The notes under the pieces: generated by a model
The model's input: only the letters and a program-made list of their open reading frames with translations
What the model was told of the DNA's origin: nothing
Databases searched by the model: none
Shown here: positions 1 through 64,000 of the stretch, piece by piece
Numbering within the stretch: position 1 is the first letter of the stretch
How the letters are laid out: every line of letters starts with the position of its first letter
Source of the DNA: Brevundimonas alba
GTDB lineage: Bacteria > Pseudomonadota > Alphaproteobacteria > Caulobacterales > Caulobacteraceae
Direction of reading: 5' to 3'
Assembly (NCBI RefSeq): GCF_011927945.1
Contig: NZ_JAATJM010000001.1
Span: 1,001,501 to 1,065,500 of the forward strand
DNA length: 64,000 nucleotides
Position numbers and translations under genes: made by a program

Positions 1-516
1 GAAAAGGCCAAGCGGCTGGTCGAGCACAAGAAGGATGTCGTCATCCTGCTGGACTCGATCACCCGTCTGGGCCGCGCCTACAACGCCACTGTCCCGTCCT
101 CGGGCAAGGTCCTGACCGGCGGTGTCGACGCCAACGCCTTGCAGCGGCCGAAGCGCTTCTTCGGCGCCGCGCGGAACGTGGAGCAGGGCGGTTCGCTGAC
201 CATCATCGCCACCGCCCTGATCGACACCGGCTCGCGGATGGACGAGGTCATCTTCGAAGAGTTCAAGGGCACCGGTAACTCGGAAATCGTCCTGGACCGC
301 AAGGTCGCCGACAAGCGGATCTTCCCGGCCATCGACGTGCTCAAGTCCGGCACCCGCAAGGAAGAGCTGACGACGCCGAAGGATCAGCTGGCCAAGACCT
401 ACGTCCTGCGCCGCATCCTGAACCCGATGGGTCCGCAGGATGCGATCGAGTTCCTGATCGACAAGCTGCGCCAGTCCAAGAACAATGCGGACTTCTTCCA
501 GTCGATGAACACCTGA
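1..516 (+). CDS. rho: Transcription termination factor Rho, C-terminal part (5' end outside window)
   Basis: Open from the first base; about 171 C-terminal residues are present and roughly the first 60 percent is missing. Rho is the hexameric RNA-dependent ATPase that ends transcription at factor-dependent terminators. The visible part carries the Walker B stretch [10 protein letters not shown] (residues 13-22), the loop [16 protein letters not shown], and the conserved blocks [22 protein letters not shown] and [16 protein letters not shown]-like sequence. It matches E. coli Rho closely along its whole length and ends at the usual place. In Caulobacteraceae rho lies just upstream of mnmE, as here, between the origin and the par genes. 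Confidence 0.97.
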
Positions 517-539
517 GGACGGCGGCGCGGTAGGGTCGC

Positions 540-555
540 TGTTTCACGTGAAACA
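540..555. promoter_or_regulatory. parS: parS partition site, perfect palindrome
   Basis: TGTTTCACGTGAAACA is a perfect 16-bp palindrome identical to the canonical chromosomal parS consensus bound by ParB. It lies between rho and the DUF6489-like gene, about 5 kb from parB. With the sites at 2245, 4134 and 4933 it forms the presumed centromere. Confidence 0.9.
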
Positions 556-566
556 GGAGCGTCAGG

Positions 567-794
567 ATGAAGGTCACTGTCGAGGTCGACTGCACACCCG
601 CCGAGGCGCGCGCCTTCATGGGTCTGCCGGATGTCGAGCCACTGAACGATCATCTCGTATCGGAGATGAAGCGGCGGATGGACGAGAACATCACCGCCAT
701 GCAGCCCGAAGAGCTGATGAAGACCTGGACCAGCTTCGGCCTTCAGGCGCAGGATCAGTTCCGCAAGCTGATGGAAGCGGCGGTCAAGCCGTGA
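567..794 (+). CDS. Small DUF6489-like protein
   Basis: A 75-residue acidic soluble protein beginning MKVTVEVDCTPAEARAF, with an ATG preceded by AGGAGCG-type sequence. The start TxEVDCTPxEARxFxGLPDVxP and the helical tail resemble the short alphaproteobacterial family DUF6489, whose function is not known; the family name is from memory. No membrane segment or catalytic motif is seen. It sits between rho and mnmE, separated from mnmE by an inverted-repeat element, so co-transcription with mnmE is uncertain. Confidence 0.75.
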   Translation: MKVTVEVDCTPAEARAFMGLPDVEPLNDHLVSEMKRRMDENITAMQPEELMKTWTSFGLQAQDQFRKLMEAAVKP

Positions 795-802
795 ACTTCG
801 CC

Positions 803-931
803 GTCTCCTCCCCCTGCGGGGGAGGGGGACCATCCGAAGGATGGTGGAGGGGTGAATCCCCAACGCTGTCGGATGCCGTTTCGCCCCTCCACCGCTTCGC
901 GGTCCCCCTCCCCATTTCATGGGGAGGAGAC
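803..931. repeat. 129-bp imperfect inverted-repeat element (MITE/REP-like)
   Basis: The left half begins GTCTCCTCCCC and runs through GGAGGGGGACC, GGTGGAGGGG and TGAA. The right half is its near reverse complement and ends GGGGAGGAGAC at 931. About 50 bp on each side pair, and each half also has its own small hairpin, so the element can fold into a cruciform or long stem. It carries no coding sequence. Its right end contains the GGAGGAGA that serves as ribosome-binding site for mnmE. Confidence 0.75.
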
Positions 932-933
932 AG

Positions 934-2244
934 GTGACCGCCGACACCATCTTCGCGCTGGCCACGCCTCCGGGGCGGGGGGCCATCGCCATCATCCGGC
1001 TGTCGGGACCCGGGACGGACGCCGCTTTGACCGCGCTCGGCGCCGGGGGGCTGAAGCCGCGCATGGCGTCCCTCCGCGATCTAACCTTCGACGGCCGCGT
1101 GCTCGATCAGGCCCTCGTCCTCCGCTTCCCTGCGCCGAACTCCTACACCGGCGAGGACTGCGCGGAGCTGCATCTGCATGGCGGCCGGGCCGTGGTCGAG
1201 GCCGTCGGCGAAGCGCTGGTCGCTCTCGGCCTGCGTCCCGCGGAGTCCGGCGAATTCACCCGCCGCGCCTTCGAGAACGGGCGGATGGATCTGGCCCAGG
1301 CCGAGGCCGTGGCGGACCTGATCGACGCCGAGACCACGGCCCAGGCCGCGCAGGCGCTGGGGCAGCTGGACGGGGCTCTGTCCGAGACCTATTCCGGATT
1401 CCGCCGGGACCTGCTCAAGGCGCTCGCGCTGGTCGAGGCCGAAATCGACTTCCCGGACGAGGAGGTGCCTGACAATCTCGCCAGCACCGGCGGCCCCGTC
1501 CTCGACGGCCTGATCGCGGATCTCAAGGCGGCGCTCGCCGATGCCCGTCGTGGCGAGCGAGTGCGCGAGGGTTACCGCATCGTCCTCATTGGCGAGACCA
1601 ACGCCGGCAAGTCGTCGCTGTTCAATGCGCTGGTCGCGCGCGAGGCGGCCATTGTAACGCCGATCGCCGGCACGACCCGCGATGTGCTCGACGCCGACCT
1701 CATCATCGGCGGCTATGCGGTGACCCTGTCCGATACCGCGGGCCTCCGGGAAAGCGAGGATCCCATCGAGGCCGAGGGCGTGCGCCGGGCCCGGGCGCGG
1801 GCGGAGCAGGCGGACCTGCGAATATGGGTCCGCGCGCCCGGCGATCCGGAAGGACCGGCCGCAGCCTACGCCGGCCCCGACGATCTTCTGGTGCTCACGA
1901 AGGCCGACGTCAGTCGGCCCGATGCGACGCCGGATCGCGAGTCGCTGGTGATCAGCACCATGACGGGGGAGGGTCTGTCAGCTCTCCACAGCTGGCTGTC
2001 GGCGCGACTGGCGCGCGACCTGTCGGGGAGCGACTTCCCCGCCGTCACACGGGAGAGACATAGGCGCAGACTGGCGGACGCCCTCTCTTCCGTCGAGGCC
2101 GGCCGGCGAGCGCTCGATCTTGCTCCCGAGATGGCGGGCGACGATCTGCGCCGCGCCGCCGAGAGCCTGGCGCGGGTCACGGGCGCCATCGGGGTAGAGG
2201 ACGTCTTGGGCGAAGTCTTCTCGACCTTCTGCATCGGCAAGTAG
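934..2244 (+). CDS. mnmE: tRNA uridine-5-carboxymethylaminomethyl(34) synthesis GTPase MnmE
   Basis: MnmE with MnmG installs the cmnm5 group on wobble U34 of several tRNAs. The protein has an N-terminal tetrahydrofolate-binding domain ([21 protein letters not shown]), a GTPase domain with G1 GETNAGKS near residues 220-227 and DTAG near 267-270, TKAD in place of NKxD, and the catalytic C-terminus FCIGK. The GTG at 934 is preferred because GGAGGAGA lies just upstream and homologues start [11 protein letters not shown]; an in-frame ATG at 919 would add five residues but lacks a ribosome-binding site. About 436 residues, slightly short of E. coli (454). Confidence 0.95.
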
Positions 2245-2260
2245 CGTTTCACGTGAAACA
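2245..2260. promoter_or_regulatory. parS: parS-like site between mnmE and mnmG
   Basis: CGTTTCACGTGAAACA differs from the palindromic consensus only at the first base. It starts directly after the mnmE stop codon. Confidence 0.8.
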
Positions 2261-2299
2261 GCCCTACGGCGCCGGTGGCGAAAGCGGCTATTTTCCCCT

Positions 2300-4168
2300 A
2301 TGTCCCCGCCCATGAAGCGTTTCGACGTCATTGTCATCGGAGGCGGGCACGCCGGCTGCGAGGCCGCGGCGGCGTCCGCGCGCGCCGGGGCGGCCACGGT
2401 CCTTCTGACCCAGAAGCTCGCGACCATCGGGGAGATGTCCTGCAACCCGGCCATCGGCGGGCTGGGCAAGGGCCATCTGGTGCGCGAAATCGACGCCATG
2501 GACGGCGTCATGGGGCGGCTGGGCGATGTGTCCGGCATCCAGTTCCGCCTGCTCAACCGGTCCAAGGGCGCGGCGGTGCAGGGTCCGCGCAGCCAGATCG
2601 ATCGCCGCCTCTATCGCGAGGCCATGCAGGCCGAACTGGCCAACACGCCCAATCTGACCCTGATGGCGGGCACGGCCGAGAGCCTGATGCTCGACGGCGG
2701 CCGTGTGGTTGGTGTGGTCACAGGCGAGGGGACCGAAGTCCGCGCCGGCGCTGTCGTGCTGACGACCGGGACCTTCCTCAACGGCGTGATCCACAAGGGC
2801 GACCAGCGCATTCCCGCGGGTCGTCACGGCGAGGCGCCGTCGACAGGTCTGGCCGCCGACCTCTATGGCGCCGGTCTGTCGATGGGACGGCTCAAGACCG
2901 GCACTCCGGCGCGGCTGGACGGGCGAACTATCGCTTGGGACCGGCTGGAGATGCAGGCGGCGGACGACGAGCCGGTGCCGTTCAGTTTCCTGACCGACCG
3001 GATCGATGTGCCCCAGATCGCCTGCGGCGTGACCCACACCACGGCCGAGACGCACAGGATCATCGCCGAGAATCTTGGCGACAGCGCGGTCTATGGTGGG
3101 CATCTGTCGGGCCGCGGCCCGCGCTACTGCCCCTCGATCGAGGACAAGGTGGTGCGGTTCGCCGACAAGACCTCGCACCAGATCTTCCTCGAGCCGGAAG
3201 GGCTGGACGACCCGACCGTCTATCCCAACGGCATTTCGACCTCGGTGTCCGACGCGACCCAGGCCGCCTTCCTGCGCACCATCCCGGGGCTGGAGGCGGT
3301 GGAGGTGTTCCGCTTTGGCTACGCCATCGAATACGACTACGTCGACCCGCGCGAACTGACGCCGGCGCTGGAGGTCAAGAAGCGGCCGGGCCTGTATCTC
3401 GCCGGTCAGATCAACGGCACCACAGGCTATGAGGAGGCGGGCGCCCAAGGGCTGCTCGCCGGGCTGAACGCGGCCCGCGCCGCCGCCGGTTCGGACCCGA
3501 TCGTCCTCGGACGGGACCAGGCCTATATCGGCGTCATGATCGACGATCTGGTCACACGTGGCGTGACCGAGCCCTACCGGATGTTCACCAGCCGGGCCGA
3601 ATACAGATTGACGCTGCGGGCCGACAATGCCGATCAACGGTTGACGCCGCTGGCCATCGAGGCGGGGATCGTTTCGGGCAAACGGCGGGCCGCGTTCGAG
3701 GCCAAGGCCGGGCTGCTGGACGAGGCTGCTGCGCTGGTTCGCGGCGCGACCTATACCCCGAAGGAGGCCGGGGCCTTGGGCATCGCGGTCAATGCGGACG
3801 GGCAGCGGCGGTCGATTCGCGACCTGCTGGCCTTCCCCGGCGTCGACCTGACCACCTTCGAGGCGGCGCATCCGCAGATCGCCGCCTGGCCGCGTCAGGT
3901 GCGTGAGCAGGTCGAGATCGACGCGGGCTACGCCGGCTATCTGGACCGCCAGGCCTCGGACGCCGAGGCCCTGCGCCGGGAGGAGGCGTTGGCCATACCG
4001 GTCGACCTCGACTACGCCGCCATCGGCAGCCTCTCGAACGAGGTGCGCGAGAAGCTGACCTTGATCCAGCCCCGCACCCTGGGGCAGGCGGGGCGGATCG
4101 AGGGGATGACGCCGGGGGCGCTGACCGCCCTGCTGTCGCACGTGAAACGGACCCGGGTGGCGGCGTGA
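2300..4168 (+). CDS. mnmG: tRNA uridine-5-carboxymethylaminomethyl(34) synthesis enzyme MnmG (GidA)
   Basis: A 622-residue FAD- and NADH-dependent partner of MnmE in wobble-uridine modification. The N-terminus has the FAD dinucleotide-binding motif [12 protein letters not shown] (about residues 12-23), followed by the family signatures [15 protein letters not shown] and [13 protein letters not shown], and by [37 protein letters not shown] sequence. Length is normal. The ATG at 2300 and a second at 2312 (before [11 protein letters not shown]) are both possible; neither has a strong ribosome-binding site. It overlaps rsmG by four bases (GTGA), indicating translational coupling. Confidence 0.96.
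4134..4149. promoter_or_regulatory. parS: Degenerate parS-like site inside the mnmG 3' end
   Basis: TGTCGCACGTGAAACG keeps the CACGTGAAAC core and differs from the 16-bp consensus at three positions. It is inside codons for SHVKR of MnmG. It may be a weaker site or may be chance; its place between two better sites favours function. Confidence 0.5.
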
Positions 4169-4785
4169 CCCCGACCGAGTTTCAGGCGCTAACGGGCGCC
4201 GACGATGCGAAAGTCGCCGACCTAGAGAGCTTCATCGCCCGCCTGACCGAGGCCAATGCGGTGATGAATCTCGTCGGCCCGGACAGCCTGCCGGACGTCT
4301 GGAACCGGCACATATGGGACTCGGCCCAGCTGCTGGAGCTCGCGCCCGCCGCCTCGACCTGGGCGGATCTCGGCGCGGGGGCAGGCTTCCCGGGCGTGGT
4401 TCTGGCGATCCTGCTCAAGGGACGTCCCGGCGCTCACGTCTGGCTGGTCGACAGTCTCGGCAAGCGCTGCCGATTCCTGCAGGAGGTGGTCCAAGCCCTC
4501 GCCCTGCCGGCGACCGTGATCAACGGCCGGGCGGAGGAACAGACGCTCAGGGTCGACGTCGTCACCGCCCGCGCGGTCGCGCCGATGGAGAAGCTGCTGG
4601 GCTATACACAGCCTTATCTACAGCGCGGCGCACAGGGGCTGTTTCTCAAGGGGGAAAAGGCCGAGGCTGAGTTGATCGAGGCCCGCAAGGTCTGGCATTT
4701 CGATAGCGACCTCTCCGTCTCGCGCAGTGATCCGCGCGGCCGTCTCGTTTCCGTCCGGAGCCTCCGCCGTGTCCATAGCCGGTAA
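4165..4785 (+). CDS. rsmG: 16S rRNA (guanine(527)-N(7))-methyltransferase RsmG (GidB)
   Basis: A 206-residue SAM-dependent methyltransferase acting on G527 of 16S rRNA. The signature [10 protein letters not shown] is at about 47-56 and SAM motif [11 protein letters not shown] at 68-77; [13 protein letters not shown] and [11 protein letters not shown] match the family's C-terminal half. It starts with GTG at 4165, overlapping the mnmG stop as GTGA, and its 3' end overlaps the favoured parA start by 17 bases. The gidA-gidB-parA-parB order is widely conserved in bacteria. Confidence 0.95.
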
Positions 4786-5581
4786 GACTCGCGTCCTCGC
4801 CGTATCGAACCAGAAGGGCGGCGTGGGCAAGACCACGACGGCGATCAACCTCGGCACAGCGCTGGCCGCGATCGGCGAGAAGGTGCTGATCGTCGACATG
4901 GACCCGCAGGGCAATGCCTCCACGGGTCTGGGTGTTCCACGTGAAACACGGCGGGTGACGATCTACGACGTCATCGTCGACGGGCGTTCGGTCGACGACT
5001 CCGCCGTGCAGACCGCCGTGCCGGGGCTGCATATCATCCCGGCCGACGCCGACATGTCCGGCGTCGAGATCGAGCTGAGCCAGGCCGATCGCCGCTCCTT
5101 CCGCCTGCGCGACGCGCTCGCCGGTCAGGGGGCTGAGGGGCAGACCCGGTATGACTATGTCCTGATCGACTGCCCGCCCTCGCTGAACCTGCTGACGCTG
5201 AACGCCATGGCTGCGGCCGACGCGGTGCTGGTGCCACTGCAGTGCGAGTTCTTCGCGCTGGAGGGCCTGACCCAGCTGATGAAGACCATCGACATGGTGC
5301 GGCAGAGCCTGAACCCGACGCTCGAGATTCAGGGACTGGTGCTGACGATGTACGACCGCCGCAACGCCCTGTCGGGGCAGGTGGCGGCGGATGTGCGGAG
5401 CCATTTCGGCGACAAGGTTTATGAGGCGGTGATCCCCCGGAACGTCCGCGTGTCCGAAGCCCCGTCGTTCGGCAAGCCGGCGCTGATCTACGATCTGAAA
5501 TGCGCGGGCAGCCAGGCCTATCTGCGTCTCGCCCGCGAGGTGGTGGCGCGTGAGAAGACGCGGCGGCTGCAGGCCGCCTGA
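4769..5581 (+). CDS. parA: Chromosome partitioning ATPase ParA
   Basis: A 270-residue ParA/Soj ATPase that moves the ParB-parS complex to the new pole. It has the deviant Walker A KGGVGKTT at residues 16-23, VLIVDMDPQGNAS, and YVLIDCPPSLNLLT. The GTG at 4769 is chosen because homologues begin a few residues before the VLAxxNQKGG block and CGGAG lies about eight bases upstream. An earlier GTG at 4727 would lengthen the overlap with rsmG. A parS-like site (4933-4948) lies within the coding sequence. Confidence 0.95.
   Translation: MSIAGKTRVLAVSNQKGGVGKTTTAINLGTALAAIGEKVLIVDMDPQGNASTGLGVPRETRRVTIYDVIVDGRSVDDSAVQTAVPGLHIIPADADMSGVEIELSQADRRSFRLRDALAGQGAEGQTRYDYVLIDCPPSLNLLTLNAMAAADAVLVPLQCEFFALEGLTQLMKTIDMVRQSLNPTLEIQGLVLTMYDRRNALSGQVAADVRSHFGDKVYEAVIPRNVRVSEAPSFGKPALIYDLKCAGSQAYLRLAREVVAREKTRRLQAA
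4933..4948. promoter_or_regulatory. parS: parS-like site inside parA
   Basis: TGTTCCACGTGAAACA has one mismatch to the perfect palindrome. It encodes VPRET of ParA, and the site probably constrains codon choice there. Confidence 0.85.
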
Positions 5582-5609
5582 TGACCTTTAGCAGAACGGA
5601 ATCAGTGTC

Positions 5610-6503
5610 TTGAGCGAACGTCAGCGCGGTCTCGGCCGGGGATTGTCGGCCCTTCTCGGCGAACAGGCGGGCGAGGCCGTGCCGGTCGACGGCTCGACTG
5701 CCCCCGCCGGTGTGCGCATGGCGCCGATCGAGGCGCTGAAGCCCAATCCGGACCAGCCGCGCAAGATCTTCGGTCAGGCGGAACTGGCCGAGCTGGCCGA
5801 GTCGATCCGCGACAAGGGCGTTCTGCAGCCGATCCTCGTCCGGCCGCAGCCGAACGAGGACGGCGTCTTCCAGATCGTCGCAGGCGAACGGCGCTGGCGC
5901 GCGTCCCAGCTGGCCCGCTTGACCCAGGTGCCGGTCATCGTCCGCGAGATGGACGATGTGGCGGTGTTCGAGGTCGCCATCATCGAGAACGTCCAGCGGG
6001 CCGACCTCAATCCGCTGGAGGAGGCGGACGCCTACCGACTGCTGATGGAGCGTTTCGGGCGCACCCAGGACGCCGTCGCTGGCGTAGTCGGCAAGAGCCG
6101 CAGCCACGTGGCCAACACCCTGCGCCTGCTGCAGCTGCCGGAGGAGGTGCTCTGGTACGTCCGCCACGGCAAGATGAGCGCGGGCCACGCGCGCGCCCTG
6201 ATCACCGCGCCCGATCCGGTCGCGCTGGCGGAGCGGATCGTCAACGAAGGGCTCAACGTGCGTCAGGCCGAGGCCCTGGCCCGTCAGGCGGCCGAGGGTC
6301 CGAAGCCGGGCAAGGCCAAGGCGCGCGGCTCGACCGGGTCAGGCGACGGCGGCGCCGACATCGCGGCGCTGGAGCAGGACCTGACCGACGCGCTGGGCCT
6401 GCAGGTGCAGCTGACAGACCGGGGCGGCAAGGGCGAGCTGACCTTGCGCTATGCAACGCTGGAGCAGCTGGACGACCTGTGCCGCCGCCTGATGCGCGGC
6501 TGA
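5610..6503 (+). CDS. parB: Chromosome partitioning protein ParB
   Basis: A 297-residue CTPase clamp that loads at parS. The N-terminal RGLGRGLSALLG (about 6-17) is the conserved segment that interacts with ParA/MipZ-type ATPases. The CTP-binding box GERRWRA is at 92-98 and IIENVQRADLNPLEEA near 124-139. A helix-turn-helix with GKSRSHVANTLRLLQLP lies near 161-177, and the C-terminal dimerisation part ends LEQLDDLCRRLMRG. The start codon is TTG at 5610, reading MSERQRGLGRG. It lies 28 bases after parA and is followed one base later by the next gene. Confidence 0.96.
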   Translation: MSERQRGLGRGLSALLGEQAGEAVPVDGSTAPAGVRMAPIEALKPNPDQPRKIFGQAELAELAESIRDKGVLQPILVRPQPNEDGVFQIVAGERRWRASQLARLTQVPVIVREMDDVAVFEVAIIENVQRADLNPLEEADAYRLLMERFGRTQDAVAGVVGKSRSHVANTLRLLQLPEEVLWYVRHGKMSAGHARALITAPDPVALAERIVNEGLNVRQAEALARQAAEGPKPGKAKARGSTGSGDGGADIAALEQDLTDALGLQVQLTDRGGKGELTLRYATLEQLDDLCRRLMRG

Positions 6504-6504
6504 C

Positions 6505-7116
6505 ATGGACGGGCCGGCCGACGAGGTCATCGATCTCTACAGCCGCCGGGCGCTGGACTGGGACGCGGACCGCGGTAAGGCCCTGATCGAGAAGCCGTGG
6601 CTCGACGCGTTTCTGGCGGAGATCCCGCCGGAGGGCTCGATCCTCGACCTCGGCTGCGGCTCGGGCGAGCCGATCGCGCGCTATCTGATCGAACAGGGAC
6701 GGCGGATTACGGGCGTCGACGCCGCGCCCGGTCTGATCGACCTGTGCCGCCGCCGCTTTCCCGGCCACGACTGGCGCGTGGGCGACATGCGCGGGCTGGA
6801 TCTTGGCCGGACGTTCGACGGGCTGATCGCCTGGCACAGCGCATTCCACCTGAGGCCGGAGGATCAGAGCGCGTTGTTCGCCGTCTACGCCCGGCATGTC
6901 GCGCCCGGCGGCGTGCTGATGTTCACCAGCGGCACGGAGGAAGGCGAGGTCGTCGGCGCGTGGCGGGGTGAGCCGCTGTATCACGGAAGCCTGTCGGCGG
7001 CGGAGTACCGGAGGGCGCTGGATGCGGCCGGGTTCGACCTGCTGCAAAACCGTATCGACGATGCGGAGACGGGCGGCGCGACGGTGTGGCTGGCGCGTGC
7101 TAGGCTCTCCGTATGA
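6505..7116 (+). CDS. Class I SAM-dependent methyltransferase
   Basis: A 203-residue soluble methyltransferase of the Methyltransf_11/25 type. Motif I ILDLGCGSGEP is at about 46-56, followed by GVDAAPGLIDLCRRR and an acidic motif, and by PGGVLMFTSG near 132. The substrate cannot be read from sequence. It starts one base after the parB stop and overlaps the next small gene by four bases (ATGA), so it is probably expressed with the par operon. Confidence 0.85.
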   Translation: MDGPADEVIDLYSRRALDWDADRGKALIEKPWLDAFLAEIPPEGSILDLGCGSGEPIARYLIEQGRRITGVDAAPGLIDLCRRRFPGHDWRVGDMRGLDLGRTFDGLIAWHSAFHLRPEDQSALFAVYARHVAPGGVLMFTSGTEEGEVVGAWRGEPLYHGSLSAAEYRRALDAAGFDLLQNRIDDAETGGATVWLARARLSV

Positions 7117-7298
7117 CCGACAAACCGACCAATCCGACCGCCGAAGCGATGAAGAAGGCCCTGGCCGCCAAGAAGGCCGGCGGGAGCGGGGCCCACAGCG
7201 GCCTGCAGGGGGCGGCCCGGGCCGAGGAAAAGGCCCAGAAGGCGCGCAACGTGGCGCTGGCGAAACCCGCCTTCCGCAAGGCGTCAAAGCGGGGCTGA
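7113..7298 (+). CDS. Small basic protein of unknown function
   Basis: 61 residues, rich in Ala, Lys and Arg, predicted soluble, with NPTAEAMKKALAAKKA and a basic C-terminal tail RKASKRG. Its start overlaps the preceding methyltransferase stop as ATGA, which is the best support for it being real. No recognised domain. The composition would suit nucleic-acid or ribosome binding, but that is a guess. It ends four bases before the convergent holA. Confidence 0.6.
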   Translation: MTDKPTNPTAEAMKKALAAKKAGGSGAHSGLQGAARAEEKAQKARNVALAKPAFRKASKRG

Positions 7299-7302
7299 CG
7301 CC

Positions 7303-8355
7303 CTAGAGCCCGAGCCGCCGCGCTCGGGCGGCGATCTCGAGCAGCAGCCGTTCGGCGATCAGCTGGTCCGGCGAGCCCGTGGTCTTGGTGGCGATGTCGG
7401 CGGCGTTGACGCTGTCCAGCACCCTGTCGAGGTCTTCGAGACGCCAATTGCGCGCCTGCCGCAGCATCTCGGCCTCCTGTTTCCAGAACACGCCGGCGGC
7501 CTTGGCGGCCTCCTTGGCCCCGGCGCCGTTGGCCTGAAGTACATTGATGCGGCGCAGCTTGCCGAGATGGATCGAGGCCTGACGCACCGCCATGACCGGA
7601 GACTCGCCCTCGGCGAGCGCGCGGCGCAGGCCGGACTGGGCCGGGGCCGGTCGGCCGCCGAAGGCCTGCAGCGCCGCGTCCTGCAGCGAGGCGTCCGGCT
7701 CGACACCCAGATGCAGCTCCAGCTCCGCGACATCGATGGTCTTGCCCGAGCCGGGACCAATGTAGAGCACCAGCCGCTCGATCTCCTGCCGCATCAGGCC
7801 GCGCTCGCGGGGCAGGCGGGCGACGAACCGGTCCAGCGCGTCCTGTGTCAGGCCGACCTTGTCGGCGGCGAGCGCCTCGCGGGTCATCCGCGCCACGTCG
7901 CCGGTCTCGTCCTCGTAGCAGGCGATGGCGACCGCCGCCTGCGCCGCCTCCGCCGCCTTGCGCAGGGCGGAGTCGCGGCCCAGAGCGCCAGCCTCGATGA
8001 CCAGCATGGCGTCGGGATTGTAGGCGCCGTCGGCGTGGTTCTTCAGGGCGGCGGCCAGCATCTTGTCGATCGAGGCCTTTTCGGATCCGAGCCGGACCCG
8101 GACCAGCCGGCGGCCGCCGATCATCGACAGCGCGGTCAGGGCGTCGTCCAGCCTCGCCTCGTCGCCATCAATGTCGCTGTCGGTCAGGACGGTGACGTTG
8201 AAGGGGTCGTTCAGGTCCGGCGTGATCGCCTTGCACAGCTGGATGGCGCGCTCGGCTACGCCGGAGCGGTCCTTGCCGTGGATGACAGCGGCGCGCACCG
8301 AGCGGTCGGGCGATTTGAGGAAGCGGTCGACCTCCGGCCGTTTGGCGAGGATCAT
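7303..8355 (-). CDS. holA: DNA polymerase III subunit delta HolA
   Basis: A 350-residue clamp-loader delta subunit that opens the sliding clamp. The start MILAKRPEVDRFL at 8355 agrees with the alphaproteobacterial N-terminus; upstream in-frame sequence overlapping lptE is not homologous. The family features AAVIHGKDRSGVAERA and MLVIEAGALGRDSALRKAAE are present, and the C-terminal domain ends with helices containing LRRINVLQ. It is the last gene of leuS-lptE-holA, starting ten bases after lptE, an arrangement widely conserved in alphaproteobacteria. Confidence 0.93.
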   Translation of the reverse strand: MILAKRPEVDRFLKSPDRSVRAAVIHGKDRSGVAERAIQLCKAITPDLNDPFNVTVLTDSDIDGDEARLDDALTALSMIGGRRLVRVRLGSEKASIDKMLAAALKNHADGAYNPDAMLVIEAGALGRDSALRKAAEAAQAAVAIACYEDETGDVARMTREALAADKVGLTQDALDRFVARLPRERGLMRQEIERLVLYIGPGSGKTIDVAELELHLGVEPDASLQDAALQAFGGRPAPAQSGLRRALAEGESPVMAVRQASIHLGKLRRINVLQANGAGAKEAAKAAGVFWKQEAEMLRQARNWRLEDLDRVLDSVNAADIATKTTGSPDQLIAERLLLEIAARARRLGL

Positions 8356-8365
8356 CGCGGGCCGG

Positions 8366-8863
8366 TCACGGGCGGTCCGACAACGCCAGCAGCAGGTCGA
8401 GCCGAATCTGGCGCGCCAGTTCGGCCGCCGCGCGCTCCTCGCCGTCCTGCTGGGCCGCGATGGCGGCGTAGGGCTGGTCGGCCGCGGCGTAGGTCGTGGT
8501 GACGGTCTCCACACCGGTCAGGGGCTCGCCGCCGCCGGAGACGGGCGTCAGGATCCATGCGCCCCGCACGGTCAGTTCATAGCGGGTGGCTGTGTCGTCG
8601 ATGCGTCGGCCGAGCGGGCGGCGCGACTGCTCGACGGTCGTCTCCAGACGCCACAGCGGCGCCTGCTGGGCGTCGCGGCCCAGCGCGTCCTCGAGCTGTT
8701 CGCGCAGCCGGTAGCCGAGGCGGTCGTCCTGCGTCGTCACGGCGATCCGGGACAGGCTGGAGCCCGCGCCGGAGCCGCCGTACATCGGGGTAAAGCCGCA
8801 GCCGGCCAGCGTCAGGGCCGCCAGTCCCGAGAGCGTGACAAGGACCCGAGCGGCGCGGCGCAT
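8366..8863 (-). CDS. lptE: LPS assembly lipoprotein LptE
   Basis: 165 residues with a signal peptide ending in the lipobox LTLAGC and followed by GFTPMYGG, the usual mature start of LptE. LptE plugs the LptD barrel in the outer membrane for LPS delivery. Two-stranded and helical segments, including DDRLGYRLREQLEDAL and RYELTVRGAWIL, fit the compact LptE fold. The start overlaps the leuS stop by one base (TGATG). Sequence conservation in LptE is weak, so the lipobox and the leuS-lptE-holA context carry much of the call. Confidence 0.88.
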   Translation of the reverse strand: MRRAARVLVTLSGLAALTLAGCGFTPMYGGSGAGSSLSRIAVTTQDDRLGYRLREQLEDALGRDAQQAPLWRLETTVEQSRRPLGRRIDDTATRYELTVRGAWILTPVSGGGEPLTGVETVTTTYAAADQPYAAIAAQQDGEERAAAELARQIRLDLLLALSDRP

Positions 8864-11415
8864 CAGCCGACCACCAGATTGACGATGCGATCCTTGACCA
8901 CCACGATCTTCCTCACCGTCTGACCCTCCAGCCGCGCCTGCACCTCCGCGTCGGCCATGACGATGGCTTCCACCTCGGCCGGCTCCAGCCCGCGCGCGAC
9001 GCGGATTTCGCCCCGCCGCTTGCCGTTGACCTGGATCGGCAGGGTGACCTCGTCGTCGGCCGCCAGAGCCGGATCGTACACCGGCCACGGCGCGTCGAGG
9101 ATCATCCCCGCTTCGCCCAGCCGCGTCCAGCCTTCCTCGGCCAGGTGAGGGGTGAAGGGGGCGACCAGCCGGAGCAGGGCCGAGAGCGCCCGATGCTTCG
9201 CCTCGCCGCCCGCCTTCGCGTGATCGCGCACGGTGGCGACGAAGGCGTAGAGCTTGGCGATGGCCGAGTTGAAGCGGAAGCCGGTGATGCCCTCGGACAC
9301 CGCCTTGATCGCCTTGTGCGTCTCGCGGACCAGTGAGGCGTTGGCCTGTTCGTCGCCGGCGACGCCGGGATCGAAGCCGTCGACCTCGGCCCAGACGCGC
9401 TGGACGAAGCGGCTGGCGCCCTCGACACCGCCGGGGGTCCATTGCACGTCCCGCTCGGGCGGGCTGTCGGACAGGACGAAGAGCCGGCCGGCGTCGACGC
9501 CATAGGTCTCCACGATCTCCTGCGGGGCCACGACGTTCTTCTTCGACTTCGACATCTTCTCGATGTCGCCGATGGTGAGGGTCTCGCTGGTGGAGAGCTG
9601 GCGCGCCGAGCGTTTGCCGCCGTCGTTGGACAGTTCGACGTCGGTCGGCTCGACCCAGCCGCCGTCGGCGCGGCGGTAGGTCTCGTGGACGACCATGCCC
9701 TGGGTGAACAGACCGGCGAACGGCTCGCGTACATTCATCAGCCCGGCGTCGGACAGGGCGCGCGACACGAAGCGGGCGTAGAGCAGGTGCAGGACGGCGT
9801 GTTCGACACCTCCGATGTACTGGTCGACCGGCAGCCATTTGTCGGCCGCCGCTTTCGAGATCGGTTCGGCCGCCGTCGGGTCGGCGAAGCGCGCGAAATA
9901 CCAGCTGGAGTCGACGAAGGTGTCGAGCGTGTCGGTCTCGCGTGTCGCGTCTTCGTGACACGAGGGGCATTTTACGTGTTTCCACGTCGGATGACGGTCC
10001 AGCGGGTTGCCCGGCGTGTCGAAGGTCACGTCCTTCGGCAACTCCACCGGCAGGTCGGCCGCCGGGACCGGGCCGCACGAGGGGCAGTGGACGATCGGGA
10101 TCGGGCAACCCCAGTAGCGCTGGCGGCTGACGCCCCAGTCGCGCAGGCGGTAGATGGTCGCGCCCAGCCCCTGACCCGCCGCCTCGATGCGCCGGATCGC
10201 CTCGGCCTTGGCCGCCTCGATCTCCATGCCGTCGAGGAAGTCCGAGCCGAAGATCAGGCCCGGACCGGTGTAGGCCTCGTCCGCCACGCCGAAGTCGTCT
10301 CCGGCGCCGTCCGGACGGACCACCGGGATCACCGGCAGGCCGTATTTGCGGGCGAAGTCGAGATCGCGCTGGTCATGCGCGGGGCAGCCGAAGATGGCGC
10401 CGGTGCCGTATTCGGACAGGATGAAGTTGGCGATCCAGACGCTGACCTCACGGCCGTCGAACGGGTGGACGACCTTCAGGCCGGTGTCGTAGCCGACCTT
10501 CTCCGCCTGTTCGATCTCGGCCTGGGTCGAGCCGCCCTTGCGGCATTCGGCGATGAAGGCCGCGGCGGCGGGGTCGCGCTCCGCCAGCGCCCTGGCGATC
10601 GGGTGATCCGGGGCGATGCCCATGAAGGAGGCGCCGAACAGGGTGTCGGGGCGGGTGGTGTAGATTTCCAGCCCGTCAGGCGCGGCCTCGGGCGCAGCGC
10701 CCGACCAGCGCCAGGTCATCTGCAGACCTTTGGAACGACCGATCCAGTTCTCCTGCATCAGCCGGACCTTGTCGGGCCAGCGGCCTTCCAGCTCCTTCAG
10801 GCCTTCGATCAGGTCGTCGGCGTAGTCGGTGATGCGAAGGAACCACTGGTTCAGCTTGCGCTTCTCGACGATCGCTCCGGAGCGCCAGCCGCGGCCGTCG
10901 ACGACCTGTTCATTGGCCAGGACGGTGTTGTCGACCGGATCCCAGTTGACGATCGAATCCTTGCGGTAGACCAGCCCCCGCCTGAACAGTTCGAGGAACC
11001 ACGCCTGCTGCTGGCCATAGTAGGCCGGGTCGCAGGTGGCGAACTCGCGCGACCAGTCCAGCGACAGGCCCAGCAGCTTCAGCTGGTCGCGCATGGCGGC
11101 GATGTTGGACCAGGTCCAGTCGCCGGGGTGGATGCCCCGCTCGATGGCGGCGTTCTCGGCCGGCAGTCCGAATGCGTCCCAGCCCATCGGATGCAGCACG
11201 TCGAAACCCTGCGCCCGCTTCGAGCGCGCCACCACGTCGCCCATCACATAGTTGCGGGCGTGGCCCATGTGGATGTTGCCCGAGGGGTACGGGAACATCT
11301 CGAGGACGTAGTATTTGGGCCGTCCGGTCTCGCCCTCGGGCGTGCGGAAGGCTTCGGCGGCCGCCCAGCGGGCCTGCTGGCGGGGTTCGGCGGTCTTGGG
11401 CTCGTAACGGGCCAC
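8863..11415 (-). CDS. leuS: Leucine--tRNA ligase
   Basis: An 850-residue class Ia synthetase charging tRNA(Leu). The HIGH-type motif HMGH is at 49-52, the CP1 editing domain contains [20 protein letters not shown], a zinc-finger-like block has CPSCG and CPSCHED, and the KMSKS loop KMSKSKKNV is near residue 620. Length and order of domains are normal. It is the first gene of the leuS-lptE-holA group, with 61 bases to the upstream DUF3576 gene. Confidence 0.97.
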
Positions 11416-11476
11416 GGGAATCCTTCAGGCGGCTCCTAAAGGGCGGGCCAGAAGGAGGCGGTGGGTGTCGGGAGGG

Positions 11477-11917
11477 TTAGCCGGCGTTCTGCAGGTTGAG
11501 CTGGCGCGCCTTGGTCAGGATGGCGTTTTCCAGATCGGTCTCGGTCTGGGCCGCCACGGGAGCGCCGACCCAGCCGCCGCTGGCGTCACGGGTTTCCTTG
11601 GTCACCGTGACGTTCAGCGCATCGGCGCGAAGGCGGGTGTCGAGGATGAAGACCGTCGCCTTGAAACGCTCGTTCGGCGTCTGCGGGTCGGTGTACCAGT
11701 CGTAGTTGACGACGCCGCCCCACGGATCGGCGTTGGCCAGCGGCATGAAGCTGAGGGTGTCCAGGGTGGCGCGCCACAGGAAGGCGTTGACGCCGATACC
11801 GGTCTGACCGGCCGGGACGGGCTTGGCCCCGCCGCCGAAGCCCGGAATCCCGCCGCATCCGCCCAGCATCAGACCCGAGGCGATCAGGGCGATCGCTGCG
11901 CCGCGAACCAGCACCAT
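11477..11917 (-). CDS. DUF3576 lipoprotein
   Basis: 146 residues with an N-terminal signal MVLVRGAAIALIASG and lipobox LMLGGC (Cys21), then a Gly-rich linker and a domain with NAFLWRATLDTLSFMPL and DPWGGVVNYDWY, the recognisable core of DUF3576, an alphaproteobacterial outer-membrane-associated family of unknown function. The ATG at 11917 is preceded by GGAGAG; longer in-frame starts lack signal-peptide character. A promoter-like pair lies upstream at 12006-12035. It is read toward leuS. Confidence 0.87.
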   Translation of the reverse strand: MVLVRGAAIALIASGLMLGGCGGIPGFGGGAKPVPAGQTGIGVNAFLWRATLDTLSFMPLANADPWGGVVNYDWYTDPQTPNERFKATVFILDTRLRADALNVTVTKETRDASGGWVGAPVAAQTETDLENAILTKARQLNLQNAG

Positions 11918-12005
11918 CGAGACTCTCCATTCGATCGAGACGTGCGGCGGGCCGTCCCGCGCACGCGCCGGCTCACCCACGGGGGCGTAAAGCCGAAGCG
12001 ACGCT

Positions 12006-12035
12006 CTATAACACGGCGAAAAGGGGCGATGACAA
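12006..12035 (-). promoter_or_regulatory. Candidate sigma70-type promoter for the DUF3576 gene
   Basis: On the minus strand TTGTCA is followed after 18 bases by TTATAG, about 90 bases before the gene's start codon. Both boxes are good matches; spacing is acceptable. Confidence 0.5.
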
Positions 12036-12144
12036 GGCGAAGTCGCATCCCGCCGCCGGTTCACGCCGATCGGCGTCCACTGACGCCTTGAGGGCGACTT
12101 CCCAGCCGTGACGCTCGCGCCACAGGAGTCCCGCAGAGTCTTGC

Positions 12145-12169
12145 GGAACCCGGAGTAACGGACCACGTT
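12145..12169 (+). promoter_or_regulatory. Candidate EcfG/SigT general-stress promoter
   Basis: GGAAC at 12145-12149 and CGTT at 12166-12169 are separated by 16 bases, matching the alphaproteobacterial EcfG consensus (GGAAC-N16/17-CGTT) exactly. It would start transcription about 75 bases upstream of the NtrZ-like gene. Confidence 0.6.
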
Positions 12170-12172
12170 TCG

Positions 12173-12201
12173 TTGACCGGGCTGACCAGCGGTGTCTAAT
12201 C
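12173..12201 (+). promoter_or_regulatory. Candidate housekeeping promoter upstream of the NtrZ-like gene
   Basis: TTGACC and CTAATC are spaced 17 bases apart, close to the Caulobacter sigma73 pattern. It overlaps the downstream edge of the EcfG-type site, so the gene may have both basal and stress expression. Confidence 0.45.
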
Positions 12202-12250
12202 GCTGGCAAGGACCGTGGCGAAAGCTTCGTCGCGGCGTAAAGGGCAGGAC

Positions 12251-12655
12251 ATGCGCAAGAAGAGCGCCGTCATCGCTGGACTGGCCGCGGGCCTCGCGCT
12301 CCTGGCCGTGGCCGACGCCGCCTCGGCGCAGGCCGCTTCGTCGCGCGCCCGTGCGCCCGCCGTCAGCCTGTCCGAAGCCCAGACCGCCCGCTCCGCCGCC
12401 ACGCCCGCCGGCCAGTCGCGCCTGCGCTTCACCGAGCGCGGCCGCTGGGGCCTCGATCTGAACCTGAGCCAGCCCGTCGGCCGCGAGAGCAATCTCGGCG
12501 ACGTCGAGGCCGGGGCCTACTACCGCGTCAATCCACGCCTGCGGGTTGGCGCCACCGCCGGTCTGGCCGAGCCCGAGGCCGATCCGGCCCGCGCGGCCCA
12601 GAGCGACCGCCGCGCCGCGCCGCGCTTCCGGCTGGAATCGATCTTCCGCTTCTGA
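12251..12655 (+). CDS. NtrZ-like periplasmic protein
   Basis: 134 residues. A cleavable signal peptide (MRKKSAVIAGLAAGLALLAVADAASA, cut near residue 26) is followed by a disordered Ala/Ser segment and a compact domain containing RWGLDLNLSQPVGRE, DVEAGAYYRVNPRLRVGA and a C-terminal FRLESIFRF with an aromatic last residue. This resembles the NtrZ family of Caulobacteraceae, a periplasmic modulator of the NtrY sensor kinase; the match is from memory and should be checked. The outer-membrane-like terminal Phe and alternating strands make a small beta protein an alternative. The ATG at 12251 is chosen for the signal peptide. Confidence 0.7.
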   Translation: MRKKSAVIAGLAAGLALLAVADAASAQAASSRARAPAVSLSEAQTARSAATPAGQSRLRFTERGRWGLDLNLSQPVGRESNLGDVEAGAYYRVNPRLRVGATAGLAEPEADPARAAQSDRRAAPRFRLESIFRF

Positions 12656-12661
12656 TCCGGA

Positions 12662-13315
12662 TCAGTCCGGGCCGAACGCCGCCCGGATCGCCGACACCCC
12701 GGCCAGTCCGCATGCGCCCGAGCCTATGAGGCCGCGCGCGTTGCCTGCATCGATGCCGCCGAGGGCATAGACGGGCGTCCTTGCCTTGCCGACGAGGGCG
12801 GAGAAGGCCTCCATCCCCAGCGGCGGCCTGCTCGCCGATGCTCCGCCCGCCGCGAAGACAGGCGACAGAACTGTCGCGTCCAGCCCTTCAGCGTTCGCCA
12901 GCGCCTCCGCGGAGTGAACCGCGCCCGTGATCCGCCAGTCGGGCCGGGCGGCGGCGAGGGCGGGGGCCTGCGTCAGCGCCCGCTCCGGCAGGTGAACGCC
13001 GTCCGCCTCCACCGCCTCGGCCAGTTCCGCATCCAGCCCGACCAGCAGCAGACCATCTCGTCGCCTCGTAGCCTCGCGCAGCCGGAGGCCGGTTTCGCGC
13101 GCGTCGGAGGCCCCGAAGGCGCGGAACACCACGCCCGATCCGGCCGGCAGGCGCGCGGCCGTCTCCCACGGTCGGGGCGTGCGCTCGGGGTCGGTGAAGA
13201 ACAGAAGCGGCGGCAGGTTCGGCCGCGGCCTGCCCGCCGCGCGGCTGACATTGGCCGCGTCCCGTGCGAGGACGCTGGCGACCTCCCACAGGATCTCCGC
13301 GTCGGACCGGTTCAT
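12662..13315 (-). CDS. thiE: Thiamine phosphate synthase / TenI-like protein
   Basis: 217 residues with ThiE/TenI TIM-barrel signatures: ADGVHLPERAL (the GVHLG-like strand), GAVHSAEALANAEGLDATVLSPVF and VYALGGIDAGNARGLIGSGACGLAGVSAI. ThiE joins HMP-PP and thiazole phosphate; TenI paralogues do not, and without other thi genes nearby the choice is open. The ATG at 13315 has a strong AGGAGG five bases upstream. It overlaps the start codon of the divergent gene by two bases, and its stop forms a palindrome with the stop of the NtrZ-like gene. Confidence 0.75.
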   Translation of the reverse strand: MNRSDAEILWEVASVLARDAANVSRAAGRPRPNLPPLLFFTDPERTPRPWETAARLPAGSGVVFRAFGASDARETGLRLREATRRRDGLLLVGLDAELAEAVEADGVHLPERALTQAPALAAARPDWRITGAVHSAEALANAEGLDATVLSPVFAAGGASASRPPLGMEAFSALVGKARTPVYALGGIDAGNARGLIGSGACGLAGVSAIRAAFGPD

Positions 13316-14033
13316 GGCCTCCTCTTCTCCCGATCCCGCCGATACGTCCAGCGCCGTCGCAGAGCGGTTCGCCGTGGTGCGCCGCCGGATCGCCGACGCC
13401 TGCCGAGGCGCCGGGCGCGATCCGGCCGATGTCGTTCTGACCGCCGTCACCAAGACTCAGCCGCTGGAGGCGCTGCAGCAGGCGCTCGCCGCCGGCCAGC
13501 GAGTGTTCGGCGAGAACCGGGTGCAGGAGGCCGAGGCCCACTGGGCGGACGTGCGCGCCGCCACGCCCGATCTGGAACTCCGCCTGATCGGGCCGCTTCA
13601 GACCAACAAGGCCGCCGACGCCGTGGCCCTGTTCGACGTGATCGAGACGCTTGACCGGCCGAAACTGGCCGATGCCCTCGCCGCTGCGGCCGAAAAGAGC
13701 GGGCGGATCCTGCGTGTTCTCGTGCAGGTCAACAGCGGGGCCGAGCCGCAGAAGGCCGGCGTCCTGCCGGAGGCGGCCGACAATCTGATCGAATACGCCC
13801 GCGCCACGGGCCTTATCGTCGAAGGCCTGATGTGCATTCCGCCCGCGGACGAGGCCGCCGGGCCGCATTTCGCCCTGTTGCGCAAGATCGCCCGCCGCAA
13901 CGGTCTGGAGGTGCTGTCGATGGGCATGAGCGGCGACTACGAGACCGCGATCCGCTTCGGCGCGACCCATGTTCGGGTCGGATCGGCATTGTTCGGGGAA
14001 CGAAATCGCCCCGAAACGCCCTCTAGAGGCTGA
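13314..14033 (+). CDS. yggS: YggS family pyridoxal phosphate homeostasis protein
   Basis: 239 residues of the PLPBP/YggS/PROSC family, which binds PLP on a lysine and balances vitamin B6 pools. The lysine lies in VVLTAVTKTQP (Lys47); GQRVFGENRVQEAEAHW, LELRLIGPLQTNKAADAV, GLMCIPP, LSMGMSGDYETAIRFGATHVRVGSALFGER are all diagnostic. The ATG at 13314 overlaps the ATG of the divergent thiE; it has no clear ribosome-binding site, and a later start is possible since homologues are about 15 residues shorter. Confidence 0.92.
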   Translation: MASSSPDPADTSSAVAERFAVVRRRIADACRGAGRDPADVVLTAVTKTQPLEALQQALAAGQRVFGENRVQEAEAHWADVRAATPDLELRLIGPLQTNKAADAVALFDVIETLDRPKLADALAAAAEKSGRILRVLVQVNSGAEPQKAGVLPEAADNLIEYARATGLIVEGLMCIPPADEAAGPHFALLRKIARRNGLEVLSMGMSGDYETAIRFGATHVRVGSALFGERNRPETPSRG

Positions 14034-14095
14034 AAACCGCTCCGCTTCGGCTCCTGCCCTTGGCGGAAGGCCCGACGCTCGCCATTCTGGTACCC

Positions 14096-14782
14096 ATGCC
14101 CACGCCCAAGACGATCCTCATCATCGACGACGACGACGACCTGCGCGAGGCGCTGGCCGAGCAGTTGGCCCTGCACGAGGCCTTCCGGCCGGTGCAGGCG
14201 GCGACCGCCGCCGAGGGCGTCAGGCTGGGACGGGAGACCCGGGCCGACCTGATCCTGCTCGACGTCGACCTGCCGGACATGGACGGCCGCGAGGCCTGTC
14301 GGTTGCTGCGCAAGGACGGCGTCTCGACCCCGATCATCATGCTGACGGGCCAAGCCTCGGACGCCGACACGGTGCTGGGGCTGGAATCCGGGGCCAACGA
14401 CTATGTCACCAAGCCCTTCCGTTTCGCCGTCCTGCTGGCTCGCATCCGCGCCCATCTGCGCAGCCACGAACAGTCGGAGGATGCAGTCTTCCGCATCGGC
14501 CCCTACGAATTCCGGCCCGCCGCCAAGGTCCTGATCGACGACAAGGCCCGCAAGGTGCGGCTGACCGAGAAGGAAACCAGCATCCTGAAATACCTCTACC
14601 GCGCCGGGGCCAAGGCCGTGTCGCGCGAGGAACTTCTGACCGAGGTCTGGGGCTACAACGCCGGCGTCACCACCCACACGCTTGAGACCCACATCTACCG
14701 CCTGCGCCAGAAGATCGAGCCCGAGCCGGGTCAGGCGCGGCTACTGTTGACGGACGCGGGCGGTTACCGGCTGCAGCCCTAA
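14096..14782 (+). CDS. cenR: OmpR-family response regulator, CenR-like
   Basis: 228 residues: a receiver domain with ILIIDDDDDLRE (Asp11-13), phospho-acceptor Asp56 in LILLDVDLPDMDG and the K in NDYVTKPF, then a winged-helix DNA-binding domain with KARKVRLTEKETSILKYLYRAG, LLTEVWGYN and THTLETHIYRLRQKIE. The sequence and its place downstream of parAB correspond to CenR, the essential cell-envelope regulator of Caulobacter (CC3743 region). The kinase CenK is not encoded here. Identification as CenR is strong but from memory; membership of the OmpR family is certain. The ATG at 14096 avoids a non-homologous extension. Confidence 0.82.
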   Translation: MPTPKTILIIDDDDDLREALAEQLALHEAFRPVQAATAAEGVRLGRETRADLILLDVDLPDMDGREACRLLRKDGVSTPIIMLTGQASDADTVLGLESGANDYVTKPFRFAVLLARIRAHLRSHEQSEDAVFRIGPYEFRPAAKVLIDDKARKVRLTEKETSILKYLYRAGAKAVSREELLTEVWGYNAGVTTHTLETHIYRLRQKIEPEPGQARLLLTDAGGYRLQP

Positions 14783-14786
14783 AGCC

Positions 14787-15581
14787 TCAGACCTCGAGGT
14801 CCATCGTCACCGGGGCGTGGTCGCTGGGCTGGGTCCATTCGCGGACGGTGTCGTGGATACGGGCCGATCCGGGCTTCACGGCGGGCGTCAGGCCGGGCGA
14901 GGTCCAGAGGTGGTCGAGGCGCAGGCCGCGATTGGATTTGCGGAAGTCGGCGGCGCGATAGCTCCACCAGCTGGCCAGTTTGGTCGGTTCCGGTATCTGG
15001 TCGCGGATCACGTCACAGAAGCCGCCGGCCGCCTGCAGCCGGCGCAGGGTTTCGACCTCCAGCGGCGTGTGGCTGACGATCTTCGACATGTAGCGGTGGT
15101 TCCAGACGTCGTTTTCGCCCGGCGCGATGTTGAAATCGCCAGCGAGCACCAGCGGGCGCTGACGGTCACGGCCCGACATTTTGGCTGTCAGGCGCTCGTA
15201 GAAATCCATCTTGTGATCGAATTTCGGGTTCAGCGCCCGGTCCGGCGTGTCGCCGCCGGCGGGGATGTAGAAATTCTGCACCTCGACGCCATCGACTACG
15301 ACGCCGACGCAGCGGGCGTGGCCCTCGCGGCAGACATCCAGCCTCGGCGCCTCGGTGATCGGCTTGCGGCTGGCGATGGCGACGCCGTGCCAGCCCTTCT
15401 GACCGCCGATCTTCAGATAGGGCAGCCCCATCTCTTCGAAGGCGCCGCGAGGGAACTGGTCCTCGAGGCATTTGATCTCCTGCAGGCACAGGACGTCGGT
15501 CCCGCTTTCCGAGACGAAGCGGGCGACCTGATCGATGCGCAGACGGACGGAGTTGATGTTCCAGGTGGCGATGCGAAGCAT
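14787..15581 (-). CDS. xthA: Exodeoxyribonuclease III
   Basis: 264 residues of the ExoIII/AP-endonuclease family, which cuts DNA 5' to abasic sites and degrades 3' ends. Motifs include MLRIATWNINSVR, the metal-binding Glu35 in CLQEIK, AGDFNIAP with the catalytic Asp and Asn, and the C-terminal SDHAPV with the catalytic His. Length is normal. It stops four bases after the convergent CenR-like gene. A terminator upstream (15627-15660) separates it from lolA. Confidence 0.95.
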   Translation of the reverse strand: MLRIATWNINSVRLRIDQVARFVSESGTDVLCLQEIKCLEDQFPRGAFEEMGLPYLKIGGQKGWHGVAIASRKPITEAPRLDVCREGHARCVGVVVDGVEVQNFYIPAGGDTPDRALNPKFDHKMDFYERLTAKMSGRDRQRPLVLAGDFNIAPGENDVWNHRYMSKIVSHTPLEVETLRRLQAAGGFCDVIRDQIPEPTKLASWWSYRAADFRKSNRGLRLDHLWTSPGLTPAVKPGSARIHDTVREWTQPSDHAPVTMDLEV

Positions 15582-15626
15582 CGGATGGCTCTAGCAGTCG
15601 TCGCGGCCGGCGCCCAAGCGAACCAG

Positions 15627-15660
15627 AAAAAGAGACGCCCGGTCCTTGCGGGCCGGGCGT
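15627..15660 (-). terminator. Rho-independent terminator between lolA and xthA
   Basis: On the minus strand a 10-bp stem (ACGCCCGGCC paired with GGTCCGGGCGT-type sequence, one G-U pair, loop CGCAAG) is followed by CTCTTTTT. It would end lolA mRNA or a separate small RNA. Confidence 0.75.
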
Positions 15661-15732
15661 TCAAAGGTTCGTCTCTCTCGCCGCCGGGAAGGGGATGAAA
15701 TCCGTAGCGGTTCAGACCGGCTCCCGCCGATC
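15628..15732 (-). ncRNA. Candidate small RNA or lolA 3' leader fragment
   Basis: The 150 bases between the lolA stop and the terminator do not code. On the minus strand TTGACT (15768-15763) is followed 17 bases later by TGTTTT, which would start a transcript of about 105 nt ending exactly at the terminator with its U-run. The body contains a C-rich CATCCCCTTCCC stretch. Its -10 box is poor, so it may only be a lolA 3' untranslated region. Confidence 0.25.
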
Positions 15733-15813
15733 TGTGACCAAAACAACACGCCCGACAGAAAAAGTCAAGCGCGCCACCCCGGCGGCTGCGAGCGAATTCT
15801 CGCGGCAGGCGAC

Positions 15814-16446
15814 CTAGTTGCGGCGCGGGCGCTGGGTCGGGTCACGCAGCTGGAACAGGCTGGCCGCGAGGCCCGAAGCCGGGCGCAGCGTGGTCAGCTG
15901 GGTGCGGGTACGGCCGCCCTGGGCGTCGACGATGGTCCACTCCTGCAGACGCAACGGGTTGCCGGCGAATGCCAGAACCACCGAGCCGTCGTTCGGGCGG
16001 CGCGAGTCGCGGGCGGTGATGGCGAAGGCGCCGGACTCCATCCGCGTCACGCGGTCGATACGCACGCCCTGATCCAGACGGACCGTGCGGGCGAGGAAGG
16101 TCGACAGGGGCGTCTGGCCGAGCGGCACCTGACGGAAGGTGTTCAGGCGCGGATCGTAGCGCTTCACGTTCGAGCCGTCCGAGACGACCAGCAGGCCGGC
16201 CGGGTTGGTGTATTCGAAACGCATCTTGCCCGGACGCTGCAGGTAGAAGCGGCCTTCGCGGCGCTGGGCGCCCGAGGTCTCGACAAAGGTCCCCTGGGCC
16301 GAGGTCAGCCCCTGCAGATAGGTCTGGGCCCGGGCGAGGACGGCGCGGTCCTCGGCCGACAGGGTCGCCTGAGCGTGCACCGGGAGGGCGGCGACAGCGG
16401 CGAGAGCGGCGGATCCGAGCGCGAAAGCGCGGCGTGAGACGGTCAT
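15814..16446 (-). CDS. lolA: Outer membrane lipoprotein carrier protein LolA
   Basis: 210 residues. LolA ferries lipoproteins from LolCDE across the periplasm to the outer membrane. The mature part has LQGLTSAQGTFVET, GRFYLQRPGKMRFEY, LLVVSDGSNVKRYDPRLNTFRQVPL and PLRLQEWTIVDAQG, typical of alphaproteobacterial LolA. The signal peptide MTVSRRAFALGSAALAAVAALPVHAQ contains a twin-arginine SRRAFAL, unusual for this Sec-exported family. It lies 189 bases downstream of ftsK on the same strand and ends in the terminator at 15627-15660. Confidence 0.87.
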   Translation of the reverse strand: MTVSRRAFALGSAALAAVAALPVHAQATLSAEDRAVLARAQTYLQGLTSAQGTFVETSGAQRREGRFYLQRPGKMRFEYTNPAGLLVVSDGSNVKRYDPRLNTFRQVPLGQTPLSTFLARTVRLDQGVRIDRVTRMESGAFAITARDSRRPNDGSVVLAFAGNPLRLQEWTIVDAQGGRTRTQLTTLRPASGLAASLFQLRDPTQRPRRN

Positions 16447-16519
16447 GATGTCTTCTCCCGTTCGGGATGGTTGGAAGTCTGCCGTCTTGCGGAACGGGTC
16501 TGGCGAGGTCGTGACCCCA

Positions 16520-16537
16520 GCCTGACCATATTCAGGC
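16520..16537. promoter_or_regulatory. Small palindrome in the ftsK-lolA gap
   Basis: GCCTGA and TCAGGC are perfect 6-bp arms around a six-base centre, about 75 bases upstream of the lolA start. This could be an operator; no regulator can be named. Confidence 0.25.
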
Positions 16538-16635
16538 GCTCCGATGAAGGCCTGTTCAGCTACGTCCGGCAGACGGCGGCCCGGTCTAACGCCCCGAGGC
16601 CGCCACCGTTGCGGCCGGCAGTCGACCTCGGCGAC

Positions 16636-18996
16636 CTACATCGGCGGCGGACCGGCCAGGATGTCGCGCTTGCCGGCATGGTTGGCGGGGCTGACCACGC
16701 CCTCCTGCTCCATCCGCTCGATCAGCGAGGCGGCGCGGTTGTAGCCGATCTGCAGGCGGCGCTGGACGTAGCTGGTGGAGGCCTTGCGGTCGCGGGTGAC
16801 CACGGCCACGGCGCGATCGTAGAGGTCGTCGCCCGATCCGCCGCCGCCCTCGTCGAAGCCGCCGGCGTCGCCGTCGCCGTCCGGATCGTCGGTGATCAGG
16901 TCGAGGTATTCGGGCTCCGCCTGGGCCTTCAGGTGCCGGCAGACCGCCTCGACCTCCTGGTCCTCCACGAACGGGCCGTGCAGGCGGGTGATGCGGCCGC
17001 CGCCGGCCATGTAGAGCATGTCGCCCTGGCCCAGCAGCTGCTCGCCGCCCTGCTCGCCGAGGATGGTGCGGCTGTCGATCTTGGACGTGACCTGGAAGCT
17101 GATCCGGGTCGGGAAGTTCGCCTTGATGGTGCCGGTGATGACATCGACCGACGGGCGCTGGGTGGCCATGATCAGGTGGATGCCGGCGGCGCGGGCCATC
17201 TGGGCCAGACGCTGCACCGCGCCCTCGACGTCCTTGCCGGCGACCAGCATCAGATCGGCCATCTCGTCCATGACCACGACCAGATAGGGCATGGGTTCGG
17301 GGCGGATCTTCTCGGACTCGTAGACGGGTCGGCCCTGATCGTCGAAGCCGGTCTGGACCGTGCGTTCGAAATGCTCGCCCTTGGCCTGCGCCTCGCGGGC
17401 GCGCTCGTTGTAGCTGGCGATGTTGCGCACGCCGAGCTTGGACATCCGGCGATAGCGGTCTTCCATCTCGCGCACGGTCCATTTCAGCGCGACGACGGCC
17501 TTCTTGGGATCGGTGACGACGGGCGCCAGCAGGTGCGGGATGCCGTCATAGACCGACAGCTCCAGCATCTTCGGGTCGATCATGATGAAGCGGCACTCGG
17601 CCGGGCTGTGCCGGTAGAGGATCGACAGGATCATGGCGTTGACCCCAACCGACTTGCCGGAGCCGGTGGTGCCGGCGATCAGCAGGTGGGGCATGCGCGC
17701 CAGATCCGCGACATAGGGCTCGCCGCCGATGGTCTCGCCCAGCGCCAGCGGCAGCAGGTGCGAGGCCTTGTCGTATTCGGTCGAGGCCAGAAGGTCGCGC
17801 AGATAGACGGTCTCGCGCTTGGCATTGGGCAGTTCGATGCCGATGGCGTTGCGGCCCGGAACCACGCTGATGCGGCAGGCGCGGGCGCTCATCGAGCGGG
17901 CGATGTCGTCGGACAGGGCGACCACGCGGCCGTGCTTCACGCCGGGTGCAGGCACCAGCTCGTACAGGGTGACGACCGGGCCGGGGCGGATCTGATCGAT
18001 GACGCCGCGGACGCCGAACTCCTGCAGCACGCCTTCCAGCATCTTCGCGTTCTGCTTCAGCGCCTCCTCGTCGACCGAGGCGACGCGCTTGGCCGGCTTG
18101 GTCAGCATGCCGAGCGGCGGCAGGTCGAAGCCCGTCGAGGGGCGGGCGAAGTCGAAGGCGGCCTGGCTGTCGTCCAGCTCGCGGCGTGAGGCCTTGGGCG
18201 CCTTGGTCGCGGCGACCTTGGGTTCGGGCGCGTTGCGGGCCGGGACCGGGTCCTGCCACGGCGGGCCGTCGTCGGCCTCGAGCGAGACGGGCGCGTAGTC
18301 CTCCGGCTCCGGCTCGGGGCGGGGGCGCGGCGGGGTCTTGGGCCGGCGGGCGGTCGGCGGCGGCGGCGCGGCCGAGCGGCGGGATCCGCGCGCCCACTCC
18401 ATGCCGTCGCCCAGATCGGAAATGCGCAGGCCGATGGCGTAGCCGAGGCTCCACAGGCTGATCGGCAGGAACATGACCGCTGCGCCGATGGCGGCTCCCG
18501 GCAGGCGCAGGGCGCCGAAGGCCATCCGCACCAGACCGACCAGCGCGTCGCCCCACAGGCCGCCGAGTCCCGCCGCCAGCGGCCAGGCGGCCGGCTGGGC
18601 AAGAGCGGACAGGGCCGCCGACAGGCTCAGCACGCCCACGGTGGCGGACAGGGCCTTGAGCGGGGAGGGCTTGAGACGCTGCTGGATGGCGTCGCCGATG
18701 GCTCCCGCCAGACCGAAGGCGATCAGCAGCAGGGCGGCGGGCCAGGCGGCCAGTCCCAGCGACTGCATGAACAGGTCCGCGAACAGCGCGCCGTTCAGGC
18801 CCAGCCAGTTGCTCGGAGCGATGGAAGAGGCGGCGTTCAGGCTGGGGTCGGCCGGGTTCCACGAGATCAGCGCCGCCAGCAGCAGGGCGGCGAGCAGGGC
18901 CTGCAGCACGCCGCGGAAGCGCACCACGAACGGCGCGGCCCACAGGATGCGGGCGCTCTCGAAGGCGCGGTGGCCGAGGGCGAGGGCGGCGGACAT
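16636..18996 (-). CDS. ftsK: DNA translocase FtsK
   Basis: 786 residues. The N-terminal part has about four membrane segments (residues 25-190) anchoring it at the septum. A Pro/Arg-rich linker with [22 protein letters not shown] follows, then the RecA-like motor with Walker [11 protein letters not shown] near residue 445 and [24 protein letters not shown]. The C-terminal gamma winged helix ([30 protein letters not shown]) reads KOPS. The linker is short compared with E. coli, as in other alphaproteobacteria. The start at 18996 is set by [12 protein letters not shown] just before the membrane segments. FtsK clears the terminus from the septum. Confidence 0.95.
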
Positions 18997-19122
18997 GGCG
19001 GGCGGCGAACTCCGGCGAAACGATACAGGGCCGGTTGTCGCCTGTTCAGGGTTAAGAGGCTGTTTACCCACCGCGACCTCGTGGCTCTGGACGGAGCCCG
19101 CGCGCGGCGCGACAACCGCCCC

Positions 19123-20376
19123 ATGAGCCAGTCCGACCGTTACGAAGTCATCATCGCCGGAGCCGGCATGGCGGGTGCGACCTTCGCCCTCGCCGCGGCG
19201 CAGGGCGGGCTGAAGGCGGTGCTGGTCGATCCGCAGCCGTTTTCGGATCAGCTGGCGCCGACCTTCGACGGCCGGTCGACGGCGATCGCCTTCTCCACCT
19301 TCCGGATGCTGGACGCGCTCGGCGTGGGCGAGGCGCTCAGGCTGCACGCCTGCCGCATGGACCGCATCCTCGTCACCGATGGGCGGCGGCCGGGAGCGGC
19401 GTCTCGGGCGGCGTCATCGGCCTTCCTGCGCTTCGACGCCGACGAGATCGGCGACCGCACCGATGGCGAGCCGCTCGGCTATATGGTCGAGAACCGCCGC
19501 ATCCGCTCGGCGCTGGCCGAGGCCGTGACCGCCGCCGGCATCGAGGTGCGGGCGCCCGCGGAGGTCGTCTCGGTCGAGGCGGGGCCGGCGCGGGCTCGGG
19601 TCACGCTGGCTGACGGCGCCACGCTGGAAGCGCCGCTGGTGGTCGGGGCCGAGGGGCGCGGCTCGCGGGTGCGGCGCGAGGCGGGGATCGAGACGGTTGG
19701 CTGGGGCTACGGCCAGAGTGGCGTCGTCGCCACGGTTCGCATGGCCCGTGACCACGGCAACGTCGCCCACGAATATTTCCTGCCGTCCGGACCCTTCGCC
19801 ATCCTGCCCCTGACCGACAGCCGGGCCAGTCTTGTCTGGACCGAGACGACGCGGCGGGCCGAGGCGCTCAAGGCCTGTTCGGACGAGGCCTTCCACGCCC
19901 ATCTGATGCGGCGGTTCGGGGACTTCCTCGACGATGTCTCGGTTGTGGGGCCGCGCTTCGTCTATCCCCTGTCGCTGCAACTGGCCGAGCAGTTGACCGC
20001 CCCGCGCACCGCCCTGATCGGCGACGCCGCCCATGCCGTGCACCCGGTCGCCGGACAGGGGTTGAACATGGGGCTGAAAGACGCCGCCGCCCTGGCGGAG
20101 GTGCTGATCGAGGCGCTTCGCGTCGGCGAGGACATCGGCTCGGAGACGGTGCTGGACCGCTACGCCCGCTGGCGGCGGTTCGACAATGCGGCGCTGGCGG
20201 CCGGCTTCGACGGCTTCGTGCGGCTGTTCTCAAACGACATCGCGCCGGTGCGGCTGGCCCGCGACCTCGGCATCGCCGCCGTCAACCGCATCGCCCCCCT
20301 GCGCCGCGCCTTTATGCACGAGGCCGGCGGGGCCACCGGCGACCTGCCGCGGTTGCTGCGTGGGATGAGTCTTTAG
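19123..20376 (+). CDS. ubiH: UbiH/UbiF-family FAD-dependent monooxygenase
   Basis: 417 residues. The N-terminal Rossmann motif is [18 protein letters not shown], followed by the middle signature around [16 protein letters not shown] and the C-terminal [27 protein letters not shown], which is diagnostic of the UbiH/COQ6 group. It probably hydroxylates the ubiquinone ring; which carbon cannot be told from sequence. The ATG at 19123 is chosen because GxGxxG should begin within about 15 residues. It is divergent from ftsK across 126 bases. Confidence 0.88.
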
Positions 20377-20426
20377 TTTGCCCGGGGCTCGCGACGCGGT
20401 CGCTCGCGGGTTGAGCGCGGGACCGC

Positions 20427-20621
20427 TCAGTCCAGCTTCCGCGCTTCTTCCGCCAGCATGATCGGCACGCCGTCGCGGATGGGGTAGGCCAGCTTGGCGC
20501 CCTTGGAGATCAGTTCCTGCGCCTCGCGGTCATAGGTCAGCCGGCCGCGGGTCACCGGGCAGACCAGCGTCTCAAGCAGCCGGGGATCGACGGAGGCGGG
20601 GGTGTGGAAGGCGTCGCTCAT
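20427..20621 (-). CDS. UPF0434 / Trm112-like small protein (YcaR family)
   Basis: 64 residues with [17 protein letters not shown] and [20 protein letters not shown], the hallmark of the UPF0434/YcaR family related to Trm112. Only one of the usual cysteines is left (CPVT), so zinc binding is unlikely. In other bacteria the family sits near lpxK-kdsB or, in alphaproteobacteria, after LON-domain genes, as here. Function is not established. Confidence 0.88.
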
Positions 20622-20628
20622 GCCGCAT

Positions 20629-21288
20629 CTATTGCATTGAAGGGGCGTCGCCGTCGCCTGTTTCGGCGGCGTCGATGGTCATCAGGGCCGTCAGGACGTC
20701 AGAGCGGTCGGTCAGGCTGGCTGCCTCCAGCAGCGCCTGTTTCTCGGGCGGATCGAACGGCAGGGCCATGGACAGGCTGTTGATCAGGGCCTCGGGCGGC
20801 GCCGTCTCGGCCGTATCCCAGTCGATGTCGAGGCCGCGCGTCTCGAGATAGGCGCGAAGGGCGTCGAGCAGGCTGTCCCGGTCCAGGCCGACATCGTCCA
20901 CCGGCGGCGCGGACAGATCGGCCGCGAACGGGGTGAAGTCGGCGCGGACCTGACGATAGGGCGTCTGGGTCGGCAGTTCGCTGGCCAGGCGGAACCGGGC
21001 GCAGCCGGTCAGGGTGATCAGATAGCGCCCGTCCGAGGTCTCGGCGAAACTGGTGATGCGGCCCGCGCAACCGACCGGTGACAGCTTGGGCGCGGTGCGC
21101 GATCCCGGCTGCGGCTGGATCATGCCGATGATCCGGTCGCCGGCCATGGCGTCGTCGATCATGTTCAGATAGCGCGGCTCGAAGATGTTGAGCGGCAGCT
21201 GGCCGCGCGGCAGCAGAATGGCGCCGGGCAGGGGAAAGACCGGAATGACCTGCGGCAGGTCGGCGGCCCTGACATAGCCCTGAGCCAT
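20629..21288 (-). CDS. LON peptidase N-terminal substrate-binding domain protein
   Basis: 219 residues consisting of a stand-alone Lon N-domain: [39 protein letters not shown] is the diagnostic start and [29 protein letters not shown] the second strand block. No AAA or protease part follows, so it probably binds unfolded substrates or acts as an adaptor. The start at 21288 has GGAGAGGAG directly upstream. It is eleven bases after the thioredoxin-like gene and seven before the UPF0434 gene, so these three likely form an operon. Confidence 0.9.
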
Positions 21289-21299
21289 CTCCTCTCCCC

Positions 21300-22196
21300 C
21301 TAGGCGAACAGGATGGAGGACAGGCGGCGGCGGCCGTCGCGGGCGATGTCCGAGGCGGCGCCCGCGGCCTCGAAGACGACCAGCAGCTGCTTGCGGGCGG
21401 CCTGTTCGTTCCACTCGCGGTCGGCGGCGACGATGGCCAGCAGACTGTCGACCGCCCCCTTCAGATCGCCCGCCGAGGCCTGGGCCAGCGACAGGTCATA
21501 GCGGGCCTGGTGGTCCGACGGATCGGCGGCGACGCGGGCTTCCAGTTCCGCCGAGGCTCCGGTCGGCGCGGCCGAGGCGAGCGATAGCTGGGCCCGGACC
21601 GACTGGACCTGTGCGTTCTTCGTTTCCGCCGGGGCCATGGCGATGGTCTGGCGGGCCTGATCGACGTCCCCGTCGGCCAGATAGACGCGGGCCATGCCGG
21701 CGATGGCGCCTTCGTGCGTGGGCTCCAGCGTCAGCACCTGGGCGAAGGCCTGCGCGGCCCCGCCGAGATCGTTCAGCGAAAGCGATTCCTCGCCCATCGA
21801 CATCATCTGCTCGATGTCGGAGTCGGCGCTGGTCCCGCCGGTCAGCTTGTCGATGAAGGCCTTGAGCTGGCTCTCCGGCACCGCGCCCTGGAAGCCGTCG
21901 ACCGGCTGGCCGTCGACGAAGGCATAGACGGTCGGGATCGACTGCACCCGAAGCTGGCCCGCGTATGCCGGGTTCTTGTCGACGTCGATCTTGACCAGTT
22001 TCACCGCCCCGCCGGCGGCGCGGACGGCCTTCTCCAGCATCGGCGTCAGGGTCCGGCACGGCCCGCACCAGGTCGCCCAGAAGTCGACCAGCACCGGCTG
22101 CGACTTCGACGCCTCGACCACATCGGCCATGAAGCTGGCGTCGGAGCCCTCCTTGATGAGGTCGTCAGGCGTGGTGGTGGGGTCGGCTAGGCTCAT
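21300..22196 (-). CDS. cnoX: CnoX/YbbN-like thioredoxin-TPR chaperedoxin
   Basis: 298 residues: a thioredoxin domain with the active site FWATWCGPCRTLTP (Cys44 and Cys47) and IPTVYAFVDGQPVDGFQGAVPE, then a tetratricopeptide-like C-terminal half (from about 130) with repeated AxxLAEAxxxDPxDxxARYDLxLAxA-type helices. E. coli CnoX has lost the CxxC; this one keeps it, as in Caulobacter CnoX, so it can also reduce disulfides. Such proteins protect substrates during oxidative stress and pass them to GroEL. First gene of a three-gene minus-strand cluster. Confidence 0.9.
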   Translation of the reverse strand: MSLADPTTTPDDLIKEGSDASFMADVVEASKSQPVLVDFWATWCGPCRTLTPMLEKAVRAAGGAVKLVKIDVDKNPAYAGQLRVQSIPTVYAFVDGQPVDGFQGAVPESQLKAFIDKLTGGTSADSDIEQMMSMGEESLSLNDLGGAAQAFAQVLTLEPTHEGAIAGMARVYLADGDVDQARQTIAMAPAETKNAQVQSVRAQLSLASAAPTGASAELEARVAADPSDHQARYDLSLAQASAGDLKGAVDSLLAIVAADREWNEQAARKQLLVVFEAAGAASDIARDGRRRLSSILFA

Positions 22197-22287
22197 CGAT
22201 CGGTCCTGTCGGTGCGTAGGTCTAACGCGGCAGCCCCAAGATGGTCGCGGCGGCCTTTCGTCTCAAGGGATAGACGCCCGGGACGGC

Positions 22288-24093
22288 TCAGCTGGGTTCG
22301 CCGCCGGCTCCTGCCGGACTCAGCTTCCAGCGGATCTTGGTCTCGGAATCGGTCCGGGCCGACCCGCGCACCACGATCTGCAGCGAACGCCGGGTCAGGC
22401 CCTCGTCGACATGGACCGAAGGCTCGATGGCCACGTCGGGTCCGTCGGTGCGGAACCACCAACCCCGGCCGGAGTGGCCGCGCAGCAGGATCGAGCGGCG
22501 ATCGCGCGCCAAGGAGGCCTGCACCCCGGGCTCGAGCTGGAACCGCACCGCATAGGGCGCGGCGATGGCGCGGACGACCTCCTTCTGGCCGGGCGCGGGG
22601 TGCAGCCGTTCCTCGGCGCGCAGCTCGTCCAGCCGCTGGTCGAGATAGAGGCGGCGCTGGTGCAGCAGGCCGAAGTCGTGAACCCAGCCATCGTGCTCGG
22701 CCTCGAGCCAGACCGCGCCCTCGCCGTCGCGGCGATGGACGTCGAGATGCAGCGGCCGCGCGATCAGCCGCTGGCCCAGAAGATCGCCTTTCCAGCCGCC
22801 CAGCGGCGCGCCGGTCGAGGTTTCGCCCAGCGTCAGCGTCGAATGGCCGGGGGCAAGGCGCAGCCCCTGCCGGTCGGCCGCGCGGGGGCTCCAGCCGCAG
22901 CCGGTGATCAGCCGGTCGCGGCCGCAGACGATCTCCAGCGCCAGAGGCTGGGCGCAGGCGGCGGCGGACCAGGCGCCCCGCGCCGGAGCGGCGACGTCGG
23001 CGGCGACGGTTAGCAGCGGACTGCGAATGCGGGCGATGCCGCCGACGGTTCCAGTCGGCTCGGAGGCGGTCTCGTCGTGGGCCAGGGCGGCGGCCACGCG
23101 GGCCGGGTTCGACGGGCCTCCGCCCTGCATGGTGATCAGGCGCCCGTCGGGCAGGGTCTGGAACCGGGCCGCGACGGTCAGCCGGCGGATCGCCGCTCGC
23201 ACCGGATCGGGCACCGCTTCAGACAGCTGGCCCAGCGCGTCCTCCAGCGTCAGCAGGTCGAGCAGCAGTTCGAGGCCCGCTTCCGGACTGCGCGAGGCGT
23301 GTCCGCCGTCTTCGCCGACGGTGCGAGACAGGGCGGCGGGCAGGGCGCGCAGGGCTCTACGGCGCAGCGCGGCGCCGGGCGCTCCGGCGAGCACGCAGCC
23401 CGCCACCGCCGCTGCGACCAGACGCTCCGCCTTCGCTGCTGCGCCGCCGGGCGGACGCAGCAGCTGCCGCGCCTGACGGCCGAGCACGTCGGCGAGCCGG
23501 ACCCGCTCGGCCTCGGTCGCGACCTGTCCCATCCGGCGCGCGGCGCAGGCGAGATTGGAGGTCCGGCGCGCGAGAATAACGGGGTCCCATGCGAAGGGAG
23601 ACCAGCGGGCGAAGACCGTCGCCCAGGTCAGGGTCAGACGCAGGGCCTCGCGGGCCCCGCGCTCTCCCTCAAGCATCAGCGACGGCAGCCAGGCAAAGGC
23701 GTGCAGTTCGACGGCGAAGGCGCGGGTCGGGCTGGGCCGGTTCCACGGATCCTCGGGCGCGGCTGCCTCGAGGCTGGAGCCTGCGAGAACGAATTTGCCA
23801 CCGAGCGCCGCCTTGCCCACCGCGCCGTCGACCGGTCGGAAGTCGCGCGGGGTGGCGGCGAAGGCCTGGGCCACCCGGCCCTTGAGGGTCATCGCATAGC
23901 CAGGCAGGCCGTACAGCTCGATCCACAGCTGGCGGGTCAGCAATCGGCCGGCGAGGGCGGGCCACAGCCCGGGGCCTGTCGCCGCGTCCGTGGTCCGCAC
24001 CGGCGTCCGCATCGGGGCGCCGCGCAGGCCGGGGATGGCGCCGGGCGCGGGCGCGTCGGCTTCGGGCCGGGAGAAGGGGCCGAGCGGGCTCAT
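22288..24093 (-). CDS. Heparinase II/III family protein
   Basis: 601 residues. An alpha-helical toroid domain (about 60-300, with EDGGHASRSPEAGLELLLDLLTL) is followed by a beta-sandwich domain with RLEAEHDGWVHDFGLLHQRRLYLD-like sequence, typical of heparinase II/III superfamily lyases. These genes are widespread in alphaproteobacteria next to rpe, purH or rsmB. The true substrate is not known and catalysis on heparin is not implied. No signal peptide is seen. The start codon overlaps the rpe stop as ATGA, so the two are translationally coupled. Confidence 0.87.
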   Translation of the reverse strand: MSPLGPFSRPEADAPAPGAIPGLRGAPMRTPVRTTDAATGPGLWPALAGRLLTRQLWIELYGLPGYAMTLKGRVAQAFAATPRDFRPVDGAVGKAALGGKFVLAGSSLEAAAPEDPWNRPSPTRAFAVELHAFAWLPSLMLEGERGAREALRLTLTWATVFARWSPFAWDPVILARRTSNLACAARRMGQVATEAERVRLADVLGRQARQLLRPPGGAAAKAERLVAAAVAGCVLAGAPGAALRRRALRALPAALSRTVGEDGGHASRSPEAGLELLLDLLTLEDALGQLSEAVPDPVRAAIRRLTVAARFQTLPDGRLITMQGGGPSNPARVAAALAHDETASEPTGTVGGIARIRSPLLTVAADVAAPARGAWSAAACAQPLALEIVCGRDRLITGCGWSPRAADRQGLRLAPGHSTLTLGETSTGAPLGGWKGDLLGQRLIARPLHLDVHRRDGEGAVWLEAEHDGWVHDFGLLHQRRLYLDQRLDELRAEERLHPAPGQKEVVRAIAAPYAVRFQLEPGVQASLARDRRSILLRGHSGRGWWFRTDGPDVAIEPSVHVDEGLTRRSLQIVVRGSARTDSETKIRWKLSPAGAGGEPS

Positions 24094-24764
24094 GTCGCCG
24101 TGGGCTGGGCGGCCTTCAGGGCCCGGATGTTGTCGGCATAGGCAGCCGCGCCGCCCTTGAACACCGCGGTTCCGGCGACCAGCGCATCGGCCCCGGCGGC
24201 GACACAGGCGCCGGCGTTGGCCGCGGTGACGCCGCCGTCGACCTGCAGGTGCGCTTTCGACCCGGCCGCATCGAGCAGGGCCCGGGTCCGCTCGATCTTG
24301 CGCAGGGTCGAGCCGATGAAGGACTGGCCGCCGAAGCCCGGATTGACCGACATCAACAGTACGAGGTCGACCAGCTCGATGACCTCCTCGACCACGGACA
24401 CGGGCGTGCCCGGGTTCAGCACCACGCCTGCCTTGGCGCCCAGCTGGCGGATGCGGCCGAGGGTCCGATGCAGGTGCGGCCCGCTCTCAGGGTGGACTGT
24501 CAGATAGTCCGCCCCGGCCTCCCGATAGGCCTCAAGCCACGGATCGACCGGGGCCACCATCAGATGGACGTCGAAGGGCAAGGTGGTGTGCGGCCTTAGT
24601 GCCTTCACCACATCCGGACCGATGGTGATGTTGGGCACGAAATGCCCGTCCATCACATCGACGTGGACCCAGTCGGCGCCGGCGGCCTCCAGGGCAGCGA
24701 CCTCTTCTCCCAGTCGGGCGAAGTCGCTGGCGAGGATCGACGGGCAGATCAGGGGCGCGGGCAT
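24090..24764 (-). CDS. rpe: Ribulose-phosphate 3-epimerase
   Basis: 224 residues, a TIM barrel converting ribulose-5-phosphate to xylulose-5-phosphate. Signatures: ICPSILASDFARLGEEV, DWVHVDVMDGHFVPNITIGPDVV, PFDVHLMVAPVD, LVLLMSVNPGFGGQSFI and LQVDGGV. Length is standard. It is the first gene of rpe-heparinase and is divergent from osmC across 110 bases. Confidence 0.96.
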   Translation of the reverse strand: MPAPLICPSILASDFARLGEEVAALEAAGADWVHVDVMDGHFVPNITIGPDVVKALRPHTTLPFDVHLMVAPVDPWLEAYREAGADYLTVHPESGPHLHRTLGRIRQLGAKAGVVLNPGTPVSVVEEVIELVDLVLLMSVNPGFGGQSFIGSTLRKIERTRALLDAAGSKAHLQVDGGVTAANAGACVAAGADALVAGTAVFKGGAAAYADNIRALKAAQPTAT

Positions 24765-24874
24765 GGTCCGGGGATAAGGCGGGTCGCGGGCCGTAGCAAG
24801 GCGCGGACTGGGTTTACGGCCAGTCAGCAGCTACACGGTTCGGTCATCGCCCCGCAGCGCGCTGGAGGACCCGC

Positions 24875-25336
24875 ATGAGCGAACATCTGGCCACGATCGA
24901 ATGGAGCCGGGACGGGCAGGAGTTCGCTGACCACCGCTACAGCCGCGCCCACGACTGGCGCTTCGACGGCGGCGCGGTGGTTCGCGGCTCGTCGGCCCCG
25001 ACCAGCGTGCCGGTCCCCATGTCCGATCCGGCCGCCGTCGATCCGGAGGAGGCCCTGGTCGCCGCCGTGTCCAGTTGCCACATGCTGTTTTTTCTCGCCT
25101 TCGCGGCCAAGGCCGGCTTCGTCGTCGACCGCTACCGGGACGAAGCCTCCGGCGTATTGGGCCGTGACGACCGGGGCCGGATGTCTATCACCACGGTGAC
25201 CCTCCGGCCCGAGGTGACCTGGTCCGGCGAGACACGACCGGATGCGGCTGCGCTCGGCGATCTGCACCACAGCGCGCACGAGGCCTGCTACATCGCCAAC
25301 TCCATTCGCGCGACGGTGACGGTCGAGCCGCGCTGA
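24875..25336 (+). CDS. OsmC family protein
   Basis: 153 residues with the OsmC/Ohr fold: PEEALVAAVSSCHMLFFLAFAAKAGF holds Cys68 and HHSAHEACYIANSIRATV holds Cys138, the usual pair for peroxide or hydroperoxide reduction. It belongs to the general OsmC branch rather than clear Ohr. GGAGGA precedes the ATG at 24875. A short inverted repeat GACTGG/CCAGTC (24806-24825) lies upstream and could be an operator shared with rpe. Confidence 0.88.
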   Translation: MSEHLATIEWSRDGQEFADHRYSRAHDWRFDGGAVVRGSSAPTSVPVPMSDPAAVDPEEALVAAVSSCHMLFFLAFAAKAGFVVDRYRDEASGVLGRDDRGRMSITTVTLRPEVTWSGETRPDAAALGDLHHSAHEACYIANSIRATVTVEPR

Positions 25337-25372
25337 AACGAAGCGCGGACAGCCGTTCACAGGCCGGAACAA

Positions 25373-27259
25373 ATGAGGCACAAGGCGGCGATGCCCGCCG
25401 ACTCAATCTCCGCCCCCGCCTCGCCGTCGCTGGCGGATGCGCGCGCGACGCTGGAGCGGGTCTGGGGCCACGCCGACTTCCGCGGCCGTCAGGCGGAGGT
25501 GGTCACGGAGGTTCTGGCCGGCCGGGACGTGCTCGCGGTGCTGCCGACCGGTGGCGGCAAGAGCGTCTGCTATCAGATCCCCGCCATCCTGAGGTCCGGC
25601 CTCGGCCTCGTGGTTTCGCCCCTGATCGCCCTGATGACCGATCAGGTCGAGGCGCTGCGGCAGCAGGGTGTGGCGGCCGCGCGGCTCGATTCCGGCGTCT
25701 CGCTCGACGATCGGTCGGAAATCTGGCGCGCGGCGCGGGCCGGGGAACTCGACCTACTCTATGTCTCGCCCGAGGGACTGGCCCAGCCGCATCTGATCGA
25801 CCGGCTGCACGACCTGCCGCTCTCGCTGATCGCCATCGATGAAGCGCACTGCGTCTCGCAGTGGGGACACGACTTCCGTCCCGACTACCGCACCCTCGGC
25901 CGGCTGGCGGAACTGTTCCCCGGTGTGCCGAGGATCGCCGTCACCGCCACGGCCGACGCCCGCACCCGCGAGGACATCGTGCGCTCGCTGCGGCTCGGCG
26001 ACGCCAGGGTAGTGGTCGACAGCTTCGCCCGGCCCAATCTGCAGCTGGCGGCGGTGCGCAAGGAGAACGGCTCCCGCGCCCGCACCGACGCCGCCGTGAT
26101 CGATCTGGTCCGCCAGCGGCGCGGCAAGTCCGGCGTGGTCTATTGCGGCTCGCGCGACGGCTGCGAGCGGGTGGCGCAGGCGCTGCGCGACGCCGGGACC
26201 AACGCCATAGCCTATCACGCCGGAATGGAGGCGCGGGACCGCGACCGCCGGCTCGAACGCTTCCTCGCCGAAGACGGGGCGGTGATGGTGGCGACCATCG
26301 CCTTCGGCATGGGCGTGGACAAGGCGGACGTCCGGTTCGTCATCCACGCCGATCCGCCCGGATCGCTCGAGGCCTACTGGCAGGAGATCGGCCGGGCGGG
26401 GCGCGACGGCGAACCGGCCGAGGGCCTGACCCTCTACGGTCCGTCGGACATCGCCTGGACGCTGCGGCGGCTGGAAGGCCGGCCGATGGCGGAAGAGGTC
26501 AAGGCGGTGCAGGTGCGCAAGGCCCGCCAGCTGTTCGCCATGCTGGACGGCGCCGTCTGCCGCCCGCAGGCGGTGCGACGCTATTTCGGCGAGGGCGACG
26601 CCCAGCCCTGCGGCGTCTGCGACATCTGTCAGGACCCGCCCGCCCTGTTCGACGCCACAGTGCAGGCCCAGAAGGCGCTGGCGGCGGTCCAGCGGCTGGG
26701 CGAACGCTTCGGCCGCGGCCGGATCGTCGACCACCTGCTGGGCAAGACAAAGGACGTCCAGCCGTGGGAGACGGCCCTGTCGACCTGGGCCATCGGCGCA
26801 GACACGGCCCTGCACACCTGGCGCGACGTGCTCGACCACCTGATGTTCGAGGGGCTGCTGGTCGAGGATCCGAACGATGGCAAACCGCTGGTCAGACTGG
26901 GCGATCCCGAGGCGGTGCGCGCGGTTTATCGGGGCGAGCGGACGCTTGAAGTGCGGCTGGCCCCCGCCCGCGCCGTCGCCACACGGGAGCGGGTGCGCAC
27001 AGGACGCAACGCCGCGCTCGAAACCATGGACGCCGATGTCCGCGCCCGATTCGAGACCCTGCGGGCGTGGCGTCGCGACCGCGCGGCCGAGCAGCGGGTG
27101 CCGCCCTATGTGATCTTCCAGGACAAGACCCTGCTGGAAATCGCCATGGCAGAACCCGGCGATCTCGAGCGCCTGTCGCATATCCCCGGCGTCGGTCAGA
27201 CCAAATTGGACCGGTATGGCAAGGGCGTACTGGACGCGCTGGGGCGGCAGGCGGCCTGA
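25373..27259 (+). CDS. recQ: ATP-dependent DNA helicase RecQ
   Basis: About 628 residues. Superfamily 2 helicase motifs are complete: Q-motif region FRGRQAEVV, Walker A PTGGGKSVCYQ (about 58-68), IDEAHCVSQWGHDFRPDY, TATAD, and motif VI QEIGRAGRDG. The zinc-binding RQC part has PCGVCDICQ, and a C-terminal HRDC domain runs through PYVIFQDKTLLEIA and HIPGVGQTKLDRYG. RecQ unwinds recombination intermediates. Starts at 25373 and 25391 are both possible; the second has AAGG at a better distance. Confidence 0.95.
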   Translation: MRHKAAMPADSISAPASPSLADARATLERVWGHADFRGRQAEVVTEVLAGRDVLAVLPTGGGKSVCYQIPAILRSGLGLVVSPLIALMTDQVEALRQQGVAAARLDSGVSLDDRSEIWRAARAGELDLLYVSPEGLAQPHLIDRLHDLPLSLIAIDEAHCVSQWGHDFRPDYRTLGRLAELFPGVPRIAVTATADARTREDIVRSLRLGDARVVVDSFARPNLQLAAVRKENGSRARTDAAVIDLVRQRRGKSGVVYCGSRDGCERVAQALRDAGTNAIAYHAGMEARDRDRRLERFLAEDGAVMVATIAFGMGVDKADVRFVIHADPPGSLEAYWQEIGRAGRDGEPAEGLTLYGPSDIAWTLRRLEGRPMAEEVKAVQVRKARQLFAMLDGAVCRPQAVRRYFGEGDAQPCGVCDICQDPPALFDATVQAQKALAAVQRLGERFGRGRIVDHLLGKTKDVQPWETALSTWAIGADTALHTWRDVLDHLMFEGLLVEDPNDGKPLVRLGDPEAVRAVYRGERTLEVRLAPARAVATRERVRTGRNAALETMDADVRARFETLRAWRRDRAAEQRVPPYVIFQDKTLLEIAMAEPGDLERLSHIPGVGQTKLDRYGKGVLDALGRQAA

Positions 27260-27344
27260 CCCAAAACGGGCGACCGATGTTCCCACGGTAAGATTCAGGC
27301 AAGGTCTCGGAAGGGGGGCCTTAAACTTTCGCCGTCACAGTCCG

Positions 27345-28268
27345 ATGGTGATCCCCAGTCGCGCCCCCTCCCTGATCGACAAACTGGCCGTGGCCGTGGT
27401 CCACGAGCCCGTGCGCGCGGTGAATTCCTACGCTCCGCTTCCCGCGGGCGCGCGCGAGGAAGCGCTCCGTTTCCTGCTGCAGACCGCCGCCGACGCCGGC
27501 GTCACCCTGGTGGCGACCAAGCCCGAGGGCGACGGCGAGCGCAAACTGGGTCAGGCCTGGCCCTTCCCGTCGCCGTTCCGCGTCACCGTTCGCACCGTGC
27601 CCATCACCGAGGGACTGGACCGGGTCGAGGCCCGCGCCCGCCGTTCGCTAGAGCGGCTCGGTCTGCCCCGCGGCGACACCGTTCTGGTTTCCAGCGCCGG
27701 TGATCTGGCCGGCGCCGAGGGCCGCGCCCTGTGGGACCGGCTCGAAGCGCTCAAGGCCCGCGGCCTCTACCGCCACATCGGCTTCCGCGCGTCGATCGAA
27801 GACGGCCCCGCCCTGCTGGCGCGCCGTTTCCAGCCCGACGTCGTCGAACTGCCGCTGAACCTGCTCGACCAGCGGGCCCAGCACACCGGCGTTCTGGCGG
27901 AGCTGGCCTCCCTCAAGGTCGACGTCCACGCCACCTCCGTCTTCGCCGACGGCCTGCTGTTCATCAGCGGCGAGCCCCTGCCGCCCGAGATGGCGGTCCA
28001 CGCCCACGCCCTGTCGCGCATCCGCCGCCGCCTTGCGGAGGCGCGGATCGATCCGATGCAGGCCACCCTCGCCTACGCCATGAGCCTGCCGGAAGTGTCC
28101 GCCGTCATCGCCAGCGTCGCCTCGGCGGCCGAGCTGCGCGCCGTGGTCGCCGCCGCCAACGCCCCGACGCCCGCGCTCGACTGGGCCGCCCTGCAGCTGG
28201 AGCCGGCGACGGTCGCCGCCGCCGGCTCCAGTCTTCAAGGGAATGGGCGCGTCAGTAGCGCAGCCTGA
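27345..28268 (+). CDS. Aldo/keto reductase-like protein with degenerate active site
   Basis: 307 residues with an AKR-like TIM barrel pattern: EALRFLLQTAADAGVTLVAT, SLERLGLPRGDTVLVSS, GLYRHIGFRASIEDGP, VVELPLNLLDQRAQ, and PMQATLAYAMSLPEVSAVIASVASAAEL near the cofactor end. The usual DTAxxYG block reads VATKPEGDG, so the catalytic Asp and Tyr are missing and enzymatic activity is doubtful. The ATG at 27345 has no clear ribosome-binding site. The 3' end overlaps btuB, read the other way, by 17 bases. Confidence 0.72.
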   Translation: MVIPSRAPSLIDKLAVAVVHEPVRAVNSYAPLPAGAREEALRFLLQTAADAGVTLVATKPEGDGERKLGQAWPFPSPFRVTVRTVPITEGLDRVEARARRSLERLGLPRGDTVLVSSAGDLAGAEGRALWDRLEALKARGLYRHIGFRASIEDGPALLARRFQPDVVELPLNLLDQRAQHTGVLAELASLKVDVHATSVFADGLLFISGEPLPPEMAVHAHALSRIRRRLAEARIDPMQATLAYAMSLPEVSAVIASVASAAELRAVVAAANAPTPALDWAALQLEPATVAAAGSSLQGNGRVSSAA

Positions 28269-30084
28269 TCCCGAGGTAGCCGGACCGCCCCGGCTCTCCG
28301 TATCCCAGCACCTGCTGATAGCGCTCGTCCGCCAGGTTCTCGATCCGCGCCGTCAGCGACACCTGATCCGTCAGGGCCAAGGCGCCGTTCAGATTGGCGG
28401 TGACGAAGGCCTCGCGGACACCACCCGCGTCGTCCTGTTCGCTCTCGCCGCGCACTGTCAGCGCCGCCGACAGACGCTCTCCCGTCCAGCCGAGAGTCGC
28501 TGATCCGGCCTGCTCAGGCACGCGCAGCAGCCGCGCGCCGGTGGTCTCGTCGCGCGCATCGGTCCAGGCCCAGGCGAGGCCCAGGTCGAAACCGCCGCCC
28601 AGCCGCGCCCGGCCCTCCAGCTCGACTCCGTCCGTCGCCGTCTCGGCCACATTGACGTAATAGCTGTCGAAGGTGACGGGATCGAAGACGTAGGTGATCT
28701 GGTCCTCGACCTCGAGCCGGTAGGCGGTCAGCCGCCCCTCGATCCGCCCGTCCGCCGAGGCCCAGCCGACCGCCGCCTCATAGCCTTCCGCCCTCTCGGG
28801 CCGCAGCACCGGGAAGGGCTGGGACGAGAAGCAGAAGTCGCACACCGCCTGGCTGATCGACGGCGCCTTGAATCCCGTCCCGTACGCCGCCGACAAGGTC
28901 ACGCCGCCACCGACGTCGAACGCCGCCGAAACCCGGCCCGTCGTCTTCGAGCCGAAATCGTCCGTCTCGTCGAACCGCAGGGCCCCGGACAGGCTCAGGC
29001 GGCTCGAGGGCTCGATCCGCGCCGTGGCGAAGGCCGAACTCGTGCCGAGGTCCTCGGTCAGGCCCGTCGAGAGGCTGCCCTCCGTCTCCTCCCGCTCGGC
29101 GCCGACCACAAAGGCGACGCCGCCCGCCGCCCCGTCTGCCTGCCAGCGCAGGATCTGCCGGTCCGCCTCGAACGCGGACGAGAAGGCAGAAACCGTCTCG
29201 CGCGCGATGTCCGAGGCCGAGAGGCTGAACTGGTGCGACAGGCCGAACGCATCCAGGCGCAGCCTGCCGAACCCCGACCACTGCTCGCTCTCCTGCGTGT
29301 CGTCGGTATCGGCGAGGACGAAGGCCGGGGCCGGATAGCCGTCCAGATCCGCCTCGCTCTCCGTCCAGCGGATCGAACCGTCCACCGACACGGCCTGGCT
29401 GAAGAGATACCGTCCCCGCGCGCCGGCCGTGGTCGACCTGAACCCGTCAGCTTCGGTATTCCCGTCCGCCTCGTCCGCCGCGGAGATGCCGTCCGTGTCG
29501 AAACGCGAGACCCAGGCGCCGAAACCGTAGCGGTCGGCGGAGACGCCCGCTGCGGCCCGGCCGCGCACCGTGCCGAACGACCCGGCCTCCGCTTCCAGCG
29601 CCACACCGTCGAGGTCGCGGGTGGTGAAGGCGATCACCCCGCCGATCGCGTCCGAGCCCCACAGCGATGACTGCGGCCCCGACAGCACCTCGATCCGCTC
29701 GATGTCCGACAGTTCAAGGCCCGAGAAGTCGAAGGCGCCGTTGACCTCGGCCGGATCGTTGACCGGCACGCCGTCGACCAGCACGAGCGTCTTGCCCGGC
29801 GAGGCGCCCCGCATCCGCACCTGGGCCACGCCGCCGAATGCCCCTGAGCGGACCACGGACAAGCCCGGCACATCGGTCAGTATGTCGGCCGCGAAGACCG
29901 CGCCGCGCTGGTCGATCACGGACCGGTCGATGACGCGGGCTCCGGGCGTGTCGCCGACGATGGCCGCCAGGCGGGTGGCGGTGACCACCACCTCCGGCAA
30001 GGCGTCGGGGTCATCCGGCGTCTGGGCGTGAGCACACACGGGAAGGAACACGGCCGCGGCCGTGGCGAGAAGCAGGGATCGCAT
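28252..30084 (-). CDS. btuB: TonB-dependent cobalamin receptor, BtuB-like
   Basis: 610 residues: signal peptide MRSLLLATAAAVFLPVCAHA, TonB-box region PEVVVTATR, plug domain with VPGLSVVRSGAFGGVAQVRMRG and LVLVDGVPVNDP, and a 22-strand barrel ending in the outer-membrane signature LGIRLRY. The cobalamin riboswitch directly upstream (30229-30420) makes vitamin B12 or a corrinoid the likely ligand. The start at 30084 precedes the signal peptide and has ACGGAG upstream. No other cobalamin genes are near. Confidence 0.92.
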   Translation of the reverse strand: MRSLLLATAAAVFLPVCAHAQTPDDPDALPEVVVTATRLAAIVGDTPGARVIDRSVIDQRGAVFAADILTDVPGLSVVRSGAFGGVAQVRMRGASPGKTLVLVDGVPVNDPAEVNGAFDFSGLELSDIERIEVLSGPQSSLWGSDAIGGVIAFTTRDLDGVALEAEAGSFGTVRGRAAAGVSADRYGFGAWVSRFDTDGISAADEADGNTEADGFRSTTAGARGRYLFSQAVSVDGSIRWTESEADLDGYPAPAFVLADTDDTQESEQWSGFGRLRLDAFGLSHQFSLSASDIARETVSAFSSAFEADRQILRWQADGAAGGVAFVVGAEREETEGSLSTGLTEDLGTSSAFATARIEPSSRLSLSGALRFDETDDFGSKTTGRVSAAFDVGGGVTLSAAYGTGFKAPSISQAVCDFCFSSQPFPVLRPERAEGYEAAVGWASADGRIEGRLTAYRLEVEDQITYVFDPVTFDSYYVNVAETATDGVELEGRARLGGGFDLGLAWAWTDARDETTGARLLRVPEQAGSATLGWTGERLSAALTVRGESEQDDAGGVREAFVTANLNGALALTDQVSLTARIENLADERYQQVLGYGEPGRSGYLGIRLRY

Positions 30085-30146
30085 CAGCGATGTCTCCGTC
30101 GTCCCCGCGCGAGCGCATCGCGGCGACGGGGGAAGGGCGACCGACA

Positions 30147-30166
30147 CATACCCCGTTCGGGGTATG
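30147..30166 (-). promoter_or_regulatory. Hairpin in the riboswitch expression platform
   Basis: CATACCCC and GGGGTATG form a perfect 8-bp stem around a four-base loop, extended by an outer CCGACAC/GTGTCGG pairing. There is no U-run, so control is more likely at translation. Closer to the gene CCGTCG (30129-30124 on the minus strand) can pair with CGACGG, which overlaps the ribosome-binding site CGGAG. Confidence 0.5.
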
Positions 30167-30228
30167 ACGCAGGTGTCGGGTCGCCTCGACGGATCACCGC
30201 GCCTCTGTCTGGTCCCGGACAGCGGACG

Positions 30229-30420
30229 TGCGACGTCGGCGGCCAGGTCTCCTGGCTTGCGGGTCAAAAGCCGCCGTCCACGCCTTCCCGGCGTCCCGAA
30301 TGAACGCCAGTGACGCCGGAGATCGCTCTCCGGACCGGACGACGGCCTCGCCGCCTACAGTTGCGGGCACAGCCGCGGTGTTGGACCGCGTTCCCTTAAC
30401 CGCCTGCGGGGCTTGTCGCA
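30229..30420 (-). ncRNA. Cobalamin (B12) riboswitch
   Basis: On the minus strand the aptamer contains GGGAACGCGG, GCCCGCAACTGTAGGCGG, and the B12 box AAGCCAGGAGACCTGGCC (plus coordinates about 30241-30258). TGCGAC at the 5' end pairs with GTCGCA at the 3' end to close the P1 stem, which sets the limits given. It lies about 145 bases upstream of btuB, so adenosylcobalamin or a relative should repress the receptor gene. Confidence 0.9.
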
Positions 30421-30496
30421 GCGCGGTGAAGCCTGTGCAAGGTCTGGAGACGCCGCTTGAGCCCACCGGCGCATTCCGTCACCTTGCGCCGCTCAG

Positions 30497-33187
30497 ATGA
30501 ACGCCCCCCTCGCCCATCCGCCGAAAGCCGCAGACCTGCCGTCCGCCGAGGGCGTGACGCCGGTGATGGCGCAATTCCTCGCCGCCAAGGCGCAGGCGCC
30601 GGACGCGATCCTGTTCTTCCGCATGGGCGATTTCTACGAGCTGTTCTTCAGGGATGCCGAGATCGCCGCGGCGGCGCTGGGCATCACCCTGACCAAGCGC
30701 GGCAAGCATCAGGGCGAGGACATTCCGATGGCCGGGGTGCCGGTCCATGCGCTGGACGGCTATCTCGCGCGGCTGATCCGGCAGGGCTTCAAGGCGGCGA
30801 TCTGCGAGCAACTGGAGGCCCCGTCCGAGGCGAAGAAGCGCGGCTCCAAGGCCGTCGTGCATCGTGACATCGTCCGCGTCGTCACGCCGGGAACCCTGAC
30901 CGAAGACTCGCTGCTGGATGCGCGCGGCGCCAATCGGCTGGCGGCCGTGGCGATCCGCAAGGGCCGGGCGGCCGTGGCGGTGGTCGAGTTGTCGGCCGGC
31001 TCGGTCGATGTCGTCGCCTGTTCGCTGGAAGACTTGGCCGCGACGCTGGCGTCGTTCCGCCCCTCAGAGGTGCTGGTCCCGGACCGTCTGTTCTCGGACG
31101 AGGCGGCGAAGGCGGCGCTCGACGGCTCGGGCGGCGTGGTCCAGGTCCTGCCCCAGGCGCTGACGGAGCCGGTCGGCGCGCGCGCCCGGGTCGAGCGGCT
31201 CTACGGCGTCGCCTCGCTGGATGGGTACGGCGCCTTTGAGGAGGCGGAAGTCTCGGCGCTGGGACTGATCGCCGCCTATCTGGAGACGACCCAGGCCGGC
31301 AAGATTCCGGCTCTGTCGCCGCCGCGCCGCTCGGGCGACACGGGCTTCCTCGCCATCGATCCGGCGACGCGGCTCAGCCTCGAGATCGACCGCACCCAAC
31401 GCGGCGAGCGAGACGGATCCCTGCTGGCCTGTATCGACCGCACGGTCACCTCCGGGGGCGCGCGGGCCCTGGCAGAACGGATCGCCCGGCCGCTGCGCGA
31501 CACGACCGCCATCAACCACGGCCTCGACGCCGTTGAATGGCTGTTGGAACGCCGCGATCTCCGCCGCGACCTGCGGGACGGGCTGAAGGCCGCGCCCGAC
31601 GTGGCGCGCGCCGTCTCGCGTCTGGCGCTCGGCCGCGGCGGCCCGCGCGATCTGGCGGCGATCCGCACCGGCCTGTCGGTGGCCGAAGGCATCGCCGGCC
31701 TGTTCCCGCCTGAGCGCAACCCGCTGACCGGGCCGCCCGCGCGACTGGCCGCCTGTCTTGAGCGGCTGACGCTGTCGCCGGACACGGGCGGGCTGCTGGT
31801 CGATCTGGCCGAGGGTCTGGTCGCCGAGCCGCCGCATCTCGCCCGCGACGGCGGCTTCGTGAACCCGGCTTTCCGCCCCGAGCTGGACGAAGCCCGCCGC
31901 CTGCGCGACGACAGCCGCCGCGTGGTTGCCGATCTGGAGGCGCGGGCCGTCACCGACTCCGGCGTGCCGTTCAAGATCCGCCACAACGCCGTGCTCGGCT
32001 ATTTCCTCGAGGCCAGCGCCAGGGCCGCCGAGCCATTGCTGCGTCCGACCGGCGACAGCCCCTACATCCACCGCCAGACCCTCGCCAATCAGGTCCGCTT
32101 CACCACCGTCGAACTGTCGGAGCTCGACGCCAAGATCAGTCAGGCGGGCCACCGCGCCCTCGCCATCGAGGGTGACACCTTCGAGGTGTGGCGGCGCACG
32201 GTCCAGTCGCTCGCCCAGCCCCTGCAGGCGGTCGCCGAGGCGCTGGCCGAGCTCGACGCCCACGCCGCCCTGGCGCAGTGGGCCGAGGAGGTCGGGGCGG
32301 TCCGTCCGACCGTCGACGACACCGCCTGTTTCGAGGTCACGGCAGGACGCCATCCGGTGGTCGAGGCGGCGGTCAAGTCCGCGGGCGATCCCTACACTCC
32401 GAACGACTGCCGCTTGGACGGCTCCGGGGCGGGCTGTGCGCGGCTGTCGATCGTCACCGGTCCCAACATGGCCGGCAAGTCGACCTTCCTGCGCCAGAAC
32501 GCCCTGCTGGTGGTGCTGGCCCAGGCCGGCGCCTTCGTGCCCGCCAAATCCATGCGGCTCGGCGTTGTCGATCGCCTGTTCAGCCGCGTCGGCGCCGGAG
32601 ACGACCTCGCGCGCGGCCGCTCCACCTTCATGATGGAGATGGTCGAGACCGCCGCCATCCTGACCCAGGCCACGGACCGCAGCTTCGTGGTGCTGGACGA
32701 GATCGGCCGCGGCACCGCCACCTATGACGGCCTCGCCATCGCCTGGGCCGTGGCCGAGGCCCTGCACGACCGCAACCGCGCCCGCACCCTCTTCGCCACC
32801 CATTATCACGAGCTCGCGGGGCTGGAGACGCGGCTGGCCCACGTCTGCAATCTGTCGATGAAGGCGAAGGAGTGGAACGGCGACCTCGTCTTCCTGCACG
32901 AGGCCGCGCCCGGCGCCGCCGACCGTTCCTATGGGGTGCAGGTGGCCAAGCTGGCGGGTGTCCCCGCGGCGGTGGTCGGCCGCGCCCGCGAGGTTCTGGA
33001 CCGGCTGGAGGGCGAGAAGTCGGCGGCGATCAGCCTCGACGACCTGCCGCTGTTCGCGATCGCCGAGCCACCACCACCGCCCCCGTCGTCCGCCTTGAAG
33101 GACGCGCTCTCGGCCATCGAGCCGGACGAACTGTCGCCGCGCGAGGCGCTGGAAGCCCTCTACCGGCTCAAGGCGATCAAGGCCTAG
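30497..33187 (+). CDS. mutS: DNA mismatch repair protein MutS
   Basis: 896 residues. The mismatch-reading motif is FRMGDFYELFF (Phe46-Glu48). The connector and lever domains follow, and the ATPase has Walker A GPNMAGKSTFLRQ near residue 655, FVVLDEIGRGTATYDG and TLFATHYHELAGLE. A C-terminal helix-turn-helix-like tail ends LSPREALEALYRLKAI, the dimer/tetramer segment. Length is normal. The stop codon overlaps that of the convergent CAP lipoprotein by two bases. Confidence 0.97.
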   Translation: MNAPLAHPPKAADLPSAEGVTPVMAQFLAAKAQAPDAILFFRMGDFYELFFRDAEIAAAALGITLTKRGKHQGEDIPMAGVPVHALDGYLARLIRQGFKAAICEQLEAPSEAKKRGSKAVVHRDIVRVVTPGTLTEDSLLDARGANRLAAVAIRKGRAAVAVVELSAGSVDVVACSLEDLAATLASFRPSEVLVPDRLFSDEAAKAALDGSGGVVQVLPQALTEPVGARARVERLYGVASLDGYGAFEEAEVSALGLIAAYLETTQAGKIPALSPPRRSGDTGFLAIDPATRLSLEIDRTQRGERDGSLLACIDRTVTSGGARALAERIARPLRDTTAINHGLDAVEWLLERRDLRRDLRDGLKAAPDVARAVSRLALGRGGPRDLAAIRTGLSVAEGIAGLFPPERNPLTGPPARLAACLERLTLSPDTGGLLVDLAEGLVAEPPHLARDGGFVNPAFRPELDEARRLRDDSRRVVADLEARAVTDSGVPFKIRHNAVLGYFLEASARAAEPLLRPTGDSPYIHRQTLANQVRFTTVELSELDAKISQAGHRALAIEGDTFEVWRRTVQSLAQPLQAVAEALAELDAHAALAQWAEEVGAVRPTVDDTACFEVTAGRHPVVEAAVKSAGDPYTPNDCRLDGSGAGCARLSIVTGPNMAGKSTFLRQNALLVVLAQAGAFVPAKSMRLGVVDRLFSRVGAGDDLARGRSTFMMEMVETAAILTQATDRSFVVLDEIGRGTATYDGLAIAWAVAEALHDRNRARTLFATHYHELAGLETRLAHVCNLSMKAKEWNGDLVFLHEAAPGAADRSYGVQVAKLAGVPAAVVGRAREVLDRLEGEKSAAISLDDLPLFAIAEPPPPPPSSALKDALSAIEPDELSPREALEALYRLKAIKA

Positions 33188-33828
33188 CTCGCCCGGGCGA
33201 AATCGAGGACGCAGACCCGGCGCCACACCCGGTGCGGGGCGCAGGCCGATCCCACGAGGCCGTAGACCGGATTGAACAGGATGCGGCGGTGACCCCTGTC
33301 CGGCACCCCGTCGTCGACGATCAGCTGCAGGATCACGTCCTCGGCGCGGTCAGGGCCGTAGGCGATGGCCTCACCCGTCGCGGACCAGCGGCCACGGCGG
33401 CGCATGCGGTCCGCGGGACTGGAGCCGTCAGCCCCGGTATGGGCGACGGCTCCGCTGAGGGCCTGATCCGTCGCGTGCTCGCCGGCGGCCTGGTCGAGAC
33501 CCGGGTTGCCTCGCAGAGCCGGAAGCGGCGCCTGCGCCTCGAGGAAGGCGATCGCCTCGTCCACCGCCGCCGTGCCCTCATTGGTGACGATGGCCGTCTC
33601 TCCGGGGCGCTCGATGCGATCTCCCCTGAACAGGGCGCGGAAGGCGCGGACCTTCCGGGCATAGCCGGCGGGATCGGTCCGGGCGGCGTTGAGCTCCTCG
33701 ATGAGGTCGGCGCGATAGACCGCGTCCGGCAGATTAGCGGCGGGAGATACGACTCCCGGTGACGAGGCCACGGCGGGCGCGCAGCCGGCTATCAGGCCGG
33801 CGAGCAGCAGCCCTGTGATCCTGATCAT
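33184..33828 (-). CDS. CAP (SCP/PR1) domain lipoprotein
   Basis: 214 residues. The signal peptide MIRITGLLLAGLIAGC carries a lipobox (Cys16). The mature CAP domain has LIEELNAARTDPAGYARKVR, an alpha-beta core with AGEHATDQALSGAVAHTGADGSSPADRMRRRG, and TGEAIAYG with DDGVPDRGHRRILFNPVYGLVGSACAP, the GHR/N-type CAP signatures. Bacterial CAP proteins are secreted or surface proteins of mostly unknown activity. The start at 33828 follows GGAGGG. The gene is divergent from glnD and overlaps the end of mutS. Confidence 0.87.
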   Translation of the reverse strand: MIRITGLLLAGLIAGCAPAVASSPGVVSPAANLPDAVYRADLIEELNAARTDPAGYARKVRAFRALFRGDRIERPGETAIVTNEGTAAVDEAIAFLEAQAPLPALRGNPGLDQAAGEHATDQALSGAVAHTGADGSSPADRMRRRGRWSATGEAIAYGPDRAEDVILQLIVDDGVPDRGHRRILFNPVYGLVGSACAPHRVWRRVCVLDFARAS

Positions 33829-33894
33829 GCCCGGCCCTCCACAACGTCGTGAGCCACTGTCGCGCAGGCCCGCGCGCCGGTCTATACCGGCGGC

Positions 33895-36636
33895 ATGAGC
33901 GCCCGCAGCCGCCGCCCCGCAGACACCGCAGACGTCCGCGGCGCCGACAGTGACGGCTGGGTCGAGGCGGCGTCGGCTGCCGATCCCCGCGCGGCCGCCA
34001 CGGCGCTTCTCCGTCAGTCGTGGGATGCGGCGAGGGCGCGTGCGGCCCTGCGGCTGGAACACGGCCTCGGCGGTGTCGAGGTGGCGCGGCTCCATGCGGC
34101 CGCGGCGGACGAGATGCTGGTTTCGCTATGGCGGTTCGCGACGGAACGCCTCTACCCCGCCCCCAATCCAACCGAGGCCGAGCGGCTCAGCCTGATCGCG
34201 GTCGGCGGCTACGGACGCGGCGTGCTGGCGCCCTTCTCCGATCTCGACCTGCTGTTCCTGCGGCCGTGGAAGCCGATCCCGCGCACCGAACAGGTGATCG
34301 AGTTCATGCTCTACGTCCTGTGGGATCTGGGCGTGAAGGTCGGCCAGTCGTCCCGCTCCGTCGACGACTGCCTCGCTCTGGCGAAGAGCGACATGACCGT
34401 CCGTACGGCGCTTCTCGAGGCGCGCCCGCTCGCCGGCGACGAAAAGCTGGCGGCCGACTTCATCGCCCGCTTCCGCGCCTTGGTCACCAAGGCCGACCCG
34501 CGCCCCTTCATCGCCGCCAAGCTGGAGGAGCGCGACACGCGGCATCAGAAGGCCGGGGCGGTGCGCTATCGGGTCGAGCCCAACGTCAAGGACGGCAAGG
34601 GCGGGCTGCGCGACCTCAACACCCTGTTCTGGATCGCCCGCTCGCTGGCGCCCGACAGCCCGCTCGGCGCACGGGTCATGGACGATCTGCTGACCCCGCG
34701 TGAGCGCCGCACCTTCGAGGAGGCCTTCGACTTCCTGTGGCGCACCCGGGCCCACCTGCACCTCGTCGCCGGGCGGGCAGAAGAGAAGCTGACCTTCGAC
34801 CTCCAGCCCGAGGTGGCGCGGCGGATGGGCTGGCGCGGACGCGGGGACGAGCCGGCCGTCGAGCGCTTCATGCGCCGCTATTTCATCGTCGCCCGCGACG
34901 TCGGCGCCCTGACCCGCGCCCTGTCCGCCAAGCTGGAGGCGCGGCAGCAGAAGCCGACGCTCAGCCTGTCGCGGCTGATTCCGGGCCGCAAACGCAAGCT
35001 GGGCGTCGAGGGCTTCATCGAGGACAGCGGGCGGCTGTCGGTGACCGGGCCCGAGGTCTTCGTCGCCGCGCCCGAGAAGCTGCTGATGCTGTTCCGATGC
35101 GCCGACGCCCACGATCTGGACCTGCACCCGGACGCCTTCTCGGCGGTCAGTCGGTCGCTGTCGCTGGTCACGCCGTCGCTGCGCCGGGACCCAGAGGCGA
35201 CCCGCGCCTTCCTCGACATACTGGCGCAGGGCCAGCGGCCCTACCGGGTGCTGACGCTGATGAACGAGACGGGGCTGCTGGGGCGCTTTCTTCCGGAATG
35301 GGGGCGGATCGTCGGCCAGACCCAGTTCAACATGTATCACGCCTATACGGTCGACGAGCACACGCTGCAGGCCATCGGCATCATCAACGACATCTGGCGC
35401 GGCAAGCTGAAGGCCGAGCATCCGACCGCGACGGAGATCGTCCACCGCATCGACGACTTCGAGGCCCTGATGTTGGCCATGCTGCTGCACGACGTGGGCA
35501 AGGGCGGCGACCGGGGGCAGTTGGAGGACGGGGCCATTGCCGCCCGCCGCGCCTGCGACCGGCTGGGCCTCGATCCGCGCCGGACCGAGTTCGTGGTCTG
35601 GCTGGTGCGCAACCACCTGGCGCTCAGCGACTACGCCCAGAAGCGCGATGTGTCGGACCCGGAGACGGTGCGCGCCTTCACCGAGCTGGTCGGCGATCCC
35701 GAACGGCTGCGCACCCTGCTGATCCTGACCGTGGCCGACATCCGCGCCGTCGGGCCGGGGGTCTGGAACGGCTGGAAGGGCCAGCTGATCCGCGACCTCT
35801 ATCTACGCACCGAGGCAGCGTTCCGGGGCGAAGATCTCAGCGGCGCCGACCCGCTGGACGACTATCCCGAACTGATGGCCCGCGCCCGCCAGCACGGCGC
35901 GGCGGCCGCGGTTCTGGACATGGCGGCCGATCCCGAGGGCGAGCATCCGGCGGCGCGGGTCGCGGTCGCCGCGACGGACCGCCCCGGCCTGTTCGCTGAT
36001 CTGGCGGAGGCCCTGGCCGCGGCGGGAGCCGACGTCGTCGGCGCGCGGGTGGCGACGGCCGAGGACGGCGCGGCGCTCGATGTGTTCGAACTGCAGGACG
36101 GCGCCGGGGCTCCCTATGGCCAGGCCGAGCCCCGCCGGCTCGACCGCCTGCTCAAGGCGCTGGAAGCCGCCGCCCGAGGGCAGGCGGGAAGCCCCCGTCC
36201 GTCTCCGCCGCCGTTCAATGCCCGGCGCGCCGCCTTCGACGTAAGGCCCACGACCATCGTCGATCTGGAGCACAGCCCCACCGCCGCCGTGGTCGAGGTC
36301 TCGGGCGCCGACCGGCCGGGGCTGCTGGCCGATCTGGCGCGCGTGCTCGCGGGCGCCGGCCTGTCGATCCGCTCGGCCCATATCGCCGGCTTCGGCGAGC
36401 GCGCCGTCGACAGTTTCTACGTGACCGACGCCAAGGGCCGGAAGCCCAGGGCCGGCGCGCCGCTGGACCGGCTTCGCGCCGATCTGGAGGCGGTTCTGGA
36501 CCGCAAGGAGCGGGGCGAGGCCGGCCTCTCGGCGCCGGTGCGGGCCAGCTTGCGCGACGTCTCCGAACTCGGACGGCTGCGGCCCGCGCGGCGCCCCAGA
36601 CCGGACCCCGTATCGCGCGCGCCGGAAGCAGGCTAA
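33895..36636 (+). CDS. glnD: [Protein-PII] uridylyltransferase GlnD
   Basis: 913 residues. The nucleotidyltransferase site is GGYGRGVLAPFSDLDLL (GG at 104-105, DLD at 116-118), followed by the GlnD linker with RYRVEPNVKDGKGGLRDLNTLFWIA. An HD hydrolase domain has MLLHDVGKGGDRG near residue 525, and two ACT domains lie at about 680-760 and 805-885 (VAATDRPGLFADLAEAL, VSGADRPGLLADLARVL). GlnD adds UMP to PII and removes it in response to glutamine. The NtrZ-like gene at 12.2 kb belongs to the same nitrogen theme but is not linked. Confidence 0.96.
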   Translation: MSARSRRPADTADVRGADSDGWVEAASAADPRAAATALLRQSWDAARARAALRLEHGLGGVEVARLHAAAADEMLVSLWRFATERLYPAPNPTEAERLSLIAVGGYGRGVLAPFSDLDLLFLRPWKPIPRTEQVIEFMLYVLWDLGVKVGQSSRSVDDCLALAKSDMTVRTALLEARPLAGDEKLAADFIARFRALVTKADPRPFIAAKLEERDTRHQKAGAVRYRVEPNVKDGKGGLRDLNTLFWIARSLAPDSPLGARVMDDLLTPRERRTFEEAFDFLWRTRAHLHLVAGRAEEKLTFDLQPEVARRMGWRGRGDEPAVERFMRRYFIVARDVGALTRALSAKLEARQQKPTLSLSRLIPGRKRKLGVEGFIEDSGRLSVTGPEVFVAAPEKLLMLFRCADAHDLDLHPDAFSAVSRSLSLVTPSLRRDPEATRAFLDILAQGQRPYRVLTLMNETGLLGRFLPEWGRIVGQTQFNMYHAYTVDEHTLQAIGIINDIWRGKLKAEHPTATEIVHRIDDFEALMLAMLLHDVGKGGDRGQLEDGAIAARRACDRLGLDPRRTEFVVWLVRNHLALSDYAQKRDVSDPETVRAFTELVGDPERLRTLLILTVADIRAVGPGVWNGWKGQLIRDLYLRTEAAFRGEDLSGADPLDDYPELMARARQHGAAAAVLDMAADPEGEHPAARVAVAATDRPGLFADLAEALAAAGADVVGARVATAEDGAALDVFELQDGAGAPYGQAEPRRLDRLLKALEAAARGQAGSPRPSPPPFNARRAAFDVRPTTIVDLEHSPTAAVVEVSGADRPGLLADLARVLAGAGLSIRSAHIAGFGERAVDSFYVTDAKGRKPRAGAPLDRLRADLEAVLDRKERGEAGLSAPVRASLRDVSELGRLRPARRPRPDPVSRAPEAG

Positions 36637-36645
36637 GGCGCGGAT

Positions 36646-38352
36646 ATGGCCGAGAAGAACCTGCCCGAGACCGAACCCATGGAAGCCGCTCCGCCGGTGC
36701 CCTCGGCGTCGGGCACGAGCGAGCCTCTCGTCCAGCCGCCGGCCTCGGCGACGACCGCGCGCAAGGGCGGCGGCATGATGCGCTCCTCGGCCATCTTCAG
36801 CGGCCTGACTTTGGTCAGCCGGCTCGCCGGTTTCGCCCGCGACGTGGTCATTTCGGCGGCGCTCGGCGCCTCGGCGGGACCGGCCGCGGACGCCTACAAC
36901 ACCGCCCTCAACTTCCCCAACCTGTTCCGCCGCATCTTCGCCGAAGGGGCCTTCGCCGCCGCCTTCGTCCCCGCCTACGCCCGCACCCTGCAGGTCGAGG
37001 GCGAAGAGGTGGCCGACAAGGTCGCGACGGATGCCCTAGCCGCCGTCGCCTTCGCCACCGTCCTGCTGACCATCGTCGCCCAACTGACGATGCCGTGGCT
37101 GATGACGGTCATCAACGTCGGCTTCCTCGACGATCCGGCGCGGTTCAAGCTGGCGGTGATCCTGACCCAGATCACCATGCCCTACCTGCCGTGCATGGCC
37201 ATCGCGGCCCTGCTGTCGGGGGTGCTCAATGCGCGAGGCCGGTTCATCGTCTCGGGCGCCTATCCGATCCTGCTCAACCTGATCATGCTGGCCGCCGTCA
37301 TTCCGGCCCGGGGCGACCAGATCGGCGCCGCCTACGCCGCGTCATGGGCCGTGCTGGCGGCGGGTGTCTCGCAGGCGGGACTGTGCTGGTGGGCGGCCCG
37401 CAAGGCCGGCGCCGACATCCGTCTCGGCCTCCCCAAGCTGACCCCGGCGGTCAAGGCCATCATCATCACCGCCGTCCCCGCCGCCATCGGCAACTCCGCA
37501 ACCCAGATCAACGTCTTCATCTCCGGCAACCTCTCCAGCTTCGTGGCCGGGGGACGGACCTGGCTGGCCACTGCCGACCGGCTCTACCAGCTGCCGCTCG
37601 GCCTCGTCGGCGTGGCCATCGGCATCGCCCTGCTGCCGCGCCTGTCACGCGCCGTCGCCTCGCAGGATCACGAGCAGCAGCAGGCCTCAATGGACGAGGC
37701 CCTGACGCTGTCCATGGCCCTGACCCTGCCGGCCGCCGCGGCCCTGATGGCCATGCCCTATTTCCTGATCGACGCCCTGTTCACCCGCGGGGCCTTCCTT
37801 CAGGTCGACGCCATCAACACAGCCCGCGCCCTGTTCCAGTTCGGCTGGGGCGTGCCGGCCTTCGTCCTGATCCGCATCCTCGCCCCCGCCTTCTTCGCCC
37901 GGGGAGATACGCGCACGCCGATGATCTTCGCCCTGGTCTCGGTGGTGGTGAACGCGGCGCTCGCCATCGGGCTGTTCAAGCTCGGCTGGGGCATTGCCGG
38001 GATCGCGGCGGCTGTGTCGGGCGCGGCCTGGACCAACGTCCTGCTGCTGGGCGGCGCCCTCTGGCGGCGCGGCGTCTATCGACCGAGCGTGGCGGCCTTG
38101 TCTCGGCTGGCGCGGATCGCCGTGGCCGCCGCGGGGCTGGCGGTGGTCGTCGGGCTGGCGGCCGCCTTCCGCTCCAGCTTCGAGGCTCCGGTCGCCAACC
38201 TGCTCGCTTCGCTGGGCGCGGGCCATGGCGCGAAGGAATCGGCGCTGCTTCTGGTCACGGCCGCGGGCGGGCTGACCTATCTGATCCTCGCCTTCGCCAC
38301 CCGCGCCGTCACCATGGCCGAGGTCAGAACCCTGATCCGCCGTTCACGCTAG
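36646..38352 (+). CDS. murJ: Lipid II flippase MurJ (MviN)
   Basis: 568 residues, 14 predicted membrane helices of the MOP superfamily. Core signatures: [56 protein letters not shown], and [11 protein letters not shown]. It flips lipid II for peptidoglycan synthesis. About 42 residues of hydrophilic N-terminus precede the first helix; a later start at Met44-45 is possible. It begins nine bases after glnD, the same pairing as in many alphaproteobacteria (glnD-murJ-trpS). Confidence 0.95.
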
Positions 38353-38407
38353 GAATCCCGCGCCGCGGCGGCTTGCCCTCGCGGTCCCGCTGGGGCATGT
38401 GCCGCCC

Positions 38408-39460
38408 ATGTCAGACGCCCCGAACTCCTCCCCCGCTCCGGCCGCCTACGCCGGTCCGCGCCGCGTTCTCAGCGGCATCCAGGCGTCCGGCGCCCTGCAC
38501 CTCGGCAACTACCTCGGCGCCCTCAAGCGGTTCACCCAGCTGCAGGACACGGGCGCGCCCTGCCTGCTGTTCGTGGCCGACCTGCACGCCATCACGGTCT
38601 GGCAGGACCCGGCCCTGCTGACCGCCCAGACGCGCGAGATCGCCGCCGCCTATCTGGCCTCGGGCCTCGACCCGGCCCGCTCGATCATCTTCCCGCAGTC
38701 GGCCGTGCGCGCCCATGCCGACCTGGCCTGGATCTTCAACTGCGTCGCCCGGCTCGGCTGGCTCGACCGGATGACCCAGTTCAAGGAGAAGTCCGGCAAG
38801 CACAAGGAACGCTCCTCGGTCGGCCTCTACACCTATCCGGTGCTGCAGGCGGCCGACATCCTGCTCTACAAGGCCACCGAGGTGCCGACGGGCGAGGACC
38901 AGAAGCAGCACTTGGAGCTGACCCGCGACATCGCCGCCAAATTCAACAACGACTTCAACGCACCGGGTTTCTTCCCCCTGCCCGAGCCATTGACCCAGGG
39001 CCCGGCGCCGCGCGTCATGAGCCTGCGCGACGGGGCGGCCAAGATGTCCAAGTCCGATCCGTCGGACCAGTCGCGCATCAATCTGACCGACGACGCCGAC
39101 ACCATCCTGGCCAAGGTCCGCAAGGCCAAGACCGATCCGGAACCGCTTCCGGAGACCATCGAGGCGCTGGACGCCCGGCCCGAGGCGAAAAACCTCGTCA
39201 CCATCTACGCCGCCCTCGCAGACCTCAGCCGCGAACAGGTGCTGGCCGAGTTCGGCGGGCAGGGCTTCGGCGCCTTCAAGCCGAAACTGGCCGACCTCGC
39301 CGTCGCCTCCATGGCCCCGGTCACCGCCGAAATGCGCCGCCTGATGGCCGATCCGACCGAGATCGACCGCGTGCTGAAGGACGGCGCCGAGCGGGCGACC
39401 GCCATCGCCGATCCGGTGCTGGACGACGTGAAGCAGATCGTCGGCTTCTGGAGGGGTTGA
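38408..39460 (+). CDS. trpS: Tryptophan--tRNA ligase
   Basis: About 350 residues, class Ic synthetase. The HIGH-type motif is in [40 protein letters not shown] is typical of TrpRS, and the KMSKS loop is [17 protein letters not shown] near residue 213. An in-frame GTG at 38399 would add three residues (MPP); the ATG is preferred. It completes glnD-murJ-trpS. Its stop overlaps a possible TTG for the next gene. Confidence 0.96.
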
Positions 39461-39462
39461 GG

Positions 39463-39939
39463 ATGCTGTTCGGTGTTTTCGGGGCGGCCATCGCCGTCAC
39501 ACTGACGGCCACGGGCGCGGCCCTCGCGCAGGACGCGCCCGCAACAGCGGAGGCTGGCGATCTGACCGTCAGCCAAGCCACGATGATGGGATGGAATTCC
39601 TCGCACACCGGGCTGGGCGGCGAGGTCAGCTTTACCGTGCGCAACCTGGGCGAAGCCGACCGGGTCGTTTCGGTGAACTCGCCCGCGGGTCCGCCGGGAG
39701 AAGTCTCGGTGCAGGTCGCGCGCAATGGTCAAGCCATCCGTCTGGAACCGGGCGACGCCAGCGTCGCCGCCGCTGTCGACGGTCAGCCCGGTCTCTCGCG
39801 GGTTACCGCCCAGTTGACGGGACTGGCGCACGGCCGTCCCTCCTCCGTGCCGACCACCGTCACGGTGACCTTCGAGCGGGCGGGGCAGGTGACGGTTTCT
39901 GCGACCCCCGTGTCGCCCGCGCCGCCGCCTGCACAGTGA
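39463..39939 (+). CDS. Secreted PCu(A)C-like domain protein lacking metal ligands
   Basis: 158 residues with a signal peptide MLFGVFGAAIAVTLTATGAALAQ. The domain GGEVSFTVRNLGEADRVVSVNSPA and the end PTTVTVTFERAGQVTVSATPVS follow the PCu(A)C copper-chaperone cupredoxin-like layout. The expected HxM and MxM ligands are not found, so copper binding is doubtful. The ATG at 39463 has GGAGGG seven bases upstream and overlaps nothing; it directly follows trpS and is probably co-transcribed. Identification is moderate. Confidence 0.55.
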   Translation: MLFGVFGAAIAVTLTATGAALAQDAPATAEAGDLTVSQATMMGWNSSHTGLGGEVSFTVRNLGEADRVVSVNSPAGPPGEVSVQVARNGQAIRLEPGDASVAAAVDGQPGLSRVTAQLTGLAHGRPSSVPTTVTVTFERAGQVTVSATPVSPAPPPAQ

Positions 39940-40000
39940 TCCGGCCGGATTCGGACGTCGCGCTCCGTCCGGGGCTGACGGGGGCCGGATCCTGAGGCAG

Positions 40001-40711
40001 ATGTCGGTCATGACAACCGGCCATCCTCTCGACCGCCCCGTCTGGAGCGCCCTTACCGGTCGCGTGGCACCGCTGGCGATCCGGCGGGAGGTCGGCGCCG
40101 GCGCGGCCTTGCGTCTGAATCCTGACGTCGGGGTGTTCGTGGCCGCCGCAGACGCCTCCGCCGACAGTCGGACCGCCCTCAACGCCCTCTGCCGCCGATA
40201 TCCGGGCTCTGGAATGGTGGAACTCGAAGACGGACTGATGGCCCCGGTCCTGCCGGATACGCCGGTCGTTTCGCGTTCGGCCTGCGTGCAGATGACCGCC
40301 GCCGCCTTGACCCCGTCGGCCGGGAGTGACCTCGACGTGCTGACCCTGGACGAGGCGGACGCCGAAGAGATGCTCGCCCTCGCCACGCTTACGAAACCCG
40401 GCCCCTTTCGGCGCGGCACGCTGCGGCTTGGCGGCTTCGTCGGCGTCCGCCGCGAGGGCCGGCTGATCGCCATGGCCGGCGAGCGCATGAAGGTCGAGGG
40501 GTTCACCGAGCTGAGCGGCGTCTGCACCCACCCGGATTTTCGAGGGCAGGGGCTCGCCGGCGCCCTCAGCCGCGTCGTCGTCGGCCGCATTCTGGAGCGC
40601 GGCGAACAGGCCTTCCTGCACGCCTACGCCGAACACGCCGCGACGGTCGCCTTCTATGAGGGTCTGGGGTTCGGCGTCCGTGCGCGGATGACCTACACCG
40701 TCCTGCCCTAG
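40001..40711 (+). CDS. GNAT family N-acetyltransferase (FR47-like)
   Basis: 236 residues. The C-terminal half is a GNAT fold of the FR47 type, with GGFVGVRREGRLIAMAGERM, a short GVCTHPDFRGQGLAGALSRVV acetyl-CoA loop (R-x-x-G-x-G/A) and TVAFYEGLGFGVRARMTYTVL. The N-terminal half looks like a second degenerate repeat, as in other FR47 proteins. The substrate is not known. A second ATG at 40010 is possible. The gene is convergent with rsmB and their ends overlap by four bases. Confidence 0.85.
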   Translation: MSVMTTGHPLDRPVWSALTGRVAPLAIRREVGAGAALRLNPDVGVFVAAADASADSRTALNALCRRYPGSGMVELEDGLMAPVLPDTPVVSRSACVQMTAAALTPSAGSDLDVLTLDEADAEEMLALATLTKPGPFRRGTLRLGGFVGVRREGRLIAMAGERMKVEGFTELSGVCTHPDFRGQGLAGALSRVVVGRILERGEQAFLHAYAEHAATVAFYEGLGFGVRARMTYTVLP

Positions 40712-42045
40712 GAGACGCGGTCCAGCCTGGCGATAAAGAAGCCGTCCAGCCCGCCCTTTTCCGCCCACATCGACGGCAAGATGCGCAGCCAGCCTTCCGG
40801 GGTCAGGGCCTCGTCCGGAGCGCCGACCTCGGCGGGAACGGCAGGCGCCGTCCGGAAGGCGGGGTTGCGGCGCAGGAAGGCGATCATCTGGGTCTCGCCC
40901 TCCTCGCGCTCCAGCGAGCAGACGCAATAGACCAGCCGTCCGCCCGGCTTCACCCGTTCAGCGGCGGCGTCGAGCAGCCGGTGCTGGACATCGGCCAGCT
41001 TGGCCACGTCGGCGGGTTTGGTGGCGCGCAGCACCTCGGGATTGCGGCGGAAGGTGCCTGTGGCGGTGCAGGGCGCGTCCAGCAGGACGGCGTCGAAGCC
41101 GCGCGGGTCGTCCCATTCCTCGGCCGGGGTGACCACGACCTCGGCCTCGAGTGCGGTGCGGGCCAGATTGGCCTCCAGCCGCTTCAGGCGCGTCGCCGAC
41201 CGGTCCAGCGCCACGACCGAGGCCCCGGCGGCCGCCAGCTGCAGCGTCTTTCCGCCGGGCGCGGCGCAGAAGTCGACGATCGCCTCGCCGGCCTTGGGGG
41301 CCAGCAGACGGGCCGGCACGGCGGCGGCGGCGTCCTGAACCCACCAGCTTCCGTCGTCGAAGCCGGGCCAGCCGGCCAGATCGCCGCGTCGCGAGGTCCG
41401 CACGGTTCCGGCCGGCATGACCTCGCCTTCCAGCAGATCGGCCACGCTGGCGGGATCGACGCCGGGCTTGAGGCTCAGGTCGGTGGCGGGCTCCTCGCGG
41501 GCGGCGAGCGCCAGTCCGGTCAGGGCCGGCTCGCCATAGGTCGCGCGCCAGCGGGCCGCGAGCCAGTCGGGCAGGTTGGACTCGGCCGTGGTCAGGCCAG
41601 GTCCCTCGCGCTCGATGCCGCGCAGCACGGCGTTGACGAGGTTCTTGTAGGGCCGGGTCTTGGGATCGCGCTCGGCCAGTTTCACCGCGGTCGAGACGGC
41701 GGCGAAGGCGGGCGTTTCCAGCACCAGCGTCTGGGCCAGGGCGATGCGCAATATGGTGCGCACGCTGAGCGGCGGCCCCTTCTGCAGGCGGCGGTCGAGG
41801 ATCTGGTCGATCTCGCCGAGCCGGCGCAGGGCGGCCATGGCCACGGCGCGGGCGAAGGCGCGGTCCGGCCCGGGCAGGGCGGCGACCTCGCGGAACGACA
41901 GGGCGGCGTCCAGACCGCCGCGCCCCTCCAGCGCCGCGTTCAGCAGCACGCCGGCGGCCAGACGCGCCTCGACGCCGATGTCGGCGGCCTCGTCACGCGG
42001 CTGTTCGACCTTCGGCGGACGCGGACCGCGAGACTTGTCAGCCAT
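40708..42045 (-). CDS. rsmB: 16S rRNA (cytosine(967)-C(5))-methyltransferase RsmB-like
   Basis: 445 residues. An N-terminal NusB-like helical domain (about 20-150, with LRIALAQTLVLETPAFAAVSTAV) is followed by the RsmB/NOL1-NOP2 methyltransferase with motif I VDFCAAPGGKTLQLA. The two catalytic cysteines lie in LLDAPCTATGTFRRNPEV and VYCVCSLEREEGE. It methylates C967 of 16S rRNA. The start at 42045 is chosen at MADKSRGPRPPK; the frame stays open upstream toward kup, so a longer start is possible. Kup ends 59 bases before it. Confidence 0.92.
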   Translation of the reverse strand: MADKSRGPRPPKVEQPRDEAADIGVEARLAAGVLLNAALEGRGGLDAALSFREVAALPGPDRAFARAVAMAALRRLGEIDQILDRRLQKGPPLSVRTILRIALAQTLVLETPAFAAVSTAVKLAERDPKTRPYKNLVNAVLRGIEREGPGLTTAESNLPDWLAARWRATYGEPALTGLALAAREEPATDLSLKPGVDPASVADLLEGEVMPAGTVRTSRRGDLAGWPGFDDGSWWVQDAAAAVPARLLAPKAGEAIVDFCAAPGGKTLQLAAAGASVVALDRSATRLKRLEANLARTALEAEVVVTPAEEWDDPRGFDAVLLDAPCTATGTFRRNPEVLRATKPADVAKLADVQHRLLDAAAERVKPGGRLVYCVCSLEREEGETQMIAFLRRNPAFRTAPAVPAEVGAPDEALTPEGWLRILPSMWAEKGGLDGFFIARLDRVS

Positions 42046-42104
42046 GCGGCGACCGCGGGCGGCGGAGTTGCGGCCCTGACCGCCGCCGGAGCCCGGCCCG
42101 CGGC

Positions 42105-44093
42105 TCAAACCGCCACCTGCGTGCCCAGCTCGACCACCCGTCCCGGCGGGATGTGGAAGAAGTCCGTGGGATTGGCCGCGTTGCGCATGAGGAAGATGTA
42201 CAGCTTGTCCTGCCACAACGGCATGCCCTGGCTGGCCGAGGCGATGATCGAACGGCGGCCGAGGAAAAAGCTGGTCGACATGATGTCGAACCTCAGCCCC
42301 TGCTGTTTGCGGCACACGTTCAGTGCCTTGGGCACATTGGGCCGCTCCATGAAGCCGTAGGAGATGACCAGCTTCTTGAAGTCGTCCGAGATGGGCTCGA
42401 TCCGCACCCGGTCGGCCTCGGACACCCGCGGCCGGTCGGTGGTGCGCACGGTCAGGATGACGTTCTTCTCGTGCAGCACCTTGTTGTGCTTGAGATTGTG
42501 CATCAGGGCGACCGGGGCGATCTCCGGGTCGGAGGTCAGGAAGATCGCCGTGCCCGGGGCGCGGTGCGGCGGCCGGGCGCGCAGCATCTCGATCAGGTCG
42601 GCCAGCGGCAGGCTGTCCTTGCGCGTCTTCTCCGAGATGATCTGGGTGCCGCGCACCCAGGTCCACATCACCAGCACCAGCAGGGCGCCAAGCACGAGCG
42701 GCAGCCAGGCCCCGTCGGGGATCTTCAGCAGGTTGGAGGTCAGGAAGACGGTGTCGATGAAGCCGAACGGGATCAGGGCGCCGAAGACGGCCCACAGCGG
42801 CCAGTTCCATTTCCGGCGGATGACCGGATAGGCCATCATGGTGTTGATCAGCATGACGCCGGTGACGGCGACGCCATAGGCGGCGGTCAGGTTGGCCGAG
42901 CTCTGGAAGGCGAACAGCAGCACCAGCACGCCCACCATCAGCAGGGTGTTGACCGCGGGGACGTAGATCTGCCCCGCCTGCGTTTCCGAGGTGTTGCGGA
43001 TGTCGATGCGGGGCAGCAGGCCCAGCTGCACCGCCTGCTGCGTCACCGAGAATGCCCCGGTGATCACGGCCTGGCTGGCGATGACGGTGGCGACCGTGGC
43101 GAGGCCCAGCATCGGCCAGTAGATGAAGGTCGGCACCATGCTCCAGAACGGGTTCTCGGAGGCCAGCGGGTCGTCGAGGATCAGGGCGCCCTGGCCGAGA
43201 TAGTTCAGCGTCAGACAGGGCAGGACGAAGGCGACCCAGCCGAACCGGATGGGCGACTTGCCGAAATGGCCCATGTCCGCATACAGCGCCTCCGCCCCCG
43301 TGACGGCGAGGAAGACGCTGCCGAGGATGACGAACCCGAGGAAGCCGTCCTGGATCAGCAGCTGAACGCCATAGTGGGGCGACAGCGCCCTGAGGATGCT
43401 CAGGTCGTCGAAGATGTGGATCAGGCCCAGCACGCCGAGGCTCAGGAACCAGACGGCGGTGATCGGGCCGAAGAAGCGCGCCAGACCCGCCGTTCCACGC
43501 GCCTGCACGAGGAACAGGGCTATCAGGATGCCCGCGGCCACAGGCACGATGAAGGGGTCGAGGCTGCCGCCGACGCCGGGCGCGTCCTTGACGCCCTCGA
43601 TGGCCGACAGGACCGAGATGGCCGGCGTGATGATGCCGTCGCCGTAGAACAGCGCCGCGCCGCAGATGCCGAGAATGAAGATGAAGGCGCTGCGCCGGCC
43701 CACCGCGTGGGTCGCCAGCGCCATCAGGGCCAGGGTGCCGCCCTCGCCCTTGTTGTCGGCCCGCATCAGGAACATGACGTATTTGAACGTCACCACGATC
43801 ATCAGCGCCCAGAACGCCAGCGAGACGACGCCGACCACGGCGAGGTCGCCGCCGACGCCTTCGCGGGCATGGCCGATCGCCTCGCGCAGCGCATAGAGCG
43901 GGCTGGTGCCGATGTCGCCGAAGACGACGCCGATGGCGCCGAGGATCAGGCCGAATTTGCCCGCCTTGACGTGACCGCCCTCGCCGGCCGCCGCGGGGTG
44001 CGGGTGAGCCGGGGCGACCGATCTGTCGGCGGATGGTTTGGGATTCGTGGCGGCGGGCTTGCCGTCTTCACCTTGGGGAGAGGCCCCGGCCAT
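42105..44093 (-). CDS. kup: Potassium transporter Kup
   Basis: 662 residues with about twelve membrane helices. Family signatures: LGAIGVVFGDIGTSPLYALREA, ADNKGEGGTLALMALA, GDGIITPAISVLSAIEG, and ADMGHFGKSPIRFGW. It has a C-terminal cytoplasmic domain with VILTVRTTDRPRV and RKQQGLRFDIMSTSFFLGRR. It imports K+ with protons. A hydrophilic, low-complexity N-terminus of about 45 residues precedes the first helix. The nearest regulator, Rrf2, is divergent and no link is shown. Confidence 0.94.
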   Translation of the reverse strand: MAGASPQGEDGKPAATNPKPSADRSVAPAHPHPAAAGEGGHVKAGKFGLILGAIGVVFGDIGTSPLYALREAIGHAREGVGGDLAVVGVVSLAFWALMIVVTFKYVMFLMRADNKGEGGTLALMALATHAVGRRSAFIFILGICGAALFYGDGIITPAISVLSAIEGVKDAPGVGGSLDPFIVPVAAGILIALFLVQARGTAGLARFFGPITAVWFLSLGVLGLIHIFDDLSILRALSPHYGVQLLIQDGFLGFVILGSVFLAVTGAEALYADMGHFGKSPIRFGWVAFVLPCLTLNYLGQGALILDDPLASENPFWSMVPTFIYWPMLGLATVATVIASQAVITGAFSVTQQAVQLGLLPRIDIRNTSETQAGQIYVPAVNTLLMVGVLVLLFAFQSSANLTAAYGVAVTGVMLINTMMAYPVIRRKWNWPLWAVFGALIPFGFIDTVFLTSNLLKIPDGAWLPLVLGALLVLVMWTWVRGTQIISEKTRKDSLPLADLIEMLRARPPHRAPGTAIFLTSDPEIAPVALMHNLKHNKVLHEKNVILTVRTTDRPRVSEADRVRIEPISDDFKKLVISYGFMERPNVPKALNVCRKQQGLRFDIMSTSFFLGRRSIIASASQGMPLWQDKLYIFLMRNAANPTDFFHIPPGRVVELGTQVAV

Positions 44094-44268
44094 GAAGTTC
44101 CTCCGGGACGCCGCACGTTGCGGTTCCCATCAAAAGAGCGGCGAGCCTTTAGGCTCTTTCACCGGGCGGTTCAATCGTGCTGCGAGTGCGAAGGTTGCAT
44201 GGTTCGGGCGGCGTGGGGAACCGGCGTTTGTGAAAGCGCCGCCGTCATCCTATCTTGGGGATAACGCC

Positions 44269-44739
44269 ATGTCTGACAGCCAACGATTTCCCGTCGCCGC
44301 CCACGCTCTGGCCTATCTGGCCCACAAGGGTGCCTACTCGCCGGCCGCCGCCGCGCCGAGCGCGGTTCTGGCCGCCTCCGTTCCGACCAATCCGGTAGTG
44401 GTGCGGCGCGTGACCGCCCTGCTGGCCAAGGCCGGCCTGATCGCGACCCGTCCGGGCGCTTCGGGCGGGGCCTGGCTGCTGCACCGGCCGGAAGCCATCA
44501 CCCTTGACGCGGTCCTGCGGGCCGTGAACGGCTGCGCCCAGTTCGGTTCGCCGCCCGCCGGGGCCAAGGGCTGCCCGGTCAGCGAACACATCCCGCGTCA
44601 GGTCGCCCGGGCGATCACCGCCGCAGACAAGGCCGCGGGCGAGGCCCTGTCGAAGATCACCATCGCCGACCTGCTGGACGAGAACCCGCCCTCGCTGGCG
44701 GCCTTCGCACCGCATCCGTCCTGCCCTGTCGCCGCCTGA
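44269..44739 (+). CDS. Rrf2 family transcriptional regulator
   Basis: 156 residues. A winged helix with FPVAAHALAYLAHKG, VPTNPVVVRRVTALLAKAGLIATRPGASGGAWLL matches the Rrf2 HTH signature. IscR and NsrR use three close cysteines to hold an iron-sulfur cluster; here only Cys89 and Cys102 lie in that loop, with a third at Cys152 near the end. It is thus closer to cluster-free Rrf2 proteins such as YwnA/CymR. The start at 44269 follows GGGGAT. It is four bases before the SDR gene, its likely target. Confidence 0.87.
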   Translation: MSDSQRFPVAAHALAYLAHKGAYSPAAAAPSAVLAASVPTNPVVVRRVTALLAKAGLIATRPGASGGAWLLHRPEAITLDAVLRAVNGCAQFGSPPAGAKGCPVSEHIPRQVARAITAADKAAGEALSKITIADLLDENPPSLAAFAPHPSCPVAA

Positions 44740-44743
44740 GCCG

Positions 44744-45535
44744 GTGAGCCGCCGCACCGTCCTGATCACGGGCGCCTCGGCCGGCATCGGCGCGGCGCTG
44801 GCCCGCGTCTACGCCGCCGAGGGCTGGGACCTGATCCTGACGGCTCGCCGCCAGGCTCCGCTGCAGGCGCTGGCCGCTGAACTGCCGGGCGCGAACGTCA
44901 CCGTCATCCCCGAAGACCTCGCCGACCCCCAGGCGCCGCGCCGCCTGTTCGACGCCATCGCCTTGCGCGGACTCACCGTCGACGGCCTGATCAACAACGC
45001 CGGCTTCAGCCGCACGGCGGGCTTTCTGGTCACCGACCCCGAGCAGCACGCCGCCATGATCCGCGTCATGCTGACCGCGCCCGTCGAGCTGGCCCGCCTG
45101 TTCGCTCCCGCCATGGTCGAGCGGGGCTACGGCCGTATCCTCAACGTCGCCTCTCTGGCCGGACGGATGCCCGCGACCGGCGGCGACACCCTCTACGGTC
45201 CGATCAAGTCGTTCCTGATCAAGGCTTCCCAGGGTCTGCATCTGGAGCTGCGCGGGACCGGGGTGCACGTCACCGCTCTCTGCCCCGGCTATACCCTGAC
45301 CGAGTTCCACGACGCCAACGGCACGCGGGCGGAGGTCTCCGCCGCCTACCCCGGCTGGATGTGGCAGACCGCGGCGCATGTCGCCCGCGTCGGCTACGAG
45401 GCCAGCGAGGCCAATCGCCCCAGCGTCACGCCCGGCGTAATGAACAACCTGCTCGCCGGCCTCGCCAAACACCTGCCCGACCGCATGGCCCTCGCCATGG
45501 TCGGCGGCCACGCGAAACGGCTGAAGCGGATCTAG
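44744..45535 (+). CDS. SDR family oxidoreductase
   Basis: 263 residues, classical short-chain dehydrogenase. Cofactor motif TGASAGIGAAL is at 9-19, NNAG at 84-87, and the catalytic Ser137, Tyr151 and Lys155 are all present (NVASLAG, LYGPIKSF). The basic RR after the second strand favours NADP(H). The C-terminal tail with MNNLLAGLAKHLPDRMALAMVG is typical of DltE-like SDRs acting on lipids or ketones. The start is GTG at 44744. It is probably co-transcribed with the Rrf2 regulator. Confidence 0.9.
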   Translation: MSRRTVLITGASAGIGAALARVYAAEGWDLILTARRQAPLQALAAELPGANVTVIPEDLADPQAPRRLFDAIALRGLTVDGLINNAGFSRTAGFLVTDPEQHAAMIRVMLTAPVELARLFAPAMVERGYGRILNVASLAGRMPATGGDTLYGPIKSFLIKASQGLHLELRGTGVHVTALCPGYTLTEFHDANGTRAEVSAAYPGWMWQTAAHVARVGYEASEANRPSVTPGVMNNLLAGLAKHLPDRMALAMVGGHAKRLKRI

Positions 45536-45538
45536 ACG

Positions 45539-46054
45539 CTATTGCTGCCGTTCATGCCGGTTGATCCGTTCGATCCAGTCGCTGTCGAGGTTCAGCAGGG
45601 CCTCCGCGACGCTGTAATGCCCCTTTGCCACAGCCTCGGCTGCGGCCGCCGACAGCAGCATATCCTCCGTCCAAGGACCTTGCCGGTGCTTGGAGATACA
45701 GTCCGGCAGCCGCTCCAAAGCCGCGAAATAGGCCTCGGCGACAAAGGCCGGAACTTCTGGCCCGCGCCCGTTCTGTCTAGCCACTTCGATTGAGGCAGGC
45801 AGCATGAAAAAGCTGAAGTCGATGGGCTCGGGGGCGTCGAAGGCGATCTCCACCAGATGCGGCACGGCAGCGTAGGAGGCGGAGTAGACGTCGCCCTGAT
45901 GGCACAAGCTGGACCAAAGACTGAAGAAAGGCTCGGCATCGGGCGGTTGCTGGCCTGGCGACGCCGCCGCACGCCTCAACAACTCCGGCGTATCCGACGC
46001 GGCGCCGTATGCGTGGGTCAGTTCGGACCAGGCCGCATCCTCCAGCGGCAGCAT
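45539..46054 (-). CDS. Uncharacterised protein, possible immunity-like family
   Basis: 171 residues, acidic, soluble, no signal peptide. It has a pattern with ELTHAYGAASDTPELLRR, PFFSLWSSLCHQGDVYSASYAAVPHLVEIAFDAP and further helices. This LCHQGDVYxASYAAVPxLV sequence recurs in scattered bacterial proteins of unknown function, some near toxin genes; the memory is not firm. GC content looks somewhat lower than its neighbours. It ends three bases after the convergent SDR gene and four bases before MarC begins in the same direction. Confidence 0.65.
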   Translation of the reverse strand: MLPLEDAAWSELTHAYGAASDTPELLRRAAASPGQQPPDAEPFFSLWSSLCHQGDVYSASYAAVPHLVEIAFDAPEPIDFSFFMLPASIEVARQNGRGPEVPAFVAEAYFAALERLPDCISKHRQGPWTEDMLLSAAAAEAVAKGHYSVAEALLNLDSDWIERINRHERQQ

Positions 46055-46058
46055 GACT

Positions 46059-46757
46059 CTAGTGCCCGCCCGTCGGATAGGGCGTCGTCACCGCCCCCGA
46101 GATCATGCCGGGGATCGCTTCGGACAGGCCCAGCAGGATGAACTGGATGGCCAGGGCGCACAGGATCAGGCCCAGCACCCGCACGATGATCGACATGCCG
46201 ACCTCGCCCAGCACCCGGCTGATGGGTCCGGTGGCGGCGAAGCAGAAGAAGGCGGCGATACAGGCGGCTGCGATGGCGGCGACGCCGGCGACCTGACCGG
46301 CATAGCCGATCTTCGACGCCTCGCCGGCCTGGATGATGATGGTCGAGATGGCGCCGGGCCCGATCATCAGCGGGATGGCGAAGGGCACGACCAGCCGCTG
46401 GAACCGCCGCCGCGCATAGCCGCGCACGTCGGTCACGTCATGGGCCGAGTCCGAGTCGGTGAACGACTTGAGGAAGTCCTCGCGCGTCATGTCGAGGCCG
46501 AGCAGCAGCAGCAATATGCCGCCCGCGATCCGGAACGCCGCCAGCGAAATCCCGAAGAACTGCAGCAGCGCCAGGCCGGTGAAGAAGAAGAAGGCCAGGA
46601 AGGCGGCGGCGAATACGCAGATCAGGGCCGCGACCGACAGACGCTGGCGGGTCGTCGCCCCCGCCGTCGCCGCGGCGAAGATCGGCACATTGCCGATCGG
46701 GTCCACGAGGGCGAACAGGGCCACGAACAGGTTGACGCCCAGATCGACCGCGTCCAT
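46059..46757 (-). CDS. MarC family integral membrane protein
   Basis: 232 residues with six predicted membrane helices. MarC signatures include LFALVDPIGNVPIFAAAT near the N-terminus, FRIAGGILLLLLGLDM and VPFAIPLMIGPGAISTIII. Transport substrates of this UPF0056/MarC family are not known; despite the name it is not part of the antibiotic-resistance mar response. It is followed closely, four bases on, by the uncharacterised gene. Confidence 0.92.
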   Translation of the reverse strand: MDAVDLGVNLFVALFALVDPIGNVPIFAAATAGATTRQRLSVAALICVFAAAFLAFFFFTGLALLQFFGISLAAFRIAGGILLLLLGLDMTREDFLKSFTDSDSAHDVTDVRGYARRRFQRLVVPFAIPLMIGPGAISTIIIQAGEASKIGYAGQVAGVAAIAAACIAAFFCFAATGPISRVLGEVGMSIIVRVLGLILCALAIQFILLGLSEAIPGMISGAVTTPYPTGGH

Positions 46758-46853
46758 GTGCTGACCTCGCCCTGCAATTCACCCTGACAACGGCCATCAA
46801 GGCTGACGCCCGCCCGCGCGTCCAGTCCTTAGCTGAGCCGGAGGAGCGACGCC

Positions 46854-47573
46854 ATGACGCCCGTGCTGACCGACCCCCGCCTGATCGTCGGCCTCGATCT
46901 GCCGTCGCTGGACGCCGCCCGGGCCATGGTGGAGCGCCTCGGCGCGACCGTCTCCTCCTACAAGATCGGCCTGACCCTGCTGGCCCGCCCCGGCGGCGTC
47001 GCCTTCGCCCACGAGCTTCGCGCGCGCGGCAAGATGGTCTTTCAGGACTGGAAGCTGCACGACATCGGGGCCCAGGTGGAGGGCGCGGCCCGCGCCGTGG
47101 CCGAGGGCGGCTGCGATCTGCTGACGGTCCATGCCGAGCCGCAGGTGATGCGAGGCGCGGTCAAGGGACGCGACGCCGCCGGATCAGAAACGAAGCTGCT
47201 GGCGGTGACGGTGCTGACCAGCCTGTCCGACGCCGACCTGACCGAGCTCGGCTACGGCTTCACCGCCTCCGATCTGGTCGAGCGGCGGGTGCGGCAGGCG
47301 CTGGACTGCGGCGTCGACGGCGTGGTCTCCAGCCCGCTCGAGGCGGCCCGGGTGCGTCAGATCGCGGCCGAGGCGGGCCGGCCCGACTTCCTGATCGTCA
47401 CCCCCGGCGTCCGGCCCGAGGGCGCGGACAAGGGCGACCAGCAGCGCGTGGCCACGCCCCGCGCGGCGCTGGAAGCGGGCGCCACCCACCTCGTGGTCGC
47501 CCGTCCGGTGGTCGGGGCCGACAATCCGCTGACGGCCGCCTCGGCTATCGTCGAGTCGATCGACGGCCTCTGA
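46854..47573 (+). CDS. pyrF: Orotidine 5'-phosphate decarboxylase
   Basis: 239 residues, TIM barrel. DPRLIVGLDLPSLDAA, the catalytic KMVFQDWKLHDIGAQV block with Asp-Lys-x-x-Asp, DLLTVHAE, FLIVTPGVRP and the closing GATHLVVARPVVGADNPLTAA are all present. It makes UMP in the last step of pyrimidine synthesis. GGAGGAGCG precedes the ATG at 46854. Its stop codon directly abuts that of the convergent secreted protein. Confidence 0.96.
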   Translation: MTPVLTDPRLIVGLDLPSLDAARAMVERLGATVSSYKIGLTLLARPGGVAFAHELRARGKMVFQDWKLHDIGAQVEGAARAVAEGGCDLLTVHAEPQVMRGAVKGRDAAGSETKLLAVTVLTSLSDADLTELGYGFTASDLVERRVRQALDCGVDGVVSSPLEAARVRQIAAEAGRPDFLIVTPGVRPEGADKGDQQRVATPRAALEAGATHLVVARPVVGADNPLTAASAIVESIDGL

Positions 47574-48422
47574 TCAGCCGCGCTCGCCCGGCTCCTGGCG
47601 GTATTCCTGCCGGGGCGGCGGGGGCGCCTCATGGTGCGGACGGCGGGGCCGATGCGGTCGCGCGGGCGGCGGGGCCGGCGGCTCGTAGCGCGGCGGCTCG
47701 GGCAGATAGGGGGCCGGATAGGGCGCCGGCTCGCGGCATCCGCAATCGCCCCGGTCGCGCTCATGATAGTCCCGGTCCTCATACGAACGATCCTCGTACG
47801 AGCGATCCTCGTAAGACCGATCCTCATAGGCGCCGTAGCCTTCGTACGCCTCGTATTCCTCGACGCTTTCGTAGCTCTCGTACGAGCTCTCCTGATAGCT
47901 GTCGTGGCGTTCGCTGTAGCCGTAGCGGCCGCCGCGGTCATAGCCCTCGTCCCGGTATTCGACGTAGCGGCCGCCGCACGACGGGGCGCGGCGGTCGTCC
48001 CGTCCGAAGCCGATGACGATATAGCCGTAGGGCGCGCTGGCGCAGGCCAGGGCCCGCCGGTCGATGTCGTAATAGACCGCGCCGCCGGTATAGCCGTAGC
48101 CGACGTCGCCGCCGTAACCGCCGCCGCCGGCATAGATCGTCCCGCCGCCGTATCCGCCGCCCCGGAAACCACCCATGTCATAGGCGCGGGCGTTGAAATA
48201 CGAGCCCGCCGACGCCGAGGCCTCGGCCGACGCCCGGGCGCTGGCGTTCACATTGATGTTTACGTTGTGAGAGCCGCCGCCGTGATTGCAGCAGGGCGGG
48301 GGAGGCGGCGGGGGCGGAGCGCAGCAAGGGCCGCCTCCATGTCCGCCGCCGTGGCGGTCGCCGGCGAGGGCGGAGCCCGCTGAAATCAGGAGAAGGACGG
48401 CGGAAAGGGTTAACACGCGCAT
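47574..48422 (-). CDS. Secreted Gly/Tyr/Pro-rich low-complexity protein
   Basis: 282 residues. A signal peptide MRVLTLSAVLLLISAGSALA is followed by HGGGHGGG, a Cys-Pro region (CCAPPPPPPPPCCNH), an Asn/Ala strand-like part (NVNINVNASARASAEASAS), a Gly/Tyr-rich stretch, a small globular centre (RALACASAPYGYIVIGFGRDDR), four copies of SYEDR, and DRGDCGCREP before a Pro-rich tail. Nine or more cysteines suggest disulfides. Function is not known. It shares composition and the DCGC motif with the next gene. Confidence 0.7.
   Translation of the reverse strand: MRVLTLSAVLLLISAGSALAGDRHGGGHGGGPCCAPPPPPPPPCCNHGGGSHNVNINVNASARASAEASASAGSYFNARAYDMGGFRGGGYGGGTIYAGGGGYGGDVGYGYTGGAVYYDIDRRALACASAPYGYIVIGFGRDDRRAPSCGGRYVEYRDEGYDRGGRYGYSERHDSYQESSYESYESVEEYEAYEGYGAYEDRSYEDRSYEDRSYEDRDYHERDRGDCGCREPAPYPAPYLPEPPRYEPPAPPPARPHRPRRPHHEAPPPPRQEYRQEPGERG
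47776..47835. repeat. 15-bp tandem repeat, four units
   Basis: Units beginning TCCTC recur at 47776, 47791, 47806 and 47821 with a 15-base period and encode YEDRS repeats on the minus strand. The number of units may vary between strains. Confidence 0.75.
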
Positions 48423-48547
48423 GACACGGACTCCGATGCTGGAGCCCTTCTAAGTCACTGGAAAGAAAAGGGTTCTAAATGCACCGAGGAGGCGAAATGA
48501 GGGGCTTCGCTTTCCCCGGGAGGCGTCAAAATTAACCCTGAACCACC

Positions 48548-49051
48548 TCAGCGGTCGTAGAGATAGACGTCTCCGCAGCCGCAATCCCGATCCCGGCCAT
48601 GGTCCCGCCGCTCGCGCGACCACCCCCGCGCCGACGGATGGCGGTCGTCGTTGTAGCCCCACTCGTCGCGATAGCCCTGATAGGGGCGCCGCTCGGACCG
48701 GCCATAGCCCTCGCCGTAGCCGTAGTTCCGCCCATAGCCATCGTGGCCATGGCCGTAGCGTGCGTCGTAGCCGTAGCGGGCGTCGTAGCCGTAGCCGCGC
48801 CCGCCGTAGCGCCCTCCGTAACGCTCGCCATAGACCGGCGCCGGCACATAGACGTAGGCCTGATCCGAATAGCCGTCGGCCCAGCGGCCGGTGTTCACAT
48901 AGGACCGGGTCTCGACCTCCGACAGCGGCGTCCCGCCGACGACGTGGCCATAGGGGGTGACGTAGATCGGCTGCCCCCAGGTCTGGGCCGAAGCCGCTCC
49001 GGCGAGCGATACGGCGGCGAGGGCTGCGGCGGCGGCGAGGGTGCGGATCAT
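48548..49051 (-). CDS. Secreted Tyr/Gly/Arg-rich protein with DCGC motif
   Basis: 167 residues. The signal peptide MIRTLAAAAALAAVSLAGAASAQ is followed by a conserved-looking segment (GQPIYVTPYGHVVGGTPLSEVETRSYVNTGRWADGYSDQ broken here into its key parts PIYVTPYG and RSYVNTGRW), a repeat region RYGGRGYGYDARYGYDARYG, and a C-terminus RDRDCGCGDVYLYDR. Function is not known. It is 125 bases upstream of the gene at 47574 on the same strand. Confidence 0.7.
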   Translation of the reverse strand: MIRTLAAAAALAAVSLAGAASAQTWGQPIYVTPYGHVVGGTPLSEVETRSYVNTGRWADGYSDQAYVYVPAPVYGERYGGRYGGRGYGYDARYGYDARYGHGHDGYGRNYGYGEGYGRSERRPYQGYRDEWGYNDDRHPSARGWSRERRDHGRDRDCGCGDVYLYDR

Positions 49052-49120
49052 GACGGCGGGCTCCTGTGCGACAGGGTTAACGCCGTTCGTCCGCCGCGGT
49101 TCTATGGAGCCGGCGCGGCC

Positions 49121-49369
49121 TCAGAAATCGACCGCCAGCCCCTTCTTCTCCCAGTCGCCATAGCGGGTCGGCTCGGGCCCACGCGGGCCGCCGTGCTCGG
49201 GCTGCAGCGCGCTCTCGCCACCCGAGGCGCGACGTTCCGCCGCTTCCAGCAGGGCGCGCCGCGCGGCCTCGCTCAGGGGGCGCTCCGGGGTGGCGTGGGG
49301 CACGTCCGCATTGAAGGCGGGCGCGTCGGTCACGGCCTCGGCGATGTCTGGGGTGGGATGATCGGTCAC
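49121..49369 (-). CDS. SDHAF4-like (DUF1674) protein
   Basis: 82 residues from the GTG at 49369; a GTG at 49405 would add twelve. The C-terminus [24 protein letters not shown] is the diagnostic DUF1674 signature shared with the mitochondrial factor SDHAF4, which helps flavin insertion and assembly of succinate dehydrogenase. The N-terminal part is Ala/Glu-rich and probably disordered. No sdh genes are near. AGGA lies just upstream of the 49369 start. Confidence 0.85.
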
Positions 49370-49458
49370 AGCGGTCCTGCCTTGAGCCAAAGCCGGCGAC
49401 TCCACAAGTTAGTCCGCGGCGCTCCCTCCGCCAGTCCCGACCCGAGACCGCATCACCG

Positions 49459-50418
49459 ATGAACCACCTGAAGACCTTCACCCTGCTGGCCGCGCTGACC
49501 GCGCTGTTCGTCGGCATCGGCTATCTGATCGGCGGCGCGACCGGCATGCTGATCGCCCTGGTCTTTGCCGCCGGGATGAACCTGTTCAGCTACTGGAACG
49601 CCGACAGGATCGTGCTGCGCATGTACCGGGCCCAGCCCGTCGACGAGCAGCACCCCAATGCGGTGGTGCGCACCTATGTCGCCGACGTTGTGCAGATGGC
49701 GCGGGCCGCGGGCCTGCCGCGTCCGATGATCGCCATCATCCCCAACGACCAGCCCAACGCCTTCGCCACCGGCCGCAATCCGCAGAACGCCGCCGTCTGC
49801 GCCACGACCGGCCTGCTCGACATGCTGACCCGCGACGAGATCCGCGGCGTCATGGCGCACGAGCTGGCGCATGTGAAGAACCGCGACACCCTGACCATGA
49901 CGGTGACCGCCACCGTCGCCGGCGCCATCGCCGCCCTCGCCAATTTCGCCCTCTTCTTCGGCGGCGGCGACGACCGCGAGCGGCCGGGCGGCATCGTCGG
50001 GACCCTGGCCCTGATGATCCTCGCCCCCATGGCCGCCGGCCTGGTGCAGATGGCCATCAGCCGCACACGCGAATACGAGGCCGACCGCGTCGGCGCCGAA
50101 ATCGCCGGCGACCCCGCCGCCCTCGCCTCGGCCCTGCAGAAGATCGAGGCCTGGTCGAAGCGCATCCACAACCCCGTCGCCGAGCGCAATCCCGCCTCTG
50201 GCCAGCTGTTCATCATCAACCCGCTGGCGGGCCGCGGCGCCGACAACCTGTTCTCCACCCACCCGGCGACGGGCAACCGGGTGCGGGCTCTGATGGAGCT
50301 CGGGACGAAAATGGGTCTGACCCCGCGCGCGACGGCGCCTGTGGCGACCCCGATCCAGAGACCGGCCGCCACCAGCGTCCCGGCCACGCCGTCGCGGACA
50401 GCCGGGCCTTGGGGCTGA
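49459..50418 (+). CDS. htpX: Membrane zinc metalloprotease HtpX
   Basis: 319 residues, M48 family. Two N-terminal membrane helices (about 5-45) are followed by the zinc site [11 protein letters not shown] (His134, Glu135, His138), two more helices (about 150-200), and the third ligand region [14 protein letters not shown]. The C-terminus ends with [14 protein letters not shown] and a disordered tail. HtpX degrades misfolded inner-membrane proteins. The ATG at 49459 begins directly before the first helix. Confidence 0.95.
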
Positions 50419-50483
50419 CAAGGCATCCCCATCCAGCAGACGGCCCGGTTTGTCGCCCATCAACGGGATGCTAGGCTGCCCCC

Positions 50484-50765
50484 ATGGCCGAGAACCCCGC
50501 CACCGCTGAAGACGCCGCCGCCGGCCTTCTGAACGGTCTGATGATCAGCCTGTTGGGCAGCGCCTTTCCGGTGGCGTTCATCTGGCAGCTGGTCAGCCGC
50601 TGGAAGAGCAATCCCATCGATTTGAGCCTCGCCTCATTGTCGGATGTCGGGCCAGTCTTCGGGCTGGCGATCTTCAGCCTCCTGTTCGTCAGGACGGGCG
50701 TCCGGCTGCTTTGGGAGAATCTGAAGTATTTCCGGCGCCGCCCCGGCGCACCTTCTCCGGAGTGA
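50484..50765 (+). CDS. Small membrane protein of unknown function
   Basis: 93 residues with two predicted membrane helices (GLMISLLGSAFPVAFIWQLV, about 17-36, and FGLAIFSLLFVRTGVRLLW, about 59-77). The short loop has WKSNPIDLS and a basic C-terminus FRRRPGAPSPE. No known family. It lies between htpX and argG. Hydrophobic segments in a consistent reading frame support it as real. Confidence 0.55.
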   Translation: MAENPATAEDAAAGLLNGLMISLLGSAFPVAFIWQLVSRWKSNPIDLSLASLSDVGPVFGLAIFSLLFVRTGVRLLWENLKYFRRRPGAPSPE

Positions 50766-50861
50766 GACCGCCGCAATCACGCCCTTGCATCGCGGGGCGT
50801 CTGGTCCTTTAAGCGCGCGCAACGCTTGCAACGCCTCCCCGCGTTCGCCGAAGGACCCGCC

Positions 50862-52094
50862 ATGCCGCTTCCCGCGCCGAAGAAAGTCGTGCTCGCCTAT
50901 TCCGGCGGACTGGACACCTCGATCATCCTCAAGTGGCTGCAGACCGAATACGGCGCGGAGGTCGTGACCTTCACCGCCGACCTCGGTCAGGGCGAGGAAC
51001 TGGCGCCGGCGCGCGAGAAGGCGCTGAAGCTCGGCATCAAGGAAGAGAACATCTTCATCGACGACCTGCGCGAGGAGTTCGTGCGGGACTACGTCTTCCC
51101 CATGTTCCGGGCCAACGCCCTGTACGAGGGCCAGTATCTGCTCGGCACCTCGATCGCGCGGCCGCTGATCGCCAAGCGCCAGATCGAGATCGCCCGCATG
51201 GTCGGCGCCGACGCCGTCTGCCACGGCGCCACCGGCAAGGGCAATGATCAGGTCCGGTTCGAGCTCGGCTACTATGCGCTGGAGCCGGACATCCGGGTCA
51301 TCGCCCCGTGGCGCGAATGGGCCTTCAAGTCGCGCGAGCACCTGCTCGACTTCGCCGAGAAGCACCAGATCCCGATCTCCAAGGACAAGCGCGGCGAGGC
51401 GCCGTTCAGCGTCGACGCCAACCTTCTCCACTCCTCCAGCGAGGGCAAGGTGCTGGAGGATCCGGCGGTCGAGGCCCCCGAGTTCGTGCACCAGCGGACG
51501 CTCTCGCCCGAGGATGCGCCGGATACGCCCACCGTCATCACCATCGGCTTTGAGCGCGGCGACGCCGTCTCGGTCAATGGCGAGGCGATGAGCCCGGCGA
51601 CCCTGCTGACGGCCCTGAACCAGTACGGCCATGACAACGGCATCGGCCGCCTCGACCTGGTCGAGAACCGCTTTGTCGGCATGAAGTCGCGCGGCGTCTA
51701 CGAGACCCCGGGCGGGACCATCCTGCTGGCGGCGCACCGCGGCATCGAGTCGATCACCCTCGACCGCGGCGCCATGCATCTGAAGGACGAGCTGGCCGTC
51801 AAATACGCCCACCTGCTCTACAATGGCTTCTGGTTCTCGCCCGAGCGCGAGATGCTGCAGGCCGCCATCGATCACTCGCAGACGAAGGTCTCGGGCACGG
51901 TCCGGGTCAAGCTCTACAAGGGCAATGCGACGGTCATCGGCCGCGAAAGCCCGAACAGCCTGTACGATCAGGAACTGGTCACCTTCGAGGACGGCGCCGT
52001 GGCCTACGACCAGAAGGACGCCGCCGGCTTCATCAAGCTCAACGCGCTGCGCCTGCGCGTGCTCGGCAAGCGGGATCAGCGCGGCGAAGGCTGA
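50862..52094 (+). CDS. argG: Argininosuccinate synthase
   Basis: 410 residues joining citrulline and aspartate with ATP. The PP-loop [18 protein letters not shown] (SGGLDTS at 14-20), [54 protein letters not shown] and the C-terminal [19 protein letters not shown] are all diagnostic. The ATG at 50862 is chosen at [10 protein letters not shown]. The 3' end overlaps the convergent sorbosone dehydrogenase-like gene by 19 bases. Confidence 0.97.
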
Positions 52095-53377
52095 GTCCGC
52101 GCGATCCTGAGAATGGCGCCGGCGCGGTCGTCGGCGATCCAGATCGAGCCGTCCCGCGCCACCGCCAGGCCGGCGGGCGATCCGCGCGGGTGCACGCCGG
52201 CCCGCGTGTCCCAGCCGGGCGTCAGAACCCGGGCGCGCGGCGCGGGCGCCTGTGCCGGGTAGGGCAGGCTGCCGTGCGGATAGATGGCGTAGCGGGCGCG
52301 GCTGTCCGTCATCGGCGCGCCCGCGGCGTCGGTCTCGATGGCGACCACTCTCCCGGCCGCCCGCCGATAGCCGTGCCAGCTCATCAGCATCCGGCCGCGC
52401 AGCTCCGGGAACATCGGCCCGTCATAGTAGAGCATGGCCAGCGGCGCCGCGTGCGGCGGCAGCAGGGAGACCGGCGCGGTCCGCTCGCCGCACCGTGACC
52501 GGCGCGCGGTCCAGCCGGGCAGGGCCGCGCCCATGTCGGTGCAATACGGCCAGCCGAAATCGGCGCTCGCGTGCAACTGGTTGATCTCGTCGAACGGCCG
52601 GTCCGGCGTGGTCAGATCGACCGAGTTCTCGGCCTGATAGACAGCCCCCGACGCATGCCGCGCCATGGCCACCGAGTTGCGCAGCCCGGTCGAATACGCC
52701 GTCCACTCGCGGCTCCAGCGCCCGCCGCCCAGATAGCCATAGCGCCGCACCATCCCCTGTTCGGCGCTTTCGACGCACTGGCCCTGCGCGGTCCGTCGGG
52801 GCGCGCCCGCCGCGTCGAGGCAGCGGTCCGACGGTGCGCCGACATTGACCAGCAGGGCGCCGTCGCGGTCGAAGACGAAGCTGGACAGCGGATGGCGGTT
52901 TTCGTGCAGCCGGTTGTCAGGCAGGCCATCGATCACAGCGGTCACCGCTTCGGGCCGCGCCGGATCGACGGCGAAGATCCGGCTCATCTCGGCGACATAG
53001 ACGCGCCCGTCGGGGCCGGTCGCCACCGTGTGAGGCATAGACAGGCCGCGCATCAGCCGGGTCCACCGCACGGCCCCGTTACCGCCCGGGCTCATCCGCC
53101 ACAGGGCCCCGCGCCCCGCCTCCCAGCCGCCGAGGTCGGTGACCAGCCAGTCGCCGTCCGGCAGTTCCAGCAGGCCGCGCGGCATCCGCGGCCCCTCGCC
53201 GCCGGTCCGCTGCCACACCCGCCCGAGGCAATAGCCCTCGGCCATCCGCACCGCCGTCGCAGGCCGTCCGCCGCAGTCGCCCGAGACGGCGTAGACATGG
53301 CTCGCGCCCTGACCGGCGACGGGGGCGGCGAGGCTCCCGACGACCAGCGCCGCCAATATCGCGATCCGTCGGATCAT
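52076..53377 (-). CDS. Secreted sorbosone/glucose dehydrogenase-like beta-propeller
   Basis: 433 residues. A signal peptide [22 protein letters not shown] precedes a PQQ-dependent sugar-dehydrogenase-like propeller: [69 protein letters not shown], and [25 protein letters not shown]. The EINQL-like and FGWPYC sequences are typical of the family (L-sorbosone dehydrogenase). Whether it binds PQQ is unclear. Convergent with argG. Confidence 0.85.
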
Positions 53378-53503
53378 GCGCCCCTCCTGCTACACCGACG
53401 CTAGCGCGAACCGCCGCCGTCAGAAATGGCCTCGCCTCCGCCGTGGTTTGGCGCCACCCTGCGGGCAGGAGCATGGGCTCCTTCGACGTATCAGGAACCC
53501 TCT

Positions 53504-53956
53504 ATGTCTCTCCGTATCATTCTCGCCGCCTCGGCCGTTCTCGCCTTCGCTGCGCCCGCCTTCGCCCAGGACGCCCCCGCCGCTCCGCCGGCCGCCAGCG
53601 CAGAGGACACCGCGGCCCAGGCCGCCTTCGAGGCCAAGGGCGAAGCCTTCGGCGCCCGCATGGAAGCCATGGGCGGCGAGATGCAGGCGGCCGTCACCGC
53701 CGCCAACGGCGATCAGGCCCGCGCGACCGCCGCGCTCGACGTCATCGTCGCCAAATACCAGCCCGAGGCCGACACCTTCGCCACCGAGCTGGAAGCCTTC
53801 ATCACCAGCCAGATGGCCAATGCTCCCGAAGAGCAGCGCGCCCAGATGGTCGCCATGGGTCCGATGATCTCGGCCCAGGTCAAGGGCGCTCCGGCGCAGA
53901 TGCGGGACCAGGCCCTCGCCTCGATGACGGCCGCGGCCGCCGCTCCGGCCCAGTAA
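53504..53956 (+). CDS. Secreted Ala-rich helical protein (paralogue 1)
   Basis: 150 residues. Signal peptide MSLRIILAASAVLAFAAPAFAQ, then an Ala/Pro linker and a helical domain with EAKGEAFGARMEAMGGEMQAA, ALDVIVAKYQPEADTFATELEAF and MVAMGPMISAQV. It aligns with the downstream gene over FGxRxEA...ALxxxxxKYQPxxxxFxxxL. No known family. AGGA precedes the ATG at a distance of nine. A terminator-like stem (53974-54000) follows. Confidence 0.72.
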   Translation: MSLRIILAASAVLAFAAPAFAQDAPAAPPAASAEDTAAQAAFEAKGEAFGARMEAMGGEMQAAVTAANGDQARATAALDVIVAKYQPEADTFATELEAFITSQMANAPEEQRAQMVAMGPMISAQVKGAPAQMRDQALASMTAAAAAPAQ

Positions 53957-53973
53957 TTTCTCCCATGCGGATG

Positions 53974-54000
53974 AGGCGGCGGTCACCCCGGCCGCCGCCT
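53974..54000 (+). terminator. Candidate terminator after paralogue 1
   Basis: AGGCGGCGG and CCGCCGCCT form a perfect 9-bp GC-rich stem with a nine-base loop, 18 bases after the stop codon. Only TTA follows, so termination would be weak without Rho. Confidence 0.45.
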
Positions 54001-54068
54001 TACCGCGATTTCACTTGAGGCGGGACGGCGTTCGGCGGATTTTGATCGGGTCCTTCAGGAGCCCCGCC

Positions 54069-54728
54069 ATGATCAAGGCCCTCTCTCTCGCCGCCGCCCT
54101 CGCCCTTCTGCCCCTGTCGACCGCGGTCGCCCAGGAGGCCAAGGGTTCGTCCGAAGCCGCCCTCGAGGCCGCCGCGGCCGTCTTCGAAGCCCGCATGGAA
54201 GCCTTCGGCGAACGCGCCGAGGCCATCTCAGCCGACAAGAGCCTGACCGAGGCCCAGCGCGAGGTCCGCATCGCGGCGCTCTGGACCGAATATCAGCCCG
54301 ACGTGAACGCCTTCACCGCCGCCGCGACCCAGCACGCCTCCGGCATCGCCGCCGAGGCCCTCGCCGAGGTCGACATCGAGGCCGTTGTCGCCGAGGCGCT
54401 CGCCTCCGTTGACGTCGCCGCCATCACCACGGAGGCGCTCCAGGGCGTCGACATCCAGGCCATCACCGCCGAAGCCATGGCCGAGGTCGCCGCCTCGGGC
54501 GTGCTGCAGGGCGCCCTCGCCGGCGCCGAGGGCATGGCCGCCAACGGCTCCTGGGCCTCCAACGATCCGGAGCATATGGCCACCTACGGCCTGATGGCCG
54601 ACTACGCCGTGGGCGAGGCGCTCGACTCGCTCGACGAAGCCCAGGCCGACCTCGCCGAGGCCGCCGCGGACGTCGAGGTCGACATCGATGTCGCCGACGA
54701 GGCGCCCGAGGCCGCCGACGAGGACTGA
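54069..54728 (+). CDS. Secreted Ala/Glu-rich helical protein with 13-residue repeats (paralogue 2)
   Basis: 219 residues. Signal peptide MIKALSLAAALALLPLSTAVAQ, a domain with FEARMEAFGERAEAI and ALWTEYQPDVNAFTAA like paralogue 1, then three and a half 13-residue repeats of the type EALAEVDIEAVVA (residues 96-143), a small Gly/Asn segment and a strongly acidic tail DVEVDIDVADEAPEAADED. CAGGAG lies eight bases upstream of the ATG. The repeats suggest a solenoid or amphipathic rod. No known family. Confidence 0.72.
   Translation: MIKALSLAAALALLPLSTAVAQEAKGSSEAALEAAAAVFEARMEAFGERAEAISADKSLTEAQREVRIAALWTEYQPDVNAFTAAATQHASGIAAEALAEVDIEAVVAEALASVDVAAITTEALQGVDIQAITAEAMAEVAASGVLQGALAGAEGMAANGSWASNDPEHMATYGLMADYAVGEALDSLDEAQADLAEAAADVEVDIDVADEAPEAADED
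54354..54497. repeat. 39-bp tandem repeats encoding 13-residue units
   Basis: Three full units plus a partial one (EALAEVDIEAVVA, EALASVDVAAITT, EALQGVDIQAITA, EAMAEVAAS) lie head to tail inside the coding sequence. The units differ in sequence, indicating an old duplication kept by selection. Confidence 0.7.
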
Positions 54729-54773
54729 CGCTTCCCGCTTGACCGCGGAACCCGCTGACGCGACACGGCGGCC

Positions 54774-55406
54774 ATGTCCGGCCTGCCCGTCGATCCGCAC
54801 CTCTATCTGACCTTCCTCGGGGTCATGGCCGTCATGGCCGTGACGCCCGGGCCCGCCAACCTGTTCTCGGTGGCCAACGGGGTCGAGCGCGGCCCGGCCG
54901 GAGCCCTCGCCGGCGTCGTCGGCATGAACGCAGCCACCCTGGTCTGGTTCGGCGCGGCGGCGCTGGGTCTCGGCGCCCTGGTCGTCGCCTTCCCGCAGGT
55001 CTTCCGCCTCGTCTCCATCGCCGGCGCCCTCTATGTGGCCTGGCTGGGGATCAACGCCCTGCGCGGCGCCTTCCGCACCGCCGCCGACCCGCACGCCCCC
55101 ACCATCCGGCTCGGCCGAAGCGCCCTGTTCGACGGCTTCATGGTGCAGATCGCCAACCCCAAGGCGATCCTGTTCTTCACCGCCGTCCTGCCGCCGTTCC
55201 TCGATGTCAGCCGCCCTGCGGCCCCCCAGCTGGCCCTGTTCGCCCTCGCCACCATCGGCATGGACGTGCTGTCGATGTCCGCCTACGGTCTGGGTGGAGC
55301 GGCCCTCGCGCGGCGCATGTCCGAGCCGCGTTTCAGGCGCGGTTTCGCCCTCGCCACCGGCGGCCTGCTTCTGGCGGCGTCAGTGCTTATTGTCTCAAGA
55401 TTATAA
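54774..55406 (+). CDS. LysE family translocator
   Basis: 210 residues with six predicted membrane helices. MAVTPGPANLFSVANGVERGPAGALAGVVG is the LysE/RhtB signature, and ALYVAWLGINALRGAFR and QIANPKAILFFTAVLPPFLD follow as expected. Such proteins export amino acids or homoserine lactones; the substrate is not readable. It has a standard length. No LysG-type regulator is adjacent. Confidence 0.92.
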   Translation: MSGLPVDPHLYLTFLGVMAVMAVTPGPANLFSVANGVERGPAGALAGVVGMNAATLVWFGAAALGLGALVVAFPQVFRLVSIAGALYVAWLGINALRGAFRTAADPHAPTIRLGRSALFDGFMVQIANPKAILFFTAVLPPFLDVSRPAAPQLALFALATIGMDVLSMSAYGLGGAALARRMSEPRFRRGFALATGGLLLAASVLIVSRL

Positions 55407-55489
55407 GGGCTTGTCCGACGGCGGAACCGCGTTGTTCATGTGCCGTTCAGCAGGAAAGGCGCTTTATGGGCGCCTCAAGGAGATTTCAG

Positions 55490-56038
55490 ATGAAGACTCG
55501 CGTCCTCAAGCCCGTCCTGCTCGCGGTGACGGCGGCGCTGGCCCTGTCGGCCTGCGCGACGGCGACCCCCTACGGCCCGGCCGGACAGGGCAGCCGCTAC
55601 GGCTATTCCGACCTCCGTGTCGACCAGAACCGCTTCCGTGTCGCCTTCGCCGGCAATTCGGTGACCTCGCGTGAACAGGTCGAGATGGGCCTGCTCCTGC
55701 GCGCCGCCGAGGTGACGCTGGAAAGCGGCAACGACTGGTTCGCCACGGTCAACCGCGCCACTGACCGTGACGTGCGCTACGCCGCCTCGCCGGATCCGTT
55801 CTACTACGACCGGTACCGCCCGTACTGGGGTCCCTCGTGGCGCTACTACCGCCGCGGTCTGTGGAGCCCGTGGGCCGATCCGTTCGGCTCCAGCATGGAT
55901 GTCCGCGAGATCGACCGCTTCGAGGCCAATGCCGAGATCGTGGTCGGCGACGGGCCCAAGCCGGCCGGCGACCCCAACGCCTTCGACGCCCGCGAGGTGA
56001 TCCAGAACCTCGGCCCCCGCGTCCCGCGTCAGATGTAA
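55490..56038 (+). CDS. CC0125/CC1285-type lipoprotein
   Basis: 182 residues. Signal peptide with lipobox LALSAC, then ATATPYGP, the family-like RYGYSDLRVDQNRFRVAFAGN, SREQVEMGLLLRAAEVTLE and a Tyr/Trp-rich segment (PFYYDRYRPYWGPSWRYYRRG) before DVREIDRFEANAEIVVG. This pattern recalls the CC0125/CC1285 lipoprotein family of Caulobacteraceae, of unknown function; the name is from memory. AAGGAG precedes the ATG at 55490 well. It ends with the terminator at 56045. Confidence 0.8.
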   Translation: MKTRVLKPVLLAVTAALALSACATATPYGPAGQGSRYGYSDLRVDQNRFRVAFAGNSVTSREQVEMGLLLRAAEVTLESGNDWFATVNRATDRDVRYAASPDPFYYDRYRPYWGPSWRYYRRGLWSPWADPFGSSMDVREIDRFEANAEIVVGDGPKPAGDPNAFDAREVIQNLGPRVPRQM

Positions 56039-56044
56039 GACCGG

Positions 56045-56076
56045 AAAGCCCCTTCGCCCTCGGCGGAGGGGCTTTT
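56045..56076. terminator. Bidirectional Rho-independent terminator
   Basis: AAAGCCCCTTCGCC pairs with GGCGGAGGGGCTTT over 14 bases with a CTC loop, and TTTT follows on the plus strand. It ends the lipoprotein mRNA and probably the convergent DUF6065 mRNA. Confidence 0.85.
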
Positions 56077-56078
56077 CT

Positions 56079-56819
56079 CTACCCCAGCCTCGGCGTCTTC
56101 AGCCGGCGCTTGTTGGTGTGCGTCTGCGGCGCCGCGCCCAGCTCCTCGGGCAGTTCGCCCTTGAAGTAGAACCGCTGCCACGCCTCCTTGGCCGCGTCCG
56201 GATCGCCCGACGCCAGCCGCCTGTTGAAGTCCGTCCGTTGACGGTTCCAGGCCTCGAACTGCCCCTTCATCACCGGATTGGATTCCAGCGACCGGATCAC
56301 CGGATCGAAGGCCTCCGCCTTGCGGTGCTCGATCGGGGTGATGAAGCAGAACGGCTCCCCCCGCTCGAACTTGATCCGTCCCGGCCGGGTGAAGATCCAG
56401 TTCATCGTGAAGGGGAACGGCAGCCAGTCCGTCTCGATCAGCCCGGTTAGCGGCGCGATGCCGTCCTTGATGTGGTTGGGCGCGCCCGTGGCCAGCAGGC
56501 CCCAGCCCGGCGGCGTCCGGAACAGATACTGCGGATGCAGGGTGATCACCCCGCGCGAGAAATGCGAGGTGACGATGTGGTGCAGGTTCGGCGCGTGCCG
56601 GTCCGGGGTGATGACGATGTCGTTCTGGCTCGGCCCGCCGTTCCACTCCGCCGTGAAGCTGATCGGGCACAGGATCTCCCAGCCCGTCGTATTGGCCATG
56701 GTCAGCGGCAGGCAGCGATAGGGATGCCGGCTCGGAAACGCGTCCATCCAGTCGCGCGGCTGCCGTCCCGGCACCAGGTCGCACGGCTGGTCCGACATCG
56801 GGTAGCATTCCAGTTCCAC
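56079..56819 (-). CDS. DUF6065 family protein
   Basis: 246 residues, soluble, with no signal peptide. WMDAFPSRHPYRCLPLTMANTTGWE, IVTSHFSRGVITLHPQYLFRTPPGW, PFPFTMNWIFTRPG and FERGEPFCFITPIEH are conserved stretches I associate with DUF6065, which often lies near secondary-metabolite or 2OG-oxygenase genes in other bacteria. Biochemical role is not known. The C-terminus is helical and basic. Confidence in the family number is moderate. Confidence 0.75.
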   Translation of the reverse strand: MELECYPMSDQPCDLVPGRQPRDWMDAFPSRHPYRCLPLTMANTTGWEILCPISFTAEWNGGPSQNDIVITPDRHAPNLHHIVTSHFSRGVITLHPQYLFRTPPGWGLLATGAPNHIKDGIAPLTGLIETDWLPFPFTMNWIFTRPGRIKFERGEPFCFITPIEHRKAEAFDPVIRSLESNPVMKGQFEAWNRQRTDFNRRLASGDPDAAKEAWQRFYFKGELPEELGAAPQTHTNKRRLKTPRLG

Positions 56820-56869
56820 GGCGGCGCTCCGGACGGTATCGAGGATGTCCTCATCCCTAGCTGCGCCCC

Positions 56870-57421
56870 ATGACCCAAGACAAGCCGAACGCCGACACAG
56901 GCCTCGCGGAGACTGCGCCGCTCTTCGACCGCGACCGCCTGCTGGCGTGGATGGCGGACCACGGCGTGGCCCAGACCACCACCGACCACCCCGCCGTCTT
57001 CCGCGTCGAGGAGGGGCTGGAGCTCAAGGCCGCCATGCCCGGCGCCCACACCAAGAACCTGTTCCTCAAGGACAAGAAGGGCCGGCTGTGGCTGATCTCG
57101 GCCCGGCAGGACACGGTCGTCGACCTGAAGCGCGCGCCGAAGGCCATCGGCTCCGACCGCCTCTCGTTCGGCAACGAGGCGCTCCTCTACGAAACCCTCG
57201 GCGTCCGCCCCGGCTCGGTTACGGCCCTCGCCCTGATCAACGACCCCGACGAGCGCGTGACCTTCGTCCTCGACAAGGCGCTGTGGGACGCGGACATCGT
57301 CAATTTCCACCCGCTCACCAATACCGCGACGACGGCGCTGGGGCAGGTGGAGTTCCGCAAATTCCTGTCGCTGATCGGTCGGGAGCCGGTGGTGGTGGAC
57401 TTCGACCAGCTGACGATCTGA
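56870..57421 (+). CDS. Prolyl-tRNA editing domain protein (ProXp-ala / PrdX-like)
   Basis: 183 residues, a free-standing YbaK-type trans-editing domain that removes alanine from mischarged tRNA(Pro). Signatures: [36 protein letters not shown] with the conserved Lys, [29 protein letters not shown], and [14 protein letters not shown]. Length is typical of the PrdX family. It is 50 bases from the divergent DUF6065 gene and ends ten bases from the convergent Crp-type regulator. Confidence 0.92.
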
Positions 57422-57431
57422 CGGCGGCCCA

Positions 57432-58178
57432 TCAGGCCCGCGACGCGTCTCTCGTCTGCGGCCCGTCATCGTTACCCGCCTCGTCCGGTTCCGGCCGCGT
57501 CATCGCGTTGCGGAACGCGCGCATGGCGGCGTAGCACTCGCAGGCCTGCCCCTCGAGACGGGCCCGGCTCGCCACCTCGATCACGCCGCGGCTGTAGCGG
57601 ATCGCGCCGCTCGCCTTGAGCGTCCGGGCCGCGGCGTTGACCGTGGTCCTCTGAATGCCGACGAGGCTCGACAGCAGCTCCTGGCTCATCGGCAGGGCGT
57701 CGGTCCCCGAGCGGTCGCTATGCTCCAGCAGCGTCCGCGCCAGCCGCGCGTCGGTCGAGTGACGGGTCCGGCAGGCGATCTCCTGTCTCGCCTCGGTCAG
57801 GATCACCTCGCTGTAGTGGGCGATGGTCCGGCGCAAAGACGCGCTGCCGTCGTGCACCGAACAGAAGGTGCGGGCGTCGACCACCCACGCCTCGCCCGGA
57901 TGCTTGGCCATCGCCCGCATCGAGGAGACGCCGGCGCCACACGCCGCCAGGGCGCCCACCGCACCCTCCCGTCCGATCGAGGCGACCTCGACCGCCGACC
58001 CGTCCTCGAACGGCGACACCAGCGACACCACCCCGGAGACCGGGAACCAGACTTTCGCGACATGCGCCCCGGCCTCGGCGAGCGTTTCGCCCTGCCCGAA
58101 GGCGACCCTCTTGACCCGTGTCAGCAGCCGCTCGCGGTCCGCCGCCGCCATCGTGTCCAGCAGATGATTTCCGGTCAT
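57432..58178 (-). CDS. Crp/Fnr family transcriptional regulator
   Basis: 248 residues. A cyclic-nucleotide-binding-like beta roll has FGQGETLAEAGAHVAKVWFPVSGVVSLV. It is followed by a dimer helix and a C-terminal HTH with LPMSQELLSSLVGIQRTTVNAAARTLKASGAIRYSRGVIEV. No FNR-type cysteine cluster is visible, so oxygen sensing is unlikely. Proteins of this type with the GREGAVGAL block are common in alphaproteobacteria and usually lack a known ligand. It is divergent from the small gene at 58295. Confidence 0.88.
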   Translation of the reverse strand: MTGNHLLDTMAAADRERLLTRVKRVAFGQGETLAEAGAHVAKVWFPVSGVVSLVSPFEDGSAVEVASIGREGAVGALAACGAGVSSMRAMAKHPGEAWVVDARTFCSVHDGSASLRRTIAHYSEVILTEARQEIACRTRHSTDARLARTLLEHSDRSGTDALPMSQELLSSLVGIQRTTVNAAARTLKASGAIRYSRGVIEVASRARLEGQACECYAAMRAFRNAMTRPEPDEAGNDDGPQTRDASRA

Positions 58179-58261
58179 ACGCCGCAGAGCCTCTCAGCCT
58201 TTGTCTCGCTCAGGGGCGGCATTACGTCCGATGATCGCGTTTGGATCACTAACCTGAGTCC

Positions 58262-58286
58262 GGAACCCGACTTTATGCAGCGTGTT
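58262..58286 (+). promoter_or_regulatory. Candidate EcfG-like promoter upstream of a small gene
   Basis: GGAAC and TGTT are separated by 16 bases, one base off the EcfG consensus. Transcription would begin within a few bases of the ATG at 58295, giving a near leaderless mRNA. Confidence 0.35.
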
Positions 58287-58294
58287 TTTGCGCC

Positions 58295-58486
58295 ATGCCG
58301 GACAGACAGCAACCCTCCGACAATCCCCGCAAGGGTCCCCTGAACCCGACGGCCCGCGACGCCGTGGTGGTGGTCCAGAATCCGCCCGAAAAGCCGATGC
58401 ACATGACCCCCGACGAGGCCGACATCTCCGGCATCCGCATGATGGACGCCGCGGACCGGGCGCGAAAAGGCGGAGACAGGCGCTAG
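58295..58486 (+). CDS. Small hydrophilic protein of unknown function
   Basis: 63 residues, charged and probably disordered at both ends, with a core NPPEKPMHMTPDEADISGIRMMDAADRAR that has codon bias like its neighbours. No known family, though similar short proteins are plausible in related genomes. It may be stress-induced given the EcfG-like site upstream. No ribosome-binding site is visible, consistent with a leaderless start. Confidence 0.55.
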   Translation: MPDRQQPSDNPRKGPLNPTARDAVVVVQNPPEKPMHMTPDEADISGIRMMDAADRARKGGDRR

Positions 58487-58537
58487 GGCGCCGGGTTTTG
58501 CGAAACAACTAGATGCTGACCCGGCCTACTCAGCAGC

Positions 58538-58566
58538 TTGGCTGTGTATCGTTGATCTGCGATATC
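58538..58566 (+). promoter_or_regulatory. Candidate promoter of the nuclease cassette
   Basis: TTGGCT and GATATC are spaced 17 bases apart and end five bases before the ATG at 58572, so the mRNA would be leaderless. No ribosome-binding site precedes that ATG. Confidence 0.45.
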
Positions 58567-58571
58567 ATCCC

Positions 58572-58907
58572 ATGGCTCCGCGTAAGCAAACCCTTCTAAA
58601 CACCCTCAAGGACCACATCGCTGTTGTGGTGGGCGTGACCACGATAATCGGCATTGTGGCGGGCTGGGTCGGATCATGGGCCGTCGGTCAACGCGACGCC
58701 GGAATACAATCAGCTCAGATCGCTCAGCTGCAGAGCCAGATCGCCGAGCTGAAGAGGCCGATCAACCAGAATCCGACGCTTGAGCAATGCGTAAACCTAA
58801 GCAGGGCCCAAGCCGTCGCGATCGAAGAGATGCAGCTAATCAAGGCGGACGAGTATCGCGCGCTAATGGACGATCTCGGCTGTCAGAACGTCAATTCCGG
58901 CCTGTAA
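58572..58907 (+). CDS. Membrane-anchored coiled-coil protein of unknown function
   Basis: 111 residues. One membrane helix (about 15-38, IAVVVGVTTIIGIVAGWVGSWAV) is followed by a short coiled coil (IQSAQIAQLQSQIAELKR) and a polar C-terminal part with two cysteines (EQCVNLSRAQ and DDLGCQNVN). GC content and codon use are visibly lower and more mixed than in neighbours, a sign of transfer. It is nine bases upstream of the nuclease gene and likely co-expressed. No family is recognised. Confidence 0.65.
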   Translation: MAPRKQTLLNTLKDHIAVVVGVTTIIGIVAGWVGSWAVGQRDAGIQSAQIAQLQSQIAELKRPINQNPTLEQCVNLSRAQAVAIEEMQLIKADEYRALMDDLGCQNVNSGL

Positions 58908-58916
58908 GCCAAGCTT

Positions 58917-59786
58917 ATGAGCAGCCTCCGGACCCTCGAACTGAACATCGTTTCCGACCTCGTGGATTTCATACGGGGCACGGGATACGTCCTAGATTTC
59001 AGCGACGCGTCATTTATGGAGTTCTTTGCGACGGAGCTCGATGTCGATATCGAGGACCATCGCTATTCCGACGTGGGCACCTCGAAGGGCAAGCGCCTCA
59101 GGCGTTTTCTCCAGCTTGTCGATGACACCACCGCGCTTAAGACCCTGCGTGCGCTTTGGGAGCATCGTGTCGATTTCTTGATGCGCACTGGCCGTGAAGA
59201 TCCGGTGCCGAATGCCGAGGTGCGCTATCTCACCCTTGTCGCTCGACTCGGCGGCGGTCCGGCGGCTGCGACGCCACAACAAAGCCCAAAGCCAGCGTTC
59301 GATCACGCTCGGTTCGACGTCCTCAAGGCGGAACTCTTAGCGCTGAGCAGTATGGACCCCCATGCTCGCGGCTATGCATTTGAGAAGTTTCTTCGGTCCC
59401 TCTTCGCCGCGTATCGTCTCCAGCCACGTACTCCGTTCGAGAACCGTGGCGAACAGATCGATGGCAGCTTCGTCCTAGGAGGCGACACCTATCTACTTGA
59501 GGCGAAGTGGCATCAACAACCAACAGGCCAAGCTGACTTGCTCATTTTCGAGGGCAAGTTGGGGAGCAAGGCACCGTGGGCGCGAGGTTTGTTCGTTAGC
59601 TACAACGGCTTCACTGACGGAGGCCTTGAGGCATTCGGAAGAGGGAAGCGCACGATTTGCATGAACGGCAACGACATCTACGACGCGCTCGATCGCCGCA
59701 TTCCCTTCGATGAGGTCATTGATCGCAAGGCGCGGCGCGCTGTGGAAACGGGGTGGCCCTTCATTCCGGTGCGCGAGCTGTTCTAG
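58917..59786 (+). CDS. PD-(D/E)XK restriction-endonuclease-like protein
   Basis: 289 residues. The C-terminal half has a Mrr-like nuclease core: RGYAFEKFLRSLF (Glu156), GEQIDGSFVLGGDTYLLEAKW with Asp182, Glu195 and Lys197, and QADLLIFEGKLG. The N-terminal half (about 1-90) is helical with SFMEFFATELDVDIEDHRYSDVGTSKGKRLRRFL, probably a substrate-sensing or effector module. No methyltransferase lies beside it, so it is more likely a stand-alone defence or modification-dependent nuclease. It has lower GC than the surrounding genes. Confidence 0.8.
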   Translation: MSSLRTLELNIVSDLVDFIRGTGYVLDFSDASFMEFFATELDVDIEDHRYSDVGTSKGKRLRRFLQLVDDTTALKTLRALWEHRVDFLMRTGREDPVPNAEVRYLTLVARLGGGPAAATPQQSPKPAFDHARFDVLKAELLALSSMDPHARGYAFEKFLRSLFAAYRLQPRTPFENRGEQIDGSFVLGGDTYLLEAKWHQQPTGQADLLIFEGKLGSKAPWARGLFVSYNGFTDGGLEAFGRGKRTICMNGNDIYDALDRRIPFDEVIDRKARRAVETGWPFIPVRELF

Positions 59787-59918
59787 GGACCCGTGTCTGG
59801 GCCAGGCGACTCTGTTGCAATGAGCACGAATGTTGTGACCTCCGCAGTTCTCTCCCCCCGCCGACAATGCTAGAGCCGCCCCGTCTCCCCGACTCCCAGC
59901 ACAGACACGGACGCCGCC

Positions 59919-61523
59919 ATGCCCGCCGCTCCCGACTTTCCGCCCGCGCCCGACCGCGTGGCGCCCCGCCGCGCGCTGATCTCGCTCAGCGACAAGACGG
60001 GACTGGAGGCGGCGGCCCGCGCCCTGCACCACCTCGGCGTCGAACTGGTCTCGACCGGCGGCACCCGCGCCGCCATCACCGGCTTCGGCCTGCCGGTGAA
60101 GGACGTGGCCGACCTGACCGGCTTCCCCGAGATGATGGACGGCCGGGTCAAGACGCTGCACCCGGTGGTGCACGGCGGCCTGCTGGGCGTGCGCGACGAG
60201 CCTTCTCATGCGCAGGCCATGACCGAGCACGGCATCGGCGGCATCGATATCGCCTGGATCGACCTCTATCCGTTCGAGGCCACGGTCGCTTCGGGTGGCG
60301 GCTTCGAGGCGGCGGTCGAGAACATCGACATCGGCGGCCCGGCCATGATCCGCTCGGCCTCCAAGAACCACGGCTATGTCGCCGTCTGCGTCGACAAGAC
60401 CGGACTGGACGAGGTGCTGGACGCCCTGAAGGCTGACGGCGCGACGACGCTGGAGCTGCGCAAACGCCTCGCCGCCCGCGCCTTCGCCCGCACCGCCGCC
60501 TATGACGCCGCCGTCTCCGGCTGGTTCGCGGGACAGGTCGGCGACGCCGCACCCGCCCGCCGCTCGATCTCGGGCGCCTTGGCCCAGACCCTCCGCTACG
60601 GCGAGAACCCGCACCAGACCGGCGCCTTCTACCGCACCGGCGACGCGCGGCCCGGCGTCTCGAACGCGCGCCAGCTGCAGGGCAAGGAGCTCGGCTACAA
60701 CAACATCGCCGACGCCGACGCGGCCTATGAGCTGGTCGCCGAGTTCGAGGCCCCGGCCTGCGTCATCGTCAAACACGCCAACCCCTGCGGCGTCGCTGTC
60801 GGGAACGACCTGACCGCCGCCTATGCCCGGGCGCTGGAGTGCGACGCCGTCTCCGCTTTCGGCGGAGTCGTCGCCGTCAACCGGCCGCTGACCGGCGCTG
60901 ATGCGAAGCTGATCACCGACATTTTCACCGAGGTCGTCATCGCCCCCGGCGCCGACGACGAGGCCCAGGCCATCTTCGCCGCCAAGAAGAATCTGCGCCT
61001 GCTGCTGACCGACGGCCTGCCCGATCCGCTTGCGGCCGGCGAGGTGTTCCGTTCGGTGGCCGGCGGCTTCCTCGTTCAGGGGCGCGACCGCTCGCGCATC
61101 GCCCCCTCCGACCTGAAGATCGTCACCCGCCGCCAGCCGACGCCGCAGGAGATCGAGGACATGCTGTTCGCCTTCACCGTGGCCAAGCACGTCAAGTCCA
61201 ACGCCATCGTCTATGCCAAGGACGGCCAGACCGCCGGCATCGGCGCAGGCCAGATGAACCGCCGCGACTCCGCCCGCATCGCCGCCATTCGGGCGAGGGA
61301 AGCCGGCGAGGCCAAGGGTCTGGCCCACTCGCTGGCGCAAGGGTCCGCCTGCGCCTCCGAAGCCTTCTTCCCCTTCGCCGACGGCCTGCTCGAAGCCGTC
61401 GCCGCGGGGGCCACCGCCGTCATCCAGCCCGGCGGCTCCATCCGCGACGACGAGGTCATCGCGGCGGCGGACGAAGCCGGCGTCGCCATGGCCTTCACCG
61501 GCGTGCGCGTGTTCAGGCACTAG
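59919..61523 (+). CDS. purH: Bifunctional AICAR formyltransferase / IMP cyclohydrolase
   Basis: 534 residues carrying the last two steps of IMP synthesis. The N-terminal MGS-like cyclohydrolase has [31 protein letters not shown] and [35 protein letters not shown] is typical. The AICAR transformylase domain has [28 protein letters not shown] with the catalytic Lys-His, and [23 protein letters not shown]. The ATG at 59919 is supported by alignment of [11 protein letters not shown], though no strong ribosome-binding site is seen. Confidence 0.97.
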
Positions 61524-62044
61524 GCGTCGTCACCTCGGGCTCATTGTCATCCCGGCCGAAGCGAAGCGGAGAGCCGGGACGGCTCGCAAGCAATGCAGAA
61601 CTCCCGGAAATCGCCTGCGATTATCCGGGAGCAGGGTAAGGGCCGCACTCCGGTCTGACCTGTCTCCCGGATAGCGGCCGGCGCCGCTTCCGGGAGTGTG
61701 ACCTCCCGGCGTCCGACGTCCCGGATCACGGCTTCGCCGTGTCCGGGATGACAAGCCGCACTGCTGACAATCCGCCCTCTGTCTCCATACTTTTCGAGAC
61801 AAACCCCGGCGATTCCAGTCTCTTCCGAAAAACCCAGCGTCACGAACGCGCCGCAGGAGTGGGCGGGCGCATACTCCCGCCCGATCGCCCTGGGTCTTTG
61901 ACAATCGAACAATCCCCCCGCGCCGCCGAGGCGCGCGCTTTGCGAAGCAAACCCGACTCTATGGACTCTACGGACCCGTGTTTTTAGTTCTACCCGGGTA
62001 AAACCCCACCCCGATACCCGCTTCCGCCGCCCCGCCCGTCGGTT
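61524..62044. other. 521-bp gap after purH
   Basis: No gene is seen. The first part is a hairpin-rich repeat element (61546-61752). The rest is GC-rich with a short AT-rich patch near 61970-62000 and an isolated TTTGACAAT at 61899-61907 without a clear -10 box. Nothing else could be supported. Confidence 0.6.
61546..61752. repeat. 207-bp hairpin-rich repeat element with perfect 10-bp terminal inverted repeats
   Basis: It begins GTCATCCCGG and ends CCGGGATGAC. Inside are four hairpins: around 61550-61580, CTCCCGGA/TCCGGGAG at 61601-61631, the same arms again at 61664-61696, and TCCCGGATCACGGC/GCCGTGTCCGGGA near 61719-61748. It encodes nothing and resembles REP/BIME or MITE-like elements of alphaproteobacteria. 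It lies 22 bases after purH and may also act as a terminator. Confidence 0.8.
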
Positions 62045-62056
62045 ATGGTGGCGCTC

Positions 62057-62812
62057 ATGGATACCCCCTCCCAGCGCTGGGCCCGGCTCGAGCCCCACAC
62101 CACCGTCGTCGGCCCCGACGACGACCGGCCCCGCCCCGCAGTCCTGCTGTTCCACGGCTGCGGCGGTCTTCGGGACCATCTGCCGAGGTATGCCGAGGCG
62201 GCCCGGGCGGCGGGGTGGAGAGCCTTCACCGTCGATTCCTACGCCCCGCGCGGCTGGAACCGCCCCTTTGCCCTGGCGACGGTCTGCACCGGTCTGCTGC
62301 TCCGCGGATCCGAGCGGGCCGGTGACATCCTCGCCACCCTGCACGGCGTGTCGCAACGGCCCGACGTCGACGCCTCCAAGGTCGTGCTCGCCGGCTGGAG
62401 CCACGGCGGCTGGGGCATCATGGAGGCGATGAGCGCCGACCGCTCGCGGCCGGGGCTCGGCGTCGCCGATCCGGGCGCGGTCGATCTCGATGGCGTGCTC
62501 GGGACCTATCTCGCCTACCCTTATATCGGGGTGGCGGCGCTGAACCGGATGCGTCCCTGGCGTCACTGCCCGAAGACGCTGGCGGTCATCGCCCGTTCGG
62601 ATCACCTGACCACGGTGCGCAACGCCGAACGGGTCCACGCCATGATCCGCAACTGCGGCGCCGAGGTCGAGACCTGGGTCGCCGACGGCAGCCACAGCTT
62701 CGACGAGCCGACCAGCGCGCCGCCGATGAAGTTCGATGAAGCGCTGACCGCCGAGGCCCTGCGCCGGTTCGCGGCCCTGCTCGGCGACGTGGCGGTCGCG
62801 CCCGCCGCCTGA
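62057..62812 (+). CDS. Dienelactone hydrolase family protein
   Basis: About 251 residues, alpha/beta hydrolase fold. PAVLLFHGCGGLRDHLPRYAE provides the oxyanion loop, VVLAGWSHGGWGIMEAM the serine nucleophile in GWSHG, VIARSDHLTTV a candidate Asp, and GSHSFDEP the catalytic His. True dienelactone hydrolases use Cys; Ser here indicates a more general esterase-like member. A start at 62045 would add four residues; the later ATG has GGTGG just upstream. Confidence 0.85.
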   Translation: MDTPSQRWARLEPHTTVVGPDDDRPRPAVLLFHGCGGLRDHLPRYAEAARAAGWRAFTVDSYAPRGWNRPFALATVCTGLLLRGSERAGDILATLHGVSQRPDVDASKVVLAGWSHGGWGIMEAMSADRSRPGLGVADPGAVDLDGVLGTYLAYPYIGVAALNRMRPWRHCPKTLAVIARSDHLTTVRNAERVHAMIRNCGAEVETWVADGSHSFDEPTSAPPMKFDEALTAEALRRFAALLGDVAVAPAA

Positions 62813-62819
62813 TCGGTCT

Positions 62820-63731
62820 ATGGACCGCGCCATGACGACCCTTCTCTATGGCCGCCCCCCGGCGGTGTTCGATCCGCCCGGCGACGCCGTCCAGACCTCG
62901 CCCCTGATCCCCGGCTCGACCGCGCTGGAGAGCGTGGCCGAGGGCTCGGCCGAGGCCGCCATGATCTACGCCCCGCCCGGCGTGCTGGAGCGCCGCTACA
63001 CCCTGGCCCTCGCCCTGCGGGCGCTGAAGCCCGGCGGCCGCCTCGACGTCATGGCGCCCAAGGACAAGGGCGGCTCCCGCCTGAAGAAGGAGCTCACCGG
63101 CTTCGGCGTCGAGGTCGGCGAAACCGCCAAGGCCCACCACCGCCGCTGCGTCGTGATCCGCCCGGACCGGGTCGAGGGCTTGGACGAGGCCATCGCCGCC
63201 GGCGCGCCGCGCCTCGTGCCGGGGTTGGACGCCTGGTCCCAGCCCGGCGTGTTCGCCTGGGACCGCGTCGACGCCGGCACTCTCCTGCTGGCCCAGGCCC
63301 TGCCGCCGCTCAAGGGAGCCGGCGCCGATCTCGGCTGCGGCTACGGGGCGCTCGCGACGGTGGTGCTGGGCTCCCCCGCGGTCACCGCCCTGCGCCTGAT
63401 CGACCTCGACCGCCGCGCCGTCGAGGCCGCCCGCAAGAACGTCGACGACCCCCGCGCCACCTTCGACTGGGCCGACGCCCGCACGGTGGAAGCCAACGGC
63501 GACCTCGACTTCGTGGTCATGAACCCGCCTTTCCACGACGGCGGCGCTGAGGACCGCCGGCTGGGTCAGGCCTTCATCCGGCAGGCCGCCGCCATGCTGA
63601 AGAAAGGCGGCGTCCTCTGGCTCGTCGCCAACCGCCATCTGCCCTACGAGGCCGACATCACCGCCGCCTTCAAACGCTCGCAGCCCGTCGCTGACAAAGG
63701 CGGCTACAAGGTCATCGAGGCGGTGAAATGA
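62820..63731 (+). CDS. rsmC: RsmC-like rRNA guanine-N2 methyltransferase
   Basis: 303 residues of the RsmC/RlmG type with duplicated methyltransferase halves. The N-terminal half is a degenerate domain (LERRYTLALALRALKPGGRLDVMAPKDKGGSR); the C-terminal half has motif I GADLGCGYGALATV and the catalytic VMNPPFHDGG (NPPF/Y). The specific target (G1207 of 16S or a 23S guanine) cannot be assigned. A second ATG at 62832 is equally possible. Its end overlaps the next gene as ATGA. Confidence 0.88.
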   Translation: MDRAMTTLLYGRPPAVFDPPGDAVQTSPLIPGSTALESVAEGSAEAAMIYAPPGVLERRYTLALALRALKPGGRLDVMAPKDKGGSRLKKELTGFGVEVGETAKAHHRRCVVIRPDRVEGLDEAIAAGAPRLVPGLDAWSQPGVFAWDRVDAGTLLLAQALPPLKGAGADLGCGYGALATVVLGSPAVTALRLIDLDRRAVEAARKNVDDPRATFDWADARTVEANGDLDFVVMNPPFHDGGAEDRRLGQAFIRQAAAMLKKGGVLWLVANRHLPYEADITAAFKRSQPVADKGGYKVIEAVK

Positions 63732-64000
63732 GCCCGCCCTCAAGCAGTCCGAAGGACGCCAGGGCGAACAGGAAAGTCCCGACGAGCCGCGTCGACAAGC
63801 TGCTCGGCTCCATGGGCTACGGCTCCCGCACCGAGATGGCGCGCCTCGGCAAGGCGGGCGGAATCGTCCTCGACGGCGTGGACCTGACCGACGTGTCGAA
63901 GCGGATCCCGGTCACCCCCGACCTGCCGTCCCGCATGCAGATCGACGGCGAGCCGCTCGACCCGCCGCCCGGTCTGGTGATGATGCTGCACAAGCCGCTG
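63728..64000 (+). CDS. rsuA: RsuA-family 16S rRNA pseudouridine synthase, N-terminal part (cut by window end)
   Basis: 91 residues are visible. After a basic linker an S4 RNA-binding domain begins: TSRVDKLLGSMGYGSRTEMARLGKAGGIVLDG, then VDLTDVSKRIPVTPDLPSRMQIDGEPLD and the start of the catalytic domain GLVMMLHKPL, matching RsuA, which makes pseudouridine 516 in 16S rRNA. The catalytic Asp lies beyond the window. Start overlaps the preceding methyltransferase stop as ATGA; the two rRNA modification genes are coupled. Confidence 0.88.
   Translation, partial: MSPPSSSPKDARANRKVPTSRVDKLLGSMGYGSRTEMARLGKAGGIVLDGVDLTDVSKRIPVTPDLPSRMQIDGEPLDPPPGLVMMLHKPL

Follow-up and report, generated by a model that had tools for sequence, protein, structure and literature searches.

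Spy/CpxP proteins are small, exported and all-helical, with LTxxQ as their signature, and PF02520 (SXP/RAL-2 Ani s 5-like) is a nematode family. On the regulatory side, work on Rhodobacter CenR reports that most of its targets are envelope proteins and that 28 of its 31 sites lie directly upstream of a -35 box, in the direction of transcription (PMC9275681; PMC9561847), and the motif of Caulobacter ChvI is given as TTGC-N3-GCAA (PMC9731502). Here we compare with these systems a pair of genes, A and B, of Brevundimonas alba in the window, i.e., the whole stretch of 64,000 nucleotides of DNA that was analysed. A sequence-only reading had singled out this pair as tandem paralogous secreted helical proteins, and the observation is sound: A and B appear to be a real, genus-wide and uncharacterised protein system with a probable location in the envelope, and a real system seems likely because the paired genes adjoin an unusually conserved promoter. 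The span of 53504 to 54728 given by that reading is exact, with the ATG of A at 53504 and the stop codon of B ending at 54728, and the locus comprises the following features:

53504 to 53956, forward strand: gene A, an open reading frame for an exported-looking three-helix protein of 150 residues
53504 to 53566, forward strand: signal-peptide-like leader of A, 21 residues, judged by eye
53975 to 53999, forward strand: perfect 8-bp GC hairpin GGCGGCGG..CCGCCGCC on the 3' side of A, read directly from the sequence
53997 to 54019, forward strand: conserved 23-bp element GCCTTACCGCGATTTCACTTGAG, 49 nt 5' of the ATG of B, from conservation across 77 rows
54015 to 54020, forward strand: putative -35 box TTGAGG, from promoter geometry across 77 rows
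54038 to 54043, forward strand: putative -10 box GATTTT at a 17-bp spacer, from promoter geometry across 77 rows
54069 to 54728, forward strand: gene B, an open reading frame for an exported-looking helical protein of 219 residues, paralogue of A
54069 to 54131, forward strand: signal-peptide-like leader of B, 21 residues, judged by eye
54354 to 54470, forward strand: three full 13-residue units EALAEVDIEAVVA / EALASVDVAAITT / EALQGVDIQAITA, from a self-match test
54471 to 54509, forward strand: partial fourth unit EAMAEVAASGVLQ, from the same test

In the window, the two genes lie head to tail on the forward strand with 112 nt between them. The hairpin at 53975 to 53999 is a possible terminator candidate for A, though without a T-run; GC-rich inverted repeats akin to it are present in close relatives and not evident in many others. 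Three short DNA matches occur elsewhere in the same genome. Both proteins had been read as carrying signal peptides and, by eye, each indeed starts with a signal-peptide-like leader (ending between AFA and QD in A and between AVA and QE in B), which makes export probable. The mature part of B counts 42 D/E and 6 K/R among its 198 residues.

That A and B are tandem paralogues is borne out by a comparison of their mature parts at the profile level. Profiles built from 77 B and 75 A sequences, with the first 22 residues cut off, align over 66 columns in hhalign, without a gap through YQP and at 97.7% probability (E 1.5e-12, score 77.0), compared to scores of 10.7 for a reversed profile and at most 20.9 for 100 column-shuffled profiles. 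The A alignment has 75 rows; three of 77 A-type matches (76 loci) were dropped from it, L116 because it has no start codon and L081:2536 and L128:2458 because they are short copies. BLASTP of single A against B sequences is weak (E 0.028), too weak alone for paralogy, and it is thus from their profiles that we judge A and B to be paralogues. Both motifs that the two proteins were said to share are present, FGxRxEA as FGARMEA in A and FGERAEA in B, and YQP in both. YQP is also in register, but FGxRxEA lies one heptad out of it, with the profile alignment pairing FGARMEAM of A with FEARMEAF of B.

As had been noted at the outset, no known family is recognised, given that A and B of the window remain below every curated cut-off in Pfam and NCBIfam. 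Neither of them matches LTXXQ or Metal_resist in Pfam at E<=10, and these two families are likewise absent from the 25 families found at E<=1 for 30 B orthologues; for 30 A orthologues, 25 of 40 weak families were inspected. The Spy model of NCBIfam gives window B an E-value of 0.29 (11.4 bits against a cut-off of 174) and reaches 3 of the 77 B proteins at E<=0.01, with a best E of 0.0037. At E<=1, PF02520 is matched by 18 of the 30 B members, with a best E of 0.00042; window B scores 20.6 bits, below the gathering score of 29.3. PF03938 (OmpH) matches window A at E 0.14 (12.8 bits against a cut-off of 32.4) and 4 of 30 A members at E<=1, the best again at 0.14. Further weak matches are those of MOSP_N in 9 of 30 B members (best E 0.00017), of PepSY_2 in 7 of 30 (best E 0.0016), and of ARM_ECM29 to A (E 0.029). 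When the A and B profiles were compared by hhalign with the genome's own PF13801 proteins (two over the cut-off, each as a single sequence) and with its PF03938 protein, probabilities of 0.1-2.0% were obtained. On family scores and this profile comparison, we rejected membership in Spy/CpxP, Metal_resist or Skp. Window B contains one LTxxQ, within the stretch SLTEAQRE, where many orthologues read SLSEAERG or similar.

The 13-residue repeat array described in B is real: the best 26-residue self-match in mature B has 16 identities at a lag of 13, and none of 2000 shuffles reaches it (maximum 15). It consists of three full 13-mers and a partial fourth at residues 96-147 and is not reported by Tandem Repeats Finder. 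Because the first three units are just 64-72% identical in their DNA (25-28 of 39 nt), they are no fresh copies. Among 77 B proteins, a strict rule finds one unit in 66, two in 9, three in 1 (the window) and none in 1, and a loose rule finds one in 59, two in 16 and three in 2 (the window and L082); the counts thus depend on the rule, and some second units are borderline. The usual B orthologue has one unit and a partial second, and window B has two units more. The proposal that, once duplicated, B acquired its three and a half repeats fails on these counts, since nearly all B proteins share one unit (66 of 77 under the strict rule), and what stands of the suggested expansion are the two extra units of window B. 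Variation of repeat number among homologues, which had been put forward as a check, was found and spans one to three units. When “two or more units” is mapped as a label on the protein tree, six changes are required, each of them forced by starred branches, so the number of units has changed recurrently; by strict count, the window, with its three units, belongs to a clade in which the other four members have two. The tail of window B is strongly acidic as described (13 D/E and 0 K/R in the last 30 residues), but this is a lineage-specific rather than a conserved property, with 3 to 13 D/E in the last 30 residues of the 77 B proteins and many of these tails being proline-rich.

A is predicted to fold into three helices (pLDDT 86.0, pTM 0.72). 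The overall prediction for B (pLDDT 77.9, pTM 0.49) includes a confident helical hairpin at residues 27-100 (block means mostly 91-98), followed by short helices in the repeat region (pLDDT about 70-83) and then a long C-terminal helix. The Asp of unit one is directly followed by predicted helix 103-113 and that of unit three by predicted helix 129-143, and unit two is predicted to form a four-residue helix only. A solenoid or coiled coil had been envisaged for the repeat, but the predicted repeat is not clearly a solenoid, nor is it a coiled coil, and shows short helices at middling confidence. Foldseek searches with predicted A and B gave no match at E<=0.001. The best VIA-align matches are ribosome recycling factor for A (Z 8.9, rmsd 4.3, 103 residues aligned) and HP0062 for B (Z 8.6, rmsd 5.1, 83 aligned), with 8gl8_E, a chain from a SkpA-including complex, second for B (Z 8.4, rmsd 6.4, 105 aligned). 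We dismissed these fold neighbours, as their Z scores are within the range common for helical bundles; Spy and CpxP are not among the VIA-align matches listed, which does not count against them. Sequence searches of the PDB with A and B returned weak matches only, mostly to helical proteins, including Lpp for the A profile (E 0.029) next to engineered helical proteins (E 0.015).

Homologues are found well beyond this genome, in one genus except for a weak partial match, and the refuting condition stated with the observation, which asked for their absence, thus fails. Among 101 relatives, 52 match B and 51 match A at E<=0.001, both sets being confined to 1 of 17 genera. In G024, G042 and G056, the B match falls at the A gene of the genome, so about 49 relatives have a true B, and one A match (in G038) covers the leader only. 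A search with the B profile of 299 family genomes, 73 of them from the genus, found 65 that match, all among these 73 and thus in 1 of 22 genera; two of the 65 (G194 and G285) match weakly and partially. Of 200 genomes of the order, 15 match B, with a single partial match (E 2.4e-4) outside the genus. A pattern-based genome scan with B as the query, which is why B is present throughout, yielded 76 loci, of which 59 are titled Brevundimonas and the remaining ones are mainly Caulobacterales or unassigned alphaproteobacterial records. One contig (L100) is titled as a Bordetella MAG and carries a B placed with that of Brevundimonas diminuta on the tree; it is probably misbinned, since its B falls inside the Brevundimonas tree. 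Among the literature matches listed for exported proteins of Brevundimonas, there is nothing on the A/B pair.

The arrangement of the two genes is conserved: at 72 of 76 loci, B follows A in the same orientation after a gap of 26-499 nt. Of the four remaining loci, L085 has its B starting at base 167, and no A is found in L087, L134 and L139. Extra tandem A-like copies are seen at a few loci, two further upstream in L081 (2536-3423) and L128 (2458-3246) and one downstream of the pair in L065 (4644-5108). By tblastn with the window proteins, and with some loci being too short, argG lies upstream at 50 of 76 loci, and a LysE-type gene and a relative of 55466-56038 lie downstream at 58 and 59 of them, respectively. 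Between argG and A, the window contains an exported-looking (by eye) sorbosone-dehydrogenase-like gene on the reverse strand (52076-53377). A relative of this gene is found upstream of B at just 12 of 76 loci, so it varies in the neighbourhood. The names that we use for neighbours here and below (argG, LysE-type, sorbosone-dehydrogenase-like, TrmB-like and YCF48-like) are presumptive, having been assigned by eye.

The frame of B is open at all 76 loci. Compared to the eight nearest relatives, window B shows pN of 0.14-0.18 and pS of 0.37-0.47, and window A pN of 0.23-0.28 and pS of 0.43-0.59. In closer pairs, pN is below pS for 99.8% of 2268 pairs of B and for just 68% of 1107 pairs of A (median ratio 0.89), suggesting that A is weakly constrained or poorly aligned. 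Across all pairs, the median pN/pS is 0.65 for B and 0.83 for A (maxima 1.05 and 1.79), values that are near saturation and uninformative, and as evidence for B we used the nearest-relative values alone. Positions W72, Y75, F82, L98, N159, T172 and Y179 are, among others, invariant in the 77 B proteins, and no Cys or His is found among the invariant columns.

Between A and B lies the best-conserved stretch measured at the locus, which exceeds even the coding sequence of B. Across 77 rows, the mean top-base fraction is 0.98 for the 23-bp element, 0.45 for the 36 bases on its 5' side and 0.58 on its 3' side, with the rows lined up ungapped on the motif, which favours the element over its flanks; the best 23-nt window among the 162 well-filled codon columns of B reaches 0.89. 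At the 76 loci, the core 19-mer TACCGCGATTTCACTTGAG is exact at 60 and has one mismatch at 11, two at 3, three at 1 and four at 1. Counting the window (77 loci), the element is located upstream of B at 68 and upstream of A at 9, and it precedes A at each of the nine loci where it is missing before B. The gap between A and B is 26-36 nt at eight of these nine loci and 110 nt at the other (L125), as if the two genes formed one transcript there.

A spacer of 17 bp from TTGAGN places an A at position 2 and a T at position 6 of the -10 box in 76 of 77 promoters, a number that does not amount to 77 independent events because the rows share ancestry and are aligned on the motif; at spacers of 15, 16, 18 and 19, the same is true for 3, 1, 0 and 0 of 77. 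This arrangement fits a sigma-70 geometry with a poor -10 box, in which the other four positions are poor. A direct repeat, TTAC-N7-TCAC, is found beside the -35 box and is a plausible putative activator site. Among the literature matches listed, the exact promoter core occurs in one paper, on gremlin siRNA, and matches for TTTCACTT in combination with Caulobacter and promoter are unrelated as far as their titles and abstracts go. The promoter between A and B did not feature in the sequence-only reading.

The element also occurs elsewhere. Of 299 family genomes, 59 contain CCGCGATTTCACTTGAG with one mismatch or none, all of them from 1 of 22 genera, against two hits for the control, and exact TTACNNNNNTTTCACTT is found in 87 of 105 genus genomes at 98 sites, with one control hit. 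Of these 98 sites, 82 were presumptively assigned to A/B promoters from their sequence, and the 16 with another core were fetched. Judged by eye, 11 of these 16 precede genes for exported-looking products: a single family of small secreted proteins accounts for six of these sites and a Tat-type protein for two, and the other three are isolated cases. The six secreted-family sites share the full -35/17/-10 layout, and the other five (L204, L205, L206, L212 and L213) are without -10 geometry. Members of the secreted family (L199, L200, L202, L207, L208 and L209, near position 1000 on the motif strand) are 125-132 residues long with two cysteines in a ..CPADLMA..AC.. stretch, and their promoters read TTAC-N5-TTTCACTTGAG and then CATNNT at a 17-bp spacer. 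The remaining 5 of the 16 sites read TTTCACTTT and are not located before exported-looking genes; by eye, three precede a TrmB-like gene and one an ArsR-type gene, and another (L210) shares the context of the TrmB sites, with its first listed ORF 166 nt away. L198, L201, L203 and L210 carry TTACGNCGATTTCACTTT and then a CAACTAGG stretch, followed by a TrmB-like regulator gene in the first three, and these sequences seem to be a different operator, perhaps a self-regulatory one. When one mismatch is allowed, TTACNNNNNTTTCACTT finds five sites in the genome of the window, compared to 0 for the control. Besides the A/B site, these are L192, L193, L194 and L195 (near position 1500 on the motif strand), which precede genes with exported- or membrane-bound-looking products by eye. 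For a longer 17-mer, allowing up to three mismatches, this genome shows no enrichment (5 sites against 4 in the control).

Regulators known from other Alphaproteobacteria were considered for this element. CenR, which is reported as essential in Caulobacter, is hinted at by the position of the site but unsupported by the published Rhodobacter matrix (PMC9275681): a matrix from the 31 Rhodobacter sites scores the element at 3.8, and 30 of the 31 known sites score higher when left out. Among 127,972 15-mers of the window, 438 reach at least 3.8 on this matrix. The best such 15-mer in the gap between A and B (54032-54046, forward strand, score 8.3) overlaps the putative -10 box and not the element. 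The TTGC-N3-GCAA motif excerpted for ChvI does not fit the element (PMC9731502), and the accessible portion of work on Brucella CenR contains no motif (PMC10746171). Regions upstream of the genome's two TolQ-family genes gave no match to the direct-repeat patterns that were scanned.

Our preferred reading, which we put forward tentatively, is that A and B are envelope proteins under an activated promoter that bind clients in a chaperone- or buffer-like manner independently of ATP. An old tandem duplication would have given rise to A and B, usually beside argG, which were then kept as a pair and would act as periplasmic helical proteins of Brevundimonas. B, or A and B together at 9 of 77 loci, would be transcribed from a weak sigma-70-type promoter (TTGAG, a 17-bp spacer and NANNNT). 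Since the almost invariant TTACCGCGATTTCAC site abuts the -35 box of this weak promoter, an activator is suggested, probably an OmpR-type response regulator that would bind TTAC-N7-TCAC and switch on exported proteins. In the envelope, A and B would bind clients without ATP, with the shared N-terminal helical hairpin as the common core and with the 13-residue helical units and variable acidic or proline-rich tail of B widening the binding surface. The genes, their paralogy and conservation, the variation in repeats and the conservation of the promoter are established by the data, and export, the activator with its class, and the function are inferred. A periplasmic binding or scaffolding role of the kind suggested from the sequence alone is possible for both proteins, and the distribution in a single genus argues against a core chaperone role. 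An extended version seems improbable as a whole: a Brevundimonas-specific envelope-stress circuit in which an OmpR-type regulator reads TTACCGCGATTTCAC and drives CpxP-like A/B and other exported proteins, while B senses or buffers damage and feeds back on the sensor, and unit number sets affinity or reach.

Several other explanations have to be weighed against client binding. A and B might be structural or spacer proteins: bound to peptidoglycan, the outer membrane or surface material, they would form a coat or fix a distance, with the repeat number tuning length. Helical rods and a short-helix repeat with six changes in number on the tree would suit this idea, as would the weak Lpp match of the A profile in the PDB sequence search (E 0.029), but engineered helical proteins rank alongside it (E 0.015), and composition probably accounts for the match. 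Furthermore, one to three units are few for a ruler, no lipobox is apparent by eye, and no OmpA-like or LysM domain is among the matches listed (for A, 25 of 40 weak families), and we consider this explanation rather unlikely. Less likely still, A and B could be CpxP-like accessory inhibitors or sensors of a two-component system that drives their own promoter, creating feedback. An exported-looking helical product behind a single near-invariant element beside the -35 box would be expected from such an arrangement, and SLTEAQRE of B resembles the LTxxQ signature. Yet LTxxQ is not invariant (SLSEAERG in many orthologues), the tested PF13801 proteins show no profile match, and no kinase or regulator gene is seen by eye among window ORFs at about 50.8-57.4 kb.

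That the pair serves to bind or buffer cations is very doubtful. It would draw on the acidic tail, on the 42 D/E against 6 K/R of mature B and on the weak SXP/RAL-2 Ani s 5-like matches in 18 of 30 B members (E<=1), but window B scores 20.6 bits where 29.3 are required, the acidic tail is not conserved, and the invariant columns contain no Cys or His. We regard it as highly unlikely that A and B are spurious or decaying ORFs without function: the matches are confined to one genus, bar one weak partial match elsewhere in the order, and A is weakly constrained over wider distances, but all 76 B frames are open, gene order and promoter are conserved, and W72, Y75 and F82 are invariant in 77 B proteins.

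With A/B present in most sampled genomes of the genus and without a curated family, the pair, whose promoter element is better conserved than its coding sequence, points to an envelope function in Caulobacterales that is yet to be described. The most valuable new result is this element, as it provides a handle for finding the regulator and its signal, and natural, otherwise alignable B orthologues that differ in their number of 13-residue units form a small series for testing the effect of repeat number.

Compared to the described systems, the element resembles the CenR sites in the available excerpts in that it also abuts the -35 box and has T-N-A-type spaced half-sites, but its long invariant extension is without a counterpart among those sites. 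PF02520 gives a weak yet recurrent match on the N-terminal half of B, with window B below the cut-off. Skp/OmpH proteins are likewise exported and helical, and PF03938 matches A weakly, whereas the genome's own PF03938 protein is without profile similarity to A or B. Spy/CpxP proteins differ in that B is a predicted hairpin with short repeat helices, is found in one genus and scores 11.4 bits on the Spy model against 174, but the small size, the exported-looking and helical nature of the proteins and the LTxxQ-like stretch at the start of helix 2 in window B are all reminiscent of them, and an envelope setting would be common to both.
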